A stretch of 64,000 nt of DNA, taken from an uncultured Roseburia sp. (lineage in GTDB: Bacteria; Bacillota; Clostridia; Lachnospirales; Lachnospiraceae). Location of the stretch: NCBI GenBank assembly GCA_945787015.1, contig CALZGM010000006.1, positions 1 to 64,000 of the forward strand. The letters are read 5' to 3'. Below, piece after piece: positions 1 to 64,000 of the stretch (positions within the stretch are counted from its first letter, which is position 1; each line of letters opens with the position of its first letter). Made by a program: the position numbers and the translations under genes. The notes under the pieces are model-generated. The model had not been told where the DNA came from. It saw only the letters and a list, made by a program, of their open reading frames with translations, and did not search any database.

Positions 1-60
1 CCTCTTTTTTCTTACAAATTTATATTATGCCTAAAATAATTTACTGAACAAAATACCTCC

Positions 61-1122
61 TTACGCCTCCGGCGGAGTTGTAATATATATACAATTTGGC
101 TTATCAACCGGAATCGGTTTTCCCTTCCATAGAGCATATCCTTTCTCATAATATGCCTGATAGAACATAATCTCATTGGAATTATTGTTTAATACCACGA
201 AGTAATTCTCGTCCGGGAATCCGGATAATACCTTTGGATAATCACTATTTACACGCGTATTAAACTTTGTGGTAAGCATTCCTGTCTCCTGATTGATTTC
301 ATAGCAGACAACGGAGTTGGTACCGGCATTGCTGCAGTATAAGTACTTTCCGGAGCGGGACTGTTCCAAGCCTGATGCTGCACATACATCATCATCAATA
401 GCGGACATGGTAGATACAGTCTGAATCTTTTCAAATACCGGCAAATCATCTACAACCGAATACTTATATACTTCTACTTCATTTGATAATTCATATAATA
501 TGTAAGCAAATTTTCCGTTTCTTGAGAAACGCATCTGTCTTGGTGCAGATTCCAGACGTCCACGGATTACCTGCACTAGTTTCAATTTTCCAGCTTTATA
601 GTCAACACGATATACTTTTACATGGTCAAGACCATTATCTACTGCGCACAAAAATTTCTGATCCGGTGTCAATTTTACACAGTCAACATGTGGAATAAAA
701 TTACGCTGAGCAATGCTTCGACCCATTCCTTTGTGGAAAATTCCCTCTGCAATTCCATCAATGCCGCCATCTTCTCTTAAACGCATCATGGTAACACGAC
801 CATCATGATGTCCGCCAACAAACAGGAAACGCTTTTCATCATCTACATCTACGAAACAGCCTCTGATACCACCTATTCCTGCTGTATTAATCGGTTCCAA
901 ATCTCCATCCGGTAAAATTTTGAATGCTTCCACACCCTCATCTGCAATGGAATACAAATTCTTTTTATCCCTTGTGACCACGATATCCGATGGATTATTA
1001 ATCGGAATGACCTTACGTTCTTTAAATGTCACGTTCTCTACATCGACATCATAAATATGAATTCCTACACTATTTTCCTGGGTATAGGTGCCCACATATG
1101 CAACGTATTTTTGCTGTTTCAT
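61..1122 (-). CDS. Lactonase-family seven-bladed beta-propeller protein
   Basis: 353 residues with the opening YVGTYT motif and repeated propeller strands (for example GIHIYDVD, CVKLTPDQKFL, MRFSRNGKFAYIL) typical of the lactonase family (PF10282), whose E. coli member Pgl hydrolyses 6-phosphogluconolactone. No signal peptide, so cytoplasmic. The ATG at 1122 follows GGAGG with good spacing. It is the last gene of a minus-strand run, 21 bp after the U32 gene, so probably cotranscribed with it. A role in the oxidative pentose phosphate pathway is only a family-level inference; many paralogues act on other or unknown substrates. Confidence 0.8.
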   Translation of the reverse strand: MKQQKYVAYVGTYTQENSVGIHIYDVDVENVTFKERKVIPINNPSDIVVTRDKKNLYSIADEGVEAFKILPDGDLEPINTAGIGGIRGCFVDVDDEKRFLFVGGHHDGRVTMMRLREDGGIDGIAEGIFHKGMGRSIAQRNFIPHVDCVKLTPDQKFLCAVDNGLDHVKVYRVDYKAGKLKLVQVIRGRLESAPRQMRFSRNGKFAYILYELSNEVEVYKYSVVDDLPVFEKIQTVSTMSAIDDDVCAASGLEQSRSGKYLYCSNAGTNSVVCYEINQETGMLTTKFNTRVNSDYPKVLSGFPDENYFVVLNNNSNEIMFYQAYYEKGYALWKGKPIPVDKPNCIYITTPPEA

Positions 1123-1143
1123 AGTCTTGTTCCTCCGTTTAGT

Positions 1144-2373
1144 CTACTCTTCTTTTCTACGCAAAATATCGTATTTCTCCAATGGCTGACCCAAATCTAT
1201 AAAAAGAATCTGCTGCGGATGCGGTGCAGACTCCATATCTGCCCCCTTTTCATCCTTTATTGCTTTCACTGTAACTGTTACGTTCTCTCCGTTTGGCTTC
1301 ATTACCTCAATTTCTTCCCCAACCGAGAACTTATTACGTTGTTCAATACAGTACAGACCCTCTTCATTCTGCTCTCCGACAATACCAAGGTAGGTATATT
1401 CCTTCACGTAGGTATTGCTGTCATATATTTGTGCCTCTTCTGATGGTTTACCATAAAAGAAGCCGGTTGTAAACTGTCTGTAGGTACAATTTGAAATTTG
1501 ATCTAAATACCATGGCATATTCGCCTGATATTTTTCCGGAGACTCAAAGAAATCATCAATCGCTTTTCGATAGGTTCTTGCCACTGTAGCAACATATAAT
1601 GCGGTTTTCATCCGACCTTCAATCTTAAAGCTGTCGATTCCTGCATCTACCAAATCCGGAATATGTTCAATCATGCACAAATCCTTGGAGTTAAAAATAT
1701 ATGTCCCCCGATCATTTTCATATACCGGGAAGTATTCATTTGGACGCTTTTCCTCTACAACTGCATATTTCCATCTGCATGGATGCGTGCATGCACCCTG
1801 GTTTGCATCTCTTCCTGTAAAATAATTGGACAACAAACATCTTCCGGAATACGAAATACACATTGCTCCATGTATAAATGTCTCAATCTCAAGGTCATTC
1901 GGAATATGCTCTCTGATTCCCTTAATCTCCGCCATGGAAAGTTCTCTGGCCGATACTACACGCTTTGCTCCCAAAGAATGCCAAAACTGATAGGTTCCAT
2001 AATTCGTATTATTCGCCTGTGTGCTGACATGGCGTTCAATCTCCGGGCAAACCTCCTTCGCAATCATAAAAATTGCCGGGTCTGCAATAATCAAAGCATC
2101 CGGTCCGATTTTTTTCAATTCTTCGAAATACTCTCGTACGCCCTCTAAATCATCATTATGTGCAAGAATATTCGCCGTCACATACACCTTCACATCATGC
2201 TCATGTGCAAAACGAATTCCTTCCGCCATCTCTTCCATGGAAAAGTTCTTTGCCTTTGCACGAAGTCCAAAAGCCTCACCACCGATATAGACTGCGTCTG
2301 CCCCAAATATAACTGCAATCCGCAATACCTCAAGACTGCTTGCAGGAACTAATAATTCCGGTTTCTTTCTCAT
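1144..2373 (-). CDS. trhP: U32-family protein, TrhP-like (tRNA U34 hydroxylation)
   Basis: Peptidase U32 family. The signature block is visible as ETFIHGAMCISYSGRCLLS, followed by further cysteines (GACTHPCRWKY). Members once called collagenase-like proteases include TrhP, which makes 5-hydroxyuridine at tRNA position 34. The adjacent upstream gene is the matching methyltransferase trmR, the same order as yrrM-yrrN/O of Bacillus subtilis, which supports the tRNA role rather than a protease. I prefer the ATG at 2373 (MRKKPELLVPA) preceded by AGAGGC; the ATG at 2394 has no ribosome binding site and lies against the trmR stop. That gives 409 residues. Confidence 0.85.
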   Translation of the reverse strand: MRKKPELLVPASSLEVLRIAVIFGADAVYIGGEAFGLRAKAKNFSMEEMAEGIRFAHEHDVKVYVTANILAHNDDLEGVREYFEELKKIGPDALIIADPAIFMIAKEVCPEIERHVSTQANNTNYGTYQFWHSLGAKRVVSARELSMAEIKGIREHIPNDLEIETFIHGAMCISYSGRCLLSNYFTGRDANQGACTHPCRWKYAVVEEKRPNEYFPVYENDRGTYIFNSKDLCMIEHIPDLVDAGIDSFKIEGRMKTALYVATVARTYRKAIDDFFESPEKYQANMPWYLDQISNCTYRQFTTGFFYGKPSEEAQIYDSNTYVKEYTYLGIVGEQNEEGLYCIEQRNKFSVGEEIEVMKPNGENVTVTVKAIKDEKGADMESAPHPQQILFIDLGQPLEKYDILRRKEE

Positions 2374-2395
2374 AAATAAAGCCTCTCTACTCATT

Positions 2396-3037
2396 CTATT
2401 GTTTTACACTCACCGTTATTCCATCTCCAATTGGAAGAATAGAAGTCACTAACTTTTCATGATGCGTAAGCTGATACAGATAATCTCTCATACGCTTATG
2501 AATCGTCCGGTTTCTCCGCGTCACCACATAACGCGACTCAATAATATCCCCGTCCTGCAATACATTATCTGAAACTAAAATTCCGTCTTTTTTTAAAAGT
2601 CTTAACACTTCCGGCATAAAATGAATGTACTGACCCTTTGCTGCATCCATGAATATAAAATCAAACGGCTCTTGGATCTCTTTTAACACTTCTGCCGCGT
2701 CGCCCTCTAGAAGTGTAATCTGTTCTTCTTTTCCTGTTCGTTTAAAATTTTCTCTGGCAATCGGAATTCGTTTTTCATAATTTTCAATGGTAACAATCTC
2801 ACACTTTACCGGATTATACTCCGCCATAAGAATGGCTGAAAATCCAATCGCAGTACCAACTTCTAAAATACGGGCAGGCTTTTTTATTGCCAGTAGTGTT
2901 TTTAAGAAGGTCTGCATTTCCTTCCGGATAATCGGCACATAGGTTTCGATTGCTTCTTTTTCTATCTGGTCTAGTTCCTCTGTATTACCGGTATCAAAAG
3001 AGTTGATAAACGTCACCAGTCTCTCATCTACAATCAC
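2396..3037 (-). CDS. trmR: tRNA 5-hydroxyuridine O-methyltransferase TrmR-like
   Basis: 213-residue class I SAM-dependent methyltransferase of the O-methyltransferase family 3 type; motif I is ILEVGTAIGFSA at about residues 56-67 and FIFMDAAKGQY follows motif II. In B. subtilis the orthologue TrmR (YrrM) methylates ho5U34 to mo5U34 in tRNA. It starts with GTG, whose G is shared with the stop codon of the MltG-like gene, and a GGAG lies at suitable distance. Its product would use the tRNA made by the downstream U32 protein, so the two genes form one wobble-modification step. Catechol-type methylation by the same fold is the alternative. Confidence 0.85.
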   Translation of the reverse strand: MIVDERLVTFINSFDTGNTEELDQIEKEAIETYVPIIRKEMQTFLKTLLAIKKPARILEVGTAIGFSAILMAEYNPVKCEIVTIENYEKRIPIARENFKRTGKEEQITLLEGDAAEVLKEIQEPFDFIFMDAAKGQYIHFMPEVLRLLKKDGILVSDNVLQDGDIIESRYVVTRRNRTIHKRMRDYLYQLTHHEKLVTSILPIGDGITVSVKQ

Positions 3038-3435
3038 TATTCTTTCTCCACTTCTGTATCTTCCAACGCCGTAGACATTACAATCAGCATTTCCTTGGTG
3101 GTCATGGATGTATTCAAGGTATAGGTCCCCGGTAAAAGATCATTTACATATGCAGATAAGTAGTACTGCGCCACATAAAGGGAAGAATCCCTTACAAGAC
3201 CTTTTTGTTCCAGCATTTTACCGATGGCAAAAGCAGAATCGTCTGCATCTATCTGCACCACGATATCCCTGCCCGGTTCGGATTCCATTGGCTTCTCTGT
3301 AAAAATACGATATCCAAAATCATAACAGAATGTACTTGCCTTAAATACGCCGATAAAAATTACCAGAAGTATCAACACAGTAAAACTGATACTTACAAAA
3401 CGAAATACTACCTTATTTGCACTCTTTGAACTCAT
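3037..3435 (-). CDS. Short MltG-like membrane protein lacking the catalytic domain
   Basis: 132 residues: one N-terminal membrane segment (about 11-32), then a LysM-like domain resembling the N-terminal part of MltG/YceG (IGKMLEQKGLVRDSSLYVAQ ... LPGTYTLNTSMTTKEML). Full MltG endolytic transglycosylases are about 350 residues and carry a catalytic Glu in a C-terminal domain that is absent here. The reading frame ends cleanly and is coupled to trmR by a one-base overlap, as yrrL (mltG) precedes yrrM in Bacillus, so this looks like a reduced paralogue rather than a frameshift. It may regulate or scaffold peptidoglycan cleavage; no activity is predicted. Confidence 0.7.
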   Translation of the reverse strand: MSSKSANKVVFRFVSISFTVLILLVIFIGVFKASTFCYDFGYRIFTEKPMESEPGRDIVVQIDADDSAFAIGKMLEQKGLVRDSSLYVAQYYLSAYVNDLLPGTYTLNTSMTTKEMLIVMSTALEDTEVEKE

Positions 3436-3457
3436 TGAATTTAATCCCTCTGTTTCT

Positions 3458-5125
3458 TTAGACTTCCATAATGATTGGCATAATCATTGGACGACGTTTT
3501 GTTTCCTTCCATACAAAATCCCCCAACGCATCCTTTACTTCCGCCTTAATTTTGCTCCAGTCTGTAATATTGCGGTCCATGCACTGCTGCATTTTTTCAT
3601 CCAGTACATGCTTTGCTTCTTCCATCAGGCTCTCTGAACCTCTGACATAAACAAAGCCTCTTGATACAATATCCGGACCTGCAAGCACCATGCCGCTGCC
3701 TGCCTCCAATGTCATAACAACAATAATAATACCGTCTTCTGCAAGATGCTGTCTGTCACGCAATACAATATTGCCTACATCTCCAACGCCAAGGCCGTCT
3801 ACCATGACAGCCCCCGTCGTCACTCTTCCTTTTACAGCTGCACTCTCACTATCCAGTTCCAACACATCACCGGAAGAAAGAATAAATATATTCTCCTTAT
3901 CCATGCCAAGGCTCTCTGCAATTCTTGCCTGTGCCATCAGATGACGATACTCGCCATGCACCGGAATTGCATATTTCGGGTGCAGTAACGAATAGATTAA
4001 CTTAATCTCTTCCTGACAGGCATGTCCTGAAACATGCACATCCTGGAAAATGACATTTGCCCCCTTCATGGACAACTCATTAATAATATTGGAAACTGCC
4101 TTTTCATTTCCCGGAATCGGGTTCGAGCTTAGGACAATTGTGTCGTTTGGTTTAATGGAAATCTTTCGGTGCACACCGCTTGCCATACGGGATAAAGCCG
4201 CCATCGACTCACCCTGGCTTCCGGTGGTAATAATGACTGTCTGCTCGTCCGGATAATTTTTTAACGCCTCAATATCAATTAGCGTATTCTCCGGAATACT
4301 GATATAGCCGAGTTCCGATGCCGTTCCAATGATATTCACCATGCTTCGGCCTTCTACCACTACCTTACGTCCATTTTTATAAGCCGCATTGATAATCTGC
4401 TGTACACGGTCCACATTAGATGCAAAGGTTGCAATGATAATTCTTGAAGATGCATGGTCCTCAAAAATCTGATTAATCGTTTTTCCAACCGATTTCTCTG
4501 ACATGGTAAAACCGGCTCTCTCTGCATTGGTACTATCACACATCAATGCAAGCACGCCTTTTTTACCGATTTCACCAAAGCGTTGCAAATCAATGGCATC
4601 TCCAAATACCGGTGTATAATCCACCTTAAAGTCTCCCGTATGCACAACAATACCTGTCGGCGAATAAATTGCCAGCGCTGCTGCATCCTGAATACTATGA
4701 TTGGTCTTAATAAATTCTACACGGAAGCATCCTAAGTTAATGTGCTGTCCGTACTTTACCACTTTTCGCTTTACCATGTTAAGCATATTGTGTTCTTTTA
4801 ACTTATTATCAATAATACCGATTGTCAGCTTTGTGGCATAAATCGGTACATTAATATCTTTTAAAACATAAGGAATCGCACCGATGTGGTCCTCATGTCC
4901 GTGTGTAATAAAAAATCCTTTTACTCTGTCAATATTCTCCTTTAAATAGGTGACATCCGGGATTACAAGGTCGATTCCATACATATCATCTTCCGGGAAT
5001 GAGAGCCCGCAATCCACGACAATAATACTGTCTTCATACTCGAAGGCAGTAATGTTCATACCAATCTGCTCTAATCCTCCTAATGGAATGATTTTGAGCT
5101 TTGAAGTTGTTTCCTGCTGTTTCAA
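3458..5125 (-). CDS. rnj: Ribonuclease J
   Basis: 555 residues with the metallo-beta-lactamase/beta-CASP layout: THGHEDHIGAIPYV carries the HxHxDH zinc site, HTGDFKVD and the C-terminal HVSGHACQEEIKL motif follow, and the end has the RNase J-specific domain. RNase J is the 5'-3' exo/endoribonuclease central to mRNA decay and rRNA maturation in Bacillota, cytoplasmic, often in a complex with RNase Y and helicases. The start appears to be TTG at 5125, seven bases after GGAGG, which may limit translation. It sits within the ireB-ruvX-DUF1292 run and was probably transcribed from upstream. Confidence 0.95.
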   Translation of the reverse strand: MKQQETTSKLKIIPLGGLEQIGMNITAFEYEDSIIVVDCGLSFPEDDMYGIDLVIPDVTYLKENIDRVKGFFITHGHEDHIGAIPYVLKDINVPIYATKLTIGIIDNKLKEHNMLNMVKRKVVKYGQHINLGCFRVEFIKTNHSIQDAAALAIYSPTGIVVHTGDFKVDYTPVFGDAIDLQRFGEIGKKGVLALMCDSTNAERAGFTMSEKSVGKTINQIFEDHASSRIIIATFASNVDRVQQIINAAYKNGRKVVVEGRSMVNIIGTASELGYISIPENTLIDIEALKNYPDEQTVIITTGSQGESMAALSRMASGVHRKISIKPNDTIVLSSNPIPGNEKAVSNIINELSMKGANVIFQDVHVSGHACQEEIKLIYSLLHPKYAIPVHGEYRHLMAQARIAESLGMDKENIFILSSGDVLELDSESAAVKGRVTTGAVMVDGLGVGDVGNIVLRDRQHLAEDGIIIVVMTLEAGSGMVLAGPDIVSRGFVYVRGSESLMEEAKHVLDEKMQQCMDRNITDWSKIKAEVKDALGDFVWKETKRRPMIMPIIMEV

Positions 5126-5163
5126 ATTGTTACCTCCACTATAATTTGTAACTTTTCCGTTTC

Positions 5164-5421
5164 TTAATATTTAATATCCGCATCGTCGATTAATTCAGCA
5201 AATACTTTTCCAAGAGCTGCAAGCGTCGCATCGTCATCTACCATACCGTACACGATGTCATCCTTATCTTTTTCCAGTTCTTCTAAAATATATGCATCGC
5301 TATCGCCGTCTTCTTCCTCTGTTACCAAAAGGTATTTTTTACCGTTTATCTGAGTCTCTTCTACGACAAAAAAATCAATTTCCTCTTTTGTTTCCGGGTC
5401 TACAAATACTACTTTTTCCAT
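5164..5421 (-). CDS. DUF1292 small acidic protein
   Basis: 85-residue very acidic protein (EEEDGDSDAYILEELEKDKDD) matching the DUF1292 family by its layout FVDPETKEEIDFFVVEE. Function unknown. It lies in the usual Bacillota neighbourhood behind ireB and ruvX, 33 bp after ruvX. No membrane segments or cysteines. The ATG at 5421 has a GGTGGAAG ribosome binding site. Confidence 0.85.
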   Translation of the reverse strand: MEKVVFVDPETKEEIDFFVVEETQINGKKYLLVTEEEDGDSDAYILEELEKDKDDIVYGMVDDDATLAALGKVFAELIDDADIKY

Positions 5422-5454
5422 ACTTCCACCGTTTCTTATTTTTCTCTTGGACTA

Positions 5455-5886
5455 TCAGTCCTTATGCAGATTCAGGTAATCTAAATATCCCTGTAAGATA
5501 AAGATTGCCGCAATTTCATCCACATATTTCTTACGATCCTCCCTGCGTATTCCGCTCTCCATCATATAATTGTCTGCAGATACAGTTGTTAATCGTTCAT
5601 CCCATAAAATAACGGAAAGACCTGTCCGTCTTTCCAGCATCTCTTTAAACTCTTTTGTTTTTTCACACCGCTCGCCTTCGGTATTGTTCATATTTTTCGG
5701 ATAGCCGAGAACAATACGGTCTACCTCATATTCTTTGATGATTGCCTCAATACGAGCCAGTGTCTGACGTAATTTGTTTGGAGACTGTCTTCTGACAATC
5801 TCAACCCCTTGCGCAGTTAATAAAAGCGGATCGCTAACCGCAACACCCACTGTTTTAGAGCCAAAATCCAAACCTAAAATTCTCAT
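5455..5886 (-). CDS. ruvX: RuvX/YqgF resolvase-like nuclease
   Basis: 143 residues. The RNase H-like fold is marked by [17 protein letters not shown] (first catalytic Asp), [22 protein letters not shown] and the C-terminal [11 protein letters not shown]. YqgF/RuvX is a putative Holliday junction resolvase that also has reported roles in 16S rRNA 5'-end maturation. All expected acidic residues are present. It starts 8 bp after the ireB stop with a strong AAGGAG site, so it is translationally close-coupled with ireB. Confidence 0.92.
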
Positions 5887-5894
5887 ATTACTCC

Positions 5895-6155
5895 TTACTG
5901 AAAGTTCTCACGGATATAGTACTTCAAAACTTCTTCCACCAGTTCATCACGCTCCACTTTCATAATCAGACTTCTGGCGTTATTATGACTGGTAATATAA
6001 GTAGGATCTCCTGACATAATATAGCCCACAATCTGATTGACAGGATTGTAACCCTTTTCACTTAAAGCCTGATATACAATTTTAATTACATCACTGACCT
6101 GTAATTCCGGTGCTTTCTCTACTTTAAAAAACTGTGTATTATTGATATCCTGCAT
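5895..6155 (-). CDS. ireB: IreB-family regulatory phosphoprotein
   Basis: 86-residue UPF0297/IreB protein, recognisable from [48 protein letters not shown]. In enterococci IreB is phosphorylated near its N-terminal threonines by the PASTA kinase IreK and restrains cell-wall stress responses; here a threonine is present at residue 7 (NNTQF). First gene of the ireB-ruvX-DUF1292 trio, preceded by GAGGAAAC. Confidence 0.9.
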
Positions 6156-6222
6156 AGTTTCCTCTTATCTGCGCTATTATTTTGCAAACTTACTGCTATT
6201 CTATATTTTAATATAGTTCGTC

Positions 6223-7539
6223 CTAAAATTCAACCATAAGATAGACATCCGCAGTCAGACATTTCTTAATTTTTCCTGTCACAAACCGGTTTGTCAAGTC
6301 GCCTTTTGCTTGCACCGCAACCTTCACATATTCCGGTGTATATCCGGTAAAATAGGCTTCTCCTTCATACTCCCATGGTTCTTCCATCAAGGCTGTCACT
6401 TCTCTGCCCACATAGTATTCCCTGAATTCTTCCGACATTTTTTCTTCCAGTAAAAGCAACTCATTACTGCGTTCTTTCTTTATCGGTTCCGGGACCTGTT
6501 CCGGCATAACAGCTGCTTTCGTGCCTTCCCGCTTGGAATACTGGAAAATATGCATTTCGTAAAAATGAATCTCTTCCAGATAATTTTTCGTTACTACAAA
6601 TTCCTCCTCAGTTTCTCCGGGGAATCCCACAATCACATCCGTTGTAATTGCAGGGTGCGAAAAATATTTACGTAAAATCTCACATCCTTCTTTATACTCT
6701 GCCGTGTCATAGCGCCGGTTCATACGCTTTAAGGTTGCATCGCAGCCACTCTGTAAGGACAGATGAAAGTGCGGACATATTTTTTCCATTTTTGCTAAAG
6801 CACTCACAAATGTTTCAGTTACAATTCTAGGTTCTAAGCTTCCCAAACGGATACGTTCAATTCCCTCTATCTGATGCACCTCCTGTATCAGGTGAAGCAG
6901 ATTGTCCTCTGTGTCCACTCCGTAAGAACTTAGATGGATTCCCGTCAGTACTACTTCCTTGAAACCATGTTCCGCCAGTTTCTTCACCTCATTTAACACA
7001 TCTGAAAGCTTTCTGCTGCGGACCCTTCCCCTTGCAAAAGGAATAATACAATAACTGCAAAATTGGTTACAACCATCCTGCACCTTAATAAAAGCCCTGG
7101 TATGCTCCGCCGTACGAGAAAGAAACATTTCTTCATATTCTTGTTTCTCATGATTAATATCTGCAATACTGTGACACTTTTTTTGTGTCTTTTCATATTG
7201 CTCAATCAAAGCCACCAGTTCCCCTTTTTTATTGTTGCCAATCAAAATATCAATGCTCTCATCCACAAGTGCCTGTGCTTCTTTTGTCTGTACATAGCAG
7301 CCGGCACCTACAATAATGGCATCCGGATTCTGTTTTTTTGCCTTATGAAGCATCTGCCTTGATTTGCGGTCTGCCATATTCGTTACTGAGCATGTATTTA
7401 TCACATAAACATCTGCATAATCCACAAAGGATACAATCTCATATCCTGCATCCTCTAATAGCTGCTGCATCACTTCTGTCTCGTATGCATTCACCTTACA
7501 GCCCAAATTATGCAATGCTGCTTTCTTTCTTTCACTCAT
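6223..7539 (-). CDS. mtaB: tRNA t6A37 methylthiotransferase MtaB
   Basis: 438 residues: N-terminal methylthiotransferase domain with three cysteines (LGCKVNAYE, NTCSVTN, GAGCYVQT), radical-SAM core with CxxxCxxC in GCNQFCSYCIIPFARG, and a C-terminal TRAM region (ALMEEPWEYEGEAYFTGYTPEYVKV). This architecture and the CIIPFARGRVRSR string fit MtaB, which converts t6A to ms2t6A at position 37 of tRNAs reading ANN codons. Needs two 4Fe-4S clusters, consistent with an anaerobe. It is divergent from the HPr-like gene. Confidence 0.93.
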   Translation of the reverse strand: MSERKKAALHNLGCKVNAYETEVMQQLLEDAGYEIVSFVDYADVYVINTCSVTNMADRKSRQMLHKAKKQNPDAIIVGAGCYVQTKEAQALVDESIDILIGNNKKGELVALIEQYEKTQKKCHSIADINHEKQEYEEMFLSRTAEHTRAFIKVQDGCNQFCSYCIIPFARGRVRSRKLSDVLNEVKKLAEHGFKEVVLTGIHLSSYGVDTEDNLLHLIQEVHQIEGIERIRLGSLEPRIVTETFVSALAKMEKICPHFHLSLQSGCDATLKRMNRRYDTAEYKEGCEILRKYFSHPAITTDVIVGFPGETEEEFVVTKNYLEEIHFYEMHIFQYSKREGTKAAVMPEQVPEPIKKERSNELLLLEEKMSEEFREYYVGREVTALMEEPWEYEGEAYFTGYTPEYVKVAVQAKGDLTNRFVTGKIKKCLTADVYLMVEF

Positions 7540-7642
7540 TAATACCTGTTACCTTTCTATTTTCCATACTGTATCTAGTACTTTTTGTTTAATTTTACTC
7601 TTTTTTCTCGGAAAATTCCACAAAAATTTGTATTTATTTTTG

Positions 7643-7671
7643 TTGACTTTTCCAAAAAAATCCATTAATAT
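7643..7671 (+). promoter_or_regulatory. Sigma-A-type promoter of the HPr-like gene
   Basis: TTGACT at 7643-7648, a 17-bp spacer, and TAATAT at 7666-7671, followed 38 bp later by the ATG with a GAAGGGGG ribosome binding site. Fits the housekeeping consensus. Confidence 0.65.
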
Positions 7672-7709
7672 AAAGACAAACGAAAAAGTACAGAAGGGGG
7701 TCTAACCAC

Positions 7710-7940
7710 ATGAAGACAGTACAGATTTCTTTAAATTCCATTGACAAAGTAAAATCTTTCGTTAATGCAATCACTCAGTTTGAGTACGATTTTGATTTAA
7801 TCTCCGGCAGATACGTAATTGATGCAAAATCTATCATGGGTATCTTCAGCTTAGATTTATCAAAACCAATCGACTTAGCTATTCATGCAGAAGCTAATGT
7901 TGATGAAATCATGGAAGTATTAAAACCATACTTAGTATAA
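7710..7940 (+). CDS. HPr-like protein without the phosphorylatable histidine
   Basis: 76 residues aligning with HPr by AKSIMGIFSLDL, the regulatory Ser46 region, and by the overall length. At the place of the active-site His15 (GxHARPA in HPr) this protein reads SIDKVKSFV, and the only histidine in the protein is near residue 58 (IHAEA). It therefore cannot act as a PTS phosphocarrier, but could be phosphorylated on Ser by HPr kinase and act like Crh as a CcpA corepressor. Monocistronic, with its own promoter and terminator. Family membership is seen; the Crh-like role is inference. Confidence 0.8.
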   Translation: MKTVQISLNSIDKVKSFVNAITQFEYDFDLISGRYVIDAKSIMGIFSLDLSKPIDLAIHAEANVDEIMEVLKPYLV

Positions 7941-7972
7941 TAGATACTTCCTACCATCATTATAGTAATTTC

Positions 7973-8001
7973 AAGCCACAGAAAATTCTGTGGCTTTTTT
8001 T
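7973..8001 (+). terminator. Intrinsic terminator of the HPr-like gene
   Basis: AAGCCACAGAA and TTCTGTGGCTT form a 10-11-bp stem directly followed by a run of T, 32 bp after the stop codon. Confidence 0.9.
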
Positions 8002-8024
8002 CTGCGTGTCATCCGACGCACATT

Positions 8025-8047
8025 GTGCGCCATATGGCGCACTTTTT
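8025..8047 (+). terminator. Second palindromic terminator-like hairpin
   Basis: A perfect 18-bp palindrome (GTGCGCCAT/ATGGCGCAC, 8025-8042) followed by TTTTT and running up to the convergent thiI stop codon. A third weak hairpin, TGCGT/ACGCA, lies between it and the first terminator. Probably a back-up terminator that protects thiI from read-through. Confidence 0.55.
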
Positions 8048-9227
8048 ATCCCTCAATGTGAATTACTTCTACAGAATCAATTGCTTCCTGCATCAACTGA
8101 TCAATCTTTTCTGCAAGTTTCTTCTCGTCATTATGAATGACATTTAAATTTGGTTTTGTAACCGGATGCTTTGCAACGAAAATCGTACAACAGTCTTCAA
8201 ATGGTAGAATGGACGTTTCGTAGGCATCTATTTTTTCTGAAATCGCAACAATTTCCTGCTTATCAAAGCCAATCAACGGACGATATACAGGCATGGTACA
8301 TACCTCATTGGTTGCTGCAAGAGACTGCATGGTCTGACTTGCCACCTGTCCGATACTCTCTCCTGTAATTAATCCCAAGCACTTCTGTTCTTTTGCGAAA
8401 TGCTCTGCCAGCTTCATCATATAGCGTCTCATGATAATCGTCAGTTCCTCATGCGGACACTGCTCGTAGATATACAACTGAATATCTGTAAAGTTTACAA
8501 CATGCAGGTTGATTGGACCGGAATACCTTGCCACAATTTTTGCCAAATCCACAACTTTTTGTTTCGCCCGCTCTGAAGTATATGGCGGTGCATGAAAATA
8601 AGTCGCATCAATCGCAACACCACGCTTTGCTATCATATATCCGGCAACAGGGCTGTCAATCCCTCCGGAAAGCAGCAGCATCGCCTTACCGTTTGTGCCT
8701 ACCGGCATACCGCCCGGTCCCGGAATTACTGTGGAATATACATTTATCTTATTTCGGATTTCAATATGAATCATCACATCCGGCTTATGCACATCTACAC
8801 TGGTATTAGGATAAGCTGCCAGAATACGCTCTCCCATTACTGCATTGATTTCCATGGATTCCATCGGATAATTTTTTCTCGCACGGCGGGCGTTTACCTT
8901 AAAGCTAAAGTTCTTGTCCGGATACACCTTATCGATATAAGAAATAACTTCCTCCGCTAATTTGTCGAAGCCCTCATCCTCCAACAGCACTACCGGGCAG
9001 ATTCCAACAATACCGAATACTTTGGTAAGTGCATCTACTACCTCATCAAAATCATAGTCACTTAAAGTATCCACATAAATACGTCCCTGCTCTTTGCGGA
9101 CAAGAAATTCTCCATCCACTTTTTTTAAGGAAAGGTTTATCTGGCTTACTAACGCGTCCTCAAATAAATATCTGTTTTTTCCTTTGATTGCGATTTCCGC
9201 ATACTTTATCAAAAATGATTTGTACAT
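8046..9227 (-). CDS. thiI: tRNA 4-thiouridine synthetase ThiI
   Basis: 393 residues: N-terminal ferredoxin-like/THUMP region (to about 165) and a PP-loop ATPase domain with LLLSGGIDSPVAGYM. It transfers sulfur to U8 of tRNA after adenylation, and in some organisms supplies sulfur for thiamine thiazole. The C-terminal rhodanese domain found in E. coli is absent, as is usual in Bacillota, where the partner cysteine desulfurase is encoded next door. Here the desulfurase gene ends 2 bp upstream, matching nifZ-thiI of B. subtilis. Confidence 0.95.
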   Translation of the reverse strand: MYKSFLIKYAEIAIKGKNRYLFEDALVSQINLSLKKVDGEFLVRKEQGRIYVDTLSDYDFDEVVDALTKVFGIVGICPVVLLEDEGFDKLAEEVISYIDKVYPDKNFSFKVNARRARKNYPMESMEINAVMGERILAAYPNTSVDVHKPDVMIHIEIRNKINVYSTVIPGPGGMPVGTNGKAMLLLSGGIDSPVAGYMIAKRGVAIDATYFHAPPYTSERAKQKVVDLAKIVARYSGPINLHVVNFTDIQLYIYEQCPHEELTIIMRRYMMKLAEHFAKEQKCLGLITGESIGQVASQTMQSLAATNEVCTMPVYRPLIGFDKQEIVAISEKIDAYETSILPFEDCCTIFVAKHPVTKPNLNVIHNDEKKLAEKIDQLMQEAIDSVEVIHIEG

Positions 9228-9229
9228 AA

Positions 9230-10384
9230 CTATCTCCTTGTATATTTTTGTAACCTTGGAATCACTTCCTGCATCACGCTTAATGCATAATCAATTTCTT
9301 CTTCTGTCGTATTTACACAAAAGCTGAAACGTATCGTGGAATCCAATAAATTTTTCTTTAATCCAATCGCAGTAAGCGTCGCACTGACAGATGGTTTATT
9401 GGAAGAACATGCACTTCCGGCTGACACATAAATGCCTCTGTCTTCTAAGGTGTGAAGCATTACCTCACTCCGCACGCCCTCGATGCTGACACTGACAATC
9501 TGCGGAGCTGAATCACGGCCGGTTTTCCCGTTCACCGTTACTCCGTCGATTTTTTGTACCCCTTCTACAAAGTGTTGCTTCAATGCATATAAGTGGTCAA
9601 TTTTCTCATCAAAATCTTCATAGATTTCCGCTGCTGCTTCTGCCAAAGCTGCTACACCCGGTACATTTTCTGTTCCGGAACGCATTCCCTTCTGCTGCCC
9701 GCCTCCATAAATCAGCGGTTTTACTTTTACTTTATCGCGGATAAATAAAAAACCGGTTCCTTTCGGTGCATGGATTTTATGACCGCTGACAGATAATAAA
9801 TCAATACCCAGTTTTTTCGGATAAATCCGATATTTTCCATACGCCTGAATCGCATCCACATGAACAAGGGTATTTGGATTCTTCGCTTTAATTACTTTTA
9901 CCGCCTCTTCAATCGGCTCTACCGCACCGATTTCGTTATTCACCATCATGAGCGATACTAAAATTGTCTCATCTGTTACTGCTTCCTTTAATTCTTCTAA
10001 CGAAATAATACCATTCGAATCTACTTTCAAGTAAGTGACGTTAAATCCCAGTTCCTCTAAATAAGCGGTTGTCGCAGATACGGACGCATGTTCAATTGCT
10101 GTTGTAATAATGTGGTTTCCCGCACGCTTATTTGCAAGCGCCGTTCCTATCAGAGCCATATTATTAGACTCTGTGCCGCCGGAAGTAAATACCAGTTCCT
10201 TTTCCTCTATTTTTAAAGTTTTTGCAATTTTTTCTTTTGCTTCCTTGATATATTTTTCTGCTTCAACACCTTTTAAATGTAAAGAAGACGGATTACCATA
10301 ATCCTCCGTCAGAAGCTTTACCATCATATCTGTTGCCCGTTTACTGCATCTTGTTGTGGCAGAATTATCTAAATATGTTTCCAT
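9230..10384 (-). CDS. Cysteine desulfurase, NifZ/NifS-type partner of ThiI
   Basis: PLP-dependent class V aminotransferase fold: METYLDNSATT at the start, SGGTESNN, the PLP lysine in SGHKIHAPKGTG, and the catalytic cysteine in SAGSACSSN. It abstracts sulfur from cysteine and hands it to ThiI encoded immediately downstream. I place the start at the ATG at 10384 (METYLDNS), which has GGAGG 11 bases upstream; the in-frame ATG at 10414 lacks a ribosome binding site. That gives 384 residues. Confidence 0.92.
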   Translation of the reverse strand: METYLDNSATTRCSKRATDMMVKLLTEDYGNPSSLHLKGVEAEKYIKEAKEKIAKTLKIEEKELVFTSGGTESNNMALIGTALANKRAGNHIITTAIEHASVSATTAYLEELGFNVTYLKVDSNGIISLEELKEAVTDETILVSLMMVNNEIGAVEPIEEAVKVIKAKNPNTLVHVDAIQAYGKYRIYPKKLGIDLLSVSGHKIHAPKGTGFLFIRDKVKVKPLIYGGGQQKGMRSGTENVPGVAALAEAAAEIYEDFDEKIDHLYALKQHFVEGVQKIDGVTVNGKTGRDSAPQIVSVSIEGVRSEVMLHTLEDRGIYVSAGSACSSNKPSVSATLTAIGLKKNLLDSTIRFSFCVNTTEEEIDYALSVMQEVIPRLQKYTRR

Positions 10385-10421
10385 ATTTTTATATGCCTCC
10401 ATCATACGCTCCATTCTATCG

Positions 10422-11156
10422 CTACTTTTCTAACTGATAAATCAGCATGGATAAAGCAGCAAGTCCTGCTGTCTCTGTTCTTAAAATTCGATTTCCCAGT
10501 GAAATCAGATGTGCCCCTTCCTGCACCAATTCCACTTCAGAAGGATCAAAACCTCCCTCCGGTCCGATTAAAATTCCAATCGTCTGTCCCGGACCAATGG
10601 CTGATATCACTTCTCTGGTAGCCTGCATTCCCCGTTCATTCTCATAGGGAACCAAAACCACATCCAGTTCCTTCGCCATTTCTACTGCTGCCTTATAGGG
10701 CATTGGCATTTGAACTTGCGGTATCAGGCTTCTTTTTGACTGCTTTGCCGCACTCTTTGCAATCTCCTGCCAGCGCGAAATCTTTGATGCAGCTTTTTTA
10801 TCATCCAGCTTTACAACACAATTTTTCATTGCAACCGGAATGACTTCATATACTCCGAGTTCTACTGCCTTTTGAATGATAAGCTCCATCTTATCACTTT
10901 TTGGCAAACCCTGGAATAAATAAATCTTATTTGGAAGCTCTGTATTCTCCTCTAATTCTTCTATCACATCTGCTCGCACAAAGTTGTCCGTAATTTCAGC
11001 TACACTGCAATAAAAGTTTCTACCACTGTTACTGCTGATGCGGATTTTCTCACCACACTTCATACGGAGCACATTTTTGATATGATTGACATCACTGCCC
11101 TCGATTACTACATTTGCCTCTGATATCTGAGCATCTTCTACAAAAAACTGATACAT
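10422..11156 (-). CDS. rsmE: 16S rRNA m3U1498 methyltransferase RsmE
   Basis: About 244 residues of SPOUT fold with the trefoil-knot motifs GILIGPEGGFDPSEVE and LGNRILRTETAGLAAL. N-terminal PUA-like part starts MYQFFVEDAQI. It methylates N3 of U1498 in assembled 30S subunits. The start at 11156 follows AGAAGGTG; the upstream in-frame ATG at 11189 lies inside the prmA coding end. prmA and rsmE are adjacent, as in most Bacillota. Confidence 0.93.
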   Translation of the reverse strand: MYQFFVEDAQISEANVVIEGSDVNHIKNVLRMKCGEKIRISSNSGRNFYCSVAEITDNFVRADVIEELEENTELPNKIYLFQGLPKSDKMELIIQKAVELGVYEVIPVAMKNCVVKLDDKKAASKISRWQEIAKSAAKQSKRSLIPQVQMPMPYKAAVEMAKELDVVLVPYENERGMQATREVISAIGPGQTIGILIGPEGGFDPSEVELVQEGAHLISLGNRILRTETAGLAALSMLIYQLEK

Positions 11157-11158
11157 AT

Positions 11159-12124
11159 TTACACCTTCTGAGCCGTGATGTTTACCCACTCACCCTGATG
11201 ATTAATTTCCACTACCTTAAGTCCTGCTTTTTCAATCGCTTCTTTAACTTCATGTTCCTTAAAATCAATAATTCCGGAAGTAATGAAATAGCCACCTTGT
11301 TTTAATCTGGCAGGGATTACCGGTGCCATCGGAATAATGACATCTGCCAGAATATTCGCAACGACGATTTCGTATTCTTCCGTTCCGACTTTCTCCTGTA
11401 ATGCGGTATCGTCAATCAAATTGCCCTTATAAAAGGTTCCTAATTCTTCCGGCAGATGATTGACTGCCATATTTTCCTGTGAGGAAGTAATGCAATCTGC
11501 ATCCAAATCGGTTCCGACCACTTCTCTGGCTCCAAGCTTTAACGCCACGATGGATAATATTCCGCTTCCGCAGCCAACGTCTAAAACCTTCGGTGCTTTT
11601 AACTCCCCACCGATATATTTCTGCAACTGCTTAATGCAAAGCTGTGTTGTCTCATGTTTTCCCGTACCAAAAGAAACGCCCGGATCAATCTCTATTAAGA
11701 TTTTGTCCTTATCTTCCACTTTTAAATCTTCCCAGGTCGGTTTGATTAAAATATTATCAATATAGAAGGATTTGAAAAATTCCTTCCAGTTATTAATCCA
11801 GTCCAAATCCTCGGTCTGATCAGAGGTAATGGTTCCGGTTCCCACATCAACAAGCTTTCTTAAATCTTCTAATGAGATTTTTACCTGCCGTAACAATTCG
11901 GCATCATCCGTTCCGTCATCCTCTACATAAAAGCTCACATAACTTACCCCATCATCCGGTGGCAGTTCCGGCAGAAAATCAATAAACATATCTGCCTGGT
12001 CCTCTTTGGAAAGCGGAATCTTATCTTCGATTTCTACCCCTTCAATGCCAAGCTCCATCAGCATAGAACTCATATATTCCTCTGCTGCTGTGGTGGTTTC
12101 AATTGTATATTTATTCCATTTCAT
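11159..12124 (-). CDS. prmA: Ribosomal protein L11 methyltransferase PrmA
   Basis: SAM-dependent methyltransferase with PGVSFGTGKHETTQLC, motif I VLDVGCGSGILSI and the NILADVI post-motif typical of PrmA, which trimethylates L11. Start placed at the ATG at 12124 (MKWNKYTIET) after TGGAGGAAAACCT; the in-frame ATG at 12193 would overlap the upstream gene and lacks a ribosome binding site. About 321 residues. Two bases from rsmE, so cotranscribed. Confidence 0.92.
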   Translation of the reverse strand: MKWNKYTIETTTAAEEYMSSMLMELGIEGVEIEDKIPLSKEDQADMFIDFLPELPPDDGVSYVSFYVEDDGTDDAELLRQVKISLEDLRKLVDVGTGTITSDQTEDLDWINNWKEFFKSFYIDNILIKPTWEDLKVEDKDKILIEIDPGVSFGTGKHETTQLCIKQLQKYIGGELKAPKVLDVGCGSGILSIVALKLGAREVVGTDLDADCITSSQENMAVNHLPEELGTFYKGNLIDDTALQEKVGTEEYEIVVANILADVIIPMAPVIPARLKQGGYFITSGIIDFKEHEVKEAIEKAGLKVVEINHQGEWVNITAQKV

Positions 12125-12189
12125 AGGTTTTCCTCCATTACACATACTGTTGCTTATCATAACATAAAAATGAAGCTTGTGCAATTTTT

Positions 12190-15075
12190 TCAAACGGACG
12201 CATTCAGTTTTTCTTCAAATACTGCCTCTGGTACCGGTTTTGAATAATAATAGCCCTGCGCCACATAAGCCTCAACCTCATTCATCAGGTTTACATCATT
12301 CTGCGTCTCTACACCCTCGCATACAATCTGCGCATCCAGTTCTCTTGCCATTCTTACGATTCCGCGCATAATTTTCACCTGACGCACACGTTCCTCATGA
12401 TTTATCATGAACGAACGGTCAAGTTTCACAACGGAAGCTGGTATCTGTTCAAAAACACCTAAGGAAGAATAGCCTGCGCCAAAATCATCAATGGACAAAC
12501 GGATTCCCCGGTCTCTTAAGTTGTTAAGCGTCTGCTTAATCATTTGCTGTTGCAATTCTTCTACAACAAGCGTTTCTGTAATCTCCACTTCAATCAGTTC
12601 TTTTGCTATCCGGTATTTCTCAAGAACCGTTTCGAAACGTTCCGGGAAGCCCACTCTTGTAAAATGCATTCTGGAAAAATTGCAGGAAATTGGAACAACT
12701 GCTTCACCTGCATCTATACGCCTGCGCAGCATTTTGCAAACAGACTCCAGTACAAAAAAGTCTACTTCCATAATCCTTCCCGTCTGCTCATAATATGGTA
12801 CAAAGTATCCCGGCGCACGGACTGTTTTGTCTGCCATCGGGTCCAAAAATCTTACCAGCGCCTCCGCACCGATAATCTTTTCCGTCCGGATATCCACCTT
12901 GCTCTGATAATAAACTACAAAATTACCCTCTATCTCAACAGACTCCAACAATTTTTCCCTTTCGTGACGTTCCTTTAGCATTGCTTCAAAAGGTGCATCA
13001 TAAATCTTTATTTCGCTAATATTGTTATTTCCAATAACCTCCAGTGCCTGATTTGCATAATTTACTGCCAAATGTAAATCACTGCTGTTCATTGGAATCG
13101 CATATACCCCCATATGAAGCAGCATATGATTTTCTGTATAATCAAAAATGGTATCCTCTATAATACCTTGAATATTCTTTAACCTGCCTAAAAACTCTTC
13201 CCAATCTTCCCATGCTAACAATAATACAAATCTGTCACCATGACTTCTTGCACAGATTTCCCTTTTTTCATCCACGCACTGCTGTAATACCGTTTTGGCA
13301 ATCTCCAAAAGCCGTTCTCCTGCGTTCCAGCCATATATGATATTATAACGACGTAACCGCGCAATATTTACACAAACAACAGCATACTGTTCCCTTCTCT
13401 CCGGTAGTAACCTGTGCTCTCCCATGTAAATCAGATAGTTCAGATTCCAGATATCCATTGTGGTATCCTTATACATCAGTTTCTGAATTCTGTGGCTGTC
13501 CCGAACAATATGTGCAGCCACTATAATGACAGCCAGAATCATTGCAAGCAGTACCAGTACAATCGCAATACTGTGGTTTCTCAAAAAAAGTTGAAAACTT
13601 ATTAGCGGATACACATTTTCTCTTAATGTATATTCATTTATCGTCTTCACATCGATTGGATATATGGTCTTATTCAGTATGCCTTTCAACACAGAATCTT
13701 CCTCATTCCGAATCACCATATGTACCATATGTTCGCCATTTAATACATTCGCAATTGATAAATCACTATACTCCATATGGGTACTTATCATATGTTCTGC
13801 AAGATAACCATCGCATAACGCAGCATCCGCCTCACCAGCTGTTACCAACGCAAGGCATTCTTCCAAAGAATCCTCTATGACAAGTGAAGCCGTTTCCAAT
13901 ACACTTTCTGCTTCATTCCTTAACTCCGTTGTCGTCACCAACGTTGCAATATCGTCAAACCCCTTATCCTTTCCCGTAACAAGAACCAATGGAATCTGTG
14001 CATATGCGTCAAGCATAATATAATCTTGTGATTTGCGAATCCGCTCTGTATCTACACAATAAGAAAGCAAATCAATCTCGCCGCTTTGCAGTGCAGCTTC
14101 TGCCTCCTTTTGGTCTGTCATTTTCTGATAGGCCAGTTCTATTCCGGCAGCTGCCACACTTTCTTCCAGCACCTCCCTTGTCAGGCCTTTAAACACCCCG
14201 TCTTCTTCATAGGAAAATGGATAATAATGATCAAAATATCCTACCACTAACTCCTCGGTCTGACTGAGATACTTTTTTTCTTCCGTTGTAAATAACACAG
14301 TTTTATCAAACCTGCTCTGATAAAACTCGTTCATCAAATCGGTTTCCACTTCCGGCTGATTCATCTTTAAATCAGCAATTGCCTGATTCAGTTCACGCAT
14401 GACATCTGTGTTGCCCTTGTATGTGATATAATAAATCGGTTTTGGTGCAAAACGACCGATTAACCGTTGGCCTTCTTCCACTTCCATAAAGGTATGCACC
14501 AGCGCATCTATTTCCCCTGCATCAAGTGCTTCCTGAAGCACATGCGTATCTTCATACTCCATAACCTTTGGATTTGAAATTCCATGATCTGCTAAATACT
14601 GCAAAAACTCTTCTGCCCGCACATAATTTTTTACCATACCAAAAGTAATATCCTTCATGGCTTCAAAGTCTTCGTAAGCAATACTTTTATCCGCATTGGT
14701 TGCAATCACCCCAAAGGTATAACCACTGGAAAGATCTGCATAATCATAAATCGCCGCACGCTCTTTAGAATATTGTGCAGATCCTACTAAATCCACCTGA
14801 TGCTCGTCTAAATGCTTTAACGCATCTCCCCAGCTTTCACATAGCACATATTCAATTTCCCAGTCTGCATATTTACAGATTTCATTGAGATACTCCACAT
14901 CCATCCCGCCATAGCTTCCATCCGGCTCTACGGAATGGTATCCGTCCATTGGAAAAAATGCAACTCTTACCTTTCTCTTTTCCTGTGCATATACTGTGCT
15001 TATCAAAACCTCCCCCATCAGGCACAGCATCAGCATAAAACTCCATAATTTCTTAAAACAATGTTTCTTCCCCAT
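12190..15075 (-). CDS. Membrane c-di-GMP phosphodiesterase with tandem solute-binding sensors
   Basis: About 961 residues. Signal peptide/first TM, two family-3 solute-binding domains (about 35-270 and 275-490), a TM segment near 500-523, a degenerate GGDEF domain and an EAL domain. The GGDEF signature reads SHGDRF, so cyclase activity is unlikely. The EAL domain keeps GAEALVRF, CNFS, EVEITE, IDDFGAGYSS, VKLDRS, CEGVE and the AQG glutamine, so c-di-GMP hydrolysis is likely. Start chosen at ATG 15075 after AGAAGAAGAG; a GTG at 15084 is the alternative. It follows the hybrid kinase by 16 bp and its sensor region resembles that protein's, suggesting shared extracellular ligands (amino acids or similar). 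Confidence 0.88.
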   Translation of the reverse strand: MGKKHCFKKLWSFMLMLCLMGEVLISTVYAQEKRKVRVAFFPMDGYHSVEPDGSYGGMDVEYLNEICKYADWEIEYVLCESWGDALKHLDEHQVDLVGSAQYSKERAAIYDYADLSSGYTFGVIATNADKSIAYEDFEAMKDITFGMVKNYVRAEEFLQYLADHGISNPKVMEYEDTHVLQEALDAGEIDALVHTFMEVEEGQRLIGRFAPKPIYYITYKGNTDVMRELNQAIADLKMNQPEVETDLMNEFYQSRFDKTVLFTTEEKKYLSQTEELVVGYFDHYYPFSYEEDGVFKGLTREVLEESVAAAGIELAYQKMTDQKEAEAALQSGEIDLLSYCVDTERIRKSQDYIMLDAYAQIPLVLVTGKDKGFDDIATLVTTTELRNEAESVLETASLVIEDSLEECLALVTAGEADAALCDGYLAEHMISTHMEYSDLSIANVLNGEHMVHMVIRNEEDSVLKGILNKTIYPIDVKTINEYTLRENVYPLISFQLFLRNHSIAIVLVLLAMILAVIIVAAHIVRDSHRIQKLMYKDTTMDIWNLNYLIYMGEHRLLPERREQYAVVCVNIARLRRYNIIYGWNAGERLLEIAKTVLQQCVDEKREICARSHGDRFVLLLAWEDWEEFLGRLKNIQGIIEDTIFDYTENHMLLHMGVYAIPMNSSDLHLAVNYANQALEVIGNNNISEIKIYDAPFEAMLKERHEREKLLESVEIEGNFVVYYQSKVDIRTEKIIGAEALVRFLDPMADKTVRAPGYFVPYYEQTGRIMEVDFFVLESVCKMLRRRIDAGEAVVPISCNFSRMHFTRVGFPERFETVLEKYRIAKELIEVEITETLVVEELQQQMIKQTLNNLRDRGIRLSIDDFGAGYSSLGVFEQIPASVVKLDRSFMINHEERVRQVKIMRGIVRMARELDAQIVCEGVETQNDVNLMNEVEAYVAQGYYYSKPVPEAVFEEKLNASV

Positions 15076-15091
15076 ATTCAACACTCTTCTT

Positions 15092-17914
15092 CTAGTATTT
15101 TTTATCTATAATTTTCTGTAAAATCTCATACACTACTGCTGTATCAACCGGTTTTTCAATATGTCCGTTCATTCCGGCATGAAAAGCCTCACTAATATCC
15201 TCCGTAAAGCTGTTTGCCGTCATCGCATAGATTGGAATTGTCTTTGCACTCGGATGATTGGAAGCACGAATGGTCTTAGCCGCTTCATACCCATCCATCT
15301 CCGGCATCTGGATATCCATAAAAATAGCTACATATTCATTCTCTGCCGATTTTTCAAACATCTCGCAGGCAATACGGCCATTTTCTGCCCAATCTGTCTG
15401 CATATGTACCAGTTCCAATAAATCCTTCATGACATCGGCATTAAATTCCGTATCATCAACCAGCAGTACTTTTTTGTTTTTAAAATCATATCTGGCCGGG
15501 TTTACTTTCTGTGCGTCCGTTTTTTGTTCTTTTGGAATTTCAAACGGAATGGAAACGCTAAATGTCGTTCCTTCTCCTTTCTTTGATTCACAGGTAATCG
15601 TACCGGACATCAGTTCCACCAGATTTTTTACAATGGATAAACCAAGACCGCTGCCACCATGATTACTTGCCGTTTTTGCACTTTCCTGCTCAAAAGGCAC
15701 AAATAAACGTGCCAGCATATCCTCAGACATTCCTTCCCCCGTATCTGACACTTTAAAATGATAGAAAACCTTTCCGTCATGTTCAGATACTTCATTTGAC
15801 TCGATGGTAATCGTTCCCCCCGACGGTGTAAATTTATAGGCATTCGAAACCAAATTCAGGAATATCTGTTTTAAGCGAAGTACATCACCAAGTACTTCCG
15901 CTTCTCTTGTGTTTCCCACTTTTACCAGTAATGTCACACCTTTTTGCCTGCACTGTTCCGTGTAGATATCTTCAATTGTTTTTAAAACCTCCTTAAGTGA
16001 AAGTTTTTCTGAATCAAGTTTAATCTTATTGCTTTCAATGGCAGACACATCTAAAATATCATTAATAATTCCACTCAATACCTTTGAAGCATTTTCCATC
16101 TTGTCCAGGCACTCAAGCATTTTTCTTGGCTCATGCAAATGACTTTTACATATCGTATTCATCCCCACAATGGCATTTAACGGTGTACGAATTTCATGGC
16201 TCATACGCGCTAAAAAAGTGCTTTTCGCTTCATTCGCACTATTGGCCTGAGCCAAAGCTTTTCCCAATTCTACATTCTTGGCAGCCACTCTTTGGTAATG
16301 TCTGCGCCTCATAATTATGACACCAATCAGCATGCCCATAACAAGCAGCACTAAGCTAATAATGATAGCAGATGCGACACGATACTTATACAAGATATCC
16401 CAAAACGTCATATGATATGTATTTTCGATTGTATGAAACATGGTATATTGCGTTAATTCTTTCTCTGTAATCATCGTAATACATTTATCGATAATACTAA
16501 TCTGTATTCGCCTTATTCCATTGGAATATCCCACAACTACCATTTCTTCCTGCATAAAAAATCCGGGAATCATTGTAAATTTTTCATATTGTGGTTTTTG
16601 CATATAAGGTGCCAACACATTGACATTCTGCGCCAAAAAATCCGTTTCTCCACTCTTTACCTTATTAAAGCAATCTTCTGTAGAATCCGCTAAAACCACT
16701 TCAAATTCCGGATAATTTTTGTTAATGTATAATTCCAGCGATTTAAAGCTCTTTGGCACCGCTATCGTATACGTTCCCGGTTCTGCATCCATTCTGTATT
16801 CTGTCCCCGGCTTACTTACGATGGACACGTTATCCGCGCAAAGATTCTCCGACAATAAGTAGTCAGTGGATGCAAATTGTGGATTCTTCGCTGTAACTCC
16901 CGCAATCAGATGATCCGGATGCTGTTTTAAGTAATCTACTGCACTCTGTCCCTGCTCCATCATCACATATTGAAAAGACAAACCACTTTCTTTTTCAATC
17001 TGCTTCATGAGATCTACCACAATCCCTGCTATTTCTCCCTCCTCATTCACATAGGAGTATGGTCTTCTGTTTGGGATAAATGCAACGGTAACCCTCTGAT
17101 TTTGGCTGATATATTCCGCTTCTTCCCTGGTAAAAGTAAGTTTTGCATCTCCTCTGACTCCATAATACTGCTCTGTCAGATTATTTTGGAACTGTGGATT
17201 CACCATTCGAATCTGCCCCAAAGCATCATCGAATTCTTCCATCAATGCACCATTTCCTTGCCTTGTTACCGCATAAAACGCTGCTTCACCATAACGGCTG
17301 ATAATTTTATAGTTTCTGCCAAGGGTCATTGCGCCTGCAACAATAGAATCCACTTCTCCGCTATCTAATGCCTGAATGCATTCCTCTGCACTTGCAAATT
17401 CATAAAGTACATACTCACTTTTTCTTCGATCCGCCCGTTCTATAAACTGTATTTCCTGATAACTTCCTTTGACACAACCAATCCGCATACCAGCAAAACT
17501 TTCAAAATCATTATAATAGTAGCGTGCATCATCACTCCTTGCATAAATCAGATTACCTTCCACTCCCAGAAGGTACTCAGAAAACAGGAATTCCTCCTGC
17601 TTTTCCGGAGTTTTTTGCATCTGTAAAATAAAATCTACTGTTCCGTTTCTTAAGTTCTCCATGTGGCTTTCTAACGTTCCATGCACAAACTCATAATTCC
17701 AGCCTGTATATTTTGCTATCTCATTCAAATAGTCCACACCATATCCTGAAAAACTTCCATCTTCATTTTCCTCTATAAAGCCATCATTTCCAAAGTAAGC
17801 GATGCGAATCGTTTTTCCCTCTTCCGCTGCAAAAACACGTCTGGCGGTCCCAAGAGTAAACACCATACCCAATAAAAACAATACACTAACGCAGATTTTC
17901 CATTTTTTCTTCAT
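15092..17914 (-). CDS. Hybrid sensor histidine kinase with tandem solute-binding sensors
   Basis: About 940 residues: signal peptide, two periplasmic family-3 solute-binding domains, a TM near 510-535, HisKA with FLARMSHEIRTPLN, HATPase with DTGEGMSE and SNHGGSGLGLSIV, and a C-terminal receiver (LLVDDTEFNADVM, phospho-Asp in FMDIQMPEMDG). No DNA-binding output and no separate response regulator nearby, so the signal may pass to the EAL protein encoded next or to an unlinked partner. I prefer the ATG at 17914 (MKKKWKICVS) after GGAAGG. The two sensors are paralogous (RIAYFGNDGF here, RVAFFPMDGY in the EAL protein). Confidence 0.88.
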   Translation of the reverse strand: MKKKWKICVSVLFLLGMVFTLGTARRVFAAEEGKTIRIAYFGNDGFIEENEDGSFSGYGVDYLNEIAKYTGWNYEFVHGTLESHMENLRNGTVDFILQMQKTPEKQEEFLFSEYLLGVEGNLIYARSDDARYYYNDFESFAGMRIGCVKGSYQEIQFIERADRRKSEYVLYEFASAEECIQALDSGEVDSIVAGAMTLGRNYKIISRYGEAAFYAVTRQGNGALMEEFDDALGQIRMVNPQFQNNLTEQYYGVRGDAKLTFTREEAEYISQNQRVTVAFIPNRRPYSYVNEEGEIAGIVVDLMKQIEKESGLSFQYVMMEQGQSAVDYLKQHPDHLIAGVTAKNPQFASTDYLLSENLCADNVSIVSKPGTEYRMDAEPGTYTIAVPKSFKSLELYINKNYPEFEVVLADSTEDCFNKVKSGETDFLAQNVNVLAPYMQKPQYEKFTMIPGFFMQEEMVVVGYSNGIRRIQISIIDKCITMITEKELTQYTMFHTIENTYHMTFWDILYKYRVASAIIISLVLLVMGMLIGVIIMRRRHYQRVAAKNVELGKALAQANSANEAKSTFLARMSHEIRTPLNAIVGMNTICKSHLHEPRKMLECLDKMENASKVLSGIINDILDVSAIESNKIKLDSEKLSLKEVLKTIEDIYTEQCRQKGVTLLVKVGNTREAEVLGDVLRLKQIFLNLVSNAYKFTPSGGTITIESNEVSEHDGKVFYHFKVSDTGEGMSEDMLARLFVPFEQESAKTASNHGGSGLGLSIVKNLVELMSGTITCESKKGEGTTFSVSIPFEIPKEQKTDAQKVNPARYDFKNKKVLLVDDTEFNADVMKDLLELVHMQTDWAENGRIACEMFEKSAENEYVAIFMDIQMPEMDGYEAAKTIRASNHPSAKTIPIYAMTANSFTEDISEAFHAGMNGHIEKPVDTAVVYEILQKIIDKKY

Positions 17915-17968
17915 ATGCAAGGCGCCTTCCTTTTGTATCATTAGTACTATTATATCACTAGCTTTCCC

Positions 17969-17997
17969 TTGACGGAAGTCTCTGAATGATTTAAAGT
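17969..17997 (+). promoter_or_regulatory. Promoter of luxS
   Basis: TTGACG at 17969-17974, 17-bp spacer, TAAAGT at 17992-17997; the luxS ribosome binding site TGGAGG follows at about 18016. No riboswitch-like leader fits in the short gap. Confidence 0.6.
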
Positions 17998-18029
17998 TTT
18001 AGTAGAAAAAAATTTTGGAGGTTTCATAT

Positions 18030-18506
18030 ATGGAAAAGATTGCAAGTTTTACCATCGACCATATTAAATTAGAGCCTGGAGTATATGTATCAAGAAAAGA
18101 TCACATTGGCAGCGAAGTCATTACTACGTTTGATTTGCGAATGACCTCTCCCAACGATGAGCCGGTTATGAATACTGCTGAAGTACACACCATCGAGCAT
18201 TTGGCAGCTACTTTTTTACGCAATCACCCGGTATACAAGGACAAAACTATTTATTTTGGACCAATGGGATGCCGTACCGGTTTTTATTTATTGTTAGCAG
18301 GGGATTACGAATCCAAAGACATTGTGGATTTGATGATTGAAATGTACGAATTTATTCGTGATTACCATGACGAAGTACCCGGTGCCAGTGCAAAAGACTG
18401 CGGTAACTATCTGGATATGAATCTTGGTATGGCCAATTATCTGGCGAAACGCTATTTAGAGCATACATTATATGGAATTGATGAGGCACATCTGGTGTAT
18501 CCATAG
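18030..18506 (+). CDS. luxS: S-ribosylhomocysteine lyase LuxS
   Basis: 158 residues. The metal site HTIEHLAATFLRN (HxxEH) and the catalytic cysteine in GPMGCRTGF are intact. It cleaves S-ribosylhomocysteine to homocysteine and DPD, the AI-2 precursor, in the activated methyl cycle. The ATG at 18030 has GGAGG at proper spacing; an in-frame TTG at 18015 overlaps the ribosome binding site and is rejected. Single-gene transcript with its own promoter, ending at a long palindrome. Confidence 0.96.
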   Translation: MEKIASFTIDHIKLEPGVYVSRKDHIGSEVITTFDLRMTSPNDEPVMNTAEVHTIEHLAATFLRNHPVYKDKTIYFGPMGCRTGFYLLLAGDYESKDIVDLMIEMYEFIRDYHDEVPGASAKDCGNYLDMNLGMANYLAKRYLEHTLYGIDEAHLVYP

Positions 18507-18511
18507 ACAAT

Positions 18512-18558
18512 AGGGACGCTTCTTCTGTCTCGGTATTCGAGACAGAAGAAGCGTCCCT
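18512..18558. repeat. Perfect 21-bp inverted repeat between luxS and J-domain gene
   Basis: Arms 18512-18532 and 18538-18558 are perfect reverse complements around the 5-base loop GTATT; arm core GGGACGCTTCTTCTGTCTCG. It lies 5 bp after luxS and 8 bp before the convergent J-domain gene stop, so it can terminate or stabilise both mRNAs. No clear T-run follows on either strand. Its perfection and sequence resemble REP-type palindromes that recur in clostridial genomes, from memory. Confidence 0.8.
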
Positions 18559-18566
18559 CTATTCAT

Positions 18567-19082
18567 CTACTCATATAGTGCCTTCAATTTTTCATACTCC
18601 GTATTGATCTCCTGCAGGGTACTCTTGTCCCCACCGAGATTGTCCGGATGATAAATCTTAATTAAATCCTTATAACGCTTCTTTAGTGTATCTTCGCTGT
18701 CTACACCGCTAAAAAAGATTTCCCCTTTTATAACACTTTGAGAACCAAACCGGGAACCATACTCGAATTCATTCACATACCGGTAGAAATCCCGCTGTCT
18801 GGCAACCTGCTCCTTTTCAGCAGCAAGCTTTTTTAATTCGCCTTCCAAAATCTTCCACTTCATGTCAAAAAGTTTTTTATCCTGTTCAAGACGATTTTCT
18901 TCCACTTGTTTTTTCAAGTAGAATTCCTGTTTTTCTCTTTCAAACGCTCTGCGTTCAGCATCCAGCTGTCTACGTTCTTCTGTTAGTTCCTGTTTTTTAT
19001 GTTCAAGCTCTACGGCTTCTTTAAACTGCCACTGGCGATAGGACGTATCACGCTCTTTGGCATATACCATCGACTGACTCAT
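18567..19082 (-). CDS. Coiled-coil protein with C-terminal J-domain
   Basis: 171 residues. A long charged coiled coil (about 20-110, KKQELTEERRQLDAERRAF) is followed by a C-terminal J-like domain LKKRYKDLIKIYHPDNLGGD with the HPD triad that stimulates DnaK. No zinc or substrate-binding domains. It lies directly downstream of dnaJ, 41 bp away, so it is probably part of the heat-shock transcript and may act as a dedicated DnaK co-chaperone. Target unknown. Confidence 0.75.
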   Translation of the reverse strand: MSQSMVYAKERDTSYRQWQFKEAVELEHKKQELTEERRQLDAERRAFEREKQEFYLKKQVEENRLEQDKKLFDMKWKILEGELKKLAAEKEQVARQRDFYRYVNEFEYGSRFGSQSVIKGEIFFSGVDSEDTLKKRYKDLIKIYHPDNLGGDKSTLQEINTEYEKLKALYE

Positions 19083-19123
19083 ATAAATTCACCTCTACCG
19101 CCATCATACACTATTTCTGCAAT

Positions 19124-20308
19124 TTATTCAAACTCTTCTTTAATATCATCAATAGATTCCTTTAATTTATCCATAAACCCTCTTTTTTTCTTTGGTTTTT
19201 CGGAATCCTCGGAAGTTTTTCTTAAAGAGTCGCCTGTTACTTCATCAAACTGACGAAGCAGCTCTTTTGCTTCCGCATTCAGTGAAGTCGGTGTCTGTAC
19301 TACTAAGGTTACATAATGGTCACCACGAATTTCTTTGTTACGCAGAGAAGGAACGCCCTTACCCTTTAAACGAATCTTGGTATCGGTCTGTGTACCCGGT
19401 TTTACTTCATATAAAACATCACCATCGACTGTATTGATTCGGATTTCTCCTCCTAAAGCAGCCTGGGCAAATGTAATTGGTGCAGTTGAGTAAATATTCA
19501 TATCCTGGCGCTGTAAGTTTGGATGTCTGGATACCACTACTTCTACCAGCAAATCGCCTCTTGGTCCGCCATTGATACCCGGTTCTCCTTTTTCGCGAAT
19601 ACGGACACTCTGTCCGTTATCAATTCCCGCCGGAATCGATACCTGAATTTTCTTCTTACTTGCGATATATCCGGTTCCGCGGCAATCCGAGCATTTTTCA
19701 CGCACAACCTTACCGGAACCATTACAGTCCGGACAAGTCTGTACATTTTGAACGGTGCCAAAGAAAGACTGCTGCGTAAATACAACTTTACCCTTCCCGC
19801 CACATTTTGTACAAGTCTCCGGAGAGGTACCCGGCTTTGCCCCGGTTCCATGGCAGGTCTTACAAGTATCTTTAAGTACCATTTCGATTTCTTTTTCACA
19901 ACCAAAAACAGCCTCTTCAAAGCTAATTCTAACACTGGTGCGAAGATTTGCCCCCTTCATTGGGCCATCATTAGCACGCCTAGAGCGACCACCGCCAAAG
20001 AAATCACCAAAAATATCACCAAAAATGTCGCCCATGTCCATGCCTGAAAAATCAAAGCCACCGGCACCGCCACCCATTCCATCAAAAGCTGCATGACCGA
20101 ACTGGTCATATTGTCTTCTTTTTTCCGGATCGCTTAATACCGCGTAGGCTTCCTGCGCCTCTTTGAATTTCTCTTCGCACTCTTTGTCTCCTGGATGTGC
20201 GTCCGGATGATATTTTTTTGCCAGAGCACGGAAAGCTTTTTTTATTTCTGCATCATCTGCGCCCTTGCTTATTCCAAGGACCTCATAATAGTCTCTTTTA
20301 TCAGCCAT
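19124..20308 (-). CDS. dnaJ: Chaperone DnaJ
   Basis: 394 residues: J-domain with HPD in [11 protein letters not shown], Gly/Phe-rich linker, four zinc-binding repeats ([32 protein letters not shown]) and the C-terminal substrate-binding domain. Canonical type I Hsp40 working with DnaK and GrpE in the cytoplasm. 76 bp after dnaK in the hrcA-grpE-dnaK-dnaJ order. Confidence 0.97.
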
Positions 20309-20384
20309 AACAATTCTCCACTACGAACGCATAGGGTTCCCGGAAAACTCCGAAAACCCCTGCTTTATTATTTATATATTATTC

Positions 20385-22268
<1,884 letters not shown>

Positions 22269-22304
22269 CTAAATATCTAAAAAAATTTGTTAACTTGATT
22301 TATG

Positions 22305-22326
22305 AAAAAGTTGCAAGCAACTTTTT
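22305..22326 (-). terminator. Hairpin with T-run between grpE and dnaK
   Basis: Symmetrical AAAAAGTTGC/GCAACTTTTT hairpin with T-run, 14 bp after the grpE stop. Can act as a partial terminator or processing site that sets the ratio of grpE to dnaK mRNA. Confidence 0.55.
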
Positions 22327-22340
22327 TACTGTTATAAAAT

Positions 22341-22970
22341 CTACTGAACGACCGCCACCATGCTGTGACGTACGACAGTTTCTTTATAGGTGTAACCTTT
22401 TAATAATTCCTGAGCAACCACACCGGATTCATATTCTTCACTCGCAACCTGCATGACTGCATTGTGGTATTCCGGATTAAATTCCTGACCAACTGCCTCA
22501 ATTGGTTTCACACCGATTGCCTCTAATTCCGTCATAAGCTGCTTATAAACCTTATCCATTCCCTGTACAAATGCATCATCTTTATCAGCCTCTTCTACGG
22601 TAGTAAATCCTCTTTCAAAATTGTCCACAATCGGAAGAATTTTTTCGATTACAGTTCTCGCACCCATATCAAACATCTGTGACTTTTCTTTTTCGGTACG
22701 TTTTCTGAAGTTCTCGAATTCTGCCATCTGACGTTTTACCTGATCGGTTAATTCTTCGATTTTTTCATCTTTTTTATCTTTTTTCTTTTTAAAAAATCCT
22801 TTTTTCTCTTCGGAAGTATCTTCTGCTGCATCTTCTGCTTCGGCAACATCCTCTTCCTTTGCTTCTTCCACAGTCTCGGCGGTAATATCCTCTGTCACTT
22901 CCGAATCGACTGTATCCTTTGTCTCTTCTGTAAGTTCTTCAAGAATTTCATCCTGTTTTGTTTCCTGCAT
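22341..22970 (-). CDS. grpE: Nucleotide exchange factor GrpE
   Basis: 209 residues. A very acidic N-terminal tail (about 1-55) and a lysine-rich stretch KKGFFKKKKDKKDEK precede the long helix and the GrpE core (EFENFRKRTEKEKSQM, ILPIVDNFERG, YNPEYHNAVMQV-like end). Exchanges ADP for ATP on DnaK. Lies between hrcA and dnaK. Confidence 0.95.
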   Translation of the reverse strand: MQETKQDEILEELTEETKDTVDSEVTEDITAETVEEAKEEDVAEAEDAAEDTSEEKKGFFKKKKDKKDEKIEELTDQVKRQMAEFENFRKRTEKEKSQMFDMGARTVIEKILPIVDNFERGFTTVEEADKDDAFVQGMDKVYKQLMTELEAIGVKPIEAVGQEFNPEYHNAVMQVASEEYESGVVAQELLKGYTYKETVVRHSMVAVVQ

Positions 22971-22993
22971 GTTACTATTCCTTTCTATTCATC

Positions 22994-23130
22994 ATTTGTA
23001 ACTGTTCAGTACCTTCACGGTCACAATGAAAAAATCCATGAAAATCGTCTTCGACGATGGGATTTTTTCACTCCTGAATCACTTTTTTACGGTCTACGCG
23101 GTTCCGCTCCGACCTATTCTGAACAGTTAC
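22994..23130. repeat. MITE-like inverted-repeat element A (hrcA-grpE gap)
   Basis: 137-bp segment bounded by GTAACTGTTCAG (left, 22998-23009) and its reverse complement CTGAACAGTTAC (right, 23119-23130), with an inner dyad AAAAAATCC...ATCGTC/GACGAT...GGATTTTTT. The right arm encodes the last residues of hrcA (GNCSE and stop). The left 20 bp match element B near 30040 at 17 of 20 positions. No coding capacity. Looks like a small non-autonomous mobile or REP-like element that landed in the heat-shock operon. Confidence 0.6.
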
Positions 23131-24178
23131 CTTCATTTTTCGACTTATCTAAAATGCCATCCAATGACTTTTTCAATACCTTCAGGTTATCCATAACCTT
23201 TTCATAATCCATTCGTTTTGGTCCAACAATTCCGATTGTTCCACGAACGCCTTCGCCTAATTCATAAGTAGCTGTCACCACACTGCAATCCTTCATTGTC
23301 TGAATCGGGCTTTCATTTCCGATATAAACCTGAATGCCGGTATTTTCTTCGTTTAATAGATTTTCTGTTACTAAAGTAGCCAGCTGCTGCTTTTCTTCAA
23401 AAGTAGATAACAGCTCGCTTGCCTTTTCCGCTGAGTCTGAAAGCTCGGGATACTTGAATAAATTCGTTGTACCACTTGTGTAGATGCGGATATCTTCATC
23501 TGCTCCCATGGTCTCTTCCAGTGTATCTAATACCTCGCTTACAATAGCACCATAGCTTCCGGCCTGCTCCTTAAGCTTTGCAATGGCTGCCAAATTAATT
23601 TCTTCCAAGGCAAGACCATTTAAGTTTGAGTTCAATAAGAAATTCAGTTTTAATAAAGTCTCATTATCAATCGGTTCAGAAAGATTAATGATTTTATTCT
23701 TTACCAGATTACTCTGTGTCACAATCACTGCCAAAAGCTGGTCGTCATCTACCAGTGAAAGCTGGATGAATTTTACCTTATTTCTGTGATAAGACGGAGC
23801 CGATACCATGGTTGCATAATTGGTATTATTTGCTAACACCTTAGCCACCTGCTGCAACACCTGTTCCATCTTTTCCGTGTGCTCAATCACAAACTGCTTC
23901 ATCTCTGCAACTTCACGATTCTTATCCTCCATCAGATGATCCACATAGAAGCGGTATCCTTTATCAGAAGGAATACGGCCTGCTGAAGTATGTGGCTGTA
24001 CAATATAGCCAAGCTCTTCCAAATCAGCCATCTCATTTCGAATCGTTGCAGAACTTAAATTCAAATCCGTGTACTTTGAAATCGTTCTGGAGCCGACCGG
24101 CTCTCCGGTTTCTAAGTAATTGCGAATGACTGCATTTAATATTTTCGTTTTACGTTCGCTTAATTCGAATTCTTCCAT
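23114..24178 (-). CDS. hrcA: Heat-inducible transcription repressor HrcA
   Basis: 354 residues starting with the winged-helix part (RKTKILNAVIRNYLETGEPVGSRTISK ... SSATIRNEMADLEELGYI) and HrcA core HTSAGRIPSDKGYRFYVDHLM. Binds CIRCE as a dimer and is stabilised by GroEL. First gene of the hrcA-grpE-dnaK-dnaJ operon, with CIRCE in its own leader. The last five codons and stop are supplied by the right end of repeat element A, so the native C-terminus may have been rewritten. Confidence 0.95.
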   Translation of the reverse strand: MEEFELSERKTKILNAVIRNYLETGEPVGSRTISKYTDLNLSSATIRNEMADLEELGYIVQPHTSAGRIPSDKGYRFYVDHLMEDKNREVAEMKQFVIEHTEKMEQVLQQVAKVLANNTNYATMVSAPSYHRNKVKFIQLSLVDDDQLLAVIVTQSNLVKNKIINLSEPIDNETLLKLNFLLNSNLNGLALEEINLAAIAKLKEQAGSYGAIVSEVLDTLEETMGADEDIRIYTSGTTNLFKYPELSDSAEKASELLSTFEEKQQLATLVTENLLNEENTGIQVYIGNESPIQTMKDCSVVTATYELGEGVRGTIGIVGPKRMDYEKVMDNLKVLKKSLDGILDKSKNEGNCSE

Positions 24179-24257
24179 TCGTCTACTCCCGTTTCTCTGA
24201 AATCATCCTTTACGGTTAACTTATCATGAATAAAAAAGGTGCTATTCAAGTTTTTTG

Positions 24258-24284
24258 TTAGCACTCATTTATGTGGAGTGCTAA
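24258..24284 (-). promoter_or_regulatory. CIRCE operator
   Basis: TTAGCACTC, nine bases, GAGTGCTAA: an exact match to the CIRCE consensus. It lies just downstream of the hrcA promoter and is the HrcA binding site controlling the heat-shock operon. Confidence 0.97.
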
Positions 24285-24295
24285 CATCTGTACTT

Positions 24296-24324
24296 AAAAT
24301 AGCACCAACAACTGCTTTTGTCAA
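24296..24324 (-). promoter_or_regulatory. Promoter of the hrcA operon
   Basis: On the minus strand TTGACA (24324-24319), 17-bp spacer, TATTTT (24301-24296), with CIRCE starting 11 bp downstream. Consistent with sigma-A transcription blocked by HrcA. Confidence 0.8.
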
Positions 24325-24349
24325 CAGCATTTCTTTATTTTTATAGATT

Positions 24350-25552
24350 TTATATATTTTTTAGATTCGCCTTTTTATAAGAGCTGCGACACACTATCAT
24401 GAGAAGGATTCCTACTATACAAAACACAGTAGAGACTGTAACCATTGCAAATAATCCTGCACGCTCCAAAATCATACCGCCGATGACATTTCCAAAGGTT
24501 CCGCCAAGACCTATGGTGCATGCGCCAAGCAGTGCCTGTCCCACATTCCGGTCCTCTTCCTTAAGCGCCATATTGATAAAATATACCGATGCCGGTGTAA
24601 AAAGAGCAAAACCGCCAAACTGTGAGAATTGTGCCAGATAAACAAGTGCTACATTTCCCGCAAACATGGCTATCGTGCTCTTAATGGCAAAGAAAATTGC
24701 ACTCCACACTAAAAGCCTGTCTATGGCAATCTTTTTTGACAATCTGACAAAATAGGACATCACAGGAAACTCGACTCCCGCCGCAATAAAAATTGCGATA
24801 CCAAGCTTGGAGCTGTCACCGCCCGCATTTTCTATAATCTGTGGAAGAAATACACATACTATATTATGTGACATAAACAAAAATACTGCAGATATCAGGA
24901 AGTACTTCAAAAAAGAATACTTTTTTAATAAGGAAAAGCCGGCTATTTTCTGTTTCTTTTTTTCTTTGCAGATTTTTCTTATCGGCACTTCCTGCTTATA
25001 ACATTGCCGGAACAAAATAACGCTTAAAATAACCAATGCACAAATGATTGTATAAAATATCATTAGGCACTTTTCACCCCAGAAGCTTACCGCATATCCA
25101 TAAAACAAAGAAGATACAGAAAAGCTGGCGGCTCCAAGTCCTCTTGCAATGCCATAATTAATAGGGAGTCCGGCATTCACACCTTCCATCGCGATACTGC
25201 TTAATATAGAAGGAAGTGACGCCTCTAATGCAGCAACCATCATAAAAAGTATGGCAACTGTATAAATGCCCGGCAGCTTTAGCATCATCATAGCTGCCAT
25301 TCCCAAAGCCAAAAGCTGCAAAACCACTACGTTTTTACTGTTATTCATGTGCGGGCTCTTTTCAACTAGGGATGCCAAAACCGGCTGTATAAGTACCGAA
25401 ATCATAGCGCCGACTCCCGTCACCAGTCCGATGATCTGACTATTATATCCGCATGCTTTCAGATAAACTGAAGTAAAGCTCCATATAATAGCATACCCGC
25501 ACCAGAACAAGATATGTATCAAATAGTAAAACCATGTTATTTTCTTTCTCAT
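24350..25552 (-). CDS. MFS sugar/oligosaccharide transporter
   Basis: About 400 residues with twelve predicted membrane segments; the opening KITWFYYLIHILFWCGYAIIWSFTSVYLKACGY resembles MFS_1-like (LacY/NHS-type) proton symporters. Start placed at the ATG at 25552 after AAGGAAG; the ATG at 25603 has no ribosome binding site. Divergent from the LacI-sensor diguanylate cyclase with 83 bp between, so the two may share regulation. Substrate not determinable; sugar or nucleoside is a family inference. Confidence 0.8.
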   Translation of the reverse strand: MRKKITWFYYLIHILFWCGYAIIWSFTSVYLKACGYNSQIIGLVTGVGAMISVLIQPVLASLVEKSPHMNNSKNVVVLQLLALGMAAMMMLKLPGIYTVAILFMMVAALEASLPSILSSIAMEGVNAGLPINYGIARGLGAASFSVSSLFYGYAVSFWGEKCLMIFYTIICALVILSVILFRQCYKQEVPIRKICKEKKKQKIAGFSLLKKYSFLKYFLISAVFLFMSHNIVCVFLPQIIENAGGDSSKLGIAIFIAAGVEFPVMSYFVRLSKKIAIDRLLVWSAIFFAIKSTIAMFAGNVALVYLAQFSQFGGFALFTPASVYFINMALKEEDRNVGQALLGACTIGLGGTFGNVIGGMILERAGLFAMVTVSTVFCIVGILLMIVCRSSYKKANLKNI

Positions 25553-25635
25553 TTTGTCTTCTTCCTTATAAAACCTTTTATAAATAACCAATTTATGGTA
25601 CAATAAAGCGTATCATTTGGCAAGAGGGGAAGAAT

Positions 25636-27561
25636 ATGTATCATACAAAAAAAATTGGGGTTTTTATTTCTCACATTATGGGATTTTACCAGCAGAATGT
25701 CTGCCATGGAATTATTGACAAAGCATTAGAATACGGTTATACTGCCGAGATTTTTGCCTCCATGGATGGCGAAAACCTTGGAGACTACAGCATCGGTGAA
25801 GAAAGTATCTTAAAAATACCAAACTATGATGATTTTAGCGGCATTATTTTTGCATCCGACACTTATCCACAGGATGCATTGCGTCAGCAGATTGAGACAG
25901 CCCTAAAGGAAAAGTGCAGCTGTCCGATCATTGAAATTTCAGAAAAACATGAATCATTTCCTTCTATTTCTTTGGAGAATAACTCTACTACAGCTGACTT
26001 GGTCCGACATCTCATTACCAAGCACGGATGTAAACGTATTTGCTATCTCGGTTGTGCGAGTGAAGCTTATTTTTCGGACAGCAGGGAAAATTATTACCGG
26101 CACACAATGGCGGATACCGGTCTTACTGTAGGGAAAGAAGATGTCTATGCCGCTGCATATACATCGGATTCCGTTTTAGCTGCTTTAAGACATTTTACCT
26201 CATCCGGCAAACCGGATGCGGTTGTCTGCTACAATGATCACATGGCTTTACTCTTCATGGAGGTTGCACTAAAAAACGGATATTGCATTCCAGAAGATTT
26301 TGCAATTACAGGCTGTGATAACAGTGAGGAAGGACAAAGTATCAACCCATGCCTTACGACGGTATCCTTCCCTGTTTATGAGTTGGGGCAAACAGCTGTA
26401 GAATGTCTCATCCAAAAAATGAGGGGAGACATGCTCCCGGTACATACACAGGTACCTGCAGACATTATAATCGGCCATTCCTGTGGTTGCACGCAAGCCA
26501 CCTATAAAAATCCATTGTTTTATCAGCGTTCTCTCCTTAACCGCATTGCATCCACAGAAGCCTCCATTTTTACCTCCATGCGGATGACAGCAGCTTTCCA
26601 GAACATTACCGACATTGATGACGGCATGGATTTATTAGAGACTTACATTGCGCATATCGACCATTGCCATGAATTCTATCTATGCTTATATGACGGTTGG
26701 GATTCCGTTTCTAAGCATATTTTGGAGTTGACGGAACAGAATGAGGACGAGTACGCGGCAGATGACATCCATTTAAAGCTTGCGATTCGTGATGGGAAAC
26801 GTTTACCGGAATGCAGTTTTACGAAGAACGCCCTGCTTCCGGAGCATATTTACCGTCATTTTGATTCTGCATACCTTTATATGCCGTTGTTCTTTAAAGA
26901 TAAGGAATTCGGTTATGTTGCTCTGTCTTATGAGTACAATCGCATTGACTATCACTTCCAGTTTGTTCACTGGTTCATGAATATCAACCAGATGCTGCAG
27001 CGTATCTGCGATGCAAAAAATACCAATCTCTTAGTATCTCATCTGGAAGATATTTATACAAAAGATGCTCTGACCGGATTATATAACAAACATGGTTATC
27101 TGCATTTTGAGGATTTGATGATTGTAGATGCCGTTACCAATAAAAAGACCTTGACAGGTTTCCTTTTTGATATGAATGGTCTAAAATACATCAATGATCA
27201 CTTCGGGCATAATGAAGGCGATTTCGCCATTCAGGTAATTGGTCATGCTCTATCCAGCATCACACGTCCGGGTGATATCTGTGCCCGCTTCAGCGGTGAT
27301 GAATTTTATCTGCTTTCTACAAACTATAATGAAACGGAAGCAGAAGACTTCCTTGCACGCATACATAAATACCTGAATAATTACAATAAATTAAGTCACA
27401 AGGAATACGAAATCACTACCAGTGGCGGCTTTGCACAGGTCAAACCTGAGACAGGCTTTTCGAAAGAAGATATTAAGGAGCTGTATGCGCAAGCTGATAA
27501 AAAAATGTATGCACAGAAACGGGAAATGCATGCGAATCGAGTAGGAGAGAAAATTAAATAA
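25636..27561 (+). CDS. Cytoplasmic diguanylate cyclase with LacI-type sugar-binding sensor
   Basis: 641 residues, no signal peptide or TM. Residues 1-280 resemble the effector domain of LacI regulators (KIGVFISHIMGFYQQNVCHGI, VCYNDHMALLFMEVAL, FAITGCDNSEEGQ) but without the DNA-binding helix-turn-helix. A middle region (about 290-470) is unrecognised, possibly GAF-like. The C-terminus is GGDEF (DALTGLYNKHGYL, RFSGDEFYLL); the I-site RxxD (RPGD) lies five residues before SGDEF. So c-di-GMP synthesis is probably controlled by an intracellular sugar and by product feedback. Strong AGAGGGGAAG ribosome binding site. Divergent from an MFS transporter. Confidence 0.88.
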   Translation: MYHTKKIGVFISHIMGFYQQNVCHGIIDKALEYGYTAEIFASMDGENLGDYSIGEESILKIPNYDDFSGIIFASDTYPQDALRQQIETALKEKCSCPIIEISEKHESFPSISLENNSTTADLVRHLITKHGCKRICYLGCASEAYFSDSRENYYRHTMADTGLTVGKEDVYAAAYTSDSVLAALRHFTSSGKPDAVVCYNDHMALLFMEVALKNGYCIPEDFAITGCDNSEEGQSINPCLTTVSFPVYELGQTAVECLIQKMRGDMLPVHTQVPADIIIGHSCGCTQATYKNPLFYQRSLLNRIASTEASIFTSMRMTAAFQNITDIDDGMDLLETYIAHIDHCHEFYLCLYDGWDSVSKHILELTEQNEDEYAADDIHLKLAIRDGKRLPECSFTKNALLPEHIYRHFDSAYLYMPLFFKDKEFGYVALSYEYNRIDYHFQFVHWFMNINQMLQRICDAKNTNLLVSHLEDIYTKDALTGLYNKHGYLHFEDLMIVDAVTNKKTLTGFLFDMNGLKYINDHFGHNEGDFAIQVIGHALSSITRPGDICARFSGDEFYLLSTNYNETEAEDFLARIHKYLNNYNKLSHKEYEITTSGGFAQVKPETGFSKEDIKELYAQADKKMYAQKREMHANRVGEKIK

Positions 27562-27562
27562 T

Positions 27563-28242
27563 TTTTCCCGACCTCTCACACCACCGTACGTACGGTTCCG
27601 TATACGGCGGTTCAATCAACTTAACAAGTAACTCACCTTTCGGTGTAGAAATCTAACATTGGGACTAATCCAAATCGGGTTAGTCTTTCTTTTGTAATTG
27701 CACGGTTTACGGTTCCCCTTTGGCATATAAAGGCTATTCTTGCCCCTGTATACGCTGTTGACCATGCATGCTTCTCATCTATTCCCAGTATAATCAGATT
27801 ATGTGCTCGATTTTGCGGAGTTTTCCAATGTTTCCATATACACATGCGCAAGCGATATCTGATATGCTTATCCATTTCTCTACAGAGACGTTTCATGCTT
27901 CCGATTTTGAAGTAGTTAATCCATCCACGGATAAGCTGGTTGAGTTTCTCTACTTTGTAGCTGTTGCTAACGCCCCAGTTGCGGCGAGTGAGTTCTTTCA
28001 TCCTCTTCTTGAATTTCACTATTGATTTTGTATGTGGCTTTGCCTTGTATTGGTGTGCCATCGAGTCATAGTAAAATCCAAATCCAAGGTATTTAAGTCT
28101 TTTTGGTCTATCCACTTTGCTCTTAGTCATGTTGACCTTTAGACCTAGTTCCTCTTCGATGAAACGGGATATGTTTCTCATTACCCGGTTTGCAGACATT
28201 TCACTTCCAACCATGATAATACAGTCATCTGCACTATGCCGA
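27563..28242 (-). mobile_element. 3' fragment of a group II intron
   Basis: Minus-strand domain V is visible at 27613-27581: GAACCGCCGUAUACGG then CCGUACGUACGGUGG, about 34 nt with a CGC-type catalytic triad, followed by GUGUGAGAGGUCGGG near the intron 3' end. Upstream is the C-terminal part of the intron maturase. Everything 5' of the YADD region, including domains I-III, is missing; the fragment stops at the palindrome at 28222. The 3' end lies 2-9 bp from the stop codon of the diguanylate cyclase gene. It cannot splice by itself. Confidence 0.85.
27633..28242 (-). pseudogene. ltrA: Group II intron reverse transcriptase/maturase, C-terminal remnant
   Basis: Coding from ADDCIIMVGSEMSANRVM (the YADD catalytic motif, with the tyrosine replaced by serine through the junction) through the thumb, maturase domain X (RRNWGVSNSYKVEKLNQLIRGWINYFK, GSMKRLCREMDKHIRYRLRM) and an end FICQRGTVNRAITKERLTRFGLVPMLDFY. 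About 193 residues from the first ATG at 28214; a full protein is 420-600 residues. All of RT motifs 0-4 is missing, so no reverse transcriptase activity. Confidence 0.9.
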
Positions 28243-28265
28243 TTTCGGCATAGTGCAGATGACTG
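28222..28265. repeat. Perfect 21-bp palindrome at the intron/AraC junction
   Basis: Arms 28222-28242 and 28245-28265 are perfect reverse complements with a 2-bp centre. The sequence GCAGATGACTG in each arm codes ADDC of the maturase on the minus strand and ADDC of the AraC remnant on the plus strand. So two unrelated genes are joined head-to-head exactly at a shared inverted word. Suggests fold-back template switching at microhomology, or an assembly artefact. Confidence 0.85.
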
Positions 28266-28905
28266 CGTATTGCTTTATTTTATAGTTCGCGCCACCACCT
28301 TTGAAAAGGTATTCTGGAATCAGCTTCCCCCTGAAAATCTTATGACACTCTTTTTCCAGCAGGCACTTAGTATGCCAAAAGGCACCTCTTATCTTCATTT
28401 TGAAACTGGGGATGACTTCGATATTAAGAATATGATGTTTCGAGTTTGGGAAGAATACCAGCAAAACGATTTGTATGGTTCGCAGATGATGAATGCCCTA
28501 CTTTCAGAATTCTTCATCCTTTTGCTTCGCAGATATGAAGGGACTGCAAAGCTACCACGAACAGAGGATTTTCATTGGAAGCATGAATTTTCGGCTATTT
28601 TCAGTTACATCCAAATTAATTATCAGAATATCACTCAAAAGGATGTGGCGGAGAAGTTTCATTATAGCGAGAGACAGATTACACGTATCATAGAAAACTG
28701 TATGGGCATGAATTTTGCGCAGTTGATTTTAAAGCTTAAGATGGAAAAAGCTGCCGGATTGTTGCTTCAGGGAGAGTATTCTATTGAAAATATCTCACAG
28801 ATTGTTGGATATTCTACTGTCAGCAGTTTTTATCGGGCATTCTGTAAGTATTATGGTTGTACACCACTTGAATATAAAGACAAAAAAGGACCGTCCCAAA
28901 ACTAA
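28245..28905 (+). pseudogene. AraC-family regulator, 5'-truncated
   Basis: The frame is open from the palindrome (HSADDCVLLYFIVRATTFEKVF) to a stop at 28905, about 219 residues. The C-terminal two helix-turn-helix motifs are intact (ITQKDVAEKFHYSERQITRIIENCMGMNFAQ and YSIENISQIVGYSTVSSFYRAF). The N-terminal cupin sensor is missing, and the frame upstream of 28245 is merely antisense to the maturase. No promoter or ribosome binding site belongs to it. A DNA-binding fragment could be made only if internal starts are used. Confidence 0.8.
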
Positions 28906-28925
28906 TTTGGGCATGATCCTTTTTT
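28882..28925 (+). terminator. Intrinsic terminator of the AraC remnant
   Basis: AAAAAAGGA...CCCAAA / TTTGGG...TCCTTTTTT hairpin with a T-run; the AraC stop codon lies in the loop. Its convergent neighbour is the abi remnant, so it may serve both strands (an A-run precedes it). Confidence 0.8.
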
Positions 28926-28943
28926 ATTTAGCATACATCCCAT

Positions 28944-29746
28944 TTACTTCAACTTTTCTAATTCACTCATATCAATGCCCATAATATCAAGAATATCATC
29001 AAAGCTCACTGTCTGAAATTCATTTTTATACCTATCAAATATTTCACTTAGTTCTGAGTGAAATTTCTTATAATAAGATTTATTAAGCATAACCTTAAAA
29101 TACAGTATAGCAACAATAATACGCCTATTGTTATAATTTGTAATCCCGAAATAATTTGCTATATTTACTACTCTTATATTTTTGTAATCCGAATTAAAAA
29201 GACGCTCGTCGTGTGCACATTGATTTCTAACTAAATTAAATATCTTTAGTGCGGATTCCATATCTTCACTACTAATTCTAAGTGTGCTCGTTGGTCTGTA
29301 TTGTTTTGCATACTTCCGACATTATCATGTATAGTTTTGGTTAAAATTGAAATCTGTTTCAAAACTCCTTTAGGATCATCGTCTCTATAATTTGCAATCT
29401 CCAAATAAGAATTGGCTTTGGGATATTTTTGTGAAAATTCATATGAAATAACAGTTTTAAATGAATTCTCGAAAATAAGTAAATACTTAAGAAAAAGAAA
29501 CCTTAATTCACGATCAAATAAAAACAATGCTTTCAATTCATTAAAATGTGTATTAGGTAAATATGTTTCTGGAATAATCGCATTTCCTTGACTATCCTTA
29601 CACAGAAATAAATCTTTATATCCATTTATGACATTGTAATAATTCTCTTGCTCCAAAAATCGCTTTGGTCTACCATCTGTCGGAACAACCATCCCTCTAT
29701 TACGTAATATCGTCAATTGTTGATTAAAAGTTTTAAACTCTTTCAT
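28944..29746 (-). pseudogene. Abi_2 (AbiF/AbiD-type) abortive infection protein, frameshifted and deleted
   Basis: Two frames make one gene. The N-terminal part (29746-29246) reads MKEFKTFNQQLTILRNRGM, FLEQENYYNVINGYKDLF and FDRELRFLFLKYLLIFENSFKTVISYEFSQKY, the Abi_2 signature region. The C-terminal part (29261-28944) carries the HEPN-like RNase motif in LVRNQCAHDERLFN (RN-x4-H). The frames overlap by 16 nt, and roughly 60-80 residues of the normal middle seem missing, so there is a deletion plus frameshift. ATG at 29746 has GGAG upstream. Abi_2 proteins are HEPN toxins of phage defence; this copy is probably dead. Confidence 0.85.
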
Positions 29747-29760
29747 CCTCTGCGTCTCCA

Positions 29761-29805
29761 AAAAAAAACGGCCAGGGCGTCGTACGCTTCCTGACCTAAT
29801 CTTAT
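29761..29805 (-). ncRNA. abiF-type small RNA upstream of the abi gene
   Basis: Between a near-consensus promoter and the abi start lies a compact hairpin on the minus strand: GGUCAGG pairs with CCUGGCC, enclosing GCGU-ACG-ACGC, and is followed at once by eight or more U. That predicts a free RNA of about 45 nt ending just before the abi ribosome binding site. Position and form match the structured RNA known upstream of abiF-type Abi_2 genes. The match to that motif is from memory of the family, not from a covariance search. Confidence 0.65.
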
Positions 29806-29811
29806 GCTACT

Positions 29812-29840
29812 ATTGTATTCGCATATTTATATTATGTCAA
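29812..29840 (-). promoter_or_regulatory. Strong promoter for the abi-linked RNA
   Basis: Minus strand TTGACA (29840-29835), 17-bp spacer, TACAAT (29817-29812). It places the transcription start at about 29805, immediately before the hairpin RNA. Confidence 0.8.
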
Positions 29841-30039
29841 GATTATTACACATTATTCCTTAAATTTATAATTTTACATTTTATTAGTTATACCTTATGA
29901 AATTATGTATTTTCACTTATTTATCAGTTACAGATAGGCCATCTCTTACTTCCCAACATGCTTCCAGAAGAACTCCCGCAGCTCTTCATTGTTCTCTACA
30001 TGAAGCATATGAAGCAATACTTTAATCATAATATTTTCT
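29841..30039. other. AT-rich gap with a possible coding remnant
   Basis: No gene is supported. A 27-codon frame on the minus strand (30029-29946, ending LREFFWKHVGK) has a protein-like composition but no ribosome binding site and abuts repeat element B, so it may be the tail of a gene destroyed by the insertion. Confidence 0.3.
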
Positions 30040-30221
30040 ATTTGTATCTATTCAGAACCCTTCCTCATAAATTTGTAAAACCGTGCGTTCCACGCACTTT
30101 CACGTTGCTTTGTAGCTAATTTTGCTCATATATGAGCAAAAGGAAAGCTTCGAAGAAGCGACAGAACGGTAAACGGGCTGTTTTTGCGAATGTATGGGTG
30201 GGTTTCTGAATAGATACAATT
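30040..30221. repeat. MITE-like inverted-repeat element B
   Basis: About 180 bp bounded by TTGTATCTATTCAGAACCC (30042-30060) and GGGTTTCTGAATAGATACAA (30200-30219), inverted copies with one indel. Inside are a GTGCG/CGCAC hairpin, a perfect 20-bp palindrome at 30121-30140 (TTTGCTCATA/TATGAGCAAA) and a GCTTC/GAAGC hairpin, so the transcript would fold into several stem-loops. TATTTT flanks both sides (30032-30037 and 30221-30226), possibly a target duplication. Left end shares 17 of 20 bases with element A. No coding capacity. Confidence 0.65.
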
Positions 30222-30240
30222 ATTTTAATAATTAACAAAA

Positions 30241-30280
30241 AACCGTAAACCCTTGGCTTATATATCTAGGATTTACGGTT
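30241..30280 (-). terminator. Intrinsic terminator of the arabinose/GH3 operon
   Basis: AACCGTAAA and TTTACGGTT form the stem with inner CC/GG pairs; on the minus strand it is followed by TTTTTTG. It lies about 20 bp after the GH3 stop. Confidence 0.85.
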
Positions 30281-30301
30281 TCTTTCATTTTGCATTAAAA
30301 T

Positions 30302-32725
30302 CTATTTTACTAATTTTTTCGCCATACGATATACGCGGGTCGCATTTATCTCAAGCTGTTCTCTGGAAAGAGTTCCATCCTTTAAAGCATCTAATACTTC
30401 CTGATAATCCTTGCTGCATCCCGGCATAAACAGATCTCCGCTTGCTGCCGCAACCTTTCCGGCATTTGGTTCTGCATATTTTGCATTTTTTGTAAGGAAT
30501 CCACCGCCGCTTACCCAGTCTGTCATTATAATACCCTGATAATTCCATTCACAGCGTAAAATATCCTCTGCTAAATCGCGGCGTTCAGAAGTATGTACCC
30601 CATTTAGCAGATTGTAAGAGGTCATAACTGCGCATGGCTGTGACTCTTTCACACAGATTTCAAAACCGCGGAGATAGATTTCTCTCATGGCACGTTCACT
30701 GACTAAACTATTGTTTGCAAGTCTGTTTGTTTCCTGATTGTTTGCCGCATAGTGCTTAATCGTCGTACCACATCCCGGATGTGCCTGTACTCCATTCGTA
30801 ATTGCCGCAGCAAATAAACCGCTGATAACCGGATCTTCTGAATAATATTCGAAGTTTCTTCCACAAAGGATACTACGATGAATGTTTAACGCTGGTGCAA
30901 GCCACAACTGCACGCCAAAACGTTCCATTTCTGCACCAACAATGTCTCCACAGTCTTTGGCAAAATCCAGATTCCAGCTCTGTGCAATCGCCGTGCCAAT
31001 CGGAATCGCAGTAGCATACTGCTCTTTTACTTCCACACCCTTTTTCACCTTTGGAGGACGGCTCATAAACCATGCAACCGGCTTTGGCATAAATTCCAAA
31101 ATACTTGCAGGCATTGTTTCCCCAAGAGAATGAACACCCTTTTCATCTTCGTAATATTTCTGGCTAAGGCGCAGCCCTGCCGGGCCATCCGCCATAACCA
31201 TAACCGGGAAGCCTTTTTCCTTTAAGGTGCTAGTGGTCTCACCTGCTGCTCCTGCCACAGAAGAGCTTGCATTGCCGATGATGCTAAGCATTCCGCCTTT
31301 TGGATTAAATGCCCCTATATTTACATAGGCAAGCTCTTCGTCGCTTAAGCCTTTGATAGCGCTATCAATCTCCGGCTTTGTATCATATACTATCGTTTCA
31401 GTAGCAATATCTTCTGGTTTGACGATAAGCGTTTTTACATCCACAGGTACATTCTGTGCCACACATTTTTCCGATTTCCAGTCTGCAAATCCCGGATTTC
31501 CGCAAGTGTTTCGTACCTTGCGAACTACAACAGATTCTTCAAGTTTTGCAATGCCACACACACTTGTATCTACGCTACTATTTCCCACACGAATCACGTA
31601 ATCGCCCTGTTCTAATACCCAAGAAGCCTTTGTAGTATCGTAAGACGCCACGTCCGAAAGTTTAAAGGAAACTTTTACAATTTCCTCCTCGCCAGGAATC
31701 AGTTCTCTGGTCTTGGCAAAAGCAACCAACTCCTGATATGGTTTGTCCAGTTCACCTTCCGGCGCAGATACATATACCTGCACGACTTCCTTGCCGGAAT
31801 ATTTGCCTGTATTTCTCACTTTTGCGGTTACAGTGATTTCTTCTCCAACTGCTTCTGCATCCTGAGTATTTATAGAAAATGTAGTGTATCCCATACCGTA
31901 ACCAAATGGGAACAATGCTCGTTTACCTACGGTATCAAAATAGCGGTAACCAACATAGATACCTTCGCCATAAGCGGTATCATCCTGACCGCCGAACTGT
32001 CCGATTGTACAGTAATCCTGCCATGCCGACCATGTAGTGGCTAATTTCCCTGACGGATACGCTTTGCCTAACAGAATATCTGCTAAAACTGCACCTGTTT
32101 CTACCCCCAGCTGGGATAACACCAGGATGTTATCCACTTCCTGAACAGAGGATAAATCAACAGCACCGCCTACATTCAGTACCAACATGAATTTTTTATA
32201 CTTCTTATTCAGTGCTAAAATATCTCTCTGTTCTGTTTCGCTTAAAAGAACATCACCGCCTACTACCCTTCTGTCATTTCCTTCTCCAGAAATGCGTGAT
32301 ACTACATAAATAGCCACATCCCCTTCGCCATCTAACGGCAATTGATATTCCGGTTCCGGCATAACCGCACCCATACCTTCGATTACCGGCTGGGTATGGT
32401 TTGCTTTCGCTCTTGCTTTAATTTCTTTATGAAATTCTTTTCTGGCTTCCACACGTACCTGCTCATAAGAGTCTAACCAAGCTTTCGTGGTAAGGGAAAA
32501 TCCGGCATCTTCCAAACCTTTTTCAATGGTTGTGAAAAAACGGGAATTTACTTCTCCTGAACCGGTTCCTCCTTTTATGGTATTTCGCACTCCACTACCG
32601 TAAGCTGCGATTTTTCCTGCACCAACCAATGGAAAATCCCCGTTTGACTTCAGCAAAACTGTACATTCTGCGAGCTGACTACGGAGTCGGGTTAAGTGTT
32701 CCTTTTCATAATTGTGTACTTGCAT
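30302..32725 (-). CDS. GH3 glycosidase with swapped domain order
   Basis: About 807 residues. The usual C-terminal GH3 sandwich (LVLNVGGAVDLSSV, QLGVETGAVLADILLGKAYPSGKLATTW, FPFGYGMGYTTF) and fibronectin-III-like domain come first, and the TIM-barrel catalytic domain last (PVMVMADGPAGLRL, WLAPALNIHRSILCGRNFEYYSEDP, KHYAANNQETNR). The nucleophile is the Asp in IIMTDW (about residue 736). This inverted order is known from some rumen Clostridia beta-glucosidases. No signal peptide: cytoplasmic. Start at ATG 32725 after AAGGAG. Fourth gene of the araA operon, so it probably trims imported arabino- or xylo-oligosaccharides; exact linkage unknown. Confidence 0.9.
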   Translation of the reverse strand: MQVHNYEKEHLTRLRSQLAECTVLLKSNGDFPLVGAGKIAAYGSGVRNTIKGGTGSGEVNSRFFTTIEKGLEDAGFSLTTKAWLDSYEQVRVEARKEFHKEIKARAKANHTQPVIEGMGAVMPEPEYQLPLDGEGDVAIYVVSRISGEGNDRRVVGGDVLLSETEQRDILALNKKYKKFMLVLNVGGAVDLSSVQEVDNILVLSQLGVETGAVLADILLGKAYPSGKLATTWSAWQDYCTIGQFGGQDDTAYGEGIYVGYRYFDTVGKRALFPFGYGMGYTTFSINTQDAEAVGEEITVTAKVRNTGKYSGKEVVQVYVSAPEGELDKPYQELVAFAKTRELIPGEEEIVKVSFKLSDVASYDTTKASWVLEQGDYVIRVGNSSVDTSVCGIAKLEESVVVRKVRNTCGNPGFADWKSEKCVAQNVPVDVKTLIVKPEDIATETIVYDTKPEIDSAIKGLSDEELAYVNIGAFNPKGGMLSIIGNASSSVAGAAGETTSTLKEKGFPVMVMADGPAGLRLSQKYYEDEKGVHSLGETMPASILEFMPKPVAWFMSRPPKVKKGVEVKEQYATAIPIGTAIAQSWNLDFAKDCGDIVGAEMERFGVQLWLAPALNIHRSILCGRNFEYYSEDPVISGLFAAAITNGVQAHPGCGTTIKHYAANNQETNRLANNSLVSERAMREIYLRGFEICVKESQPCAVMTSYNLLNGVHTSERRDLAEDILRCEWNYQGIIMTDWVSGGGFLTKNAKYAEPNAGKVAAASGDLFMPGCSKDYQEVLDALKDGTLSREQLEINATRVYRMAKKLVK

Positions 32726-32738
32726 AAAAAATCTCCTT

Positions 32739-33431
32739 TTATTGTCCATAATATGCATTCGCTCCATGCTTCCGGTAAAAATGCTTATTCTTGATACTGT
32801 CCGGAGCAGGCTTCACATTTGGATTAAGTGCCTCTGTATTACGAGCCATTTTTGCAACTTCTTCTAAGACAACTGCATTATGTACTGCCTCTGCTGCATC
32901 TTTGCCCCAGGTAAACGGTCCATGGTTTTTACATAATACCGCCGGTGTATACATTGGATTTAAGCCTCTTTCCTCAAAGGTTTCCACAATGACAACGCCT
33001 GTGTTTTTCTCGTAGGCTTCTTCAATTTCCTTTTCAGTTAAGTTTCTCGCACAGGGAATTGCTCCAAGAAAATAATCTGCATGCGTGGTTCCATATAGCG
33101 GAATATCGCGGCCTGCCTGTGCCCATGCTACTGCCTCCGGAGAATGCGTATGCACGATTCCACCTATCTCTTCATACTTTTTATAAAGTTCTATGTGTGT
33201 AGCCGTATCGGAGGATGGTTTGTATTTTCCTTCGATTTTGTTTCCTTCCAAATCCATAACCACCATATCTTCCGGTGTGAGGGCATCATAGTCTACACCG
33301 CTTGGTTTGATAACAAAATATCCGGTTTCTCTATCAATTCCGCTGACATTTCCCCAGGTATAAGTAATTAAGCCCCTCTTTGGCAGCTCCATATTTGCTT
33401 CATACACCTGCTTTTTTAATTCTTCTAACAT
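32739..33431 (-). CDS. araD: L-ribulose-5-phosphate 4-epimerase
   Basis: 230-residue class II aldolase/epimerase family protein with [16 protein letters not shown], zinc histidines in [15 protein letters not shown] and the [13 protein letters not shown] motif. Converts L-ribulose 5-phosphate to D-xylulose 5-phosphate, the last step of arabinose entry to the pentose phosphate pathway. 23 bp after the kinase gene and 13 bp before the GH3 start. Confidence 0.95.
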
Positions 33432-33454
33432 ATAACGATTCCTCTCTGTTAAAA

Positions 33455-35050
33455 CTACAATACTTCTACCGCTTTTGCTTCTGCTGCAAGGCAGGCTTTA
33501 TAGCTTTCCATATATCGGTCAAAGCCTGCGACATCTGCAGGGTCAGGATTCATAACAGAACCGCTCTCCCCTGCAAAAACGCGCTCGCTAAGGTAGTGCT
33601 CTAAGGATTCCCCTTCTGTTTTATTTACTATGTAAGATGCAAGCAGCGCCATTCCCCATGGACCGCCTTCTCCGGCTGTCTCCATAACTGCTACGGGAGC
33701 GTTCATAGCTGCTGCAAGAATTCCCTGACCTACACCTTTTGTTTTAAACAATCCACCGTGCCCATATAATTTATCTACTTTTACATTCTCTTCTTTGAAA
33801 AGAATATCACAACCAATCTTTAGGGTTGCAAGGGAGGCATATAAATGTGTAAGCATGAAGTTCGCAAGATGAAAGTTTGCATCCGGTTTACGAACAAATA
33901 ACGGTCTGCCTTCATTTAATCCTACTACCGGTTCTCCGGAAAAGTAATTGAAGGCTACAAGTCCGCCGCAATCTGCGTCTCCTTCTAATGCTTTATGATA
34001 AAGCGTACCGTATAACGTATCTGCGTCAACGGATACTCCAAATGCCCCTAATGTTTCCTTAAAAAGATTTACCCATGCATTTAAATCAGAAGTACAGTTA
34101 TTGCAGTGCACCATCGCAACATTTTCACCGGAAGGTGTCGTAACAATATCAATCTCTTCGTGCACTGCTTTTAATTCTTCTTCCATAACAACCATCGCAA
34201 ATACAGAAGTTCCTGCAGATACATTACCGGTACGGACTGCTACAGAGTTGGTAGCTGCCATGCCTGTACCTGCGTCTCCTTCCGGAGGTGCCATTAAAAT
34301 TCCCGCCTCCAGATTACCGGTGATATCTAAAAGTGCAGCACCTTCCTTTGTAAGCCTTCCTGCTTCTTCCCCCGCAACCAGTACTTTTGGCAAAATCTCC
34401 TCCAGCTTCCAGCTATATTGTTGAACTTTCTCCAGCTGATGAAACTTCGCAATCATGGTCTGATTATAATTCTTTGTTTTCGCATCGATAGGGAACATGC
34501 CGGATGCTTCTCCGACACCCATCACTTTTTCTCCTGTGAGTTTCCAGTGAATGTAACCTGCAAGCGTCGTAAAATAAGTAATCTCACTTACATGCTCTTC
34601 TCCATTTAAAATAGCCTGATACAGATGAGCGATACTCCAACGCTGCGGAATATTGAAAGAAAACACTTCTGTCAGTTCCTTTGCTGCCTCTTTGGTAATG
34701 GTATTTCTCCATGTACGGAATGGCACAAGCAGTTCCTCTTTTTCATTAAATGCCATATACCCATGCATCATTCCCGAAAAACCAATGGCTGCTAATCTTT
34801 TAATTACAATCCCATATTGTTCCCAGACATCATCGGTCAATTTTTTGTAGCAGTCCTGTAATCCGCTCCAAATCATATCCAGACTGTAACTCCAGATTTT
34901 TCCATCCAAAAGCTGATTTTCCCAATCATGTGCTCCTGTAGCGATTGGAGTATGATTTTCATCAATCAATACTGCCTTGATTCTGGTAGAACCGAATTCA
35001 ATTCCCAGTACTGCCTTTCCATTTTCAATGGTCTGCTTTGCATGTTCCAT
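33455..35050 (-). CDS. araB: FGGY-family L-ribulokinase
   Basis: 531-residue FGGY carbohydrate kinase: [16 protein letters not shown] phosphate-1 motif near the start, [14 protein letters not shown], and [15 protein letters not shown] near the end. The sequence is closer to the xylulokinase-like ribulokinases of Clostridia than to E. coli AraB, but its place between araA and araD makes L-ribulose the likely substrate. Cytoplasmic, ATP-dependent. Confidence 0.85.
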
Positions 35051-35075
35051 GGTATCATTCCTCCTTTTTCAAATC

Positions 35076-36572
35076 TTATCTGTAAAAAATATCACCCAAC
35101 ATTAAATCTTTTTTGAAGTTACGGATGGTGGTATCTTTATCAATATATACTGCTTCGATTCCCATCATGGCAGCCCAGTCACCCATCTGCTCTGCCGTCA
35201 AATCATAAGTAAATGCCGTATGATGCGCACCTCCTGCTAAAATCCATGCCTCGGCACCTGTATATAAATCCGGCTGCGGTGTCCAGAAATTGGTTGCTAC
35301 CGGAAGCTTTGGCATTGGTTTTTCATTTTTCTTACAGTCCACGTCATTAATAATTAAGCGGAATCTGTTTCCAAGGTCAACGAGTGAAGTTGCAATTCCC
35401 TTTCCTTCCTTGGATGTAAACACAAGTCTTGCCGGATCTTCTCTATCACCCATAGAAAGCGGCTGGCACTTGATGCTGATTGGACCATCTGCAATTGATG
35501 GACAAATCTCTAACATATGTGCCTGCAAGATACCCTCTTTTCCTTTTACAAGGTTATAGGTATAATCTTCCAGCATGGACGTTCCTTTTGCACCCTTCAT
35601 TCCCTGTGTCATGATTTTCATGAGACGTACCATAGCAGCAACCTTCCAGTCTCCTTCTGCACCAAAGCCATAACCTTTTTCTTCCAAACGTTGAATTGCC
35701 AGTCCCGGAAGCTGTTTTAGGGCACCGAGGTCACCAAAATGAGTTACAATGGCGTGATAATCCTTTTCTTCTAAAAACCGCTCAAAACCGAGCTCAATCT
35801 GTGCCTGTACTGCAACATGGCGCCTGAATTCTTCCGGGTCTCTTCCTTCTAAAAGAATATCATATTTTTCATAATATTCATCCACTAATGCATTGGTATC
35901 GGATGCTGATACTGCATCTACGCATTCCGCAATTTCATTTACCGGATAAGTGTCTACTTCCCATCCGAATTTCAGCTGTGCCTCTACCTTATCGCCTTCT
36001 GTTACTGCCACGTTTCTCATATTGTCAGCTACACGCATAACACGGATATGGCTGCTTTCAATGACACCAACTGCTGTACGCATCCAGGATGCAATTCTGT
36101 TTTTTACATTGTCATCAGACCAATGTCCAACCACAATCTTTCTTTCCATCCCCATACGGCTGACCATATGGCCCCATTCTCTGTCTCCGTGTGCTGACTG
36201 ATTTTCGTTCATGAAGTCCATATCGATGGTATCGTATGGAATTTCTTCATTAAACTGTGTGTGGAGATGCAATAATGGTTTTCTAAGTTCCTTCAAGCCC
36301 AAAATCCATGATTTTGCCGGAGAAAATGTATGACACCATACAATCACACCTGCGCATTCCTCATCCATGTTCGCTTCATTAAAAGTCTGACGAATCACTG
36401 CATTTGTAATTAAAGTTGGTTTCCATACTACTTCGTATGGCAGCAATCCTGATTCATTTAACTTTCCTACAATAACCTTAGAATGCTCTGCTACATGCGC
36501 TAAGCATTCCTCCCCATACAAATCCTGTGAACCTGTACAAAACCAAAATTTATAATTTTTTGTCTTTAACAT
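35076..36572 (-). CDS. araA: L-arabinose isomerase
   Basis: 498 residues matching AraA throughout: YKFWFCTGSQDLYGEE, GVIVWCHTFSPAKSWI, QFNEEIPYDTIDMDFMNENQSAHGDRE (catalytic region), FGAEGDWKVAAMVRLMK and AWILAGGAHHTAFTYDL. Interconverts L-arabinose and L-ribulose, Mn-dependent. First gene of the operon, with a good promoter 45-73 bp upstream and divergent AraC-type regulator. Confidence 0.96.
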   Translation of the reverse strand: MLKTKNYKFWFCTGSQDLYGEECLAHVAEHSKVIVGKLNESGLLPYEVVWKPTLITNAVIRQTFNEANMDEECAGVIVWCHTFSPAKSWILGLKELRKPLLHLHTQFNEEIPYDTIDMDFMNENQSAHGDREWGHMVSRMGMERKIVVGHWSDDNVKNRIASWMRTAVGVIESSHIRVMRVADNMRNVAVTEGDKVEAQLKFGWEVDTYPVNEIAECVDAVSASDTNALVDEYYEKYDILLEGRDPEEFRRHVAVQAQIELGFERFLEEKDYHAIVTHFGDLGALKQLPGLAIQRLEEKGYGFGAEGDWKVAAMVRLMKIMTQGMKGAKGTSMLEDYTYNLVKGKEGILQAHMLEICPSIADGPISIKCQPLSMGDREDPARLVFTSKEGKGIATSLVDLGNRFRLIINDVDCKKNEKPMPKLPVATNFWTPQPDLYTGAEAWILAGGAHHTAFTYDLTAEQMGDWAAMMGIEAVYIDKDTTIRNFKKDLMLGDIFYR

Positions 36573-36616
36573 CGCATTTTCCTCGCTTTCCGTAACCGAA
36601 ATCCTTGTTTTTTACT

Positions 36617-36645
36617 ATTTTACAAAATCCTTCTTCTTTTCACAA
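36617..36645 (-). promoter_or_regulatory. Promoter of the araA operon
   Basis: Minus strand TTGTGA (36645-36640), 17-bp spacer, TAAAAT (36622-36617). The 183-bp intergenic region must also hold regulator sites, but I see no clear dyad. Confidence 0.6.
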
Positions 36646-36697
36646 TTTCATAAGAGAACTAATCCCAATAAAAAGTTACCTATTTCGACTTTAACAA

Positions 36698-36725
36698 TTG
36701 CTTTTTTCAAATAAAAAGGTATAAT
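36698..36725 (+). promoter_or_regulatory. Promoter of the divergent AraC-type regulator
   Basis: TTGCTT at 36698-36703, 16-bp spacer, TATAAT at 36720-36725, then CAAGGAGG ahead of the start at 36756. Confidence 0.65.
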
Positions 36726-36755
36726 TTTCTTAGAACATCCAAGGAGGTAAACAAT

Positions 36756-37796
36756 TTGAACCTGGTAGAACAATGCAGACAATTCACCTCATCCGACCAT
36801 AGACAACTGGAAGCTCACCATCCGCTGGGAACACGTCTTGTCTGCCCGGAATATTCAAAATCTGCAAAAGAAGAAAAACATTATCCTTTATTAGCTTCCG
36901 AACGCATTTTTTTCTTGTGTTGGGATTTTTATGCTTCTTCACAGCTTCGTTCTACGATGTATCCTTCACCGGAAAAATTCTATTATAACTTTTTCTTTCA
37001 TGATGGTGAAAAAACACAGCTGCATACCCACGATTATATTGAGCTTGGTTATGTTGCACGGGGTTCCTTTAAACAAAGAATCTGTGAAAAGGATATTACT
37101 TTTTACGAGGGTGATTTCTGCCTTATCGATAAAAACTGTATTCATCAGGACTACCTGATGAATCAGGATGCTCTTATCCTGTTTTTTGGTATTGAAAATG
37201 AGATGTTCCAGGAAATCATGAACGAAAATGTAACTACGCAGAAAATCATTTCATTCTTACAGACTTCACTCATGAAACAAAAGGATTTTCAGCAATACAT
37301 TCATTTTCATCCAATAGCAGATGCAAAAGAAAAAATGGAACGCTATATTTCACAGCTTTTATCTGAGCTCTACACCTCAGAAATAGGTTCCTCTCATATC
37401 TGCAAGGGACTACTTTTGCGTATTTTTCGGCTTTTAAGCACGGAATACGAATTCTCTCTTACCAGAGAACAGAAAAAAAACATGAACTGGATTGTGTTTG
37501 AAGAAGTGTGCACCTATATGGAAACGCATTATAGAACGATAGAAACACAGGATTTGATAGATCACTTTCATTTTCAAAAGGATTACTTTAATCGACTGAT
37601 TAAAAAGAATACCGGTATGACCTACTCCGAGTTTCTTCAGGATATTCGTCTAAAAAAAGCCGAGCAATTACTGCTTTTGACAGATACGAATGTTTCTGAA
37701 ATTGCAGAACTGGTCGGCTATCACAATAAAGGTTATTTTTATAAAATTTTTACAGAACGGTATGGAACAACTCCGGCTAAATATCGGAACAGCTAG
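36756..37796 (+). CDS. AraC-family regulator of the arabinose operon
   Basis: 346 residues: N-terminal cupin sensor (THDYIELGYVARGSFKQRICEKDITFYEGDFCLIDKNCIHQ split over two strands) and C-terminal AraC helix-turn-helix pair (IETQDLIDHFHFQKDYFNRLIKKNTGMTYSEFLQD; VSEIAELVGYHNKGYFYKIFTERYGTTPAKY). TTG start at 36756 behind AAGGAGG. Divergent from araA, so an arabinose-responsive activator is the obvious inference. Its end overlaps the convergent yesN-type gene by 20 bp. Confidence 0.87.
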   Translation: MNLVEQCRQFTSSDHRQLEAHHPLGTRLVCPEYSKSAKEEKHYPLLASERIFFLCWDFYASSQLRSTMYPSPEKFYYNFFFHDGEKTQLHTHDYIELGYVARGSFKQRICEKDITFYEGDFCLIDKNCIHQDYLMNQDALILFFGIENEMFQEIMNENVTTQKIISFLQTSLMKQKDFQQYIHFHPIADAKEKMERYISQLLSELYTSEIGSSHICKGLLLRIFRLLSTEYEFSLTREQKKNMNWIVFEEVCTYMETHYRTIETQDLIDHFHFQKDYFNRLIKKNTGMTYSEFLQDIRLKKAEQLLLLTDTNVSEIAELVGYHNKGYFYKIFTERYGTTPAKYRNS

Positions 37797-39264
37797 CGTT
37801 CATATTTTTCCGATATTCGCTTGGTGACACACCACAGGTTGCCTTGAATAGTTTCATGAAATGTTTCTCATTATCATAGCCGACTTCCTGACTGATTTCG
37901 ATAATCTTCATATCCGTTTTCGTAAGAAGCTCTTTCGCCTTCTTCATACGAATGTCTTTCAAAAAATTCACAAAATTACTTCCGGTATACTGTTTAAAGG
38001 AATAACTAAACAACGAATAATTCATGGAAATATAGTTGGAAACCACCGCCATGTTCAAGTCACTGGCATAATTTTTCTCAATATAGTCTACTGCCATCTT
38101 CATCTTCTGAGAATTCTTATTGGCGTCAAACTGGCTATGTATCTTTTCATGAATGTACACAAGGGTATCCATCAGCTTTTCTTCATAAATATCCAGACAG
38201 CTTTCATCCCAGATTATTTTACATTCCGGAATACGTTCCTCTTCATCTCCCAATACATTCCGGTAGGTTTTTTGTGTCTCCTCTAAAAAGCTTCGAATAC
38301 ATTCTTCAAAGTCCTCCGGAGTAATCCTGCCATTCTTTGTCTCAAAGAAAAGCTTTTTCATACTCTTTTCCAATTCTTCCATACGTTCTGTACCAAGCAA
38401 CTGTACACGTTGTAAATTTGCAGAAGCATCTGTTAATTTGGCTGCGTCCTGTAACAGTTTTTCCGGAATGCGTTCCGTATCTTCGGTATAGTCCATACGT
38501 ATTCTGTTTCTGACAAAAGCAATACGGCGCATTGCTAATGCCTCTTCATAAGCCTGTTTCAATTCACGGATTCCTTCATGTACGGCACTGATTCCCACAT
38601 AGCCATCCTGCAGTTCATTCTTTAATAAAAGAGCACACGTTTCTTCCGGTACAATAAACACATCATTTTCATCAATATTATCAAGAAGAATATAATTTTG
38701 TTCTCCTTCTACCGACAGATTCCGTTTTCTCACATTCTGGCAGCAGACACAATACGGTTCTCTGTAAAAATGATCTGCATACTGTTTCTCCAATGTCATC
38801 AGTTCTTCCTCGGATATTACATCGCTTAAAATAAGATGCTTCATCTGTTGGTAACCAATTTTCTGATTTGCCGCAACTTCTTCCTTTTTAATCTCCAATT
38901 CATCATTTAATTTCTGTAAAATCGAAACAATTTTTTCACGCTCGATTGGTTTTAAAATGTATTCCCGCACACCATTCCGTAGCATCTCTACCGCATAGGA
39001 AAAATCATCATAACCACTGATTGCCACCGTAAGCGGAATGTGCTCACAGCTTTGCATCTGTTTTACCAGTTCAATTCCGTCCATTTTGGGCATACGGATA
39101 TCCGTAAACATGACATCAATCTTTTGTTCTTTCAGCACTTCTAACGCCATTTCCCCGTTGTTACACTCCATAATCACTTCAACCGGTACGCCACTTCTTT
39201 GCACCATGGTTTTAATACCCTGACGAATCATTTTTTCATCTTCCACAATCAGTAATGTCTTCAT
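37777..39264 (-). CDS. YesN-type response regulator
   Basis: 495 residues: receiver (LLIVEDEKMIRQGIKTMV, phospho-Asp in VMFTDIRMPKMDG), a long middle domain, and a C-terminal AraC helix-turn-helix (DLNMAVVSNYISMNYSLFSYSFKQYTGSNFVNFLKD, IIEISQEVGYDNEKHFMKLF). Overlaps the kinase gene by 29 bp, so translationally coupled. Such regulators typically activate neighbouring sugar ABC importers, here the operon at 42.9-46.2 kb. Confidence 0.9.
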   Translation of the reverse strand: MKTLLIVEDEKMIRQGIKTMVQRSGVPVEVIMECNNGEMALEVLKEQKIDVMFTDIRMPKMDGIELVKQMQSCEHIPLTVAISGYDDFSYAVEMLRNGVREYILKPIEREKIVSILQKLNDELEIKKEEVAANQKIGYQQMKHLILSDVISEEELMTLEKQYADHFYREPYCVCCQNVRKRNLSVEGEQNYILLDNIDENDVFIVPEETCALLLKNELQDGYVGISAVHEGIRELKQAYEEALAMRRIAFVRNRIRMDYTEDTERIPEKLLQDAAKLTDASANLQRVQLLGTERMEELEKSMKKLFFETKNGRITPEDFEECIRSFLEETQKTYRNVLGDEEERIPECKIIWDESCLDIYEEKLMDTLVYIHEKIHSQFDANKNSQKMKMAVDYIEKNYASDLNMAVVSNYISMNYSLFSYSFKQYTGSNFVNFLKDIRMKKAKELLTKTDMKIIEISQEVGYDNEKHFMKLFKATCGVSPSEYRKNMNASCSDI

Positions 39265-41092
39265 ATCCGCTATTCCTTCTCTTCTTTTTTTGTTCTTCCA
39301 AGGATCCTCCGTGTGTAACAGGAATTCTCACAATCACCTTTGTATAGCAGCCCAGTTTTGAAGCAATCTCAATTCCATAGCTTTCTCCGAATGCAATATG
39401 AATACGGTCCTGCACATTTTTTAAGCCGATTCCGTTACCGGAGCCGCCATTGGAATCCAGTTCACCGGCAATTTTAAGGCGCAGCTTTTCTACTTCCTCG
39501 TCTGTCATTCCCTTACCAGCATCTGTAATCTCAATGATGCAGTCCCCATTCTCGATATAGCCTTTTATATAAATATTCGTGTCCTCTGCCATCTGCTCAA
39601 TGCCATGATAAATTGAATTTTCTACAATCGGCTGCAGGGACATTTTTGGGATTTCCTGTTTTAGCACAATCTCCGGCATATTTAAGGACAGATAAATTTC
39701 ATAATCAAAACGAAGATTAATCAAAGCCATATAGTCCTTGATGTATTCCAACTCCTGTTCTACCAATACATTGCCGGAAACCCACTTCATACTGTAACGT
39801 AATAATTTTCCAAGTGAAGTTACCGCATCCGAAATCGCATATTCCTCATCAATCTCCGCCATCATTTTAATGGACTCTAACACATTGTAAATGAAATGTG
39901 CATTAATCTGGTTCTGCAACGCACGGATTTCAGAGTTTTTCATCAGCATTTCGCGCTTTAAATTATCCTCCATCAACTGACGGATACGTTCCAGCATCGT
40001 ATTAATCTGTGTTCCGAGCTCTCCCATCTCATCCTTGCCGCAATTTTCAATCACAACATTAAGGTCTCCCTTTTGCACCTGACGGATGGAGCGTAAAATC
40101 TCATAAAACTGCCGTAACAGTCCATGCACAATCTGATTGATAAAGGCAGCAAGCACTCCCATAAAAAGTGCCAACACAATGATAAACACGTTTCGTACTT
40201 TATACACTTCCTGTATATTCTGCGTAATATTTTTTACACAGATTAAGGTTCCGGAAAGCTCTTTTACCGGCATATAAGACACAATCAGGTTCTGTTTTTC
40301 TATCTTAACGGATTTCGTACATTCTTCTTCTTCCTTTGGCAAACGCGCAACAATCAGTTCCAGCATGGAATCCGACACTTCCAGCGTTTCGTCGCCAAAA
40401 TAGTTTTCTCCGTTTGTGGTATGGAAAAAGCTCCATTCATTCTCAATACTTTCATACAGACTTGGAAACATATTTTCCATCGTCATAGCAGCTTCAATCG
40501 TTCCGATTCTGCCATTAATATCATCCACAACCGGTGTTACAAGAGATACGATTTTTCGATTCTGATTCATGGAATAAGAAGAAAAAATATTATCGTAGTA
40601 ATTAAACATCCAGCCGGAACGTTCCCTGTCAACTGCCCATATCTGCCTCTCCATTCGGGAATTCTGATAGAGTATCGGCATCATCTCCTGTACTTCATCC
40701 GTCTCGGCGTACACACGCACCCCATAAAGCAGCGGGTTGTTATTTACCAGACGTTCCAAAGATGCTACATCATAATTCTTAAATGCCAGCCACTCATCCC
40801 TATGTATCTCTTCCCCGCTTTTCGTCTTGTTTAGAATTTCCAGCAAGGTTTCTTCACTCAAAAAAAACTGTGTTGACATATTGATAGAATCAATTTTATT
40901 GCTAATGGAATCCCTGCTCCTTTGCATGGTATATTCCATGTAATTTTGATTTTCCTCTACCACATTCTGCTCCATAATGTAAAATAATACAGAGGACATA
41001 ATACTAATCGGGACAATCGTAAATAAAATAATGATCAGCGTAAATTTTGTATTTAATTTCTGATTTCGAAGAAAATCTGCTATTTTTTTCAT
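39236..41092 (-). CDS. YesM-type sensor histidine kinase
   Basis: 618 residues: TM near 17-40, extracellular sensing region with Cache-like character, second TM near 300-320, HAMP (LRQVQKGDLNVVIENCGKDEMGELGTQI over two strands), His_kinase dimer motif QINAHFIYNVLESIKMMAEI with the phospho-His, and HATPase (DAGKGMTDEEV, GSGNGIGLKNVQDRI). Partner of the overlapping YesN protein. Begins one base after the stop of the binding protein, implying the lipoprotein and kinase are made together. Confidence 0.9.
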   Translation of the reverse strand: MKKIADFLRNQKLNTKFTLIIILFTIVPISIMSSVLFYIMEQNVVEENQNYMEYTMQRSRDSISNKIDSINMSTQFFLSEETLLEILNKTKSGEEIHRDEWLAFKNYDVASLERLVNNNPLLYGVRVYAETDEVQEMMPILYQNSRMERQIWAVDRERSGWMFNYYDNIFSSYSMNQNRKIVSLVTPVVDDINGRIGTIEAAMTMENMFPSLYESIENEWSFFHTTNGENYFGDETLEVSDSMLELIVARLPKEEEECTKSVKIEKQNLIVSYMPVKELSGTLICVKNITQNIQEVYKVRNVFIIVLALFMGVLAAFINQIVHGLLRQFYEILRSIRQVQKGDLNVVIENCGKDEMGELGTQINTMLERIRQLMEDNLKREMLMKNSEIRALQNQINAHFIYNVLESIKMMAEIDEEYAISDAVTSLGKLLRYSMKWVSGNVLVEQELEYIKDYMALINLRFDYEIYLSLNMPEIVLKQEIPKMSLQPIVENSIYHGIEQMAEDTNIYIKGYIENGDCIIEITDAGKGMTDEEVEKLRLKIAGELDSNGGSGNGIGLKNVQDRIHIAFGESYGIEIASKLGCYTKVIVRIPVTHGGSLEEQKKKRRNSGYEDITDCGR

Positions 41093-42736
41093 CTATTCTA
41101 TTCCCAATTTTTTCTTTGCTTCTATCATAAGTTCTGTTTTTTCTTCCATTACCGACTCATATCCCAAGGCTTCTCTTTGAGTAACAAACGCTTCCAAAAT
41201 GATATCAAATTCCTCCTCTGAAGATGCCAGCAACAGTTGTGGCAATGTCACGCTCCATAACCGGGTAATCTGCTCATCCGCTTTTGCATTTTCTGATTCT
41301 GACGGCAGGGAAATGTCATACTGTCCATCATAAGTCGGATATTTTTTAGACCAATCCTTTAATTGCTGAATTGCAGGAATGGACTCCTGCTCCCACTGTG
41401 CCTGCATTGTATTGTCCTGAAGCATCCAATAGGCATCATCTGCTCCATAGAGTTTATCATAAGCAATACGGTCCGACGCCAACAGTTCTTTTACTTCTTC
41501 TTTAAGAACCGGCTTTCCGTCCACCATATCATAGGTGACACCCTCTACTCCCAGATAAATTCTCATTTGTCCCTGTTCACTCATCAGGTAATCCATAAAT
41601 GCGATTGCTCTCTCCGGGCACTTGCAATTCTTAGAAATCATCGTAACTGTCCATCCATTGATACTAGTCGTCGTCAAAGTCGGATCGTCGCCCTTGGAAT
41701 TTCTGGGTCCTTCCACTGCAATGTATATGCTCTCCGGATTGTTTTCCAAAAGAATTCTCTGCTGTGTCAACATATCTGTATACTGATAAATCATGCAAAA
41801 ATACCTGCCATTGGCCACTTTTTCTTCCATCTGCGTTCTGGTATCCACAAAAATATCATTTGCCAGAAGTCCCTCTTCCCCAAGTTCACGAAACATCTTT
41901 AACCAGGTAAGATATTCCGGATCTGTATAACGATCGTACATCTTTCCATCTTTTTCCCACGGAACAGCAAGGAAATTCATCAGATACTTATCAAAAGATA
42001 CACTTCCCTGACTGTCAAAGGTATGTGCTCCAATTGGAATCAATGGACCTCCGTCCACCTCAGGATACAATTCTGCTGCTTTTCGGACTGCATTTGCAAA
42101 TCCTTCCGGTGTTGACATATCAGGGCTTCCGATCGCCTCATAAATATCTTTTCGTACTAAAAAGGTCTGGTTAGAGCCAATAGCATCATTATCTTCCAGA
42201 TCCTGCGGTGAAATGGAAGAATTCGGATAAGCATAAATATTTCCGTCCTCTTTTGTATACCAGTTTAAGGCCGCTTCATCCGTCACTTCATAAAAATACA
42301 CATCATACTCGTCTGCCAGTTCATTCAATGCATACACCATGTTTTTTTCAATCAGGGTATCAATCTTTGGATCCCAGTATCCCAGAGTAATCAAATCCGG
42401 CAGTTTTTCCGATGCAATAAGCGCATTCACCTTTTCGTCTTCATTCCCCATCGGTGTTATAAAATTAACGCTGACACCCGTTTCCTCTGTAATCGTATCA
42501 GAGACCAGATTTCCTCCCCAAGGTGTGGCATACCAGGAATAGTTAATATACCAATCCAACGTAACCGGTTCATCCGCATATCGTTGCCATGCAGGTATCT
42601 CATCTGAATGTGCGTTCTGCTCTGCCGCCAGAGTATCTGCATTCGTATTCTCTTTTATCACCTCAGAAGTCGTATTACATGCACAAACTCCTACTGTAAG
42701 TAACACGCTCATACCTATTGTAACCAATTTCTTCAT
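41093..42736 (-). CDS. Extracellular sugar-binding lipoprotein linked to YesMN
   Basis: 547 residues with a lipoprotein signal (VLLTVGVCACN, acyl-Cys at about 20) and a family-1 solute-binding fold of the larger LplA-like type (WYINYSWYATPWGGNLVSDTITEETGV, RKAAELYPEVDGGPLIPIG). It lies in one operon with the kinase and regulator rather than with permeases, so it may present ligand to the kinase or be a second binding protein for the adjacent importer. A weak promoter (minus TATACT at 42794-42789) precedes it. Confidence 0.85.
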   Translation of the reverse strand: MKKLVTIGMSVLLTVGVCACNTTSEVIKENTNADTLAAEQNAHSDEIPAWQRYADEPVTLDWYINYSWYATPWGGNLVSDTITEETGVSVNFITPMGNEDEKVNALIASEKLPDLITLGYWDPKIDTLIEKNMVYALNELADEYDVYFYEVTDEAALNWYTKEDGNIYAYPNSSISPQDLEDNDAIGSNQTFLVRKDIYEAIGSPDMSTPEGFANAVRKAAELYPEVDGGPLIPIGAHTFDSQGSVSFDKYLMNFLAVPWEKDGKMYDRYTDPEYLTWLKMFRELGEEGLLANDIFVDTRTQMEEKVANGRYFCMIYQYTDMLTQQRILLENNPESIYIAVEGPRNSKGDDPTLTTTSINGWTVTMISKNCKCPERAIAFMDYLMSEQGQMRIYLGVEGVTYDMVDGKPVLKEEVKELLASDRIAYDKLYGADDAYWMLQDNTMQAQWEQESIPAIQQLKDWSKKYPTYDGQYDISLPSESENAKADEQITRLWSVTLPQLLLASSEEEFDIILEAFVTQREALGYESVMEEKTELMIEAKKKLGIE

Positions 42737-42825
42737 CTTCTGCCTTGTCGCCTTTCCTTTTCGCTTTTTTAAGCACTTAACTATCTATAGTATATCTCAA
42801 ATAATACCTTTTGTACATGAAGAAA

Positions 42826-42853
42826 GAGAAACGCATGTCAGGATGCGTTTCTC
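42826..42853 (-). terminator. Intrinsic terminator after the permease genes
   Basis: GAGAAACGCAT / ATGCGTTTCTC, 11-bp perfect stem with a 6-base loop, followed on the minus strand by TTTCTT. It separates the importer operon from the downstream binding-protein/two-component operon. Confidence 0.8.
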
Positions 42854-42906
42854 ATCTTTCTGTAATCTATATGAATTACATTTTTAGGGAGGGCAATATA
42901 AATAAC

Positions 42907-43743
42907 TTATTCTTTTACAGCACCGGCAGAAATACTGCTGATGATGTATTTTGAAAAGAATGAAAATACAATTAAAATCGGGATGATGGAAACAGCTACT
43001 GACAAGTAGATTGCACCCTGGTTTGCATTAATATCCGTAGATGCTTTCAATGTTGCCATCATAACCGGTAAGGTCATCTTTTCATTTTTATTAATAATAA
43101 TCATTGGTAACAAGTAGTTGTTCCAGTTTCCGATGAATCCCATAATACCCATTGTTGCAAGTCCCGGTGACATAATCGGAATCGCAATTCTGTGGAAGAT
43201 GTATAACTCGCTTGCTCCGTCAATTCGTGCTGCTTCCACCAACGATGGTGACAGAGAAGATAAAACATACTGTCTTAGGAAAAAGACGGTTCCTGTTGAT
43301 GCAATTGCCGGAATAATCAGCGGAATATAACTGTTTACTAAATGTAATGCTGTACATAAGTTGTAGAAACCGATTAATCCAAGCTGTCCCGGAATCATCA
43401 TAAATACCAAGATGGTTCCAAAAATCAATTTATTTCCTTTGAATTTATACATTGCTAATGCAAATGCGGTTAATGCGGAAAAGTAAAGACATAATAGCGT
43501 TGCAGGAATTGCTACCTTAACACTGTTCCACATACCTTTAAAAAGGTTAAAAAACTCAAACACGGTATTCCAGTTATCTACCAGTGCATGACCCGGAATG
43601 AGTGTAAATGATGTTGCAATCTCATTTCCTGTTCTTGTTGCATTTACAATCATTAGAAGAAATGGCAACAAACAAGTTACTCCAAGCAGGACTAAGAGTA
43701 TGTAAAGAATGGTTTTCTTTATTCTATATCCAATCGTATTCAT
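42907..43743 (-). CDS. Carbohydrate ABC importer permease (MalG/AraQ type)
   Basis: 278 residues, six TM segments, with the permease EAA loop as EAARIDGASELYIFHRIAIPIMSPGLA. Inner-membrane half-channel of a CUT1 sugar importer. Partner permease ends 5 bp upstream. No ATPase gene is present nearby, so a shared MsmK/MsiK-type ATPase encoded elsewhere is likely, as is usual for CUT1 systems in Bacillota. Confidence 0.92.
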   Translation of the reverse strand: MNTIGYRIKKTILYILLVLLGVTCLLPFLLMIVNATRTGNEIATSFTLIPGHALVDNWNTVFEFFNLFKGMWNSVKVAIPATLLCLYFSALTAFALAMYKFKGNKLIFGTILVFMMIPGQLGLIGFYNLCTALHLVNSYIPLIIPAIASTGTVFFLRQYVLSSLSPSLVEAARIDGASELYIFHRIAIPIMSPGLATMGIMGFIGNWNNYLLPMIIINKNEKMTLPVMMATLKASTDINANQGAIYLSVAVSIIPILIVFSFFSKYIISSISAGAVKE

Positions 43744-43748
43744 GCTTC

Positions 43749-44678
43749 TTAATCCTCCTTCCTGTTAAATAATTTCACCTGAATGACAGATACGGTCAAA
43801 ATAATCAAAAACAGCACATATGCAATTGCTGACGCATAACCGGTCTGCGTTGTTCCGGTTGTAAATCCGAATTTATACATATACATAACTACTGTCTGCA
43901 TATCTTTGTAAGATACACTTGATGCATTTGACATTAAGAATGGCATATCAAATAACTGCAATCCACCAATTAAAGATGTAATTGCAACATACATCATAAT
44001 TGGTTTGATTAACGGTAAAGTAATCTTACCAAAAATGGTCCATCTTCCTGCTCCGTCAATTGCTGCTGCTTCAAAATAGTCGTTTGAAATTCCCTGCACA
44101 CCTGCCATCAGCATAATAAAGGAATTACCAAACCACATCCAGGTCTGAATTACAGAGATAACATAAGGTGCTGTCGCTCCGCTTCCCAGCCAGTCTACCG
44201 GATTGTACTGCATTCCGAATAGTTTATAAATTTCAAGGATAATACGGTTAAATGTACCATATCTCCAGTCCAGTAATGTCTGGAATAAAAATGCAACCGA
44301 GGTAGCTGCAATCAGATTCGGCAAATAGTATACGATACGGAATACTTTTAGTCCTTTCATCTTATACTTTACATCTGAGAATACCATCATAAGAAGGAAT
44401 GCCAGGCCTAACTGCAATATGATGTTGACGCCCCACATTTTTACGGTATTCCATAACGCTTTCCAGAAAAACTTATCGGTCAGACAGCGAACATAATTAT
44501 TAAACCCTACCCAGTCCGGCTCTCCAACGCCTACGATTTTGGTATTGGTAAAGCTTAAATATAAGGTTCTTAAAACCGGATATACATTAAAGATCAAAAA
44601 TACAACAACGAACGGAAGTACAAATACATAACCCATATTGTTATATTTGGTCAAATTACTTTTCTTCCTTTTTTTCAT
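43749..44678 (-). CDS. Sugar ABC importer permease (MalF/AraP type)
   Basis: 309 residues, six TM segments; EAA loop as EAAAIDGAGRWTIFGKITLPLIKPIMM. First permease after the binding protein. Preceded by a 144-bp gap holding two strong hairpins, which probably reduce its expression relative to the binding protein. Confidence 0.92.
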   Translation of the reverse strand: MKKRKKSNLTKYNNMGYVFVLPFVVVFLIFNVYPVLRTLYLSFTNTKIVGVGEPDWVGFNNYVRCLTDKFFWKALWNTVKMWGVNIILQLGLAFLLMMVFSDVKYKMKGLKVFRIVYYLPNLIAATSVAFLFQTLLDWRYGTFNRIILEIYKLFGMQYNPVDWLGSGATAPYVISVIQTWMWFGNSFIMLMAGVQGISNDYFEAAAIDGAGRWTIFGKITLPLIKPIMMYVAITSLIGGLQLFDMPFLMSNASSVSYKDMQTVVMYMYKFGFTTGTTQTGYASAIAYVLFLIILTVSVIQVKLFNRKED

Positions 44679-44702
44679 ATCAATTCTGTCCTTTCATTTC
44701 CC

Positions 44703-44800
44703 GGACATTGTTTTTCACAAGCAGACATATCATTTCTGTTCATGAAAAACAATGTCCCACCCCTTATTGAAACCCGCATGGCCTGCAAGAGCAGGCCATG
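44703..44800 (-). other. Two stem-loops between binding protein and permease genes
   Basis: CATGGCCTGC/GCAGGCCATG (44777-44800, loop of four, 10 perfect pairs) lies 23 bp after the binding-protein stop and has no T-run. A second dyad GGACATTGTTTTTCA/TGAAAAACAATGTCC (44703-44717 and 44743-44757) lies just before the permease ribosome binding site. Fits mRNA 3'-end protection plus translation control that lets the binding protein be made in excess. Confidence 0.65.
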
Positions 44801-44822
44801 TGGAATCATTTCATTCTATTTC

Positions 44823-46238
44823 TTATTTCAATAAATCTCTGGATACTTCAATTTCACCAGCAAATGTAGATTCAACTAAATCATAGAAGTTAGAAATAGC
44901 TTCTTCTTTTGTCATAGCTCCTGACTTGATGTTAGAAATTGCTTCACCCCAAGCATCACCAATCTGTTTGTCATATCTGGTTACTAAAGAGTAGTCGATA
45001 CCCTTAGCCTGCTCTAACCAGAAGCTGTAAAGTTTCTGTCCGCCATAAACTTCGTTTGTATCATCTGCATGTTTCTCAAGAGCTGAAACTAAAGATACAG
45101 TATCGCCCTGTGAGAATTCGATCCACCAGTCAGCTGTCTCTTCATCTAAAGTACAGAATTTAACAAAATCCCAAGCGGTGTCTTTTCTTTCAGAGTTTGA
45201 AGAAATACCAATATAAGTACCGCCACCGAAACCATATGCTGGGCCGGCACAAACGCCCCATTTACCTGCTGTTTCACCAACGTTATCTCTCATGGTTAAA
45301 ACGCCCCATGCAGGAAGACCAAATGCAAATACTTCTGTTGTTTCATAGTCAGCAGTTACTTCTTTAAAGTTTTCAGCATCCCAGATGTTCATTTCATCTG
45401 TTCCCCACTGAGTTTCAGCTGTTAAGATAGGTACCTCGCCAGCCATAGCCATATACCATGGTGTAGCCCACTGTGAAGCGTAAGCTGTTAAATCCTGTTT
45501 GTATAACTCAACAACAAGGTCCATGTATTCAACACGTCTCTCAGATACATTTAATTTGCCATCAACAACCCAAGCAGAATCACCTGAGAAGTAGTTGATT
45601 TCTGAGTCAGAAGCGAAAATTCTGTAACCAGCTGCTTTTAATGTTTTAGCTGCGTCAAGAATTGCATCGTATGTAGCGAAATGTTTTCCGATTTCATCCG
45701 GGTCATCTGTTCCGAATACTTCCTGAGCGATGTCACGTCTGTAGTAAATACCTGCCGGTGTAATCTGATAAGAAATTGCTCTCTGAATACCATCAGCATC
45801 CTGACCTACTTCCCAAACATAATCAACAATCTGTCCTTCATAGTCTTTTGCTCCAAACTCATCTAAGTTTGCAAATAATCCCATATCATAGAAATCTTCC
45901 AACATCTGTGGCTCACCAACTACGATATCCGGTTCTGTCTCGCCACCCTGGAAAGCTGTCTGAACTTTTGTCGGGTAATCTGCAGGCTGAATAATAACTG
46001 TCTCAACTTCTACGCCTGTCTTTTCCTGATATCTTTCACCAAAGTCAACCAAGTCCTGTGAAAGAGTCCAAACTACTAATTTCTGATCACCTGTTGCTGC
46101 ATCTGCGCCTTTTTCTGTGCCTGCATTTGAAACCTCTGTACCAGGTGCACTTGTTCCTGCGTCCTTACCGCCGCATGCTGTCATGGAAAGTGTCATAACA
46201 CCAACCAGTAACATGGAAACTACTTTTTTCCAATTCAT
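44823..46238 (-). CDS. Sugar ABC importer binding lipoprotein
   Basis: 471 residues; lipobox in TLSMTACGGKDAG (acyl-Cys at about 22) and a family-1 extracellular solute-binding fold (LVVWTLSQDLVDFGERYQEKTGVEVETV, FQGGETEPDIVVGEP, NSERKDTAWDFVKF). Delivers an oligo- or monosaccharide to the two downstream permeases. Strongly biased codon use and a leader promoter (minus TATAAT at 46317-46312) suggest high expression. Arabinosides are the likely ligands given the ara operon, but this is inference. Confidence 0.9.
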   Translation of the reverse strand: MNWKKVVSMLLVGVMTLSMTACGGKDAGTSAPGTEVSNAGTEKGADAATGDQKLVVWTLSQDLVDFGERYQEKTGVEVETVIIQPADYPTKVQTAFQGGETEPDIVVGEPQMLEDFYDMGLFANLDEFGAKDYEGQIVDYVWEVGQDADGIQRAISYQITPAGIYYRRDIAQEVFGTDDPDEIGKHFATYDAILDAAKTLKAAGYRIFASDSEINYFSGDSAWVVDGKLNVSERRVEYMDLVVELYKQDLTAYASQWATPWYMAMAGEVPILTAETQWGTDEMNIWDAENFKEVTADYETTEVFAFGLPAWGVLTMRDNVGETAGKWGVCAGPAYGFGGGTYIGISSNSERKDTAWDFVKFCTLDEETADWWIEFSQGDTVSLVSALEKHADDTNEVYGGQKLYSFWLEQAKGIDYSLVTRYDKQIGDAWGEAISNIKSGAMTKEEAISNFYDLVESTFAGEIEVSRDLLK

Positions 46239-46280
46239 AAAAATATCCTCCTTTTTCCTACAGCTATCTTTTTGCTGCCG

Positions 46281-46317
46281 GACAACTTGTTGTTGTCCTC
46301 TTGATAACTGTATTATA
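46281..46317 (-). promoter_or_regulatory. Leader of the sugar-importer operon
   Basis: Minus-strand TATAAT (46317-46312) without a good -35 box, followed in the leader by the dyad GGACAAC-AACAA-GTTGTCC (46299-46281) and then AAAAGGAGG before the start. Weak -35 fits activation by the YesN-type regulator. Confidence 0.45.
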
Positions 46318-46335
46318 GGAGGATATCTAAAGTGA

Positions 46336-46370
46336 AAAAATGCTCCCTTTTCAAAAAAGGTGTCATTTTT
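46336..46370 (-). terminator. Terminator of the GntR/ABC operon
   Basis: Minus strand AAAAATG...CCTTTTTTGAAAAGG...CATTTTTT directly after the stop codon of the ABC-2 permease gene. Stem has a small internal mismatch region. Confidence 0.65.
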
Positions 46371-47021
46371 TTAGTATTCTTTTTTTGAAATAATGCGAAC
46401 ACAGACGAAATATGATGCGAAAATCACCATAATTAACACTAATACACCCATAAGTACCAGAATTTTGGCATCTACCGTTGCTAAGAAGGCGTCAATCCAC
46501 ACAAGATCCGTATCACCAAACACCTTTGCAAGTACAAAAACAACAAGCCCAATCAGTCCAAATGCCGCAAACATTGCCATTCTCCCTTTTTCTGCTCCAA
46601 ATTTAATCAGCAAGGGAAGCGTAACAGAAAGAATAAACAATACTACTACTATCATAGATGCTCCGGTTACCACTACATCCATCACATCAAAGGTCTTATT
46701 CATAATAGTTCCAAGAAGGATTGACAAAACAGTAGATGCAATAGCCGATCCCACTGCCATTAATCCTGCGAAAACATATTTTTCCTGCACATAAGTCTTC
46801 CTATAAATAGGAAGGGTCATTAAAAAGGACATTCCGTTATCAAATTCGTCATAGCTTATGGTGTTTAGTGTGAAAATAGTAAGCAACATTGTAATGTATC
46901 CAACACCCATACTTGGATTATCATAAGTAATCATAAACAGAACGCCTAATCCAAGTACAATCGTATAAAACCGTTTCTGTCCAAGTAATAGTTTTAAATC
47001 CTTGATTAATAGACCTTTCAT
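46371..47021 (-). CDS. ABC-2-type transporter permease
   Basis: About 216 residues, six hydrophobic segments, opening MKGLLIKDLKLLLGQKRFYTIVLG typical of ABC-2 permeases in YtrA-type operons. Start at ATG 47021 after AGAGGTG, four bases past the ATPase stop. Exporter of unknown substrate; members often answer cell-wall antibiotics. Confidence 0.82.
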   Translation of the reverse strand: MKGLLIKDLKLLLGQKRFYTIVLGLGVLFMITYDNPSMGVGYITMLLTIFTLNTISYDEFDNGMSFLMTLPIYRKTYVQEKYVFAGLMAVGSAIASTVLSILLGTIMNKTFDVMDVVVTGASMIVVVLFILSVTLPLLIKFGAEKGRMAMFAAFGLIGLVVFVLAKVFGDTDLVWIDAFLATVDAKILVLMGVLVLIMVIFASYFVCVRIISKKEY

Positions 47022-47025
47022 ATTC

Positions 47026-47877
47026 TTACACCTCTTCCCCACGAATCATCATCATAATAAATTCATCAATTGTTCCCTTTTCAATGGTAAGTTCCGGATT
47101 ATTTTCTGCATAATACCGTTTCGTTTTAGTCAGGCAGTTGTATCCATAAGGCTCTTTTTTTACTCTTAACAAATACTTTTTCTCAAGTTTTGCATATTGC
47201 TCCTCTGTTGCCTTAATCACCCCATAATCGGAAAGCAGCACATCGGTTTCCTCATGCATTACAATCTTACCATTATCAATCATGTACAATTCATCACAGA
47301 TTCCTTCCAAGTCACTGGAAATATGGGAACTAATCAAAATTCCCTTTGTACCGTCCTCCATATACTCACGCAGCATATCTAAAACCTCTTCCCGCATCAC
47401 GACATCCAGTCCTGCAGTCGGCTCATCTAATATCAGAAGCTTTGCATTATGAGATAGTGCTAAAAGAACCTTCAGTTTGGCTTTCATACCTGTAGAAAAA
47501 TCTTTGATCTTCTTATCCAATGGGATGTGGAAACGATTGCACTTTTCCACGAATTCTTCCTTGGAAAAACTTGTATACATCGCTTCCATAATCGGGAGTA
47601 CATCCTTCACTGTTAAATAACCGCTAAATCCGGCTTCCGCTAATACAACACCAATTTGTTCTTTTTCTTCTGTGCTTAAGCGCACGATTGGTTTGTCAAA
47701 AATGGTGCATTCGCCTTCCTCCGGAAAAATCAATCCCAGAATTGATTTAAATGTCGTGCTTTTTCCGGCGCCATTTGCACCAATCAATCCAATTACCTGG
47801 CCTTCTTCCAGCTGCAGGGAAACATCCAGTGCAAACTGTCCATACTGTTTTTTAACATGATTCAAACTAAGTAACAT
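47026..47877 (-). CDS. ABC transporter ATP-binding protein
   Basis: 283 residues: Walker A GANGAGKST, signature FSTGMKAKLKVLLAL (STGMK variant of LSGGQ), Walker B LLILDEPTAGLD, H-loop SSHISSD. The C-terminal extra region is typical of the YtrB/EcsA exporter type. Partner of the downstream permease. Confidence 0.9.
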   Translation of the reverse strand: MLLSLNHVKKQYGQFALDVSLQLEEGQVIGLIGANGAGKSTTFKSILGLIFPEEGECTIFDKPIVRLSTEEKEQIGVVLAEAGFSGYLTVKDVLPIMEAMYTSFSKEEFVEKCNRFHIPLDKKIKDFSTGMKAKLKVLLALSHNAKLLILDEPTAGLDVVMREEVLDMLREYMEDGTKGILISSHISSDLEGICDELYMIDNGKIVMHEETDVLLSDYGVIKATEEQYAKLEKKYLLRVKKEPYGYNCLTKTKRYYAENNPELTIEKGTIDEFIMMMIRGEEV

Positions 47878-47892
47878 CGTTCCTCTTCCTTT

Positions 47893-48267
47893 CTACAGTT
47901 CCTCTATAATAAGAGAAAACAGCTCTTCTAACTCCTCGTTTGACATTCCGCTGCTCTTTCCCATACGGATTGCAGACTCCAATGCCCTCTCAACTTCTTT
48001 TCTTCTCTCCTCTGCGGCAACATGAGGATTCATCCCTGCCACAAAGCTTCCTTTTCCATGCACCGTAACAATAAAGCCCTCCTGCTCTAATGCATCGTAA
48101 GCCTTCTTTGCTGTAAGAGCACTGATCCGTAAATCTTTTGCCAAGGTCCGCACGGATGGCAACGCAGCGTCCTGCTTTAACTCGCCATTCATAATCTGTT
48201 CCTTAATCTGACCTACAATCTGCTCATAAATAGGCTGCATGGATGAATTGTTAATAATAAGATTCAT
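47893..48267 (-). CDS. GntR-family repressor, YtrA subfamily
   Basis: 124 residues: winged helix (PIYEQIVGQIKEQIMNGELKQDAALPSVRTLAKDL) with a short C-terminal dimerisation helix pair, diagnostic of YtrA regulators. First gene of the ABC operon; four phased AACAGT half-sites lie in its promoter. Likely autorepressor released by membrane-active compounds or related signals. Confidence 0.9.
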   Translation of the reverse strand: MNLIINNSSMQPIYEQIVGQIKEQIMNGELKQDAALPSVRTLAKDLRISALTAKKAYDALEQEGFIVTVHGKGSFVAGMNPHVAAEERRKEVERALESAIRMGKSSGMSNEELEELFSLIIEEL

Positions 48268-48290
48268 AGGTTAACCTCTCCTTTTCAATA

Positions 48291-48337
48291 AACAGTATAT
48301 AACAGTATTTAACTGTTGTCAACTGTTATATAGTGTT
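48291..48337. promoter_or_regulatory. Phased half-site operator of the YtrA-type repressor
   Basis: AACAGT at 48291 and 48301 and AACTGTT at 48311 and 48321 are spaced exactly 10 bp, forming a dyad (AACAGTATATAACAGT against AACTGTTATATAGTGTT). It lies 24-70 bp upstream of the regulator start. Confidence 0.7.
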
Positions 48338-48422
48338 TATTTCGAAAATATTTTTGTGAAATTCAAAAAATTTGGTTGCAATCCAAGTTTCCTTATGGTA
48401 ATATATTTTTTGCTGATAGCAA

Positions 48423-48505
48423 GCCGGCGTGTCGGAATGGCAGACGATGCAGACTCAAAATCTGTTGTGGGTAACCACGTGTGGGTTCAAGTCCCACTGC
48501 CGGCA
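48423..48505 (+). tRNA. tRNA-Leu (anticodon CAA)
   Basis: 83 nt class II tRNA: acceptor GCCGGCG/TGCCGGC (one G-T pair), anticodon loop CTCAAAA with CAA, long variable arm TGG-GTAA-CCA, T-loop GTGGGTTCAAGTCCCAC. Discriminator A at 48505; CCA is not encoded. Its own promoter is not obvious. Confidence 0.95.
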
Positions 48506-48510
48506 TTAAA

Positions 48511-48550
48511 AAACCAGTAATTTCAAGGGTTCTTGAATTACTGGTTTTTT
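48511..48550 (+). terminator. Terminator after tRNA-Leu
   Basis: AACCAGTAATT...CAAG/CTTG...AATTACTGGTT followed by TTTTT. Also usable on the opposite strand for the 33-residue gene, since an A-run precedes it. Confidence 0.9.
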
Positions 48551-48568
48551 ATTGTTTTTAAATTTTTT

Positions 48569-48670
48569 CTAGTCATTCATGTAGTCTCTGTAATCATCTT
48601 CGTTTGCAAATAACATATACTGTCCGTCAACATATCCCATATAACCTGCGTCAATTACATATCCCTTCAT
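48569..48670 (-). CDS. 33-residue small protein, unrecognised
   Basis: Reads MKGYVIDAGYMGYVDGQYML then FANEDDYRDYMND and stop. The ATG at 48670 has a strong AAAGGAGA ribosome binding site eight bases upstream, a possible TATACT -10 box lies at 48726-48721, and a terminator follows. The composition is striking: seven tyrosines, three YM pairs, acidic C-terminus, no membrane segment. Sits between tRNA-Leu and the Nmad3-like gene. The signals make it a likely real gene; function unknown. Confidence 0.7.
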   Translation of the reverse strand: MKGYVIDAGYMGYVDGQYMLFANEDDYRDYMND

Positions 48671-48834
48671 ATTTGCTATCTCCTTTTATCAAAACTGTTT
48701 GCTGTTCTTTTGATAATTGGAGTATAGGTGATAAAGTGTACGATATGTTGGACTTTTTGTGCGGTAATGTGTTAACGTGTTAAATCATCCCCCTAAAAAT
48801 GAATTTTAAATTTTTAAAGCAAATTTTCAAACTC
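48671..48834. other. AT-rich gap after the Nmad3-like gene
   Basis: Contains a TTAACACGTTAAC-like dyad near 48770-48782 (GTGTTAACGTGTTAA on the plus strand) and the promoter region of the small protein. No clear terminator for the Nmad3-like gene is visible. Confidence 0.4.
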
Positions 48835-49671
48835 TTAAAACATACTTTTTGCCCAAGCTACAGTTGTTTCATTATCGGCAAGAACTATTTCCTGCCAAAT
48901 TCCTGAATAATAAATACCTTCCCCCTTTTTAGCCGAATTTTTTCTGGTTGTATTTACTAAATTATTCCATTGGTATGCATCTTCATATTTCCAAGTGGCT
49001 TTCGCTTTTCCTTCCATTGTTAATACACGTTTTTTGTCGTAATCGAAAATACCACATCCCGGCATTTCTGGTGCAAATGTCAATTTATCTTTTGCAAGGT
49101 AAATGGTATTATTCGATTCCTTATTTCTCTCATCGCAGGAATGTGGATGCCATTTAAGCTTTCTAATCTCCTCCGGATTACAAACAACCTTACCTACCTG
49201 CAAATATCCCCATATTGCCTGGATAGGTCTCCCATAATAAGCATCATTGTCATCACTTCTTTTTTTGACATATTGATAAACTCCAGCATCATTCTTAATA
49301 ACATGTCTGAAATTGCCAAAGAAAAGAAACAAATCTCCCTCATCCACTTCACAATTTTTTAGATATCCTGCTGCTTGATTTATTTGTCCAAACGCAGGAC
49401 ACCAATCCTTAACAGACTCTCTTCTCCTATTTGAAACAAGATCAGGATCTAGATGACAATACTCTGAATTTTTCTTTGAATCATAACCTAAATCATGTAA
49501 TATCTTATCAAGTCCAATCCCATCACATATCAATTCTTCATACCTAATCAAATCCTTTTTCTCATCTTTAGCTGGAATGGGAAATGATAACATAATTCGG
49601 TTGTCAATAATTGGACTTAATATCCCACCATTTGCACTGTCAAAACCTTTTCTACTTAAAATTACTTTCAT
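48835..49671 (-). CDS. Nmad3-like putative nucleotide-modification protein
   Basis: 278 residues. MKVILSRKGFDSANGGILSPI and the later DLFLFFGNFRHV, IQAIWGYLQVGKVV and GIFDYDKKRVLT blocks resemble the Nucleotide modification associated domain 3 family, which is found in phages and defence-type loci and is predicted to act on modified bases. The SRKGFDSxNGG start is the family hallmark. The ATG overlaps the stop of the PARG-like gene (ATGA), so the pair is translationally coupled. No nucleotide-binding loop or TM. Biochemical activity is not established to my knowledge. Confidence 0.65.
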   Translation of the reverse strand: MKVILSRKGFDSANGGILSPIIDNRIMLSFPIPAKDEKKDLIRYEELICDGIGLDKILHDLGYDSKKNSEYCHLDPDLVSNRRRESVKDWCPAFGQINQAAGYLKNCEVDEGDLFLFFGNFRHVIKNDAGVYQYVKKRSDDNDAYYGRPIQAIWGYLQVGKVVCNPEEIRKLKWHPHSCDERNKESNNTIYLAKDKLTFAPEMPGCGIFDYDKKRVLTMEGKAKATWKYEDAYQWNNLVNTTRKNSAKKGEGIYYSGIWQEIVLADNETTVAWAKSMF

Positions 49672-51089
49672 TTGTTTTCCTTTCTTCGTATAACCTTAAA
49701 TTTGAGTTTGTTTTTGCTTTGAGTTTTCTTGAATTCAACAAAATTCAAATTCGTATACGCAAGAAAATCCTCTCCTTCACGCAGAGTAATCAATATTTTA
49801 GCCAAATCATTTCCCAATATGTCTGTGCGATATTGCACTGCCCCATCATATAAATCAGTTGCAAATTGAACGATACCATTATCAACTAGCAAGTTCACAT
49901 ACTCCATGACGACCTCAATATTTTCTTCCGTTCCATTATCAACCATTCCAACATCAAGTATCGATCCATCGAATGACATCACTTGACAATGCATAGGAAC
50001 TATATTTGTACCATCATCTAATAATTCACCATCCTTTTCGTCCTCACATCCATCATAGTCAAGTTTCGGAATTATAACTGCCATAGTTAAAATCTCATCT
50101 TTTTCAAACAGCTCTGCTTCAAATGGTAATCCATCTACTGTAATTCCTTTGATATATCCAACGTTAATATCTGTTACTCCTTCTGTATGATTACAAACCG
50201 GATAATCATATTCGGTCACATAGTACCCTTCGGATTTTTCATCCATATCTGTATCCATCAGAAATACATCCGGACAACCGACTTGCGCTTTATCCTGAAA
50301 AACTTCCTTAAAAAATTCGATTTTGTTTTCGTCTCCCAAAATAGCAAATACAACTTTTTCAAAGAATTTATGAAAACCATCTTCACCAAAGAATAAATCA
50401 TAAAAATAAGTAGCTACTCTTTTTGCATCATTACCGAACGCTCCGCAACCCCAAGCTCCCAAAACAAGATTGCTATATCCCCTTCTTGCAGCTAAAAATA
50501 GCATTTTTCTCAATCGCTCCATCATAACTTCATCCAAAACATCCTGCGATATCTTCGATGCCGCTCCACACTTATTTGGTGCCGGAACAGTAACAACAGA
50601 TGTCCAAAATGGCATTTCCAACAACTCACCTGTAAAACTTCTGTATACATACACGCTTGGACTTATCAACATGTAATCCGAATCACACGGACTTTTATGA
50701 GTGTTATTATAATTGTACATCTCTTTTGCTTTATGACTCGAAATCGACTTATATAATGTACTACATCTGCATAGCGATTCTTCCTGTGCCCTAGCTCCAG
50801 TCAAAAAACCTCCGCCAGGTGTATGTGCATTTGCAAAATTCATCACTAGCGCTCTGTCCAAGCCACCAGCAGCTTCAAAGGAATCTGCATTCACAATATA
50901 AAAAGACGCCCCTTCGGTTCCACAAAAAGATTGTTCAAAAAATTCATCTACATCATTCTCAATATCCTGCAAATGCTCTGGCGAATATACTTCAACATCT
51001 GCACATTCATAATATCCGCTCTTTTTTATGAAATCTTCTGTAAACTTCATTGTTTCTTTTGATATTGCAATTAAATCCCCTCTACTCAT
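49668..51089 (-). CDS. Microbial PARG-like protein (TIGR02452/DUF2263) with extra C-terminal domain
   Basis: 473 residues from ATG 51089 (preceded by GGGAGG). Residues about 1-265 are the macro-fold poly(ADP-ribose) glycohydrolase type: MNFANAHTPGGGFLTGARA then QEESL, i.e. GGG-x7-QEE (GGG at about 92-94, catalytic Glu at 103-104), and VLGAWGCGAFGND. Family members remove ADP-ribose. Residues 280-473 (GYIKGITVDGLPFEAELF, MAVIIPKLDYDGCED) are unrecognised and very acidic. Coupled to the Nmad3-like gene by a 4-bp overlap; together they suggest reversal or handling of ADP-ribosylated nucleic acid or protein. Confidence 0.8.
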   Translation of the reverse strand: MSRGDLIAISKETMKFTEDFIKKSGYYECADVEVYSPEHLQDIENDVDEFFEQSFCGTEGASFYIVNADSFEAAGGLDRALVMNFANAHTPGGGFLTGARAQEESLCRCSTLYKSISSHKAKEMYNYNNTHKSPCDSDYMLISPSVYVYRSFTGELLEMPFWTSVVTVPAPNKCGAASKISQDVLDEVMMERLRKMLFLAARRGYSNLVLGAWGCGAFGNDAKRVATYFYDLFFGEDGFHKFFEKVVFAILGDENKIEFFKEVFQDKAQVGCPDVFLMDTDMDEKSEGYYVTEYDYPVCNHTEGVTDINVGYIKGITVDGLPFEAELFEKDEILTMAVIIPKLDYDGCEDEKDGELLDDGTNIVPMHCQVMSFDGSILDVGMVDNGTEENIEVVMEYVNLLVDNGIVQFATDLYDGAVQYRTDILGNDLAKILITLREGEDFLAYTNLNFVEFKKTQSKNKLKFKVIRRKENK

Positions 51090-51207
51090 TTTTATGTCCT
51101 CCCATGCTCCAAAAACAGATTCGTGCATCTTGCTAATTCCTATTTACCGAGGTATCATATTTAAGAGAGGTCCTCTGCTAGATAGGCGGGGGCTCTCTTT
51201 CATATCG

Positions 51208-51450
51208 CTACACATTCTCCAAATAATTTACTTTCTTCCCATGTGCCTTCGCATAGGCAATTTCCGATTTTGGAATTGGTCCACCTGTTGCTCTTGATAA
51301 ATAACCACATTTCCTGCATGATACTTCAAAGCTTCTCGGTTTATCAGAAAATCTATACGAGATTTTCCCCTCACAATTCGGGCAGAATATATTTTCTATT
51401 TCAGTTTTCGTGCCATCGTACAAAATATCTTCCAGATCATACCATGTCAT
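51208..51450 (-). CDS. Small zinc-ribbon protein
   Basis: 80 residues with CPNC (about 23-26) and CRKC (about 45-48), a four-cysteine zinc ribbon, and the tail LSRATGGPIPKSEIAYAKAHGKKVNYLENV. Good GAAGGGA ribosome binding site. 118 bp upstream of the PARG-like gene on the same strand, with an AAGAGAG/CTCTCTT hairpin between, so it may or may not share a transcript. Could bind nucleic acid; function unknown. Confidence 0.7.
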   Translation of the reverse strand: MTWYDLEDILYDGTKTEIENIFCPNCEGKISYRFSDKPRSFEVSCRKCGYLSRATGGPIPKSEIAYAKAHGKKVNYLENV

Positions 51451-51508
51451 AGTCTATCCCTTCTTTTTAACCCTTTACCAAAACTGAACATTCTTTCGTC
51501 CAATAATA

Positions 51509-51538
51509 TTACCATTTTCTCTCACTATATGGTATACT
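51509..51538 (+). promoter_or_regulatory. Promoter for the candidate small RNA
   Basis: TTACCA (51509-51514), 18-bp spacer, TATACT (51533-51538). Predicted start about 51545, exactly where the hairpin begins. Confidence 0.5.
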
Positions 51539-51544
51539 AGATTT

Positions 51545-51620
51545 AGAAGTATTGATTTTGGTGCGAGGCTACTATTCTTAGTAGAAATCTCGTTTGTACC
51601 ATCAATACTTCTATTTTTTA
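51545..51620 (+). ncRNA. Candidate structured small RNA
   Basis: AGAAGTATTGAT (51545-51556) pairs perfectly with ATCAATACTTCT (51601-51612); inside are GGT/ACC, GAG/CTC and CTACT-ATTCTT-AGTAG stems, then TATTTTTTA. The whole predicted transcript folds on itself and ends at a U-run. There is no plus-strand gene upstream for which it could be a terminator. About 75 nt. Function unknown. Confidence 0.55.
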
Positions 51621-51695
51621 TTTATTGTTCCTTACAAGGTTCTCAAACTCAAATCGAGGTAACAAATAGCCTTCTCGGGTAAAGTGTAACGTGTT

Positions 51696-53717
51696 TCAAA
51701 GTTTTTCAAAATGTTGGTAGTCCTTGCTATTGATCCAATTTCCACCCCATTCAAATCCATGCTGAATAAACAATTGATAACATAAATCCTCCTCATCAAT
51801 TGCATATGGGTTATCTGCGTTTCGATCCGCATAGGGGGCTGAACCCTCAGGTTGCACCATTGTCTCGCCATTTCTGGTAAATACATACGGATTGTAAAAA
51901 GGATTGATGTCAATTGCCTTTCCATAGGAGTGGTTTGACAGACGATTCGTGCCGTAGACTACCCGATAGTTGAAACAGGAAGTGTTGTTGTCCTCCATGG
52001 ATGCTTCATCATCCGCACCATACTCATCCACCAGACGAATCTTCTCAATAGGATACTTCTGTAAATATAGTTCCTCAAATATCTCCACCAAATCCAATGC
52101 AATATCCTGATGGCAGATAATCTCGCCTTCTGTCACTTCTCCGTTAAAATCATAGTGCAAAACATGCACATAGCGCAACTTATCGTAAGAAATTTGCACA
52201 TTCTCATCATTTGCCGGATAGGAAAATCCGGTAATTTTTATTTTTAATTCTTCATCCAAGGGACGCACGTAAAAATTCTCTTCCAAAGAAATATCCTCTG
52301 TCATGGTTTGTGCAGCCAGCTCCGTAGTACTCGTTTCTTCTTGTTGTGTTGTACGTTGTCCTAACTGCTGTCCCTCTTGTTCTATCTTCGCCTTGTTCTG
52401 CATTTTCAATAAAAAGATACCTCCAATTCCCCAAATCAAAATGCCCGCCAACACGAAACTCATCCACAAAATTGCTCTTCGCCTTAGCAATTTTCTCTTC
52501 CAATACTGCGTCAGCAAAACGATAAGAGAAAGCAGGAGTATGATTCCAAATACAATGTAGCAACTCTGCAAAGCAAAAGAACCACCAAGTGAGCTTTCCC
52601 CGGAAGTCATGGCACCTTCTGTTCCCGTATCTTTTACCTCGTTTTTCACCAACGGTATCTTATCAATATCGATACCCTCACTATCTGTATACAAATCATA
52701 ATTGTTCAGCACCCGAATCACTAACGTCCCCTTACCGTCCTTTGGGATGGGGATATCAAATATGATTGTCTTAGCGTCCTCCGGCCAAAGGCGTCTGGAA
52801 GTCATTGTCGCCCCTCCGTCCGTGCTGTACATATAATACATCATTTTGCTGTCCGATTCCATAGCAGAAACCACCGCATGAATCACACCATTTTCCTCAT
52901 CTCTTCGCAAACTGTCCACCAGCAAATACTCAGGTCCGGTGGCATCGGGCTTTTGTACAGTATCCGGAACCGGCGTAGGGGAAAAATCAGCATTGCTATA
53001 ATCCACTCCAAGTTCCCTGGAAGACAGTCCAAAATACTGTGCTACCGAAGTGGCATCTAAAATCCCATACTTTGTCAACCATTCCCCATTATCCAGATAG
53101 GGTGCATCTGCCGCGTGATCCATATGACAGTGCTCGATGATGCAGGAAGGAATCTCTCGTTCTGTGGAATGCCGGATAATTCCATAGTAGTCCTCACCTT
53201 TTTTCCCAATTCTGGTTTTGATTCCCCGGTTGGCAAGTCCAAGTTCCGCGAGATTACGATTGCATATTTTTGCAAAATCATATCCTTTTGCATAATTGGA
53301 GCCAAAAGCAGAAATCCAGCATTCTGTTCCATATAATTCATGGTATTCCGACATGTTAAAATGGAGGCTGTATAAAAAATCAGCCCCCACTTTCTTGGCA
53401 AAATCCGCCCGCTCCTCTAAAGTCATATCCACATCTGAGTCTCGGGTCAGATAAACGGTAATCCCCTCATATTTTTCCAGTTCTGTTTTCATAGCTTCCG
53501 CTACTATAAGCGTCATTTCTTTTTCCAGGTAGACGTCGGTTTTTCCTCCCTCATTTTCTCCGCCGTGGCCTGGGTCAATAACAACTACTACATTGTCTGC
53601 ACGCACCTGTTCTAAAGAATCAAACATGCATAACCCAAAACCCAAACCGGCAATTCCTATAGCCAGACCTTTTCGCATCTTTTTCCATATTGGGTTTCCT
53701 ACAATGGTCTTCTTCAT
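51696..53717 (-). CDS. Membrane-anchored amidase plus M15 peptidase
   Basis: 673 residues. Signal/TM at about 17-33; Amidase_3 domain 44-225 with VIDPGHGGENEGG (zinc H51), E65, SLHFN (H119) and CIIEHCH (catalytic E195); a linker and sandwich-like stretch; two TMs near 375-395 and 408-430 flanking a short cytoplasmic loop KRKLLRRR; then an M15 D,D-peptidase-type domain with NHSYGKAIDINPF and the final HFEKL. The TM pair puts both catalytic domains outside. Cleaves the amide linking MurNAc to the peptide, and probably the peptide itself. Start at 53717 without close neighbours. Confidence 0.88.
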   Translation of the reverse strand: MKKTIVGNPIWKKMRKGLAIGIAGLGFGLCMFDSLEQVRADNVVVVIDPGHGGENEGGKTDVYLEKEMTLIVAEAMKTELEKYEGITVYLTRDSDVDMTLEERADFAKKVGADFLYSLHFNMSEYHELYGTECWISAFGSNYAKGYDFAKICNRNLAELGLANRGIKTRIGKKGEDYYGIIRHSTEREIPSCIIEHCHMDHAADAPYLDNGEWLTKYGILDATSVAQYFGLSSRELGVDYSNADFSPTPVPDTVQKPDATGPEYLLVDSLRRDEENGVIHAVVSAMESDSKMMYYMYSTDGGATMTSRRLWPEDAKTIIFDIPIPKDGKGTLVIRVLNNYDLYTDSEGIDIDKIPLVKNEVKDTGTEGAMTSGESSLGGSFALQSCYIVFGIILLLSLIVLLTQYWKRKLLRRRAILWMSFVLAGILIWGIGGIFLLKMQNKAKIEQEGQQLGQRTTQQEETSTTELAAQTMTEDISLEENFYVRPLDEELKIKITGFSYPANDENVQISYDKLRYVHVLHYDFNGEVTEGEIICHQDIALDLVEIFEELYLQKYPIEKIRLVDEYGADDEASMEDNNTSCFNYRVVYGTNRLSNHSYGKAIDINPFYNPYVFTRNGETMVQPEGSAPYADRNADNPYAIDEEDLCYQLFIQHGFEWGGNWINSKDYQHFEKL

Positions 53718-53821
53718 TCTAACTTACTCCATTTCTCGTGCACATTTTTTCTTCAGCAAAATATGTTAAGAAAATAGTATCATATTACGACCATTTAATA
53801 CAAGAGATACCTTCCTCTTTC

Positions 53822-54145
53822 TTAGAAAGAAACCACGAGCTGCATCTTAAACTGTTCCTCGCCATATACTGCATGTGGAATATCTTTCGGCATGATCAAA
53901 GTCTGCCCTGCTTCCAAATAAAAAACTTCATCTGCTACTGTAAATCTTCCCCTACCTTCCAACACAGTAACCATGGCATCACCGCCTGCAGCATGTGTTG
54001 AAATTTCTTCACCCTTATCAAAAGAGAAAATGGTCATGCTTACTGCATCGTTTTGTACTAATGTTTTAGATACGACCTGTCCCTTTTGGTATTCCACAAG
54101 ATCCTTTAACTCAAGTTTTACTTTTTTCTCGATGTTTTTGTACAT
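53822..54145 (-). CDS. Cupin-domain protein
   Basis: 107 residues with a single cupin: FSFDKGEEISTHAAGGDAMVTVLEGRGRFTV and YLEAGQTLIMPKDIPHAVYGEEQFKM. Third gene of the ferredoxin cluster, 49 bp downstream. In anaerobes such cupins follow hcp/ferredoxin-type nitrosative or oxidative-stress genes; substrate unknown. Confidence 0.88.
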   Translation of the reverse strand: MYKNIEKKVKLELKDLVEYQKGQVVSKTLVQNDAVSMTIFSFDKGEEISTHAAGGDAMVTVLEGRGRFTVADEVFYLEAGQTLIMPKDIPHAVYGEEQFKMQLVVSF

Positions 54146-54194
54146 TCTATGAATCTCCCTTCAATGATATATTTTGCATGTAACATCTTAAAAT

Positions 54195-54920
54195 TTATAC
54201 ATCCAGGATTTCTCCCTCAATGCTGATTGTTACTACCTGCCACGGAATAAATTTGCCACTGTTCTGAAGTGCCTTTTTTGCAGCCATTTCCAAACCACCG
54301 CAACAAGGAACCTCCATTCTCACAATCGTCACGCCTGTGATATCATTATTTGCCAAAATTGCGGTCAATTTTTCACTATAATCCACTGCATCTAACTTCG
54401 GACAACCAATCAATGTCACTTTTCCTTTGATAAAATCCTGATGAAAAGATGCATAAGCATAAGCGGTACAATCCGCCGCAATCAAAAGCTTTGCTCCCTG
54501 GAAATATGGTGCCTGAATCGGTGCCAACTTAATTTCCACCGGCCAGTTGCGAAGCTTGGATATCTGTTTAACAACTGCAGTCTCATCTATGTGCTCTGCT
54601 TCCTCTCGGTTTCGATTCATCTCACGCATCCTAGTTCCCGGGCATCCCATATGTGGAGTCTGCATGCCTGACTTCTGCTCTTTCTCTTGTTTTGCCTTTA
54701 AAACAGCTTCCTCATCATAAGCCGGTGCCTCTCGCTCCTCAAACGTAATAGCACCCACCGGGCATCCTGGAAGACAGTCTCCTAAACCGTCACAAAAATG
54801 CTCGCGTACCAGCTTTGCTTTTCCGTCTATTATTTCAATTGCGCCTTCATGACAGGCTGTTGCACAAATACCGCAACCATTGCACTTTTCTTCATCAATA
54901 TGAATTATCTTTCTTACCAT
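54195..54920 (-). CDS. FrdX-like double 4Fe-4S ferredoxin with C-terminal domain
   Basis: 241 residues: N-terminal two-cluster ferredoxin (CNGCGICATACHEG and CDGLGDCLPGCPVG), a linker with an MGCPG motif, and a C-terminal domain LIAADCTAYAYASFHQDFIKGKVTLIGCPKLDAV ... VPCCGG with further conserved cysteines. This matches the ferredoxin-like partner (frdX) of Crp/Fnr HcpR regulons that respond to nitric oxide. Overlaps the upstream gene by 7 bp. No hcp gene lies here. Confidence 0.82.
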   Translation of the reverse strand: MVRKIIHIDEEKCNGCGICATACHEGAIEIIDGKAKLVREHFCDGLGDCLPGCPVGAITFEEREAPAYDEEAVLKAKQEKEQKSGMQTPHMGCPGTRMREMNRNREEAEHIDETAVVKQISKLRNWPVEIKLAPIQAPYFQGAKLLIAADCTAYAYASFHQDFIKGKVTLIGCPKLDAVDYSEKLTAILANNDITGVTIVRMEVPCCGGLEMAAKKALQNSGKFIPWQVVTISIEGEILDV

Positions 54921-55330
54921 TCGTTCATTTCCTCCAACAGTTTCTGATAGTATTCCTCAATGAGTTCATATCCCAGGAAGGATATCGCCTTATAAAATCC
55001 ATCGGGAAGTTCTTTTTTCTCACCGTTTAGGTAACCTTCTGCAATCTCATACAGTTTTTGGGCAATCTGCTGTTTAAAACTACGTATGCTTTCCTCTTCC
55101 TGCTCCCATCTACAGATTTCAAAATCCGATGTATTTCCACATGGGTTCATACAGGTCTCGCAATTTGGCGATATAACAAATTTTTCTTTATGGATTGCAT
55201 CCACTGCCTCATCCGAATCCGGCAAAAGAAGTGCCTCACTTACAATCCGATCCGTGTTTGGTGTCTTACCGTTATTTTGTATCGCTCCTGCAAGCCCAAT
55301 CAGGGCACTGATGATTCTCTTATTTTTCAT
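54914..55330 (-). CDS. Unrecognised cysteine-motif protein of the ferredoxin operon
   Basis: 138 residues with NCETCMNPCGNTSDFEICRWE, a CxxCxxxC group plus a fourth cysteine, in an otherwise helical protein. Could bind an Fe-S cluster or zinc. It is the first gene of the operon behind the shared Crp/Fnr site and translationally coupled to the ferredoxin, so probably a redox partner of it. I do not recognise the family with certainty. Confidence 0.75.
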   Translation of the reverse strand: MKNKRIISALIGLAGAIQNNGKTPNTDRIVSEALLLPDSDEAVDAIHKEKFVISPNCETCMNPCGNTSDFEICRWEQEEESIRSFKQQIAQKLYEIAEGYLNGEKKELPDGFYKAISFLGYELIEEYYQKLLEEMNEW

Positions 55331-55351
55331 AAACTCCCTCGCTTGGCATCA

Positions 55352-55381
55352 TTGATATTTACTTTACGTTTGGATTATACT
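55352..55381 (+). promoter_or_regulatory. Overlapping divergent promoters of crp-type gene and ferredoxin operon
   Basis: Plus strand TTGATA (55352-55357), 18-bp spacer, TATACT (55376-55381). Minus strand TATAAT at 55379-55374 overlaps it, without a -35 box. The plus promoter can work alone; the minus promoter needs an activator. Confidence 0.6.
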
Positions 55382-55400
55382 AAAATAAATCCGGAATTTA

Positions 55401-55416
55401 TGTTGGAATTACAACA
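55401..55416. promoter_or_regulatory. Candidate Crp/Fnr operator TGTTG-N6-CAACA
   Basis: TGTTGGAATTACAACA, a 5-6-5 perfect dyad with the spacing of the Crp/Fnr family. Its centre is 41.5 bp upstream of the predicted minus-strand start (class II activator position) and about 20 bp downstream of the predicted plus-strand start (repressor position). Confidence 0.65.
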
Positions 55417-55428
55417 AAAGGAGTTTTT

Positions 55429-56091
55429 ATGGGAAAATATGATTCTATTCTAAGAAAAAACGCACTTTTTGAAGGCATTGAAGAACAGCACATTCCTGCC
55501 GTACTTAAGTGCCTGGGTGCGCAGATGAAAAAATTTGGAAAAGATGAATTTATTTGTCAAGAAGGTGATAAAGCCGGTTTTATTGGGATTGTCTTAGAAG
55601 GTCGGATTCAGATTTTTCATGATGACTATGACGGCAATCGCAATCTAACCGCAAGCTTTGATGCAGGAGCAATGTTTGCCGAGGCTTTTGCATGCGCCAA
55701 AGTTCCTGCCATGCCGGTCGACATTCTTTCATATACAGAATCTGTCATTCTGTTTATTGATGTGAATCAAATATTAAAGCACAATGGAGAAAGCTGCCAT
55801 TTTCACGAGCAAATCGCCGGAAATCTATTGAAAATCATGGCACGCAAAAATATGCTTCTCAACCAAAAGTTGAATTACATTTCTCATAAAACCACCGCTG
55901 AAAAGCTCATGGCCTTCCTAAATGATCAGGCAAAACTCCATCATTCACCGGAATTCACAATTCCTTATGATAGACAGAGTCTAGCTGATTATCTTGGTGT
56001 AGAACGCAGTGCGATGTCTGCGGAACTTAGCAAGCTTCAGAAAAAAGGTGTGCTTATCACGAAGAAGAATTATTTTAAACTACTGGGGTAA
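55429..56091 (+). CDS. Crp/Fnr-family regulator, HcpR-like
   Basis: 220 residues: cyclic-nucleotide-type beta-roll (FGKDEFICQEGDKAGFIGIVLEGRIQIFHDD, ASFDAGAMFAEAFAC) and C-terminal helix-turn-helix (IPYDRQSLADYLGVERSAMSAELSKLQKKGVLITKKNYFKLLG). No N-terminal Fnr cysteine cluster, so if it senses NO or redox it does so otherwise (heme, as in HcpR, is possible). Divergent from the ferredoxin operon with the operator between. Ends overlapping the convergent membrane protein by 17 bp. Confidence 0.88.
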   Translation: MGKYDSILRKNALFEGIEEQHIPAVLKCLGAQMKKFGKDEFICQEGDKAGFIGIVLEGRIQIFHDDYDGNRNLTASFDAGAMFAEAFACAKVPAMPVDILSYTESVILFIDVNQILKHNGESCHFHEQIAGNLLKIMARKNMLLNQKLNYISHKTTAEKLMAFLNDQAKLHHSPEFTIPYDRQSLADYLGVERSAMSAELSKLQKKGVLITKKNYFKLLG

Positions 56092-56758
56092 CGGTATTTG
56101 GACGTTTCATCATCGCCCTAAACCCAATCGCAACCGTCCATACATATGCACAGGTTTTGGGAATCATCAGCATTCCAATCACCGGAATCTTATCTGCAAA
56201 GAGGACCACCGGCAGATAAAAGCCAAAGCTGATTACAATGGTCATCCACATATATTTGAACTGCTCATCCTTTTTCTCCTTCGCACTTCTGTAAAACAGA
56301 ACAATAATAATAAGCCCCAGAATGGTAAAAGGTATATTGCGATAAATGCCCCATGAAAGCGGCGCGTCGGCACTTGTCCATGCATTCTGCGGGAACAAAC
56401 AAAGGATGATACGAATAGCAGCCAAGGCATACACTGCGATGGTAAGGTTCTGCTGTCCGTTCACCTTGTAGCGAATACGCCATACATAATACAAAATAAC
56501 ATAGAATATCGTCATCGTAATCGAGGTAATAAACTTACCGATTCCTAAAGCAGCTGTAAAATGTTCCAGTCCGGATGTACATAATGCAAAAGCTCTGGGA
56601 ACAAGGTGAAATGCATCTCCGCATCCCAAAACTACCGCCATAATTCCAAATAAGCGATATTGCTTCTCTCCCTTACACTTTACCATCATAATTATTCCAA
56701 GTGTAATCACTCCAACCAGATAAACGGTATCAAAAATAGTTTCAACGATTGCCTGCAT
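56075..56758 (-). CDS. Seven-TM membrane protein, unknown function
   Basis: About 227 residues from ATG 56758 (strong AGGAGG; in-frame ATG at 56872 lies inside the upstream Dabb gene and is rejected). Around seven hydrophobic helices, for example IFDTVYLVGVITLGIIMMV, ITSITMTIFYVILYYV, IPFTILGLIIIVLFY. Contains GDAFHLVPR between helices 2 and 3. Cotranscribed with the Dabb gene 31 bp upstream. I do not recognise a function. Confidence 0.75.
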   Translation of the reverse strand: MQAIVETIFDTVYLVGVITLGIIMMVKCKGEKQYRLFGIMAVVLGCGDAFHLVPRAFALCTSGLEHFTAALGIGKFITSITMTIFYVILYYVWRIRYKVNGQQNLTIAVYALAAIRIILCLFPQNAWTSADAPLSWGIYRNIPFTILGLIIIVLFYRSAKEKKDEQFKYMWMTIVISFGFYLPVVLFADKIPVIGMLMIPKTCAYVWTVAIGFRAMMKRPNTVTPVV

Positions 56759-56789
56759 ACTCTTTCCTCCTAATAAACACAATTTACAA

Positions 56790-57071
56790 TCAATCACAGT
56801 CAAATATTGTTTTACTCGCAATATAATCGCCATATTCAGCTTTCCACTGCTTATGGAGTTCTGATTCATCATATTCTATTAAACCTGATGGTGTCAGTTC
56901 CATCTCAATCATTAAATCATGCCTGTTAGAACGGTCACTATTTGACAAATGAACGTTTACTTCCTCAACGCCACTTATTGTCTCTGCTTTTTTAAACAAC
57001 TCTGTAATCGGCTTAACTAACGTCTGTTTATCAACCCCATCCTTGAATTTTACAATAATAAAATGTCTCAT
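56790..57071 (-). CDS. Dabb (stress-responsive alpha/beta-barrel) protein
   Basis: 93 residues opening MRHFIIVKFKDGVDKQTLVKPITELFKK split over strand and helix, with NVHLSNSDRSNRHDLMIEMEL and the WKAEYGDYIASKTIFDCD end typical of Dabb ferredoxin-like dimers. Role unknown; some bind or modify small aromatic compounds. Confidence 0.85.
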   Translation of the reverse strand: MRHFIIVKFKDGVDKQTLVKPITELFKKAETISGVEEVNVHLSNSDRSNRHDLMIEMELTPSGLIEYDESELHKQWKAEYGDYIASKTIFDCD

Positions 57072-57180
57072 ACGTTCCCTTCCTTTTCCTATTATTTATA
57101 ATGATACTGTACTCTTTCTTTCCATTTGTCAACATCCAATCATCCGTTTTCTTTTCTATGAAAACGTTACCAAAGTCCAC

Positions 57181-57210
57181 TTGTGCAAATTTGGGAAAGT
57201 AAGGTATAGT
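57181..57210 (+). promoter_or_regulatory. Promoter of the pullulanase gene
   Basis: TTGTGC (57181-57186), 18-bp spacer, TATAGT (57205-57210). Transcription would start near 57217, so the tandem repeats that follow lie in the mRNA leader. Confidence 0.5.
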
Positions 57211-57226
57211 AGATTTATCCTCCCAA

Positions 57227-57298
57227 GGATAAAATCCGCTCACAGATAAAATCCGCTCACGGACAAAATCCGCTCACGGATAAAATCCGCTCACGGAT
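57227..57298 (+). repeat. Four 17-bp tandem repeats in the pullulanase leader
   Basis: GGATAAAATCCGCTCAC repeats at 57227, 57244, 57261 and 57278 with one or two substitutions in copies 2 and 3, ending in a partial GGAT. Each unit contains GGAT-AAA-ATCC, and unit junctions give TCCG-CTCA-CGGA, so the RNA can form alternating small hairpins just before the AAAAGGAG ribosome binding site. Confidence 0.9.
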
Positions 57299-57320
57299 TA
57301 GAAAAAGGAGAAAAGGAAAA

Positions 57321-59987
57321 ATGAAAAGAAAACTCAAAGCATTCCTGATGGCGGCGCTCATGTTATTTACAACCATCGCCACCCTCTTAGGAGATGTAAC
57401 AGTAGTAAGAGCCGATGACCTTGTGTTAAAGCTCCACTACGAACGTGAAGACGGTAACTACACAGACTGGTCTGTCTGGTTCTGGGAAGCCGGTAAAGAA
57501 GGCGTAGACACCCCTTTTGCTGAAGAAAATGGGGAAATGGTTGCGACCATTACGGTGACCCCTGGAACCTCTTCTGTCGGTTTCATTGTCCGCACACCGG
57601 ACTGGACAAAGGATGTGGACATGGATCAGTTTATTGACATTACCGAGTGTTTATCAGGAACCATTCACGTCTATGTAAAATCCGGTGTTGAAGGCTTTAC
57701 TAAAGAATATGGTGACGACATGGTAATCGGAACCAAGCTTTCTTCTGCTGTTTATGCAGACCAAAAGATTGCTGTCACAATGACGCAAAGTCTTGACGAT
57801 CCTGCAAATGCCTTTACCGTTTCCGGAAAAGAAGGCGATATCGCTATCGCAGCAGTCACCGGTAATGGTCCGGACTATACGATTGAACTGGTAAATGCGT
57901 TAGACTTGTCAAAGGACTATACCATTACCTTTGATGGAAGTACCTACGATATCATTATGCCGGACTTCTATTCCACAGAGGAATTCGAAGCAGAATATAC
58001 TTATACCGGCAATGACTTAGGTGCCACATGGACCAAAGATGCTACTGCCTTCCGTGTATGGGCTCCTACTGCAGAAGCCGTAAAGGTAAATTTATATGAA
58101 AATGGTAAGGAAGGCGTTAATGACTTAATCGAAACCATTCCTATGACGCCGGATGTAAACGGAACATGGATTGCCACAAAAGATGGCGATATCAATGGTG
58201 TTTACTATACTTATACCGTTACAATTAATGGTAAAAATACAGAAGCCTGCGACCCGTATGCCCGTACAACCGGTGTAAACGGAAACCGTGCCATGGTCAT
58301 CGATTTGGATTCTACTGACCCACAGGGCTGGGAAAATGATAAAAATCCAAATGCAGACCTTAGTATCAATGATGCTGTTATTTATGAGCTTCACATCCGC
58401 GACTTAAGCTCCAATGAAAGTTCCGGCATCAAAAATGCAGGTAAGTATTTAGGCTTAACCGAACATGGGACAAAAACTTCCGGCGGTGTTTCAACCGGTA
58501 TTGACTATATCAAGTCTCTTGGCATTACACATTTACACATTATGCCAATGTATGATTTTGGTTCTGTCAAAGAAGGCACCCCGATAGATTTGTTTAACTG
58601 GGGTTATGACCCTGTAAACTACAACGTTCCGGAAGGTTCTTACTCTACTGACCCATTTAACGGTGAAGTGCGTGTTAACGAAGTAAAGCAGATGGTACAG
58701 TCGCTTCACAATGACGGCATCAGTGTCGTTATGGACGTTGTTTACAACCACGTATACAGCGCAGCCGATTTTTGCTTTAATAAGATTGTTCCGCAGTACT
58801 TTTCACGTGTAGATGCAAGTGGGAAATATTCCAACGGTTCCGGATGTGGAAATGACACTGCTACAGAACGTTCTATGGTAAAAAAATATATTGTAGACTC
58901 GGTTCTTTACTGGGTAAATGAATATCACATCGATGGTTTCCGTTTTGACCTGGTAGGTCTGATTGACACAGATACCATTAATGAGATTATGGCAGAAGTA
59001 CATGCAATCCGCCCGGATGTTATTTTCTATGGCGAAGGCTGGACAATGAATACTGCTCTTACAAAAGAAGGCTATACCTTAACCACTCAGGTCAATTCTG
59101 AACAGGTTCCTGGTTTTGCATTCTTTAGCGATAATATGCGCGATGCTTTAAAAGGAAATATTTTTAACGATTTAGAAACCGGTTATGTTTCCGGCTATCA
59201 TGGCTTGTCAGAGACCATTGCAGACTGTTTTATCGGTTCTTCCGGCACCTGGTGCAAGACTCCGTCCCAGTCTGTAAACTATGCTTCCTGCCATGACAAT
59301 ATGACCTTATTTGACAGACTGCAGAATTCCAGACCGGATGCTTCCCTCGAAGATTTGATTAAGATGAATCATCTTACTGCTGCCATCTATATGACTGCTC
59401 AGGGAATTCCGTTTATGCAGGCTGGCGAAGAAATGCTCCGTACCAAGGTAACAAAAGATGGAAGCTTTGACCACAACAGCTACTCTTCCGGTGACGAAGT
59501 AAACAATTTAAAATGGGATACTTTGGAAGACGGGACTTATATGGATGTTGTAAATTATTACAAAGGCCTGATTGCTTTTCGGAAAGCGCATCCGGTTCTT
59601 CGTCTTACCACGGCCGAAGCAGTAAGCGAACACCTTACGGTTTTAGATGGTATGGATAGAGACGTTACTGCCTTCAGCCTTACCGGTGGTATCGAAGGTG
59701 AAAGCGCTGATGCAATGTACATCATTTTCAACCCTACTACCGAATCGACGGTTATTACTCTTCCGGAAGGAAAATGGAATGTCTATATCAACGGTGAAAA
59801 AGCCGGAACAGAAGTACTTGACACCGTAAGCGGTTCTGTAACCGTAGATGCCATTTCTGCAATGGTATTGGTTCAGGAAGCTTCCAGCTCCTCTCCTATG
59901 TTAATTCCGGTTCTTGTAATTGCAGCTATTGCGATTTCTGCTGTGACAGTTGTAGTGGTTGCTGCATTAAAGAAGAAAAAGAAATAA
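57321..59987 (+). CDS. pulA: Surface-anchored type I pullulanase
   Basis: 888 residues: signal peptide (about 1-32), a CBM41-like starch-binding domain (LVLKLHYEREDGNYTDWSVWFW), a second beta domain, an E-set/CBM48 (WTKDATAFRVWAPTAEAVKV), GH13 barrel with the pullulanase string YNVPEGSYSTDP, VVMDVVYNHVY, GFRFDLVGL (nucleophile Asp about 543), FYGEGW (acid/base Glu about 572) and SCHDN, then a C-terminal TM (PVLVIAAIAISAVTVVVVAAL) ended by KKKKK. Debranches alpha-1,6 links of starch, glycogen or pullulan at the cell surface. Own promoter and a repeat-bearing leader. Confidence 0.95.
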   Translation: MKRKLKAFLMAALMLFTTIATLLGDVTVVRADDLVLKLHYEREDGNYTDWSVWFWEAGKEGVDTPFAEENGEMVATITVTPGTSSVGFIVRTPDWTKDVDMDQFIDITECLSGTIHVYVKSGVEGFTKEYGDDMVIGTKLSSAVYADQKIAVTMTQSLDDPANAFTVSGKEGDIAIAAVTGNGPDYTIELVNALDLSKDYTITFDGSTYDIIMPDFYSTEEFEAEYTYTGNDLGATWTKDATAFRVWAPTAEAVKVNLYENGKEGVNDLIETIPMTPDVNGTWIATKDGDINGVYYTYTVTINGKNTEACDPYARTTGVNGNRAMVIDLDSTDPQGWENDKNPNADLSINDAVIYELHIRDLSSNESSGIKNAGKYLGLTEHGTKTSGGVSTGIDYIKSLGITHLHIMPMYDFGSVKEGTPIDLFNWGYDPVNYNVPEGSYSTDPFNGEVRVNEVKQMVQSLHNDGISVVMDVVYNHVYSAADFCFNKIVPQYFSRVDASGKYSNGSGCGNDTATERSMVKKYIVDSVLYWVNEYHIDGFRFDLVGLIDTDTINEIMAEVHAIRPDVIFYGEGWTMNTALTKEGYTLTTQVNSEQVPGFAFFSDNMRDALKGNIFNDLETGYVSGYHGLSETIADCFIGSSGTWCKTPSQSVNYASCHDNMTLFDRLQNSRPDASLEDLIKMNHLTAAIYMTAQGIPFMQAGEEMLRTKVTKDGSFDHNSYSSGDEVNNLKWDTLEDGTYMDVVNYYKGLIAFRKAHPVLRLTTAEAVSEHLTVLDGMDRDVTAFSLTGGIEGESADAMYIIFNPTTESTVITLPEGKWNVYINGEKAGTEVLDTVSGSVTVDAISAMVLVQEASSSSPMLIPVLVIAAIAISAVTVVVVAALKKKKK

Positions 59988-60010
59988 TAGATATCCTCGC
60001 CACAAAAATG

Positions 60011-60043
60011 CAGGCACATGGCTCGCTAATGACCATGTGCCTG
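60011..60043. terminator. Bidirectional terminator-like hairpin
   Basis: CAGGCACATGG/CCATGTGCCTG, 11-bp perfect stem with an 11-base loop, between convergent pulA and the serine hydrolase gene. The T-run (CATTTTTGTGG) is on the minus strand. Confidence 0.7.
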
Positions 60044-60095
60044 TATAAGATAAAATTATTTCATTATTTCACACGCTGCTATTAGCTGATAGAAC

Positions 60096-61271
60096 TCACT
60101 CTTCCTCCAATGCTGCATAAGTAGCCATACGAATTTTTCTGACAGTCGAAGTCATACCCGCATCGCAACGCTGTATAAAATACAAAATGATCAATTCATC
60201 GTTTGGTGCTATAGTCACATAGTTTCCGGTCCAGCCATCCCATCCAAATTCTCCCAGGGGTGGATTGGTAGCTGCCTCTCCCTGATCTAACAATACTCTC
60301 ATCAGACATCCATAGCCATATCCTTTTACACTATCCCAGATATACGTTATTCTCTGTTCCTTCGTCAAACGATTCTGAGTCATAAATTCCACGGTTTTCT
60401 TGCCTATAATTTGTTTTCCCTTATAAACTCCCTTATGTAAAAGCATCGTTGCAAAGTGACTATAGTCGTCAATGGTTGAGGTAAGCCCGGCACCACCTGA
60501 TTCGAATGCAACATCCTCGTCAAAATATTCTCCCAAATGACTACCTGAAAATGGTCGTAACACACACTCATTTTCATCAAATCTATAGTTCTGTGCAAAG
60601 CGATGTTTTTTCCCATTAGGAACAAAAAATTCGGTATCCTTCATTTCGAGCGGCTCAAACAATTCTTTTCTCAAAAACTCGCCAAATTTCATCCTGGATA
60701 CCACTTCCACAATAGCTCCAAGAATGTCCGCTGAAAAGCCATACATCCAGCGCTCCCCAGGTTGGAAACATAATGGAACCGTCGCAATCGCTTTTGCATA
60801 ATCTAAGGTATCCACCCATTCCCCATGTTCTCTTCTTTCAATCAGTTCCTTCAAAACATTTCCCATCATTATCCCCGGTTCATGTGTAGGATCCGGATAT
60901 GGAATTCCAGATGTCATATTTAACAAATCCCAGATGGTATTCTCTCGATTGGATGGAAGAAGTCCTTCTTTTGTCCAAACCTTTTGATATTTAAATTCCT
61001 TAATATATTTTGAAATCGGATCACGCAAATCAAGTTCGCCACGCTCTGCCAAAATCATGACTGCTACTGCAGTAATCGGTTTTGACATGGAATACAGACG
61101 AATGATGGTATCCCTTTTCATAGGCACACCTTTTTCTTTATCTGCATAGCCATACTCATGATAATAAATTTCCCTGCCTTTATGAAGTACAAGCGCACTT
61201 ACTCCGTTTACTCTGCCCTCATCTACTTCTTTTTGTAGTAGGTTATCCATCGTCTCTTTAAAGTCAAACAT
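60096..61271 (-). CDS. Serine hydrolase, class C beta-lactamase/esterase family
   Basis: 391 residues. SMSK (61-64) is the SxxK nucleophile motif, MYGFSADILGAIVE carries the tyrosine (YxS) motif, and GWDGWTGNYVTIAP holds the third-motif region. No signal peptide, so cytoplasmic, which argues against a secreted beta-lactamase or PBP. Located 6 bp after the GH51 gene; a deacetylase/esterase removing acyl groups from xylan or arabinan fragments is a reasonable inference. Confidence 0.82.
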   Translation of the reverse strand: MFDFKETMDNLLQKEVDEGRVNGVSALVLHKGREIYYHEYGYADKEKGVPMKRDTIIRLYSMSKPITAVAVMILAERGELDLRDPISKYIKEFKYQKVWTKEGLLPSNRENTIWDLLNMTSGIPYPDPTHEPGIMMGNVLKELIERREHGEWVDTLDYAKAIATVPLCFQPGERWMYGFSADILGAIVEVVSRMKFGEFLRKELFEPLEMKDTEFFVPNGKKHRFAQNYRFDENECVLRPFSGSHLGEYFDEDVAFESGGAGLTSTIDDYSHFATMLLHKGVYKGKQIIGKKTVEFMTQNRLTKEQRITYIWDSVKGYGYGCLMRVLLDQGEAATNPPLGEFGWDGWTGNYVTIAPNDELIILYFIQRCDAGMTSTVRKIRMATYAALEEE

Positions 61272-61277
61272 AATCCT

Positions 61278-62774
61278 TTATACCTCTACTTCTAGTGCAA
61301 GCACACTGCGCGCCGGAATCGTAAATATTACTTTATTTCCTTCTACCTTTATCAGTTCAAATGCTACACTATGTACAACATCCGGATTTTCAAAGGTATT
61401 ATAATCTTTCATTCCACCAGTAAGAATCGTTCCTTTTACTGTTTTTACATTTGTTTCTGCAAAAATAGCTTCAATATCCGTAGCTTCCTCCAAGGAAAGA
61501 TTGGTCAAGGTAACATGTAATTTACCATCTTTCCCCATTGATACGGATTCTGTTAAGTTTGGAACCTGAATTTCTTCTTCAATACCAATCTGCTTCGTTT
61601 CAATATGAGAATCTACTAATTCTGCATCCTGATGTACTTTATACATATGGAATACATGATAAGTAGGTGTCTTTATCATCTTTTCTTTATCTGTTAATAG
61701 CACAGACTGGAGCACATTAACCATTTGCGCAATATTTGCCATTTTTACACGATCACAGTTTTTATTAAAGATATTTAAGTTAATACCAGCTACTACTGCA
61801 TCTCGAACGGTATTCTGTTGATATAAAAATCCTGGATTTGTTCCTGGTTCTACATCATACCAGGTTCCCCATTCGTCTACCATCATACCAATTTTCTTAT
61901 CTGGATCGAACTGATCCATGATTGCACCATGACGTTGAATCAAGGTTTCCATTTTCAGGGTATTCTTTAAGGTACGATACCAGTCTTTTTCATCGAACTC
62001 TGTAGAGGACCCCTTTTTCTCCCAGTTACCAGTAGGTAACGTATAGTGGTGCAGAGATAAGCCACTCATATAACCAAAACCATGGTCAAAGGTCGTTTCT
62101 AACACTTTTTCTGTCCAATAATAATCATCCGAATTCGCACCACAGGCAATCTTTTGAATTGGAGCTTCTGGATGATAATTTCTAATATAGGTCTGGTAAT
62201 GGCGATACAAATCTCCATAATACTGTGGACGCATATTACCACCACATCCCCAGTTTTCATTGCCTACGCCAAAGTAATCTACCTTCCAAGGTTCTTCTCT
62301 TCCATTTTCTTTTCTTAACTCTGTCATAGGTGAAATACCATCATAAGTCATATATTCCACCCATTCACTCATTTCCCGTACCGTACCACTTCCGAGATTT
62401 CCATTGATGTAAGTCTTACAGCCTAATTGTCTGCATAACTCCATAAATTCATGAGTACCAAAGCTGTTATCTTCTACCACACAACCCCAGTGCGTGTTAA
62501 TCATTTTCTTTCTTGTTTCCTTTGGACCAATCCCATCCTTCCAATGATATTCATCTGCAAAGCATCCACCTGGCCAACGTAATACCGGTACATTGATTTC
62601 TTTTAACGCTTCTACTACATCCACACGCATACTATTTACATTTGGAATATCAGAATGCTCGCCCACATAAATTCCTTCGTAAATGCAGCGTCCTAAGTGC
62701 TCTGAGAAATGTCCCTGTAATTCTGGATTAATGTGTCCCTTTTTCACATTTGGATTTACATATAGTTTTGCCAT
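61278..62774 (-). CDS. abfA: Alpha-L-arabinofuranosidase (GH51)
   Basis: 498 residues; [18 protein letters not shown] opening, acid/base Glu173 in [11 protein letters not shown], nucleophile Glu301 in [11 protein letters not shown], then the C-terminal sandwich. No signal peptide. Releases L-arabinose from arabinoxylan or arabinan oligosaccharides inside the cell, feeding the araA operon at 30-36 kb. Preceded by AAAGGAGAAG. Confidence 0.95.
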
Positions 62775-62807
62775 TTTTTCTTCTCCTTTTCTTTTTCCTT
62801 TTTCTAT

Positions 62808-64000
62808 TTATGCAATCAGCTTTTTTGTTTTCCACTTACCGGAATAATAACGTACAACCGAAATCACACAACCACAGCCCCATGAGATTGGCGTTGCAAT
62901 CCAAATGCCTGTTGCTCCTAAATAAGCAGATAAAAGATATGCAAAAATAATGCGTCCTGAAAGCTCCGCAATACCAGCTGCGAAGCAAGTATTTACGTCC
63001 CCTGCTCCACGAATTACATTTAAGTAACTATTCATAACACCTGCTATCACATAAGCAATTCCAATAATCGATAGATAGGTAACCCCTGTCTCTATCGTAA
63101 GTGCTGTTACTGATTCTCCTAAAAACAAACGAATCAGCTCATATCGAAAGGTAACTACAACCACTGCAATGATGGCACTAGCCCCTACCATGACTGCCAT
63201 AGTATGATATAGTCCCTGTTCTATTCTCTTAAAATTATTCTGGCCTATGTTTTGTCCGGCAAATACAGAAAGTGCTGTACCAATGGATACAATGACTTGA
63301 ATTGCTACCGAATCAATTCTGTTTGCTGCTACATAGGCTGCCATAACAGATGCACCAAAGGAATTAATTAAGCGTTGTACTGCCATACCCCCAAGTGAAA
63401 TCATACTCATTTGTAAGGCAGCTGGAACTCCTGTCTTTATAAATAAAAGCACCATATCGCTTTGTGGCTTTCGTTCGATGGAACGAAGGCCAATTTCTGT
63501 TCTCTTCTGATATAAAAATAGAAATGCAAGCACAGCCGATACGCACTGTGCAATAACGGTTGCATAAGCAGCACCCGCTACTCCCATTTTAAACACCACT
63601 ATAAATACAACATCAAGTACTACATTGACAATCGAAGAAATAACCAACGATAAAAGTGGCGATTTCGAATCTCCTACGCTACGTAAGATTGCAGAAACTC
63701 CATTATAAATCACATTGCCAAATACAAAAATGTAGATAATTTTTAAATAAGTAAGGGAATACCCCATAACTTCTTCCGGAACAGCAAGTAACCCTAAAAA
63801 CAGTCTTGCACCAAAAAGACCAATCAGTGCTACAATGACTGTCACTATACCGCATACCCAAATCATGGCGGATACAGCACATCTTAAGGAGTCGGAATCT
63901 TTACATCCAAAGCTTTGTGCGATAATAAGACCACCTGCATTACACATACCAAATACAATAGAAAACAGTAACCCTGTTAAAGTCCCCGTACTCCCAACGC
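62808..64000 (-). CDS. MATE-family efflux transporter, cut by the window edge
   Basis: Open frame continues past 64000 (GTLTGLLFSIVFGMCNAGG spans the first ATG at 63947, so that ATG is internal). Visible part has about ten TM segments and MATE motifs (AVSAILRSVGDSKSPL-like, QNIGQNNFKRIEQGL, NSYLNVIRGAGDVNTCFAAG). Na+ or H+ driven multidrug/metabolite exporter. Ends 33 bp before the GH51 gene start, possibly first in that operon. Confidence 0.9.
   Translation of the reverse strand, partial: VGSTGTLTGLLFSIVFGMCNAGGLIIAQSFGCKDSDSLRCAVSAMIWVCGIVTVIVALIGLFGARLFLGLLAVPEEVMGYSLTYLKIIYIFVFGNVIYNGVSAILRSVGDSKSPLLSLVISSIVNVVLDVVFIVVFKMGVAGAAYATVIAQCVSAVLAFLFLYQKRTEIGLRSIERKPQSDMVLLFIKTGVPAALQMSMISLGGMAVQRLINSFGASVMAAYVAANRIDSVAIQVIVSIGTALSVFAGQNIGQNNFKRIEQGLYHTMAVMVGASAIIAVVVVTFRYELIRLFLGESVTALTIETGVTYLSIIGIAYVIAGVMNSYLNVIRGAGDVNTCFAAGIAELSGRIIFAYLLSAYLGATGIWIATPISWGCGCVISVVRYYSGKWKTKKLIA

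Follow-up and report, generated by a model that had tools for sequence, protein, structure and literature searches.

Gene content of the locus

The 64,000-nt window, that is, the whole stretch of DNA analysed, comes from an uncultured Roseburia sp. and carries an accessory insert with three open reading frames (ORFs), which encode a small zinc-ribbon protein, a PARG and an Nmad3 protein (Table 1). In the same-genus genome G021, the 2,945-nt insert is replaced by 4 nt between flanks of 96.8% and 96.1% identity. Because G021 lacks exactly this segment, the cassette comprises the zinc ribbon, PARG and Nmad3 only. The whole cassette is thus an accessory unit and not core, since one of two closely related genomes has it and the other lacks it. 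At 35.8%, its GC content is in the bottom 2% among 611 windows of equal size. No integrase was found among the insert ORFs in the ORF list or with Pfam, and a search for terminal repeats of the insert gave short two-copy matches only. The region of the hairpin upstream of the cassette genes has no second copy across the genome, and the tRNA alone scored above the gathering threshold among RNA families at the locus. None of four locus proteins matched PADLOC-DB at E <= 1, so that no known defence system was recognised.

Table 1. Features at the locus, in window coordinates
Feature	Position	Strand	Basis or remark
tRNA-Leu(caa)	48423-48505	+	convergent with the cassette genes, on the opposite strand
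33-aa ORF	48670-48569	-	also present in the G021 empty site
Accessory insert (cassette)	48757..51701	.	G021 empty site and low GC
Nmad3, 278 aa	48835..49671	-	PF18754; start overlaps the PARG stop (ATGA); model fold of EVE/ASCH type
Microbial-type PARG with C-terminal extension, 473 aa	49668..51089	-	PF10021, TIGR02452, 5zdf
PARG C-terminal extension (183 aa queried)	49668..50219	-	own search of family genomes
PARG motif GGG-FLTGARA-QEE (residues 92-104, numbered on the 473-aa protein)	50778..50816	-	intact GGG-x7-QEE
Zinc-ribbon protein, 80 aa (CPNC...CRKC)	51208..51450	-	two CxxC pairs
Strong hairpin	51543..51613	.	inside the insert, upstream of the cassette genes; z -6.4 (minus), -6.2 (plus)

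The original prediction had set the gene pair beside a 33-residue gene and a tRNA, and had linked it to the latter. Both features are there, but the tRNA faces the other way and neither belongs to the cassette. The 33-aa ORF lies outside the cassette because the empty site retains it; it and tRNA-Leu are older neighbours that predate the insert, and the proposed link to the tRNA falls away. A strong hairpin with a T-run follows the tRNA. The tRNA was also considered as an integration site and rejected because the insert begins ~250 nt past it, beyond the 33-aa ORF, and is free of an integrase.

The PARG assignment of the original prediction is confirmed by profiles and motif alike. The protein, whose ATG start lies behind GGAGG within a longer ORF beginning at 51128, matches PF10021 (E 2.6e-29, 102.9 bits, cut-off 23.5) and TIGR02452 (E 1.3e-56, 192.1 bits, cut-off 50), and in sequence the solved PARG 5zdf (E 2.2e-36); the best-matching solved PARG sequences are those of D. 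radiodurans. Microbial PARGs carry the signature GGG-x(6-8)-QEE, a spacing that the cassette PARG fits, and G92-G94, Q102, E103 and E104 are invariant across 12 aligned PARGs. The C-terminal extension of ~200 aa, which the original prediction does not mention, is not covered by the six best homologues in the order, and its own search matched 4 of 397 family genomes, the genome of origin included. PARG matched 27 plasmid records, none of which spans >80% of its length.

The PARG stop and the Nmad3 start overlap as ATGA, which suggests that the two proteins are made together. Both this overlap and the Nmad3-like assignment had been read correctly from the sequence: Nmad3 matches PF18754 over residues 2-245 (E 1.5e-53, 182.4 bits, cut-off 27). 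The best fold matches of its model are of EVE/ASCH type, including m5C-DNA complexes of McrB (6p0g) and of THYN1 (5j3e), and the modelled protein thus has a PUA-like fold, EVE and ASCH domains being members of the PUA superfamily. As far as a model can tell, this fits reading of modified nucleotides. With neither an EVE or ASCH match in Pfam at E <= 1 nor a PDB sequence hit to its profile at E <= 5, Nmad3 has no solved relative by sequence and is not classed with the EVE family. Nine sequences share the invariant residues R7, K8, D11, C72, H73, D75, D77, H175, H177, Q260 and E261, and the motifs LSRKG, CHxDPD, FGQ and HPH are invariant.

The small zinc-ribbon gene, predicted to stand ahead of the pair, does so inside the insert. 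It has no Pfam match above cut-off, with zinc-ribbon matches sub-threshold only, and residues 57-80 of its product resemble the tail of CGSTRF-type proteins.

Recurrence and gene neighbourhoods elsewhere

The exact PARG-Nmad3 pair was found at none of 94 other Nmad3 loci and none of 39 PARG loci. The original prediction had named homologues that are never adjacent in other genomes as a refuting outcome, and this is how they lie in these loci. The Nmad3 relatives in genome contigs were the best 80 of 400, and the Nmad3 loci are 3.1 to 20.9 kb long, with the duplicates L038, L057 and L074 dropped. The PARG-side loci span only ~1.5 kb each side; two of the 39 (L034, L035) score below the cut-off of the family, and a third (L186) is the same PARG gene as in the Nmad3 locus L044. 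Hydrolase, Nmad2 and PARG-side neighbourhoods were searched in six frames.

The 94 Nmad3 loci hold 13 ADP-ribose hydrolase genes (macro, ADP-ribosylglycohydrolase or PARG), where 1.18 would be expected, an ~11-fold enrichment (P about 4e-10); with three similar loci merged into one, 11 hydrolase genes are left (P 5e-8). It should be noted that the expected density comes from 40 chosen, non-random genomes including the loci with then-known hits except the weak L101, a choice that raises the expected number; L101 (ADPRGH match, E 2.9e-5) is also excluded from the 13. PARG itself was found in only 3 of 40 Nmad3-bearing genomes. Gene rows of macro, Nmad2 and Nmad3 are tight in L068 and L082 and have a 0.3 kb gap in L069, and in L023 Nmad3 and macro lie 25 nt apart, near BrxL and PglZ. 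A macro gene is also present in L019.

The wider settings of Nmad3 include a phage-type integrase beside it in L017 (with similar genes in L022, L024 and L025), BREX genes in L023, and IetAS with type IV restriction in L028. When PADLOC was run on the neighbours of four Nmad3 loci, preselected as defence-island-like, all four gave defence matches. Two large plasmid replicons carry Nmad3, phages gave no tblastn match to it, and viral contigs gave 0 matches with the single protein and 4 with an alignment query, these four being covered by the neighbourhood scans.

Interpretation

The best reading, which we hold tentatively, is that the cassette is a horizontally gained, writer-less immunity-type module against nucleic-acid ADP-ribosylation. 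PARG would strip ADP-ribose off protein, DNA ends or RNA, in the last case most probably where it is 2'-O-linked or sits on a phosphate end; the marks would come from a foreign writer, for instance an antibacterial ADP-ribosyltransferase of a competitor or an enzyme of a phage. Nmad3, as a putative physical partner with a PUA-superfamily, EVE/ASCH-like fold, would recognise the changed nucleotide, or nucleic acid that carries a modification, and would place or license PARG, and the zinc-ribbon protein probably assists by binding nucleic acid. This reading draws on the PARG domain and motif, the match to solved PARG sequences, the empty site, the Nmad3 model fold, the hydrolase enrichment, the macro-Nmad2-Nmad3 rows, the close Nmad3-macro neighbours of L023 and the PADLOC matches. 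Bacterial PARGs undo 2'-OH RNA ADP-ribosylation and can shield E. coli from RhsP2, according to Lu et al. 2025 (PMC11833690), where what these enzymes do physiologically is described as unknown.

It is also quite plausible that PARG and Nmad3 are unrelated accessory genes, for defence or for nucleotide handling, that were joined by chance. Each would then act alone: PARG would give general immunity to ADP-ribosylation, and Nmad3 would do its usual work on modified nucleotides. A second such pair is absent from the 94 Nmad3 and 39 PARG loci, and the settings of Nmad3 are very diverse, from integrase to BREX and restriction genes; the ATGA overlap, the hydrolase enrichment and the tight gene rows with Nmad3 in L023, L068 and L082 argue against mere passengers. 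An effector-type defence, in which Nmad3 recognises or acts on modified phage nucleic acid while PARG, like the macro and ADPRGH enzymes at the other loci, protects or processes the signal, for example by clearing ADP-ribose of the response, appears improbable, with no recognised nuclease motif and no writer match in the cassette. It would nonetheless agree with the model fold, as some ASCH proteins are RNA-active, with the defence neighbourhoods, and with the many invariant polar residues of Nmad3, which from the alignment perhaps exceed the needs of a plain reader. DefensePredictor lists a nucleotide-modification-associated domain among predicted, unvalidated defence domains (PMC13092281), which is also in its favour.

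The original prediction drew an analogy to DarT/DarG and supposed that one of the proteins marks nucleic acid. Neither idea is supported: PARG and Nmad3 have no transferase match in Pfam or NCBIfam, nor does the rest of the cassette, and DarT (PF14487), the family searched, is absent from the genome at E <= 0.001. The pair could be the surviving antitoxin part of a toxin-antitoxin system that worked by ADP-ribosylation and lost its transferase, which a macrodomain-superfamily hydrolase inside an accessory operon would suit, and bacteria are known to have toxin-antitoxin pairs in which DNA ADP-ribosylation is reversible (PMC13036486), but in view of the missing transferase such a remnant is very improbable. 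We regard as equally improbable a salvage role, with PARG returning ADP-ribose, or modified nucleotides derived from NAD, to use and Nmad3 as the binder of the free nucleotide; L125, which holds a PARG among the closest relatives, has NADAR and an NrtR-type regulator beside it, yet the cassette is accessory and has no recognised salvage enzyme.

Relation to known systems

DarT/DarG resembles the cassette in placing a macrodomain-superfamily hydrolase in a small operon. The cassette differs in having no transferase, another hydrolase family, and Nmad3 and a zinc ribbon in addition. L068, L069, L082 and L023 likewise link a macro-superfamily protein directly to Nmad3; theirs is a PF01661 macro domain instead of PARG, and the first three hold Nmad2, which the cassette lacks. 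The EVE/ASCH domains of PH1033 (1wmm, 2hd9), the McrB N-domain (6p0f, 6p0g) and THYN1 (5j3e) have no sequence match to Nmad3, which is nearly double their length and has invariant motifs of its own. DRB0099 of Deinococcus radiodurans and SCO0909 of Streptomyces coelicolor share the DUF2263/microbial PARG family, an accessory distribution and a candidate immunity role with the cassette PARG; as described in the available part of PMC11833690 they show no Nmad coupling, whereas the cassette PARG is, by its sequence, extended at the C terminus and overlapped by the Nmad3 gene.

As far as the literature searched shows, the role of Nmad domains is predicted only; Nmad3 was named there only in mango work, and EVE domains and ADP-ribosylation terms occurred together only in a chromatin-remodelling context. 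New here are the same-genus empty site that delimits the cassette, the lack of recurrence of the exact pair, and the hydrolase enrichment of Nmad3 loci. A more general proposal, rather unlikely at present, makes Nmad3 a member of the PUA superfamily that reads ADP-ribosylated nucleotides, or others of similar bulk, in RNA or DNA. Across bacteria it would be paired with a macro, ADP-ribosylglycohydrolase or PARG enzyme, any of which could stand in for another, in a writer-less module for repair and immunity that finds and removes ADP-ribose marks set on nucleic acid by competitors or phages; the cassette would be its PARG version. Together, the EVE/ASCH-like fold and the hydrolase enrichment raise the testable question of whether a reader for nucleic-acid ADP-ribosylation exists.

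An operon on an accessory insert

Profile searches bore out the prediction of a PARG-like gene overlapping an Nmad3-like gene by ATGA. The PARG matches PF10021 (E 2.6e-29) and TIGR02452 (E 1.3e-56), and a sequence search matched it to eight distinct solved PARG sequences, the best being 5zdf (E 2.2e-36). The predicted GGG-x7-QEE signature is intact as GGG-FLTGARA-QEE, and G92-94, Q102, E103 and E104 are invariant across 12 aligned PARGs. The Nmad3 protein matches PF18754 (E 1.5e-53), and the small zinc-ribbon gene expected ahead of the pair is also present. None of the four locus proteins matched a PADLOC model.

Features of the locus, in window coordinates
Feature	Coordinates	Strand	Remark
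Zinc-ribbon ORF, 80 aa	51450-51208	minus	first in gene order
PARG-like gene, 473 aa	51089-49668	minus	second in gene order
Nmad3 gene, 278 aa	49671-48835	minus	third in gene order
tRNA-Leu(caa)	48423-48505	plus	convergent with the cassette genes
Hairpin	51543-51613	both	z about -6; inside the insert, upstream of the cassette genes
Amidase_3 and Peptidase_M15_4 domains in a single protein	51696-53717		

In G021, a genome of the same genus, the equivalent of window 48441-48756 (96.8% identical) is followed by 4 nt and then by the equivalent of 51702-55559 (96.1%). The 2,945 nt absent from G021 hold the zinc-ribbon, PARG and Nmad3 genes, and the module is accessory. The 33-residue gene and the tRNA, originally noted as following the pair, are already at this empty site: the ORF and the portion of the tRNA covered by the G021 contig are common to both genomes and therefore lie outside the module. 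GC content is 35.8% in the insert; the adjoining 5 kb stretches have 38.8% and 41.6%. Within the insert, no integrase and no convincing terminal repeats were seen. Neither an Rfam match nor another genomic copy was found for the hairpin, beyond which the plus strand is T-rich; a terminator, a leader and a recombination relic are candidates.

Distribution of the pair

Nmad3 was found in 2 of 60 relatives (the own genome and G004, of the same genus) and, across the order, in 13 of 392 genomes, and PARG in 52 of the 392 (matches at E 1e-10), the own genome being counted in each. Four further genomes (G102, G327, G377 and G412) carry both families, on different contigs each time. Adjacency in other genomes was found from neither side. 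No PARG adjoins Nmad3 in 94 distinct Nmad3 loci (97 in all, comprising 13, the best 80 of 400 relatives, and 4 viral contigs), and six-frame scans of about 1.5 kb either side found no Nmad3 in 39 PARG loci of other genomes (extracted loci L031-L036, L123-L151 and L185-L188). The sole case among the 94 of a PARG downstream of Nmad3 is L044, at 2.3 kb, in a stretch that also carries a GmrSD-type gene (by Pfam) and another gene whose PADLOC matches are similar. So far, this operon in its exact form is known from the own genome alone. The own genome also has a second, shorter microbial PARG gene away from Nmad3 (G000:C2:123358-124176; L001, L037), and in Merdibacter massiliensis (L094, ~10001-10824) the Nmad3 gene is apparently broken into several reading frames.

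The last 183 residues of the PARG have matches in 4 of 397 family genomes, own included. This extension is a separate small-protein ORF near a WYL-type gene in L194 (G588:C33; by Pfam) and L193 (G589:C91) and is fused to another PARG in G372; that fusion (L131) is the one of 11 aligned PARG relatives in which it is covered. Zinc-ribbon residues 57-80 resemble the tails of CGSTRF-type proteins in L023 (E 7e-4) and L019, a short likeness in sequence that may be chance. CGSTRF-type genes occur in four Nmad3 loci (L019, L023, L088 and L098).

Neighbours of Nmad3 and of PARG relatives

In a six-frame scan, the 94 Nmad3 loci (1.447 Mb) yielded 8 genes of the macro family, 4 for ADP-ribosylglycohydrolases and a single PARG gene, spread over 11 loci. 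The respective background in 40 hand-chosen genomes of this set is 58, 31 and 4 genes in 114.4 Mb, and hence 1.18 genes are expected against 13 observed (P about 4e-10), an expectation drawn from genome-wide gene density. With the similar loci L068, L069 and L082 merged to one, 11 hydrolase genes remain (P about 5e-8). Co-location in islands could account for part of the enrichment. In these three loci, macro, Nmad2 (PF18753) and Nmad3 genes form a row on a single strand (Pfam); the gap between macro and Nmad2 is 12 nt (L068), 2 nt (L082) or 0.3 kb (L069), with spans taken from the first ATG, and the Nmad2 and Nmad3 genes overlap. In L023, Nmad3 is followed 25 nt further by a macro gene and then by an ADP-ribosylglycohydrolase on the same strand, with Mrr, BrxL and PglZ adjoining. 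L098 has ADP-ribosylglycohydrolase and CGSTRF-type genes together on the strand opposite Nmad3.

With two scans pooled, Nmad2 adjoins Nmad3 at 36 of the 97 loci, or at 34 when only the 94 distinct ones are counted; the 34 neighbours from the first scan all lie directly upstream on the same strand (Pfam check on four examples). WYL-type regulators stand within five genes of Nmad3 in 11 loci (Pfam check on one). Nmad3 occurs together with a phage-type integrase in L017, with like genes in L022, L024 and L025. PADLOC, run on four Nmad3 loci picked for looking like defence islands, found IetAS and type IV restriction (L028), PglX (L023), HEC-06/Orf5/SspE-like (L044) and NERD-helicase and kinase (L019) models among the neighbours. 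As for close PARG relatives, L198 (G171:C2) has two PARG genes amid Band_7 and DUF4291 genes, the literature searched holding no paper on DUF4291, and in L125 (G110:C3) one PARG adjoins NADAR and NrtR-type genes. Genes that look sirtuin-like by eye adjoin other PARG relatives in L138-L142, L147 and L148.

Possible roles and significance

Given that Nmad3 may read altered nucleotides, the simplest joint role of PARG and Nmad3 would be to strip foreign ADP-ribose marks off nucleic acid. According to Lu et al. 2025 (PMC11833690), bacterial PARGs undo the 2'-OH ADP-ribosylation that RhsP2 places on RNA and can shield E. coli against RhsP2; they are also often unconserved among related species, with frequent horizontal transfer. 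As a later paper (PMC13036486) reports no activity of the bacterial PARGs SCO0909 and DRB0099 on ADP-ribosylated uracil, a uracil linkage is a less likely substrate. The main rival, nearly as likely, is that the two genes are carried together yet act independently; the lack of a second such pair in the loci scanned speaks for this rival, and the hydrolase enrichment at other Nmad3 loci against it. The analogy to DarT/DarG-type pairs put forward in the original prediction is weak, because DarT, the transferase family searched for, was not found in the whole genome.

The literature searched held nothing relevant under the name 'Nmad3', only an unrelated use, and only unrelated work combining 'EVE domain' with 'ADP-ribos'. 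A survey of EVE contexts (PMC7641849) nowhere mentions macro domain, ADP-ribose or nucleotide modification, and ADP-ribos, macro domain and PARG are all absent from the available text of a BREX survey (PMC12839542). That of DefensePredictor (PMC13092281) places a nucleotide modification associated domain, of unspecified Nmad type, among predicted, unvalidated defence domains. The Nmad3 fold may already be described in literature beyond that searched. The observation is real, and is a new combination of known families. Its interest lies not in a widespread pair, but in a testable idea, statistically supported by other loci, that a reader and an eraser may work together.
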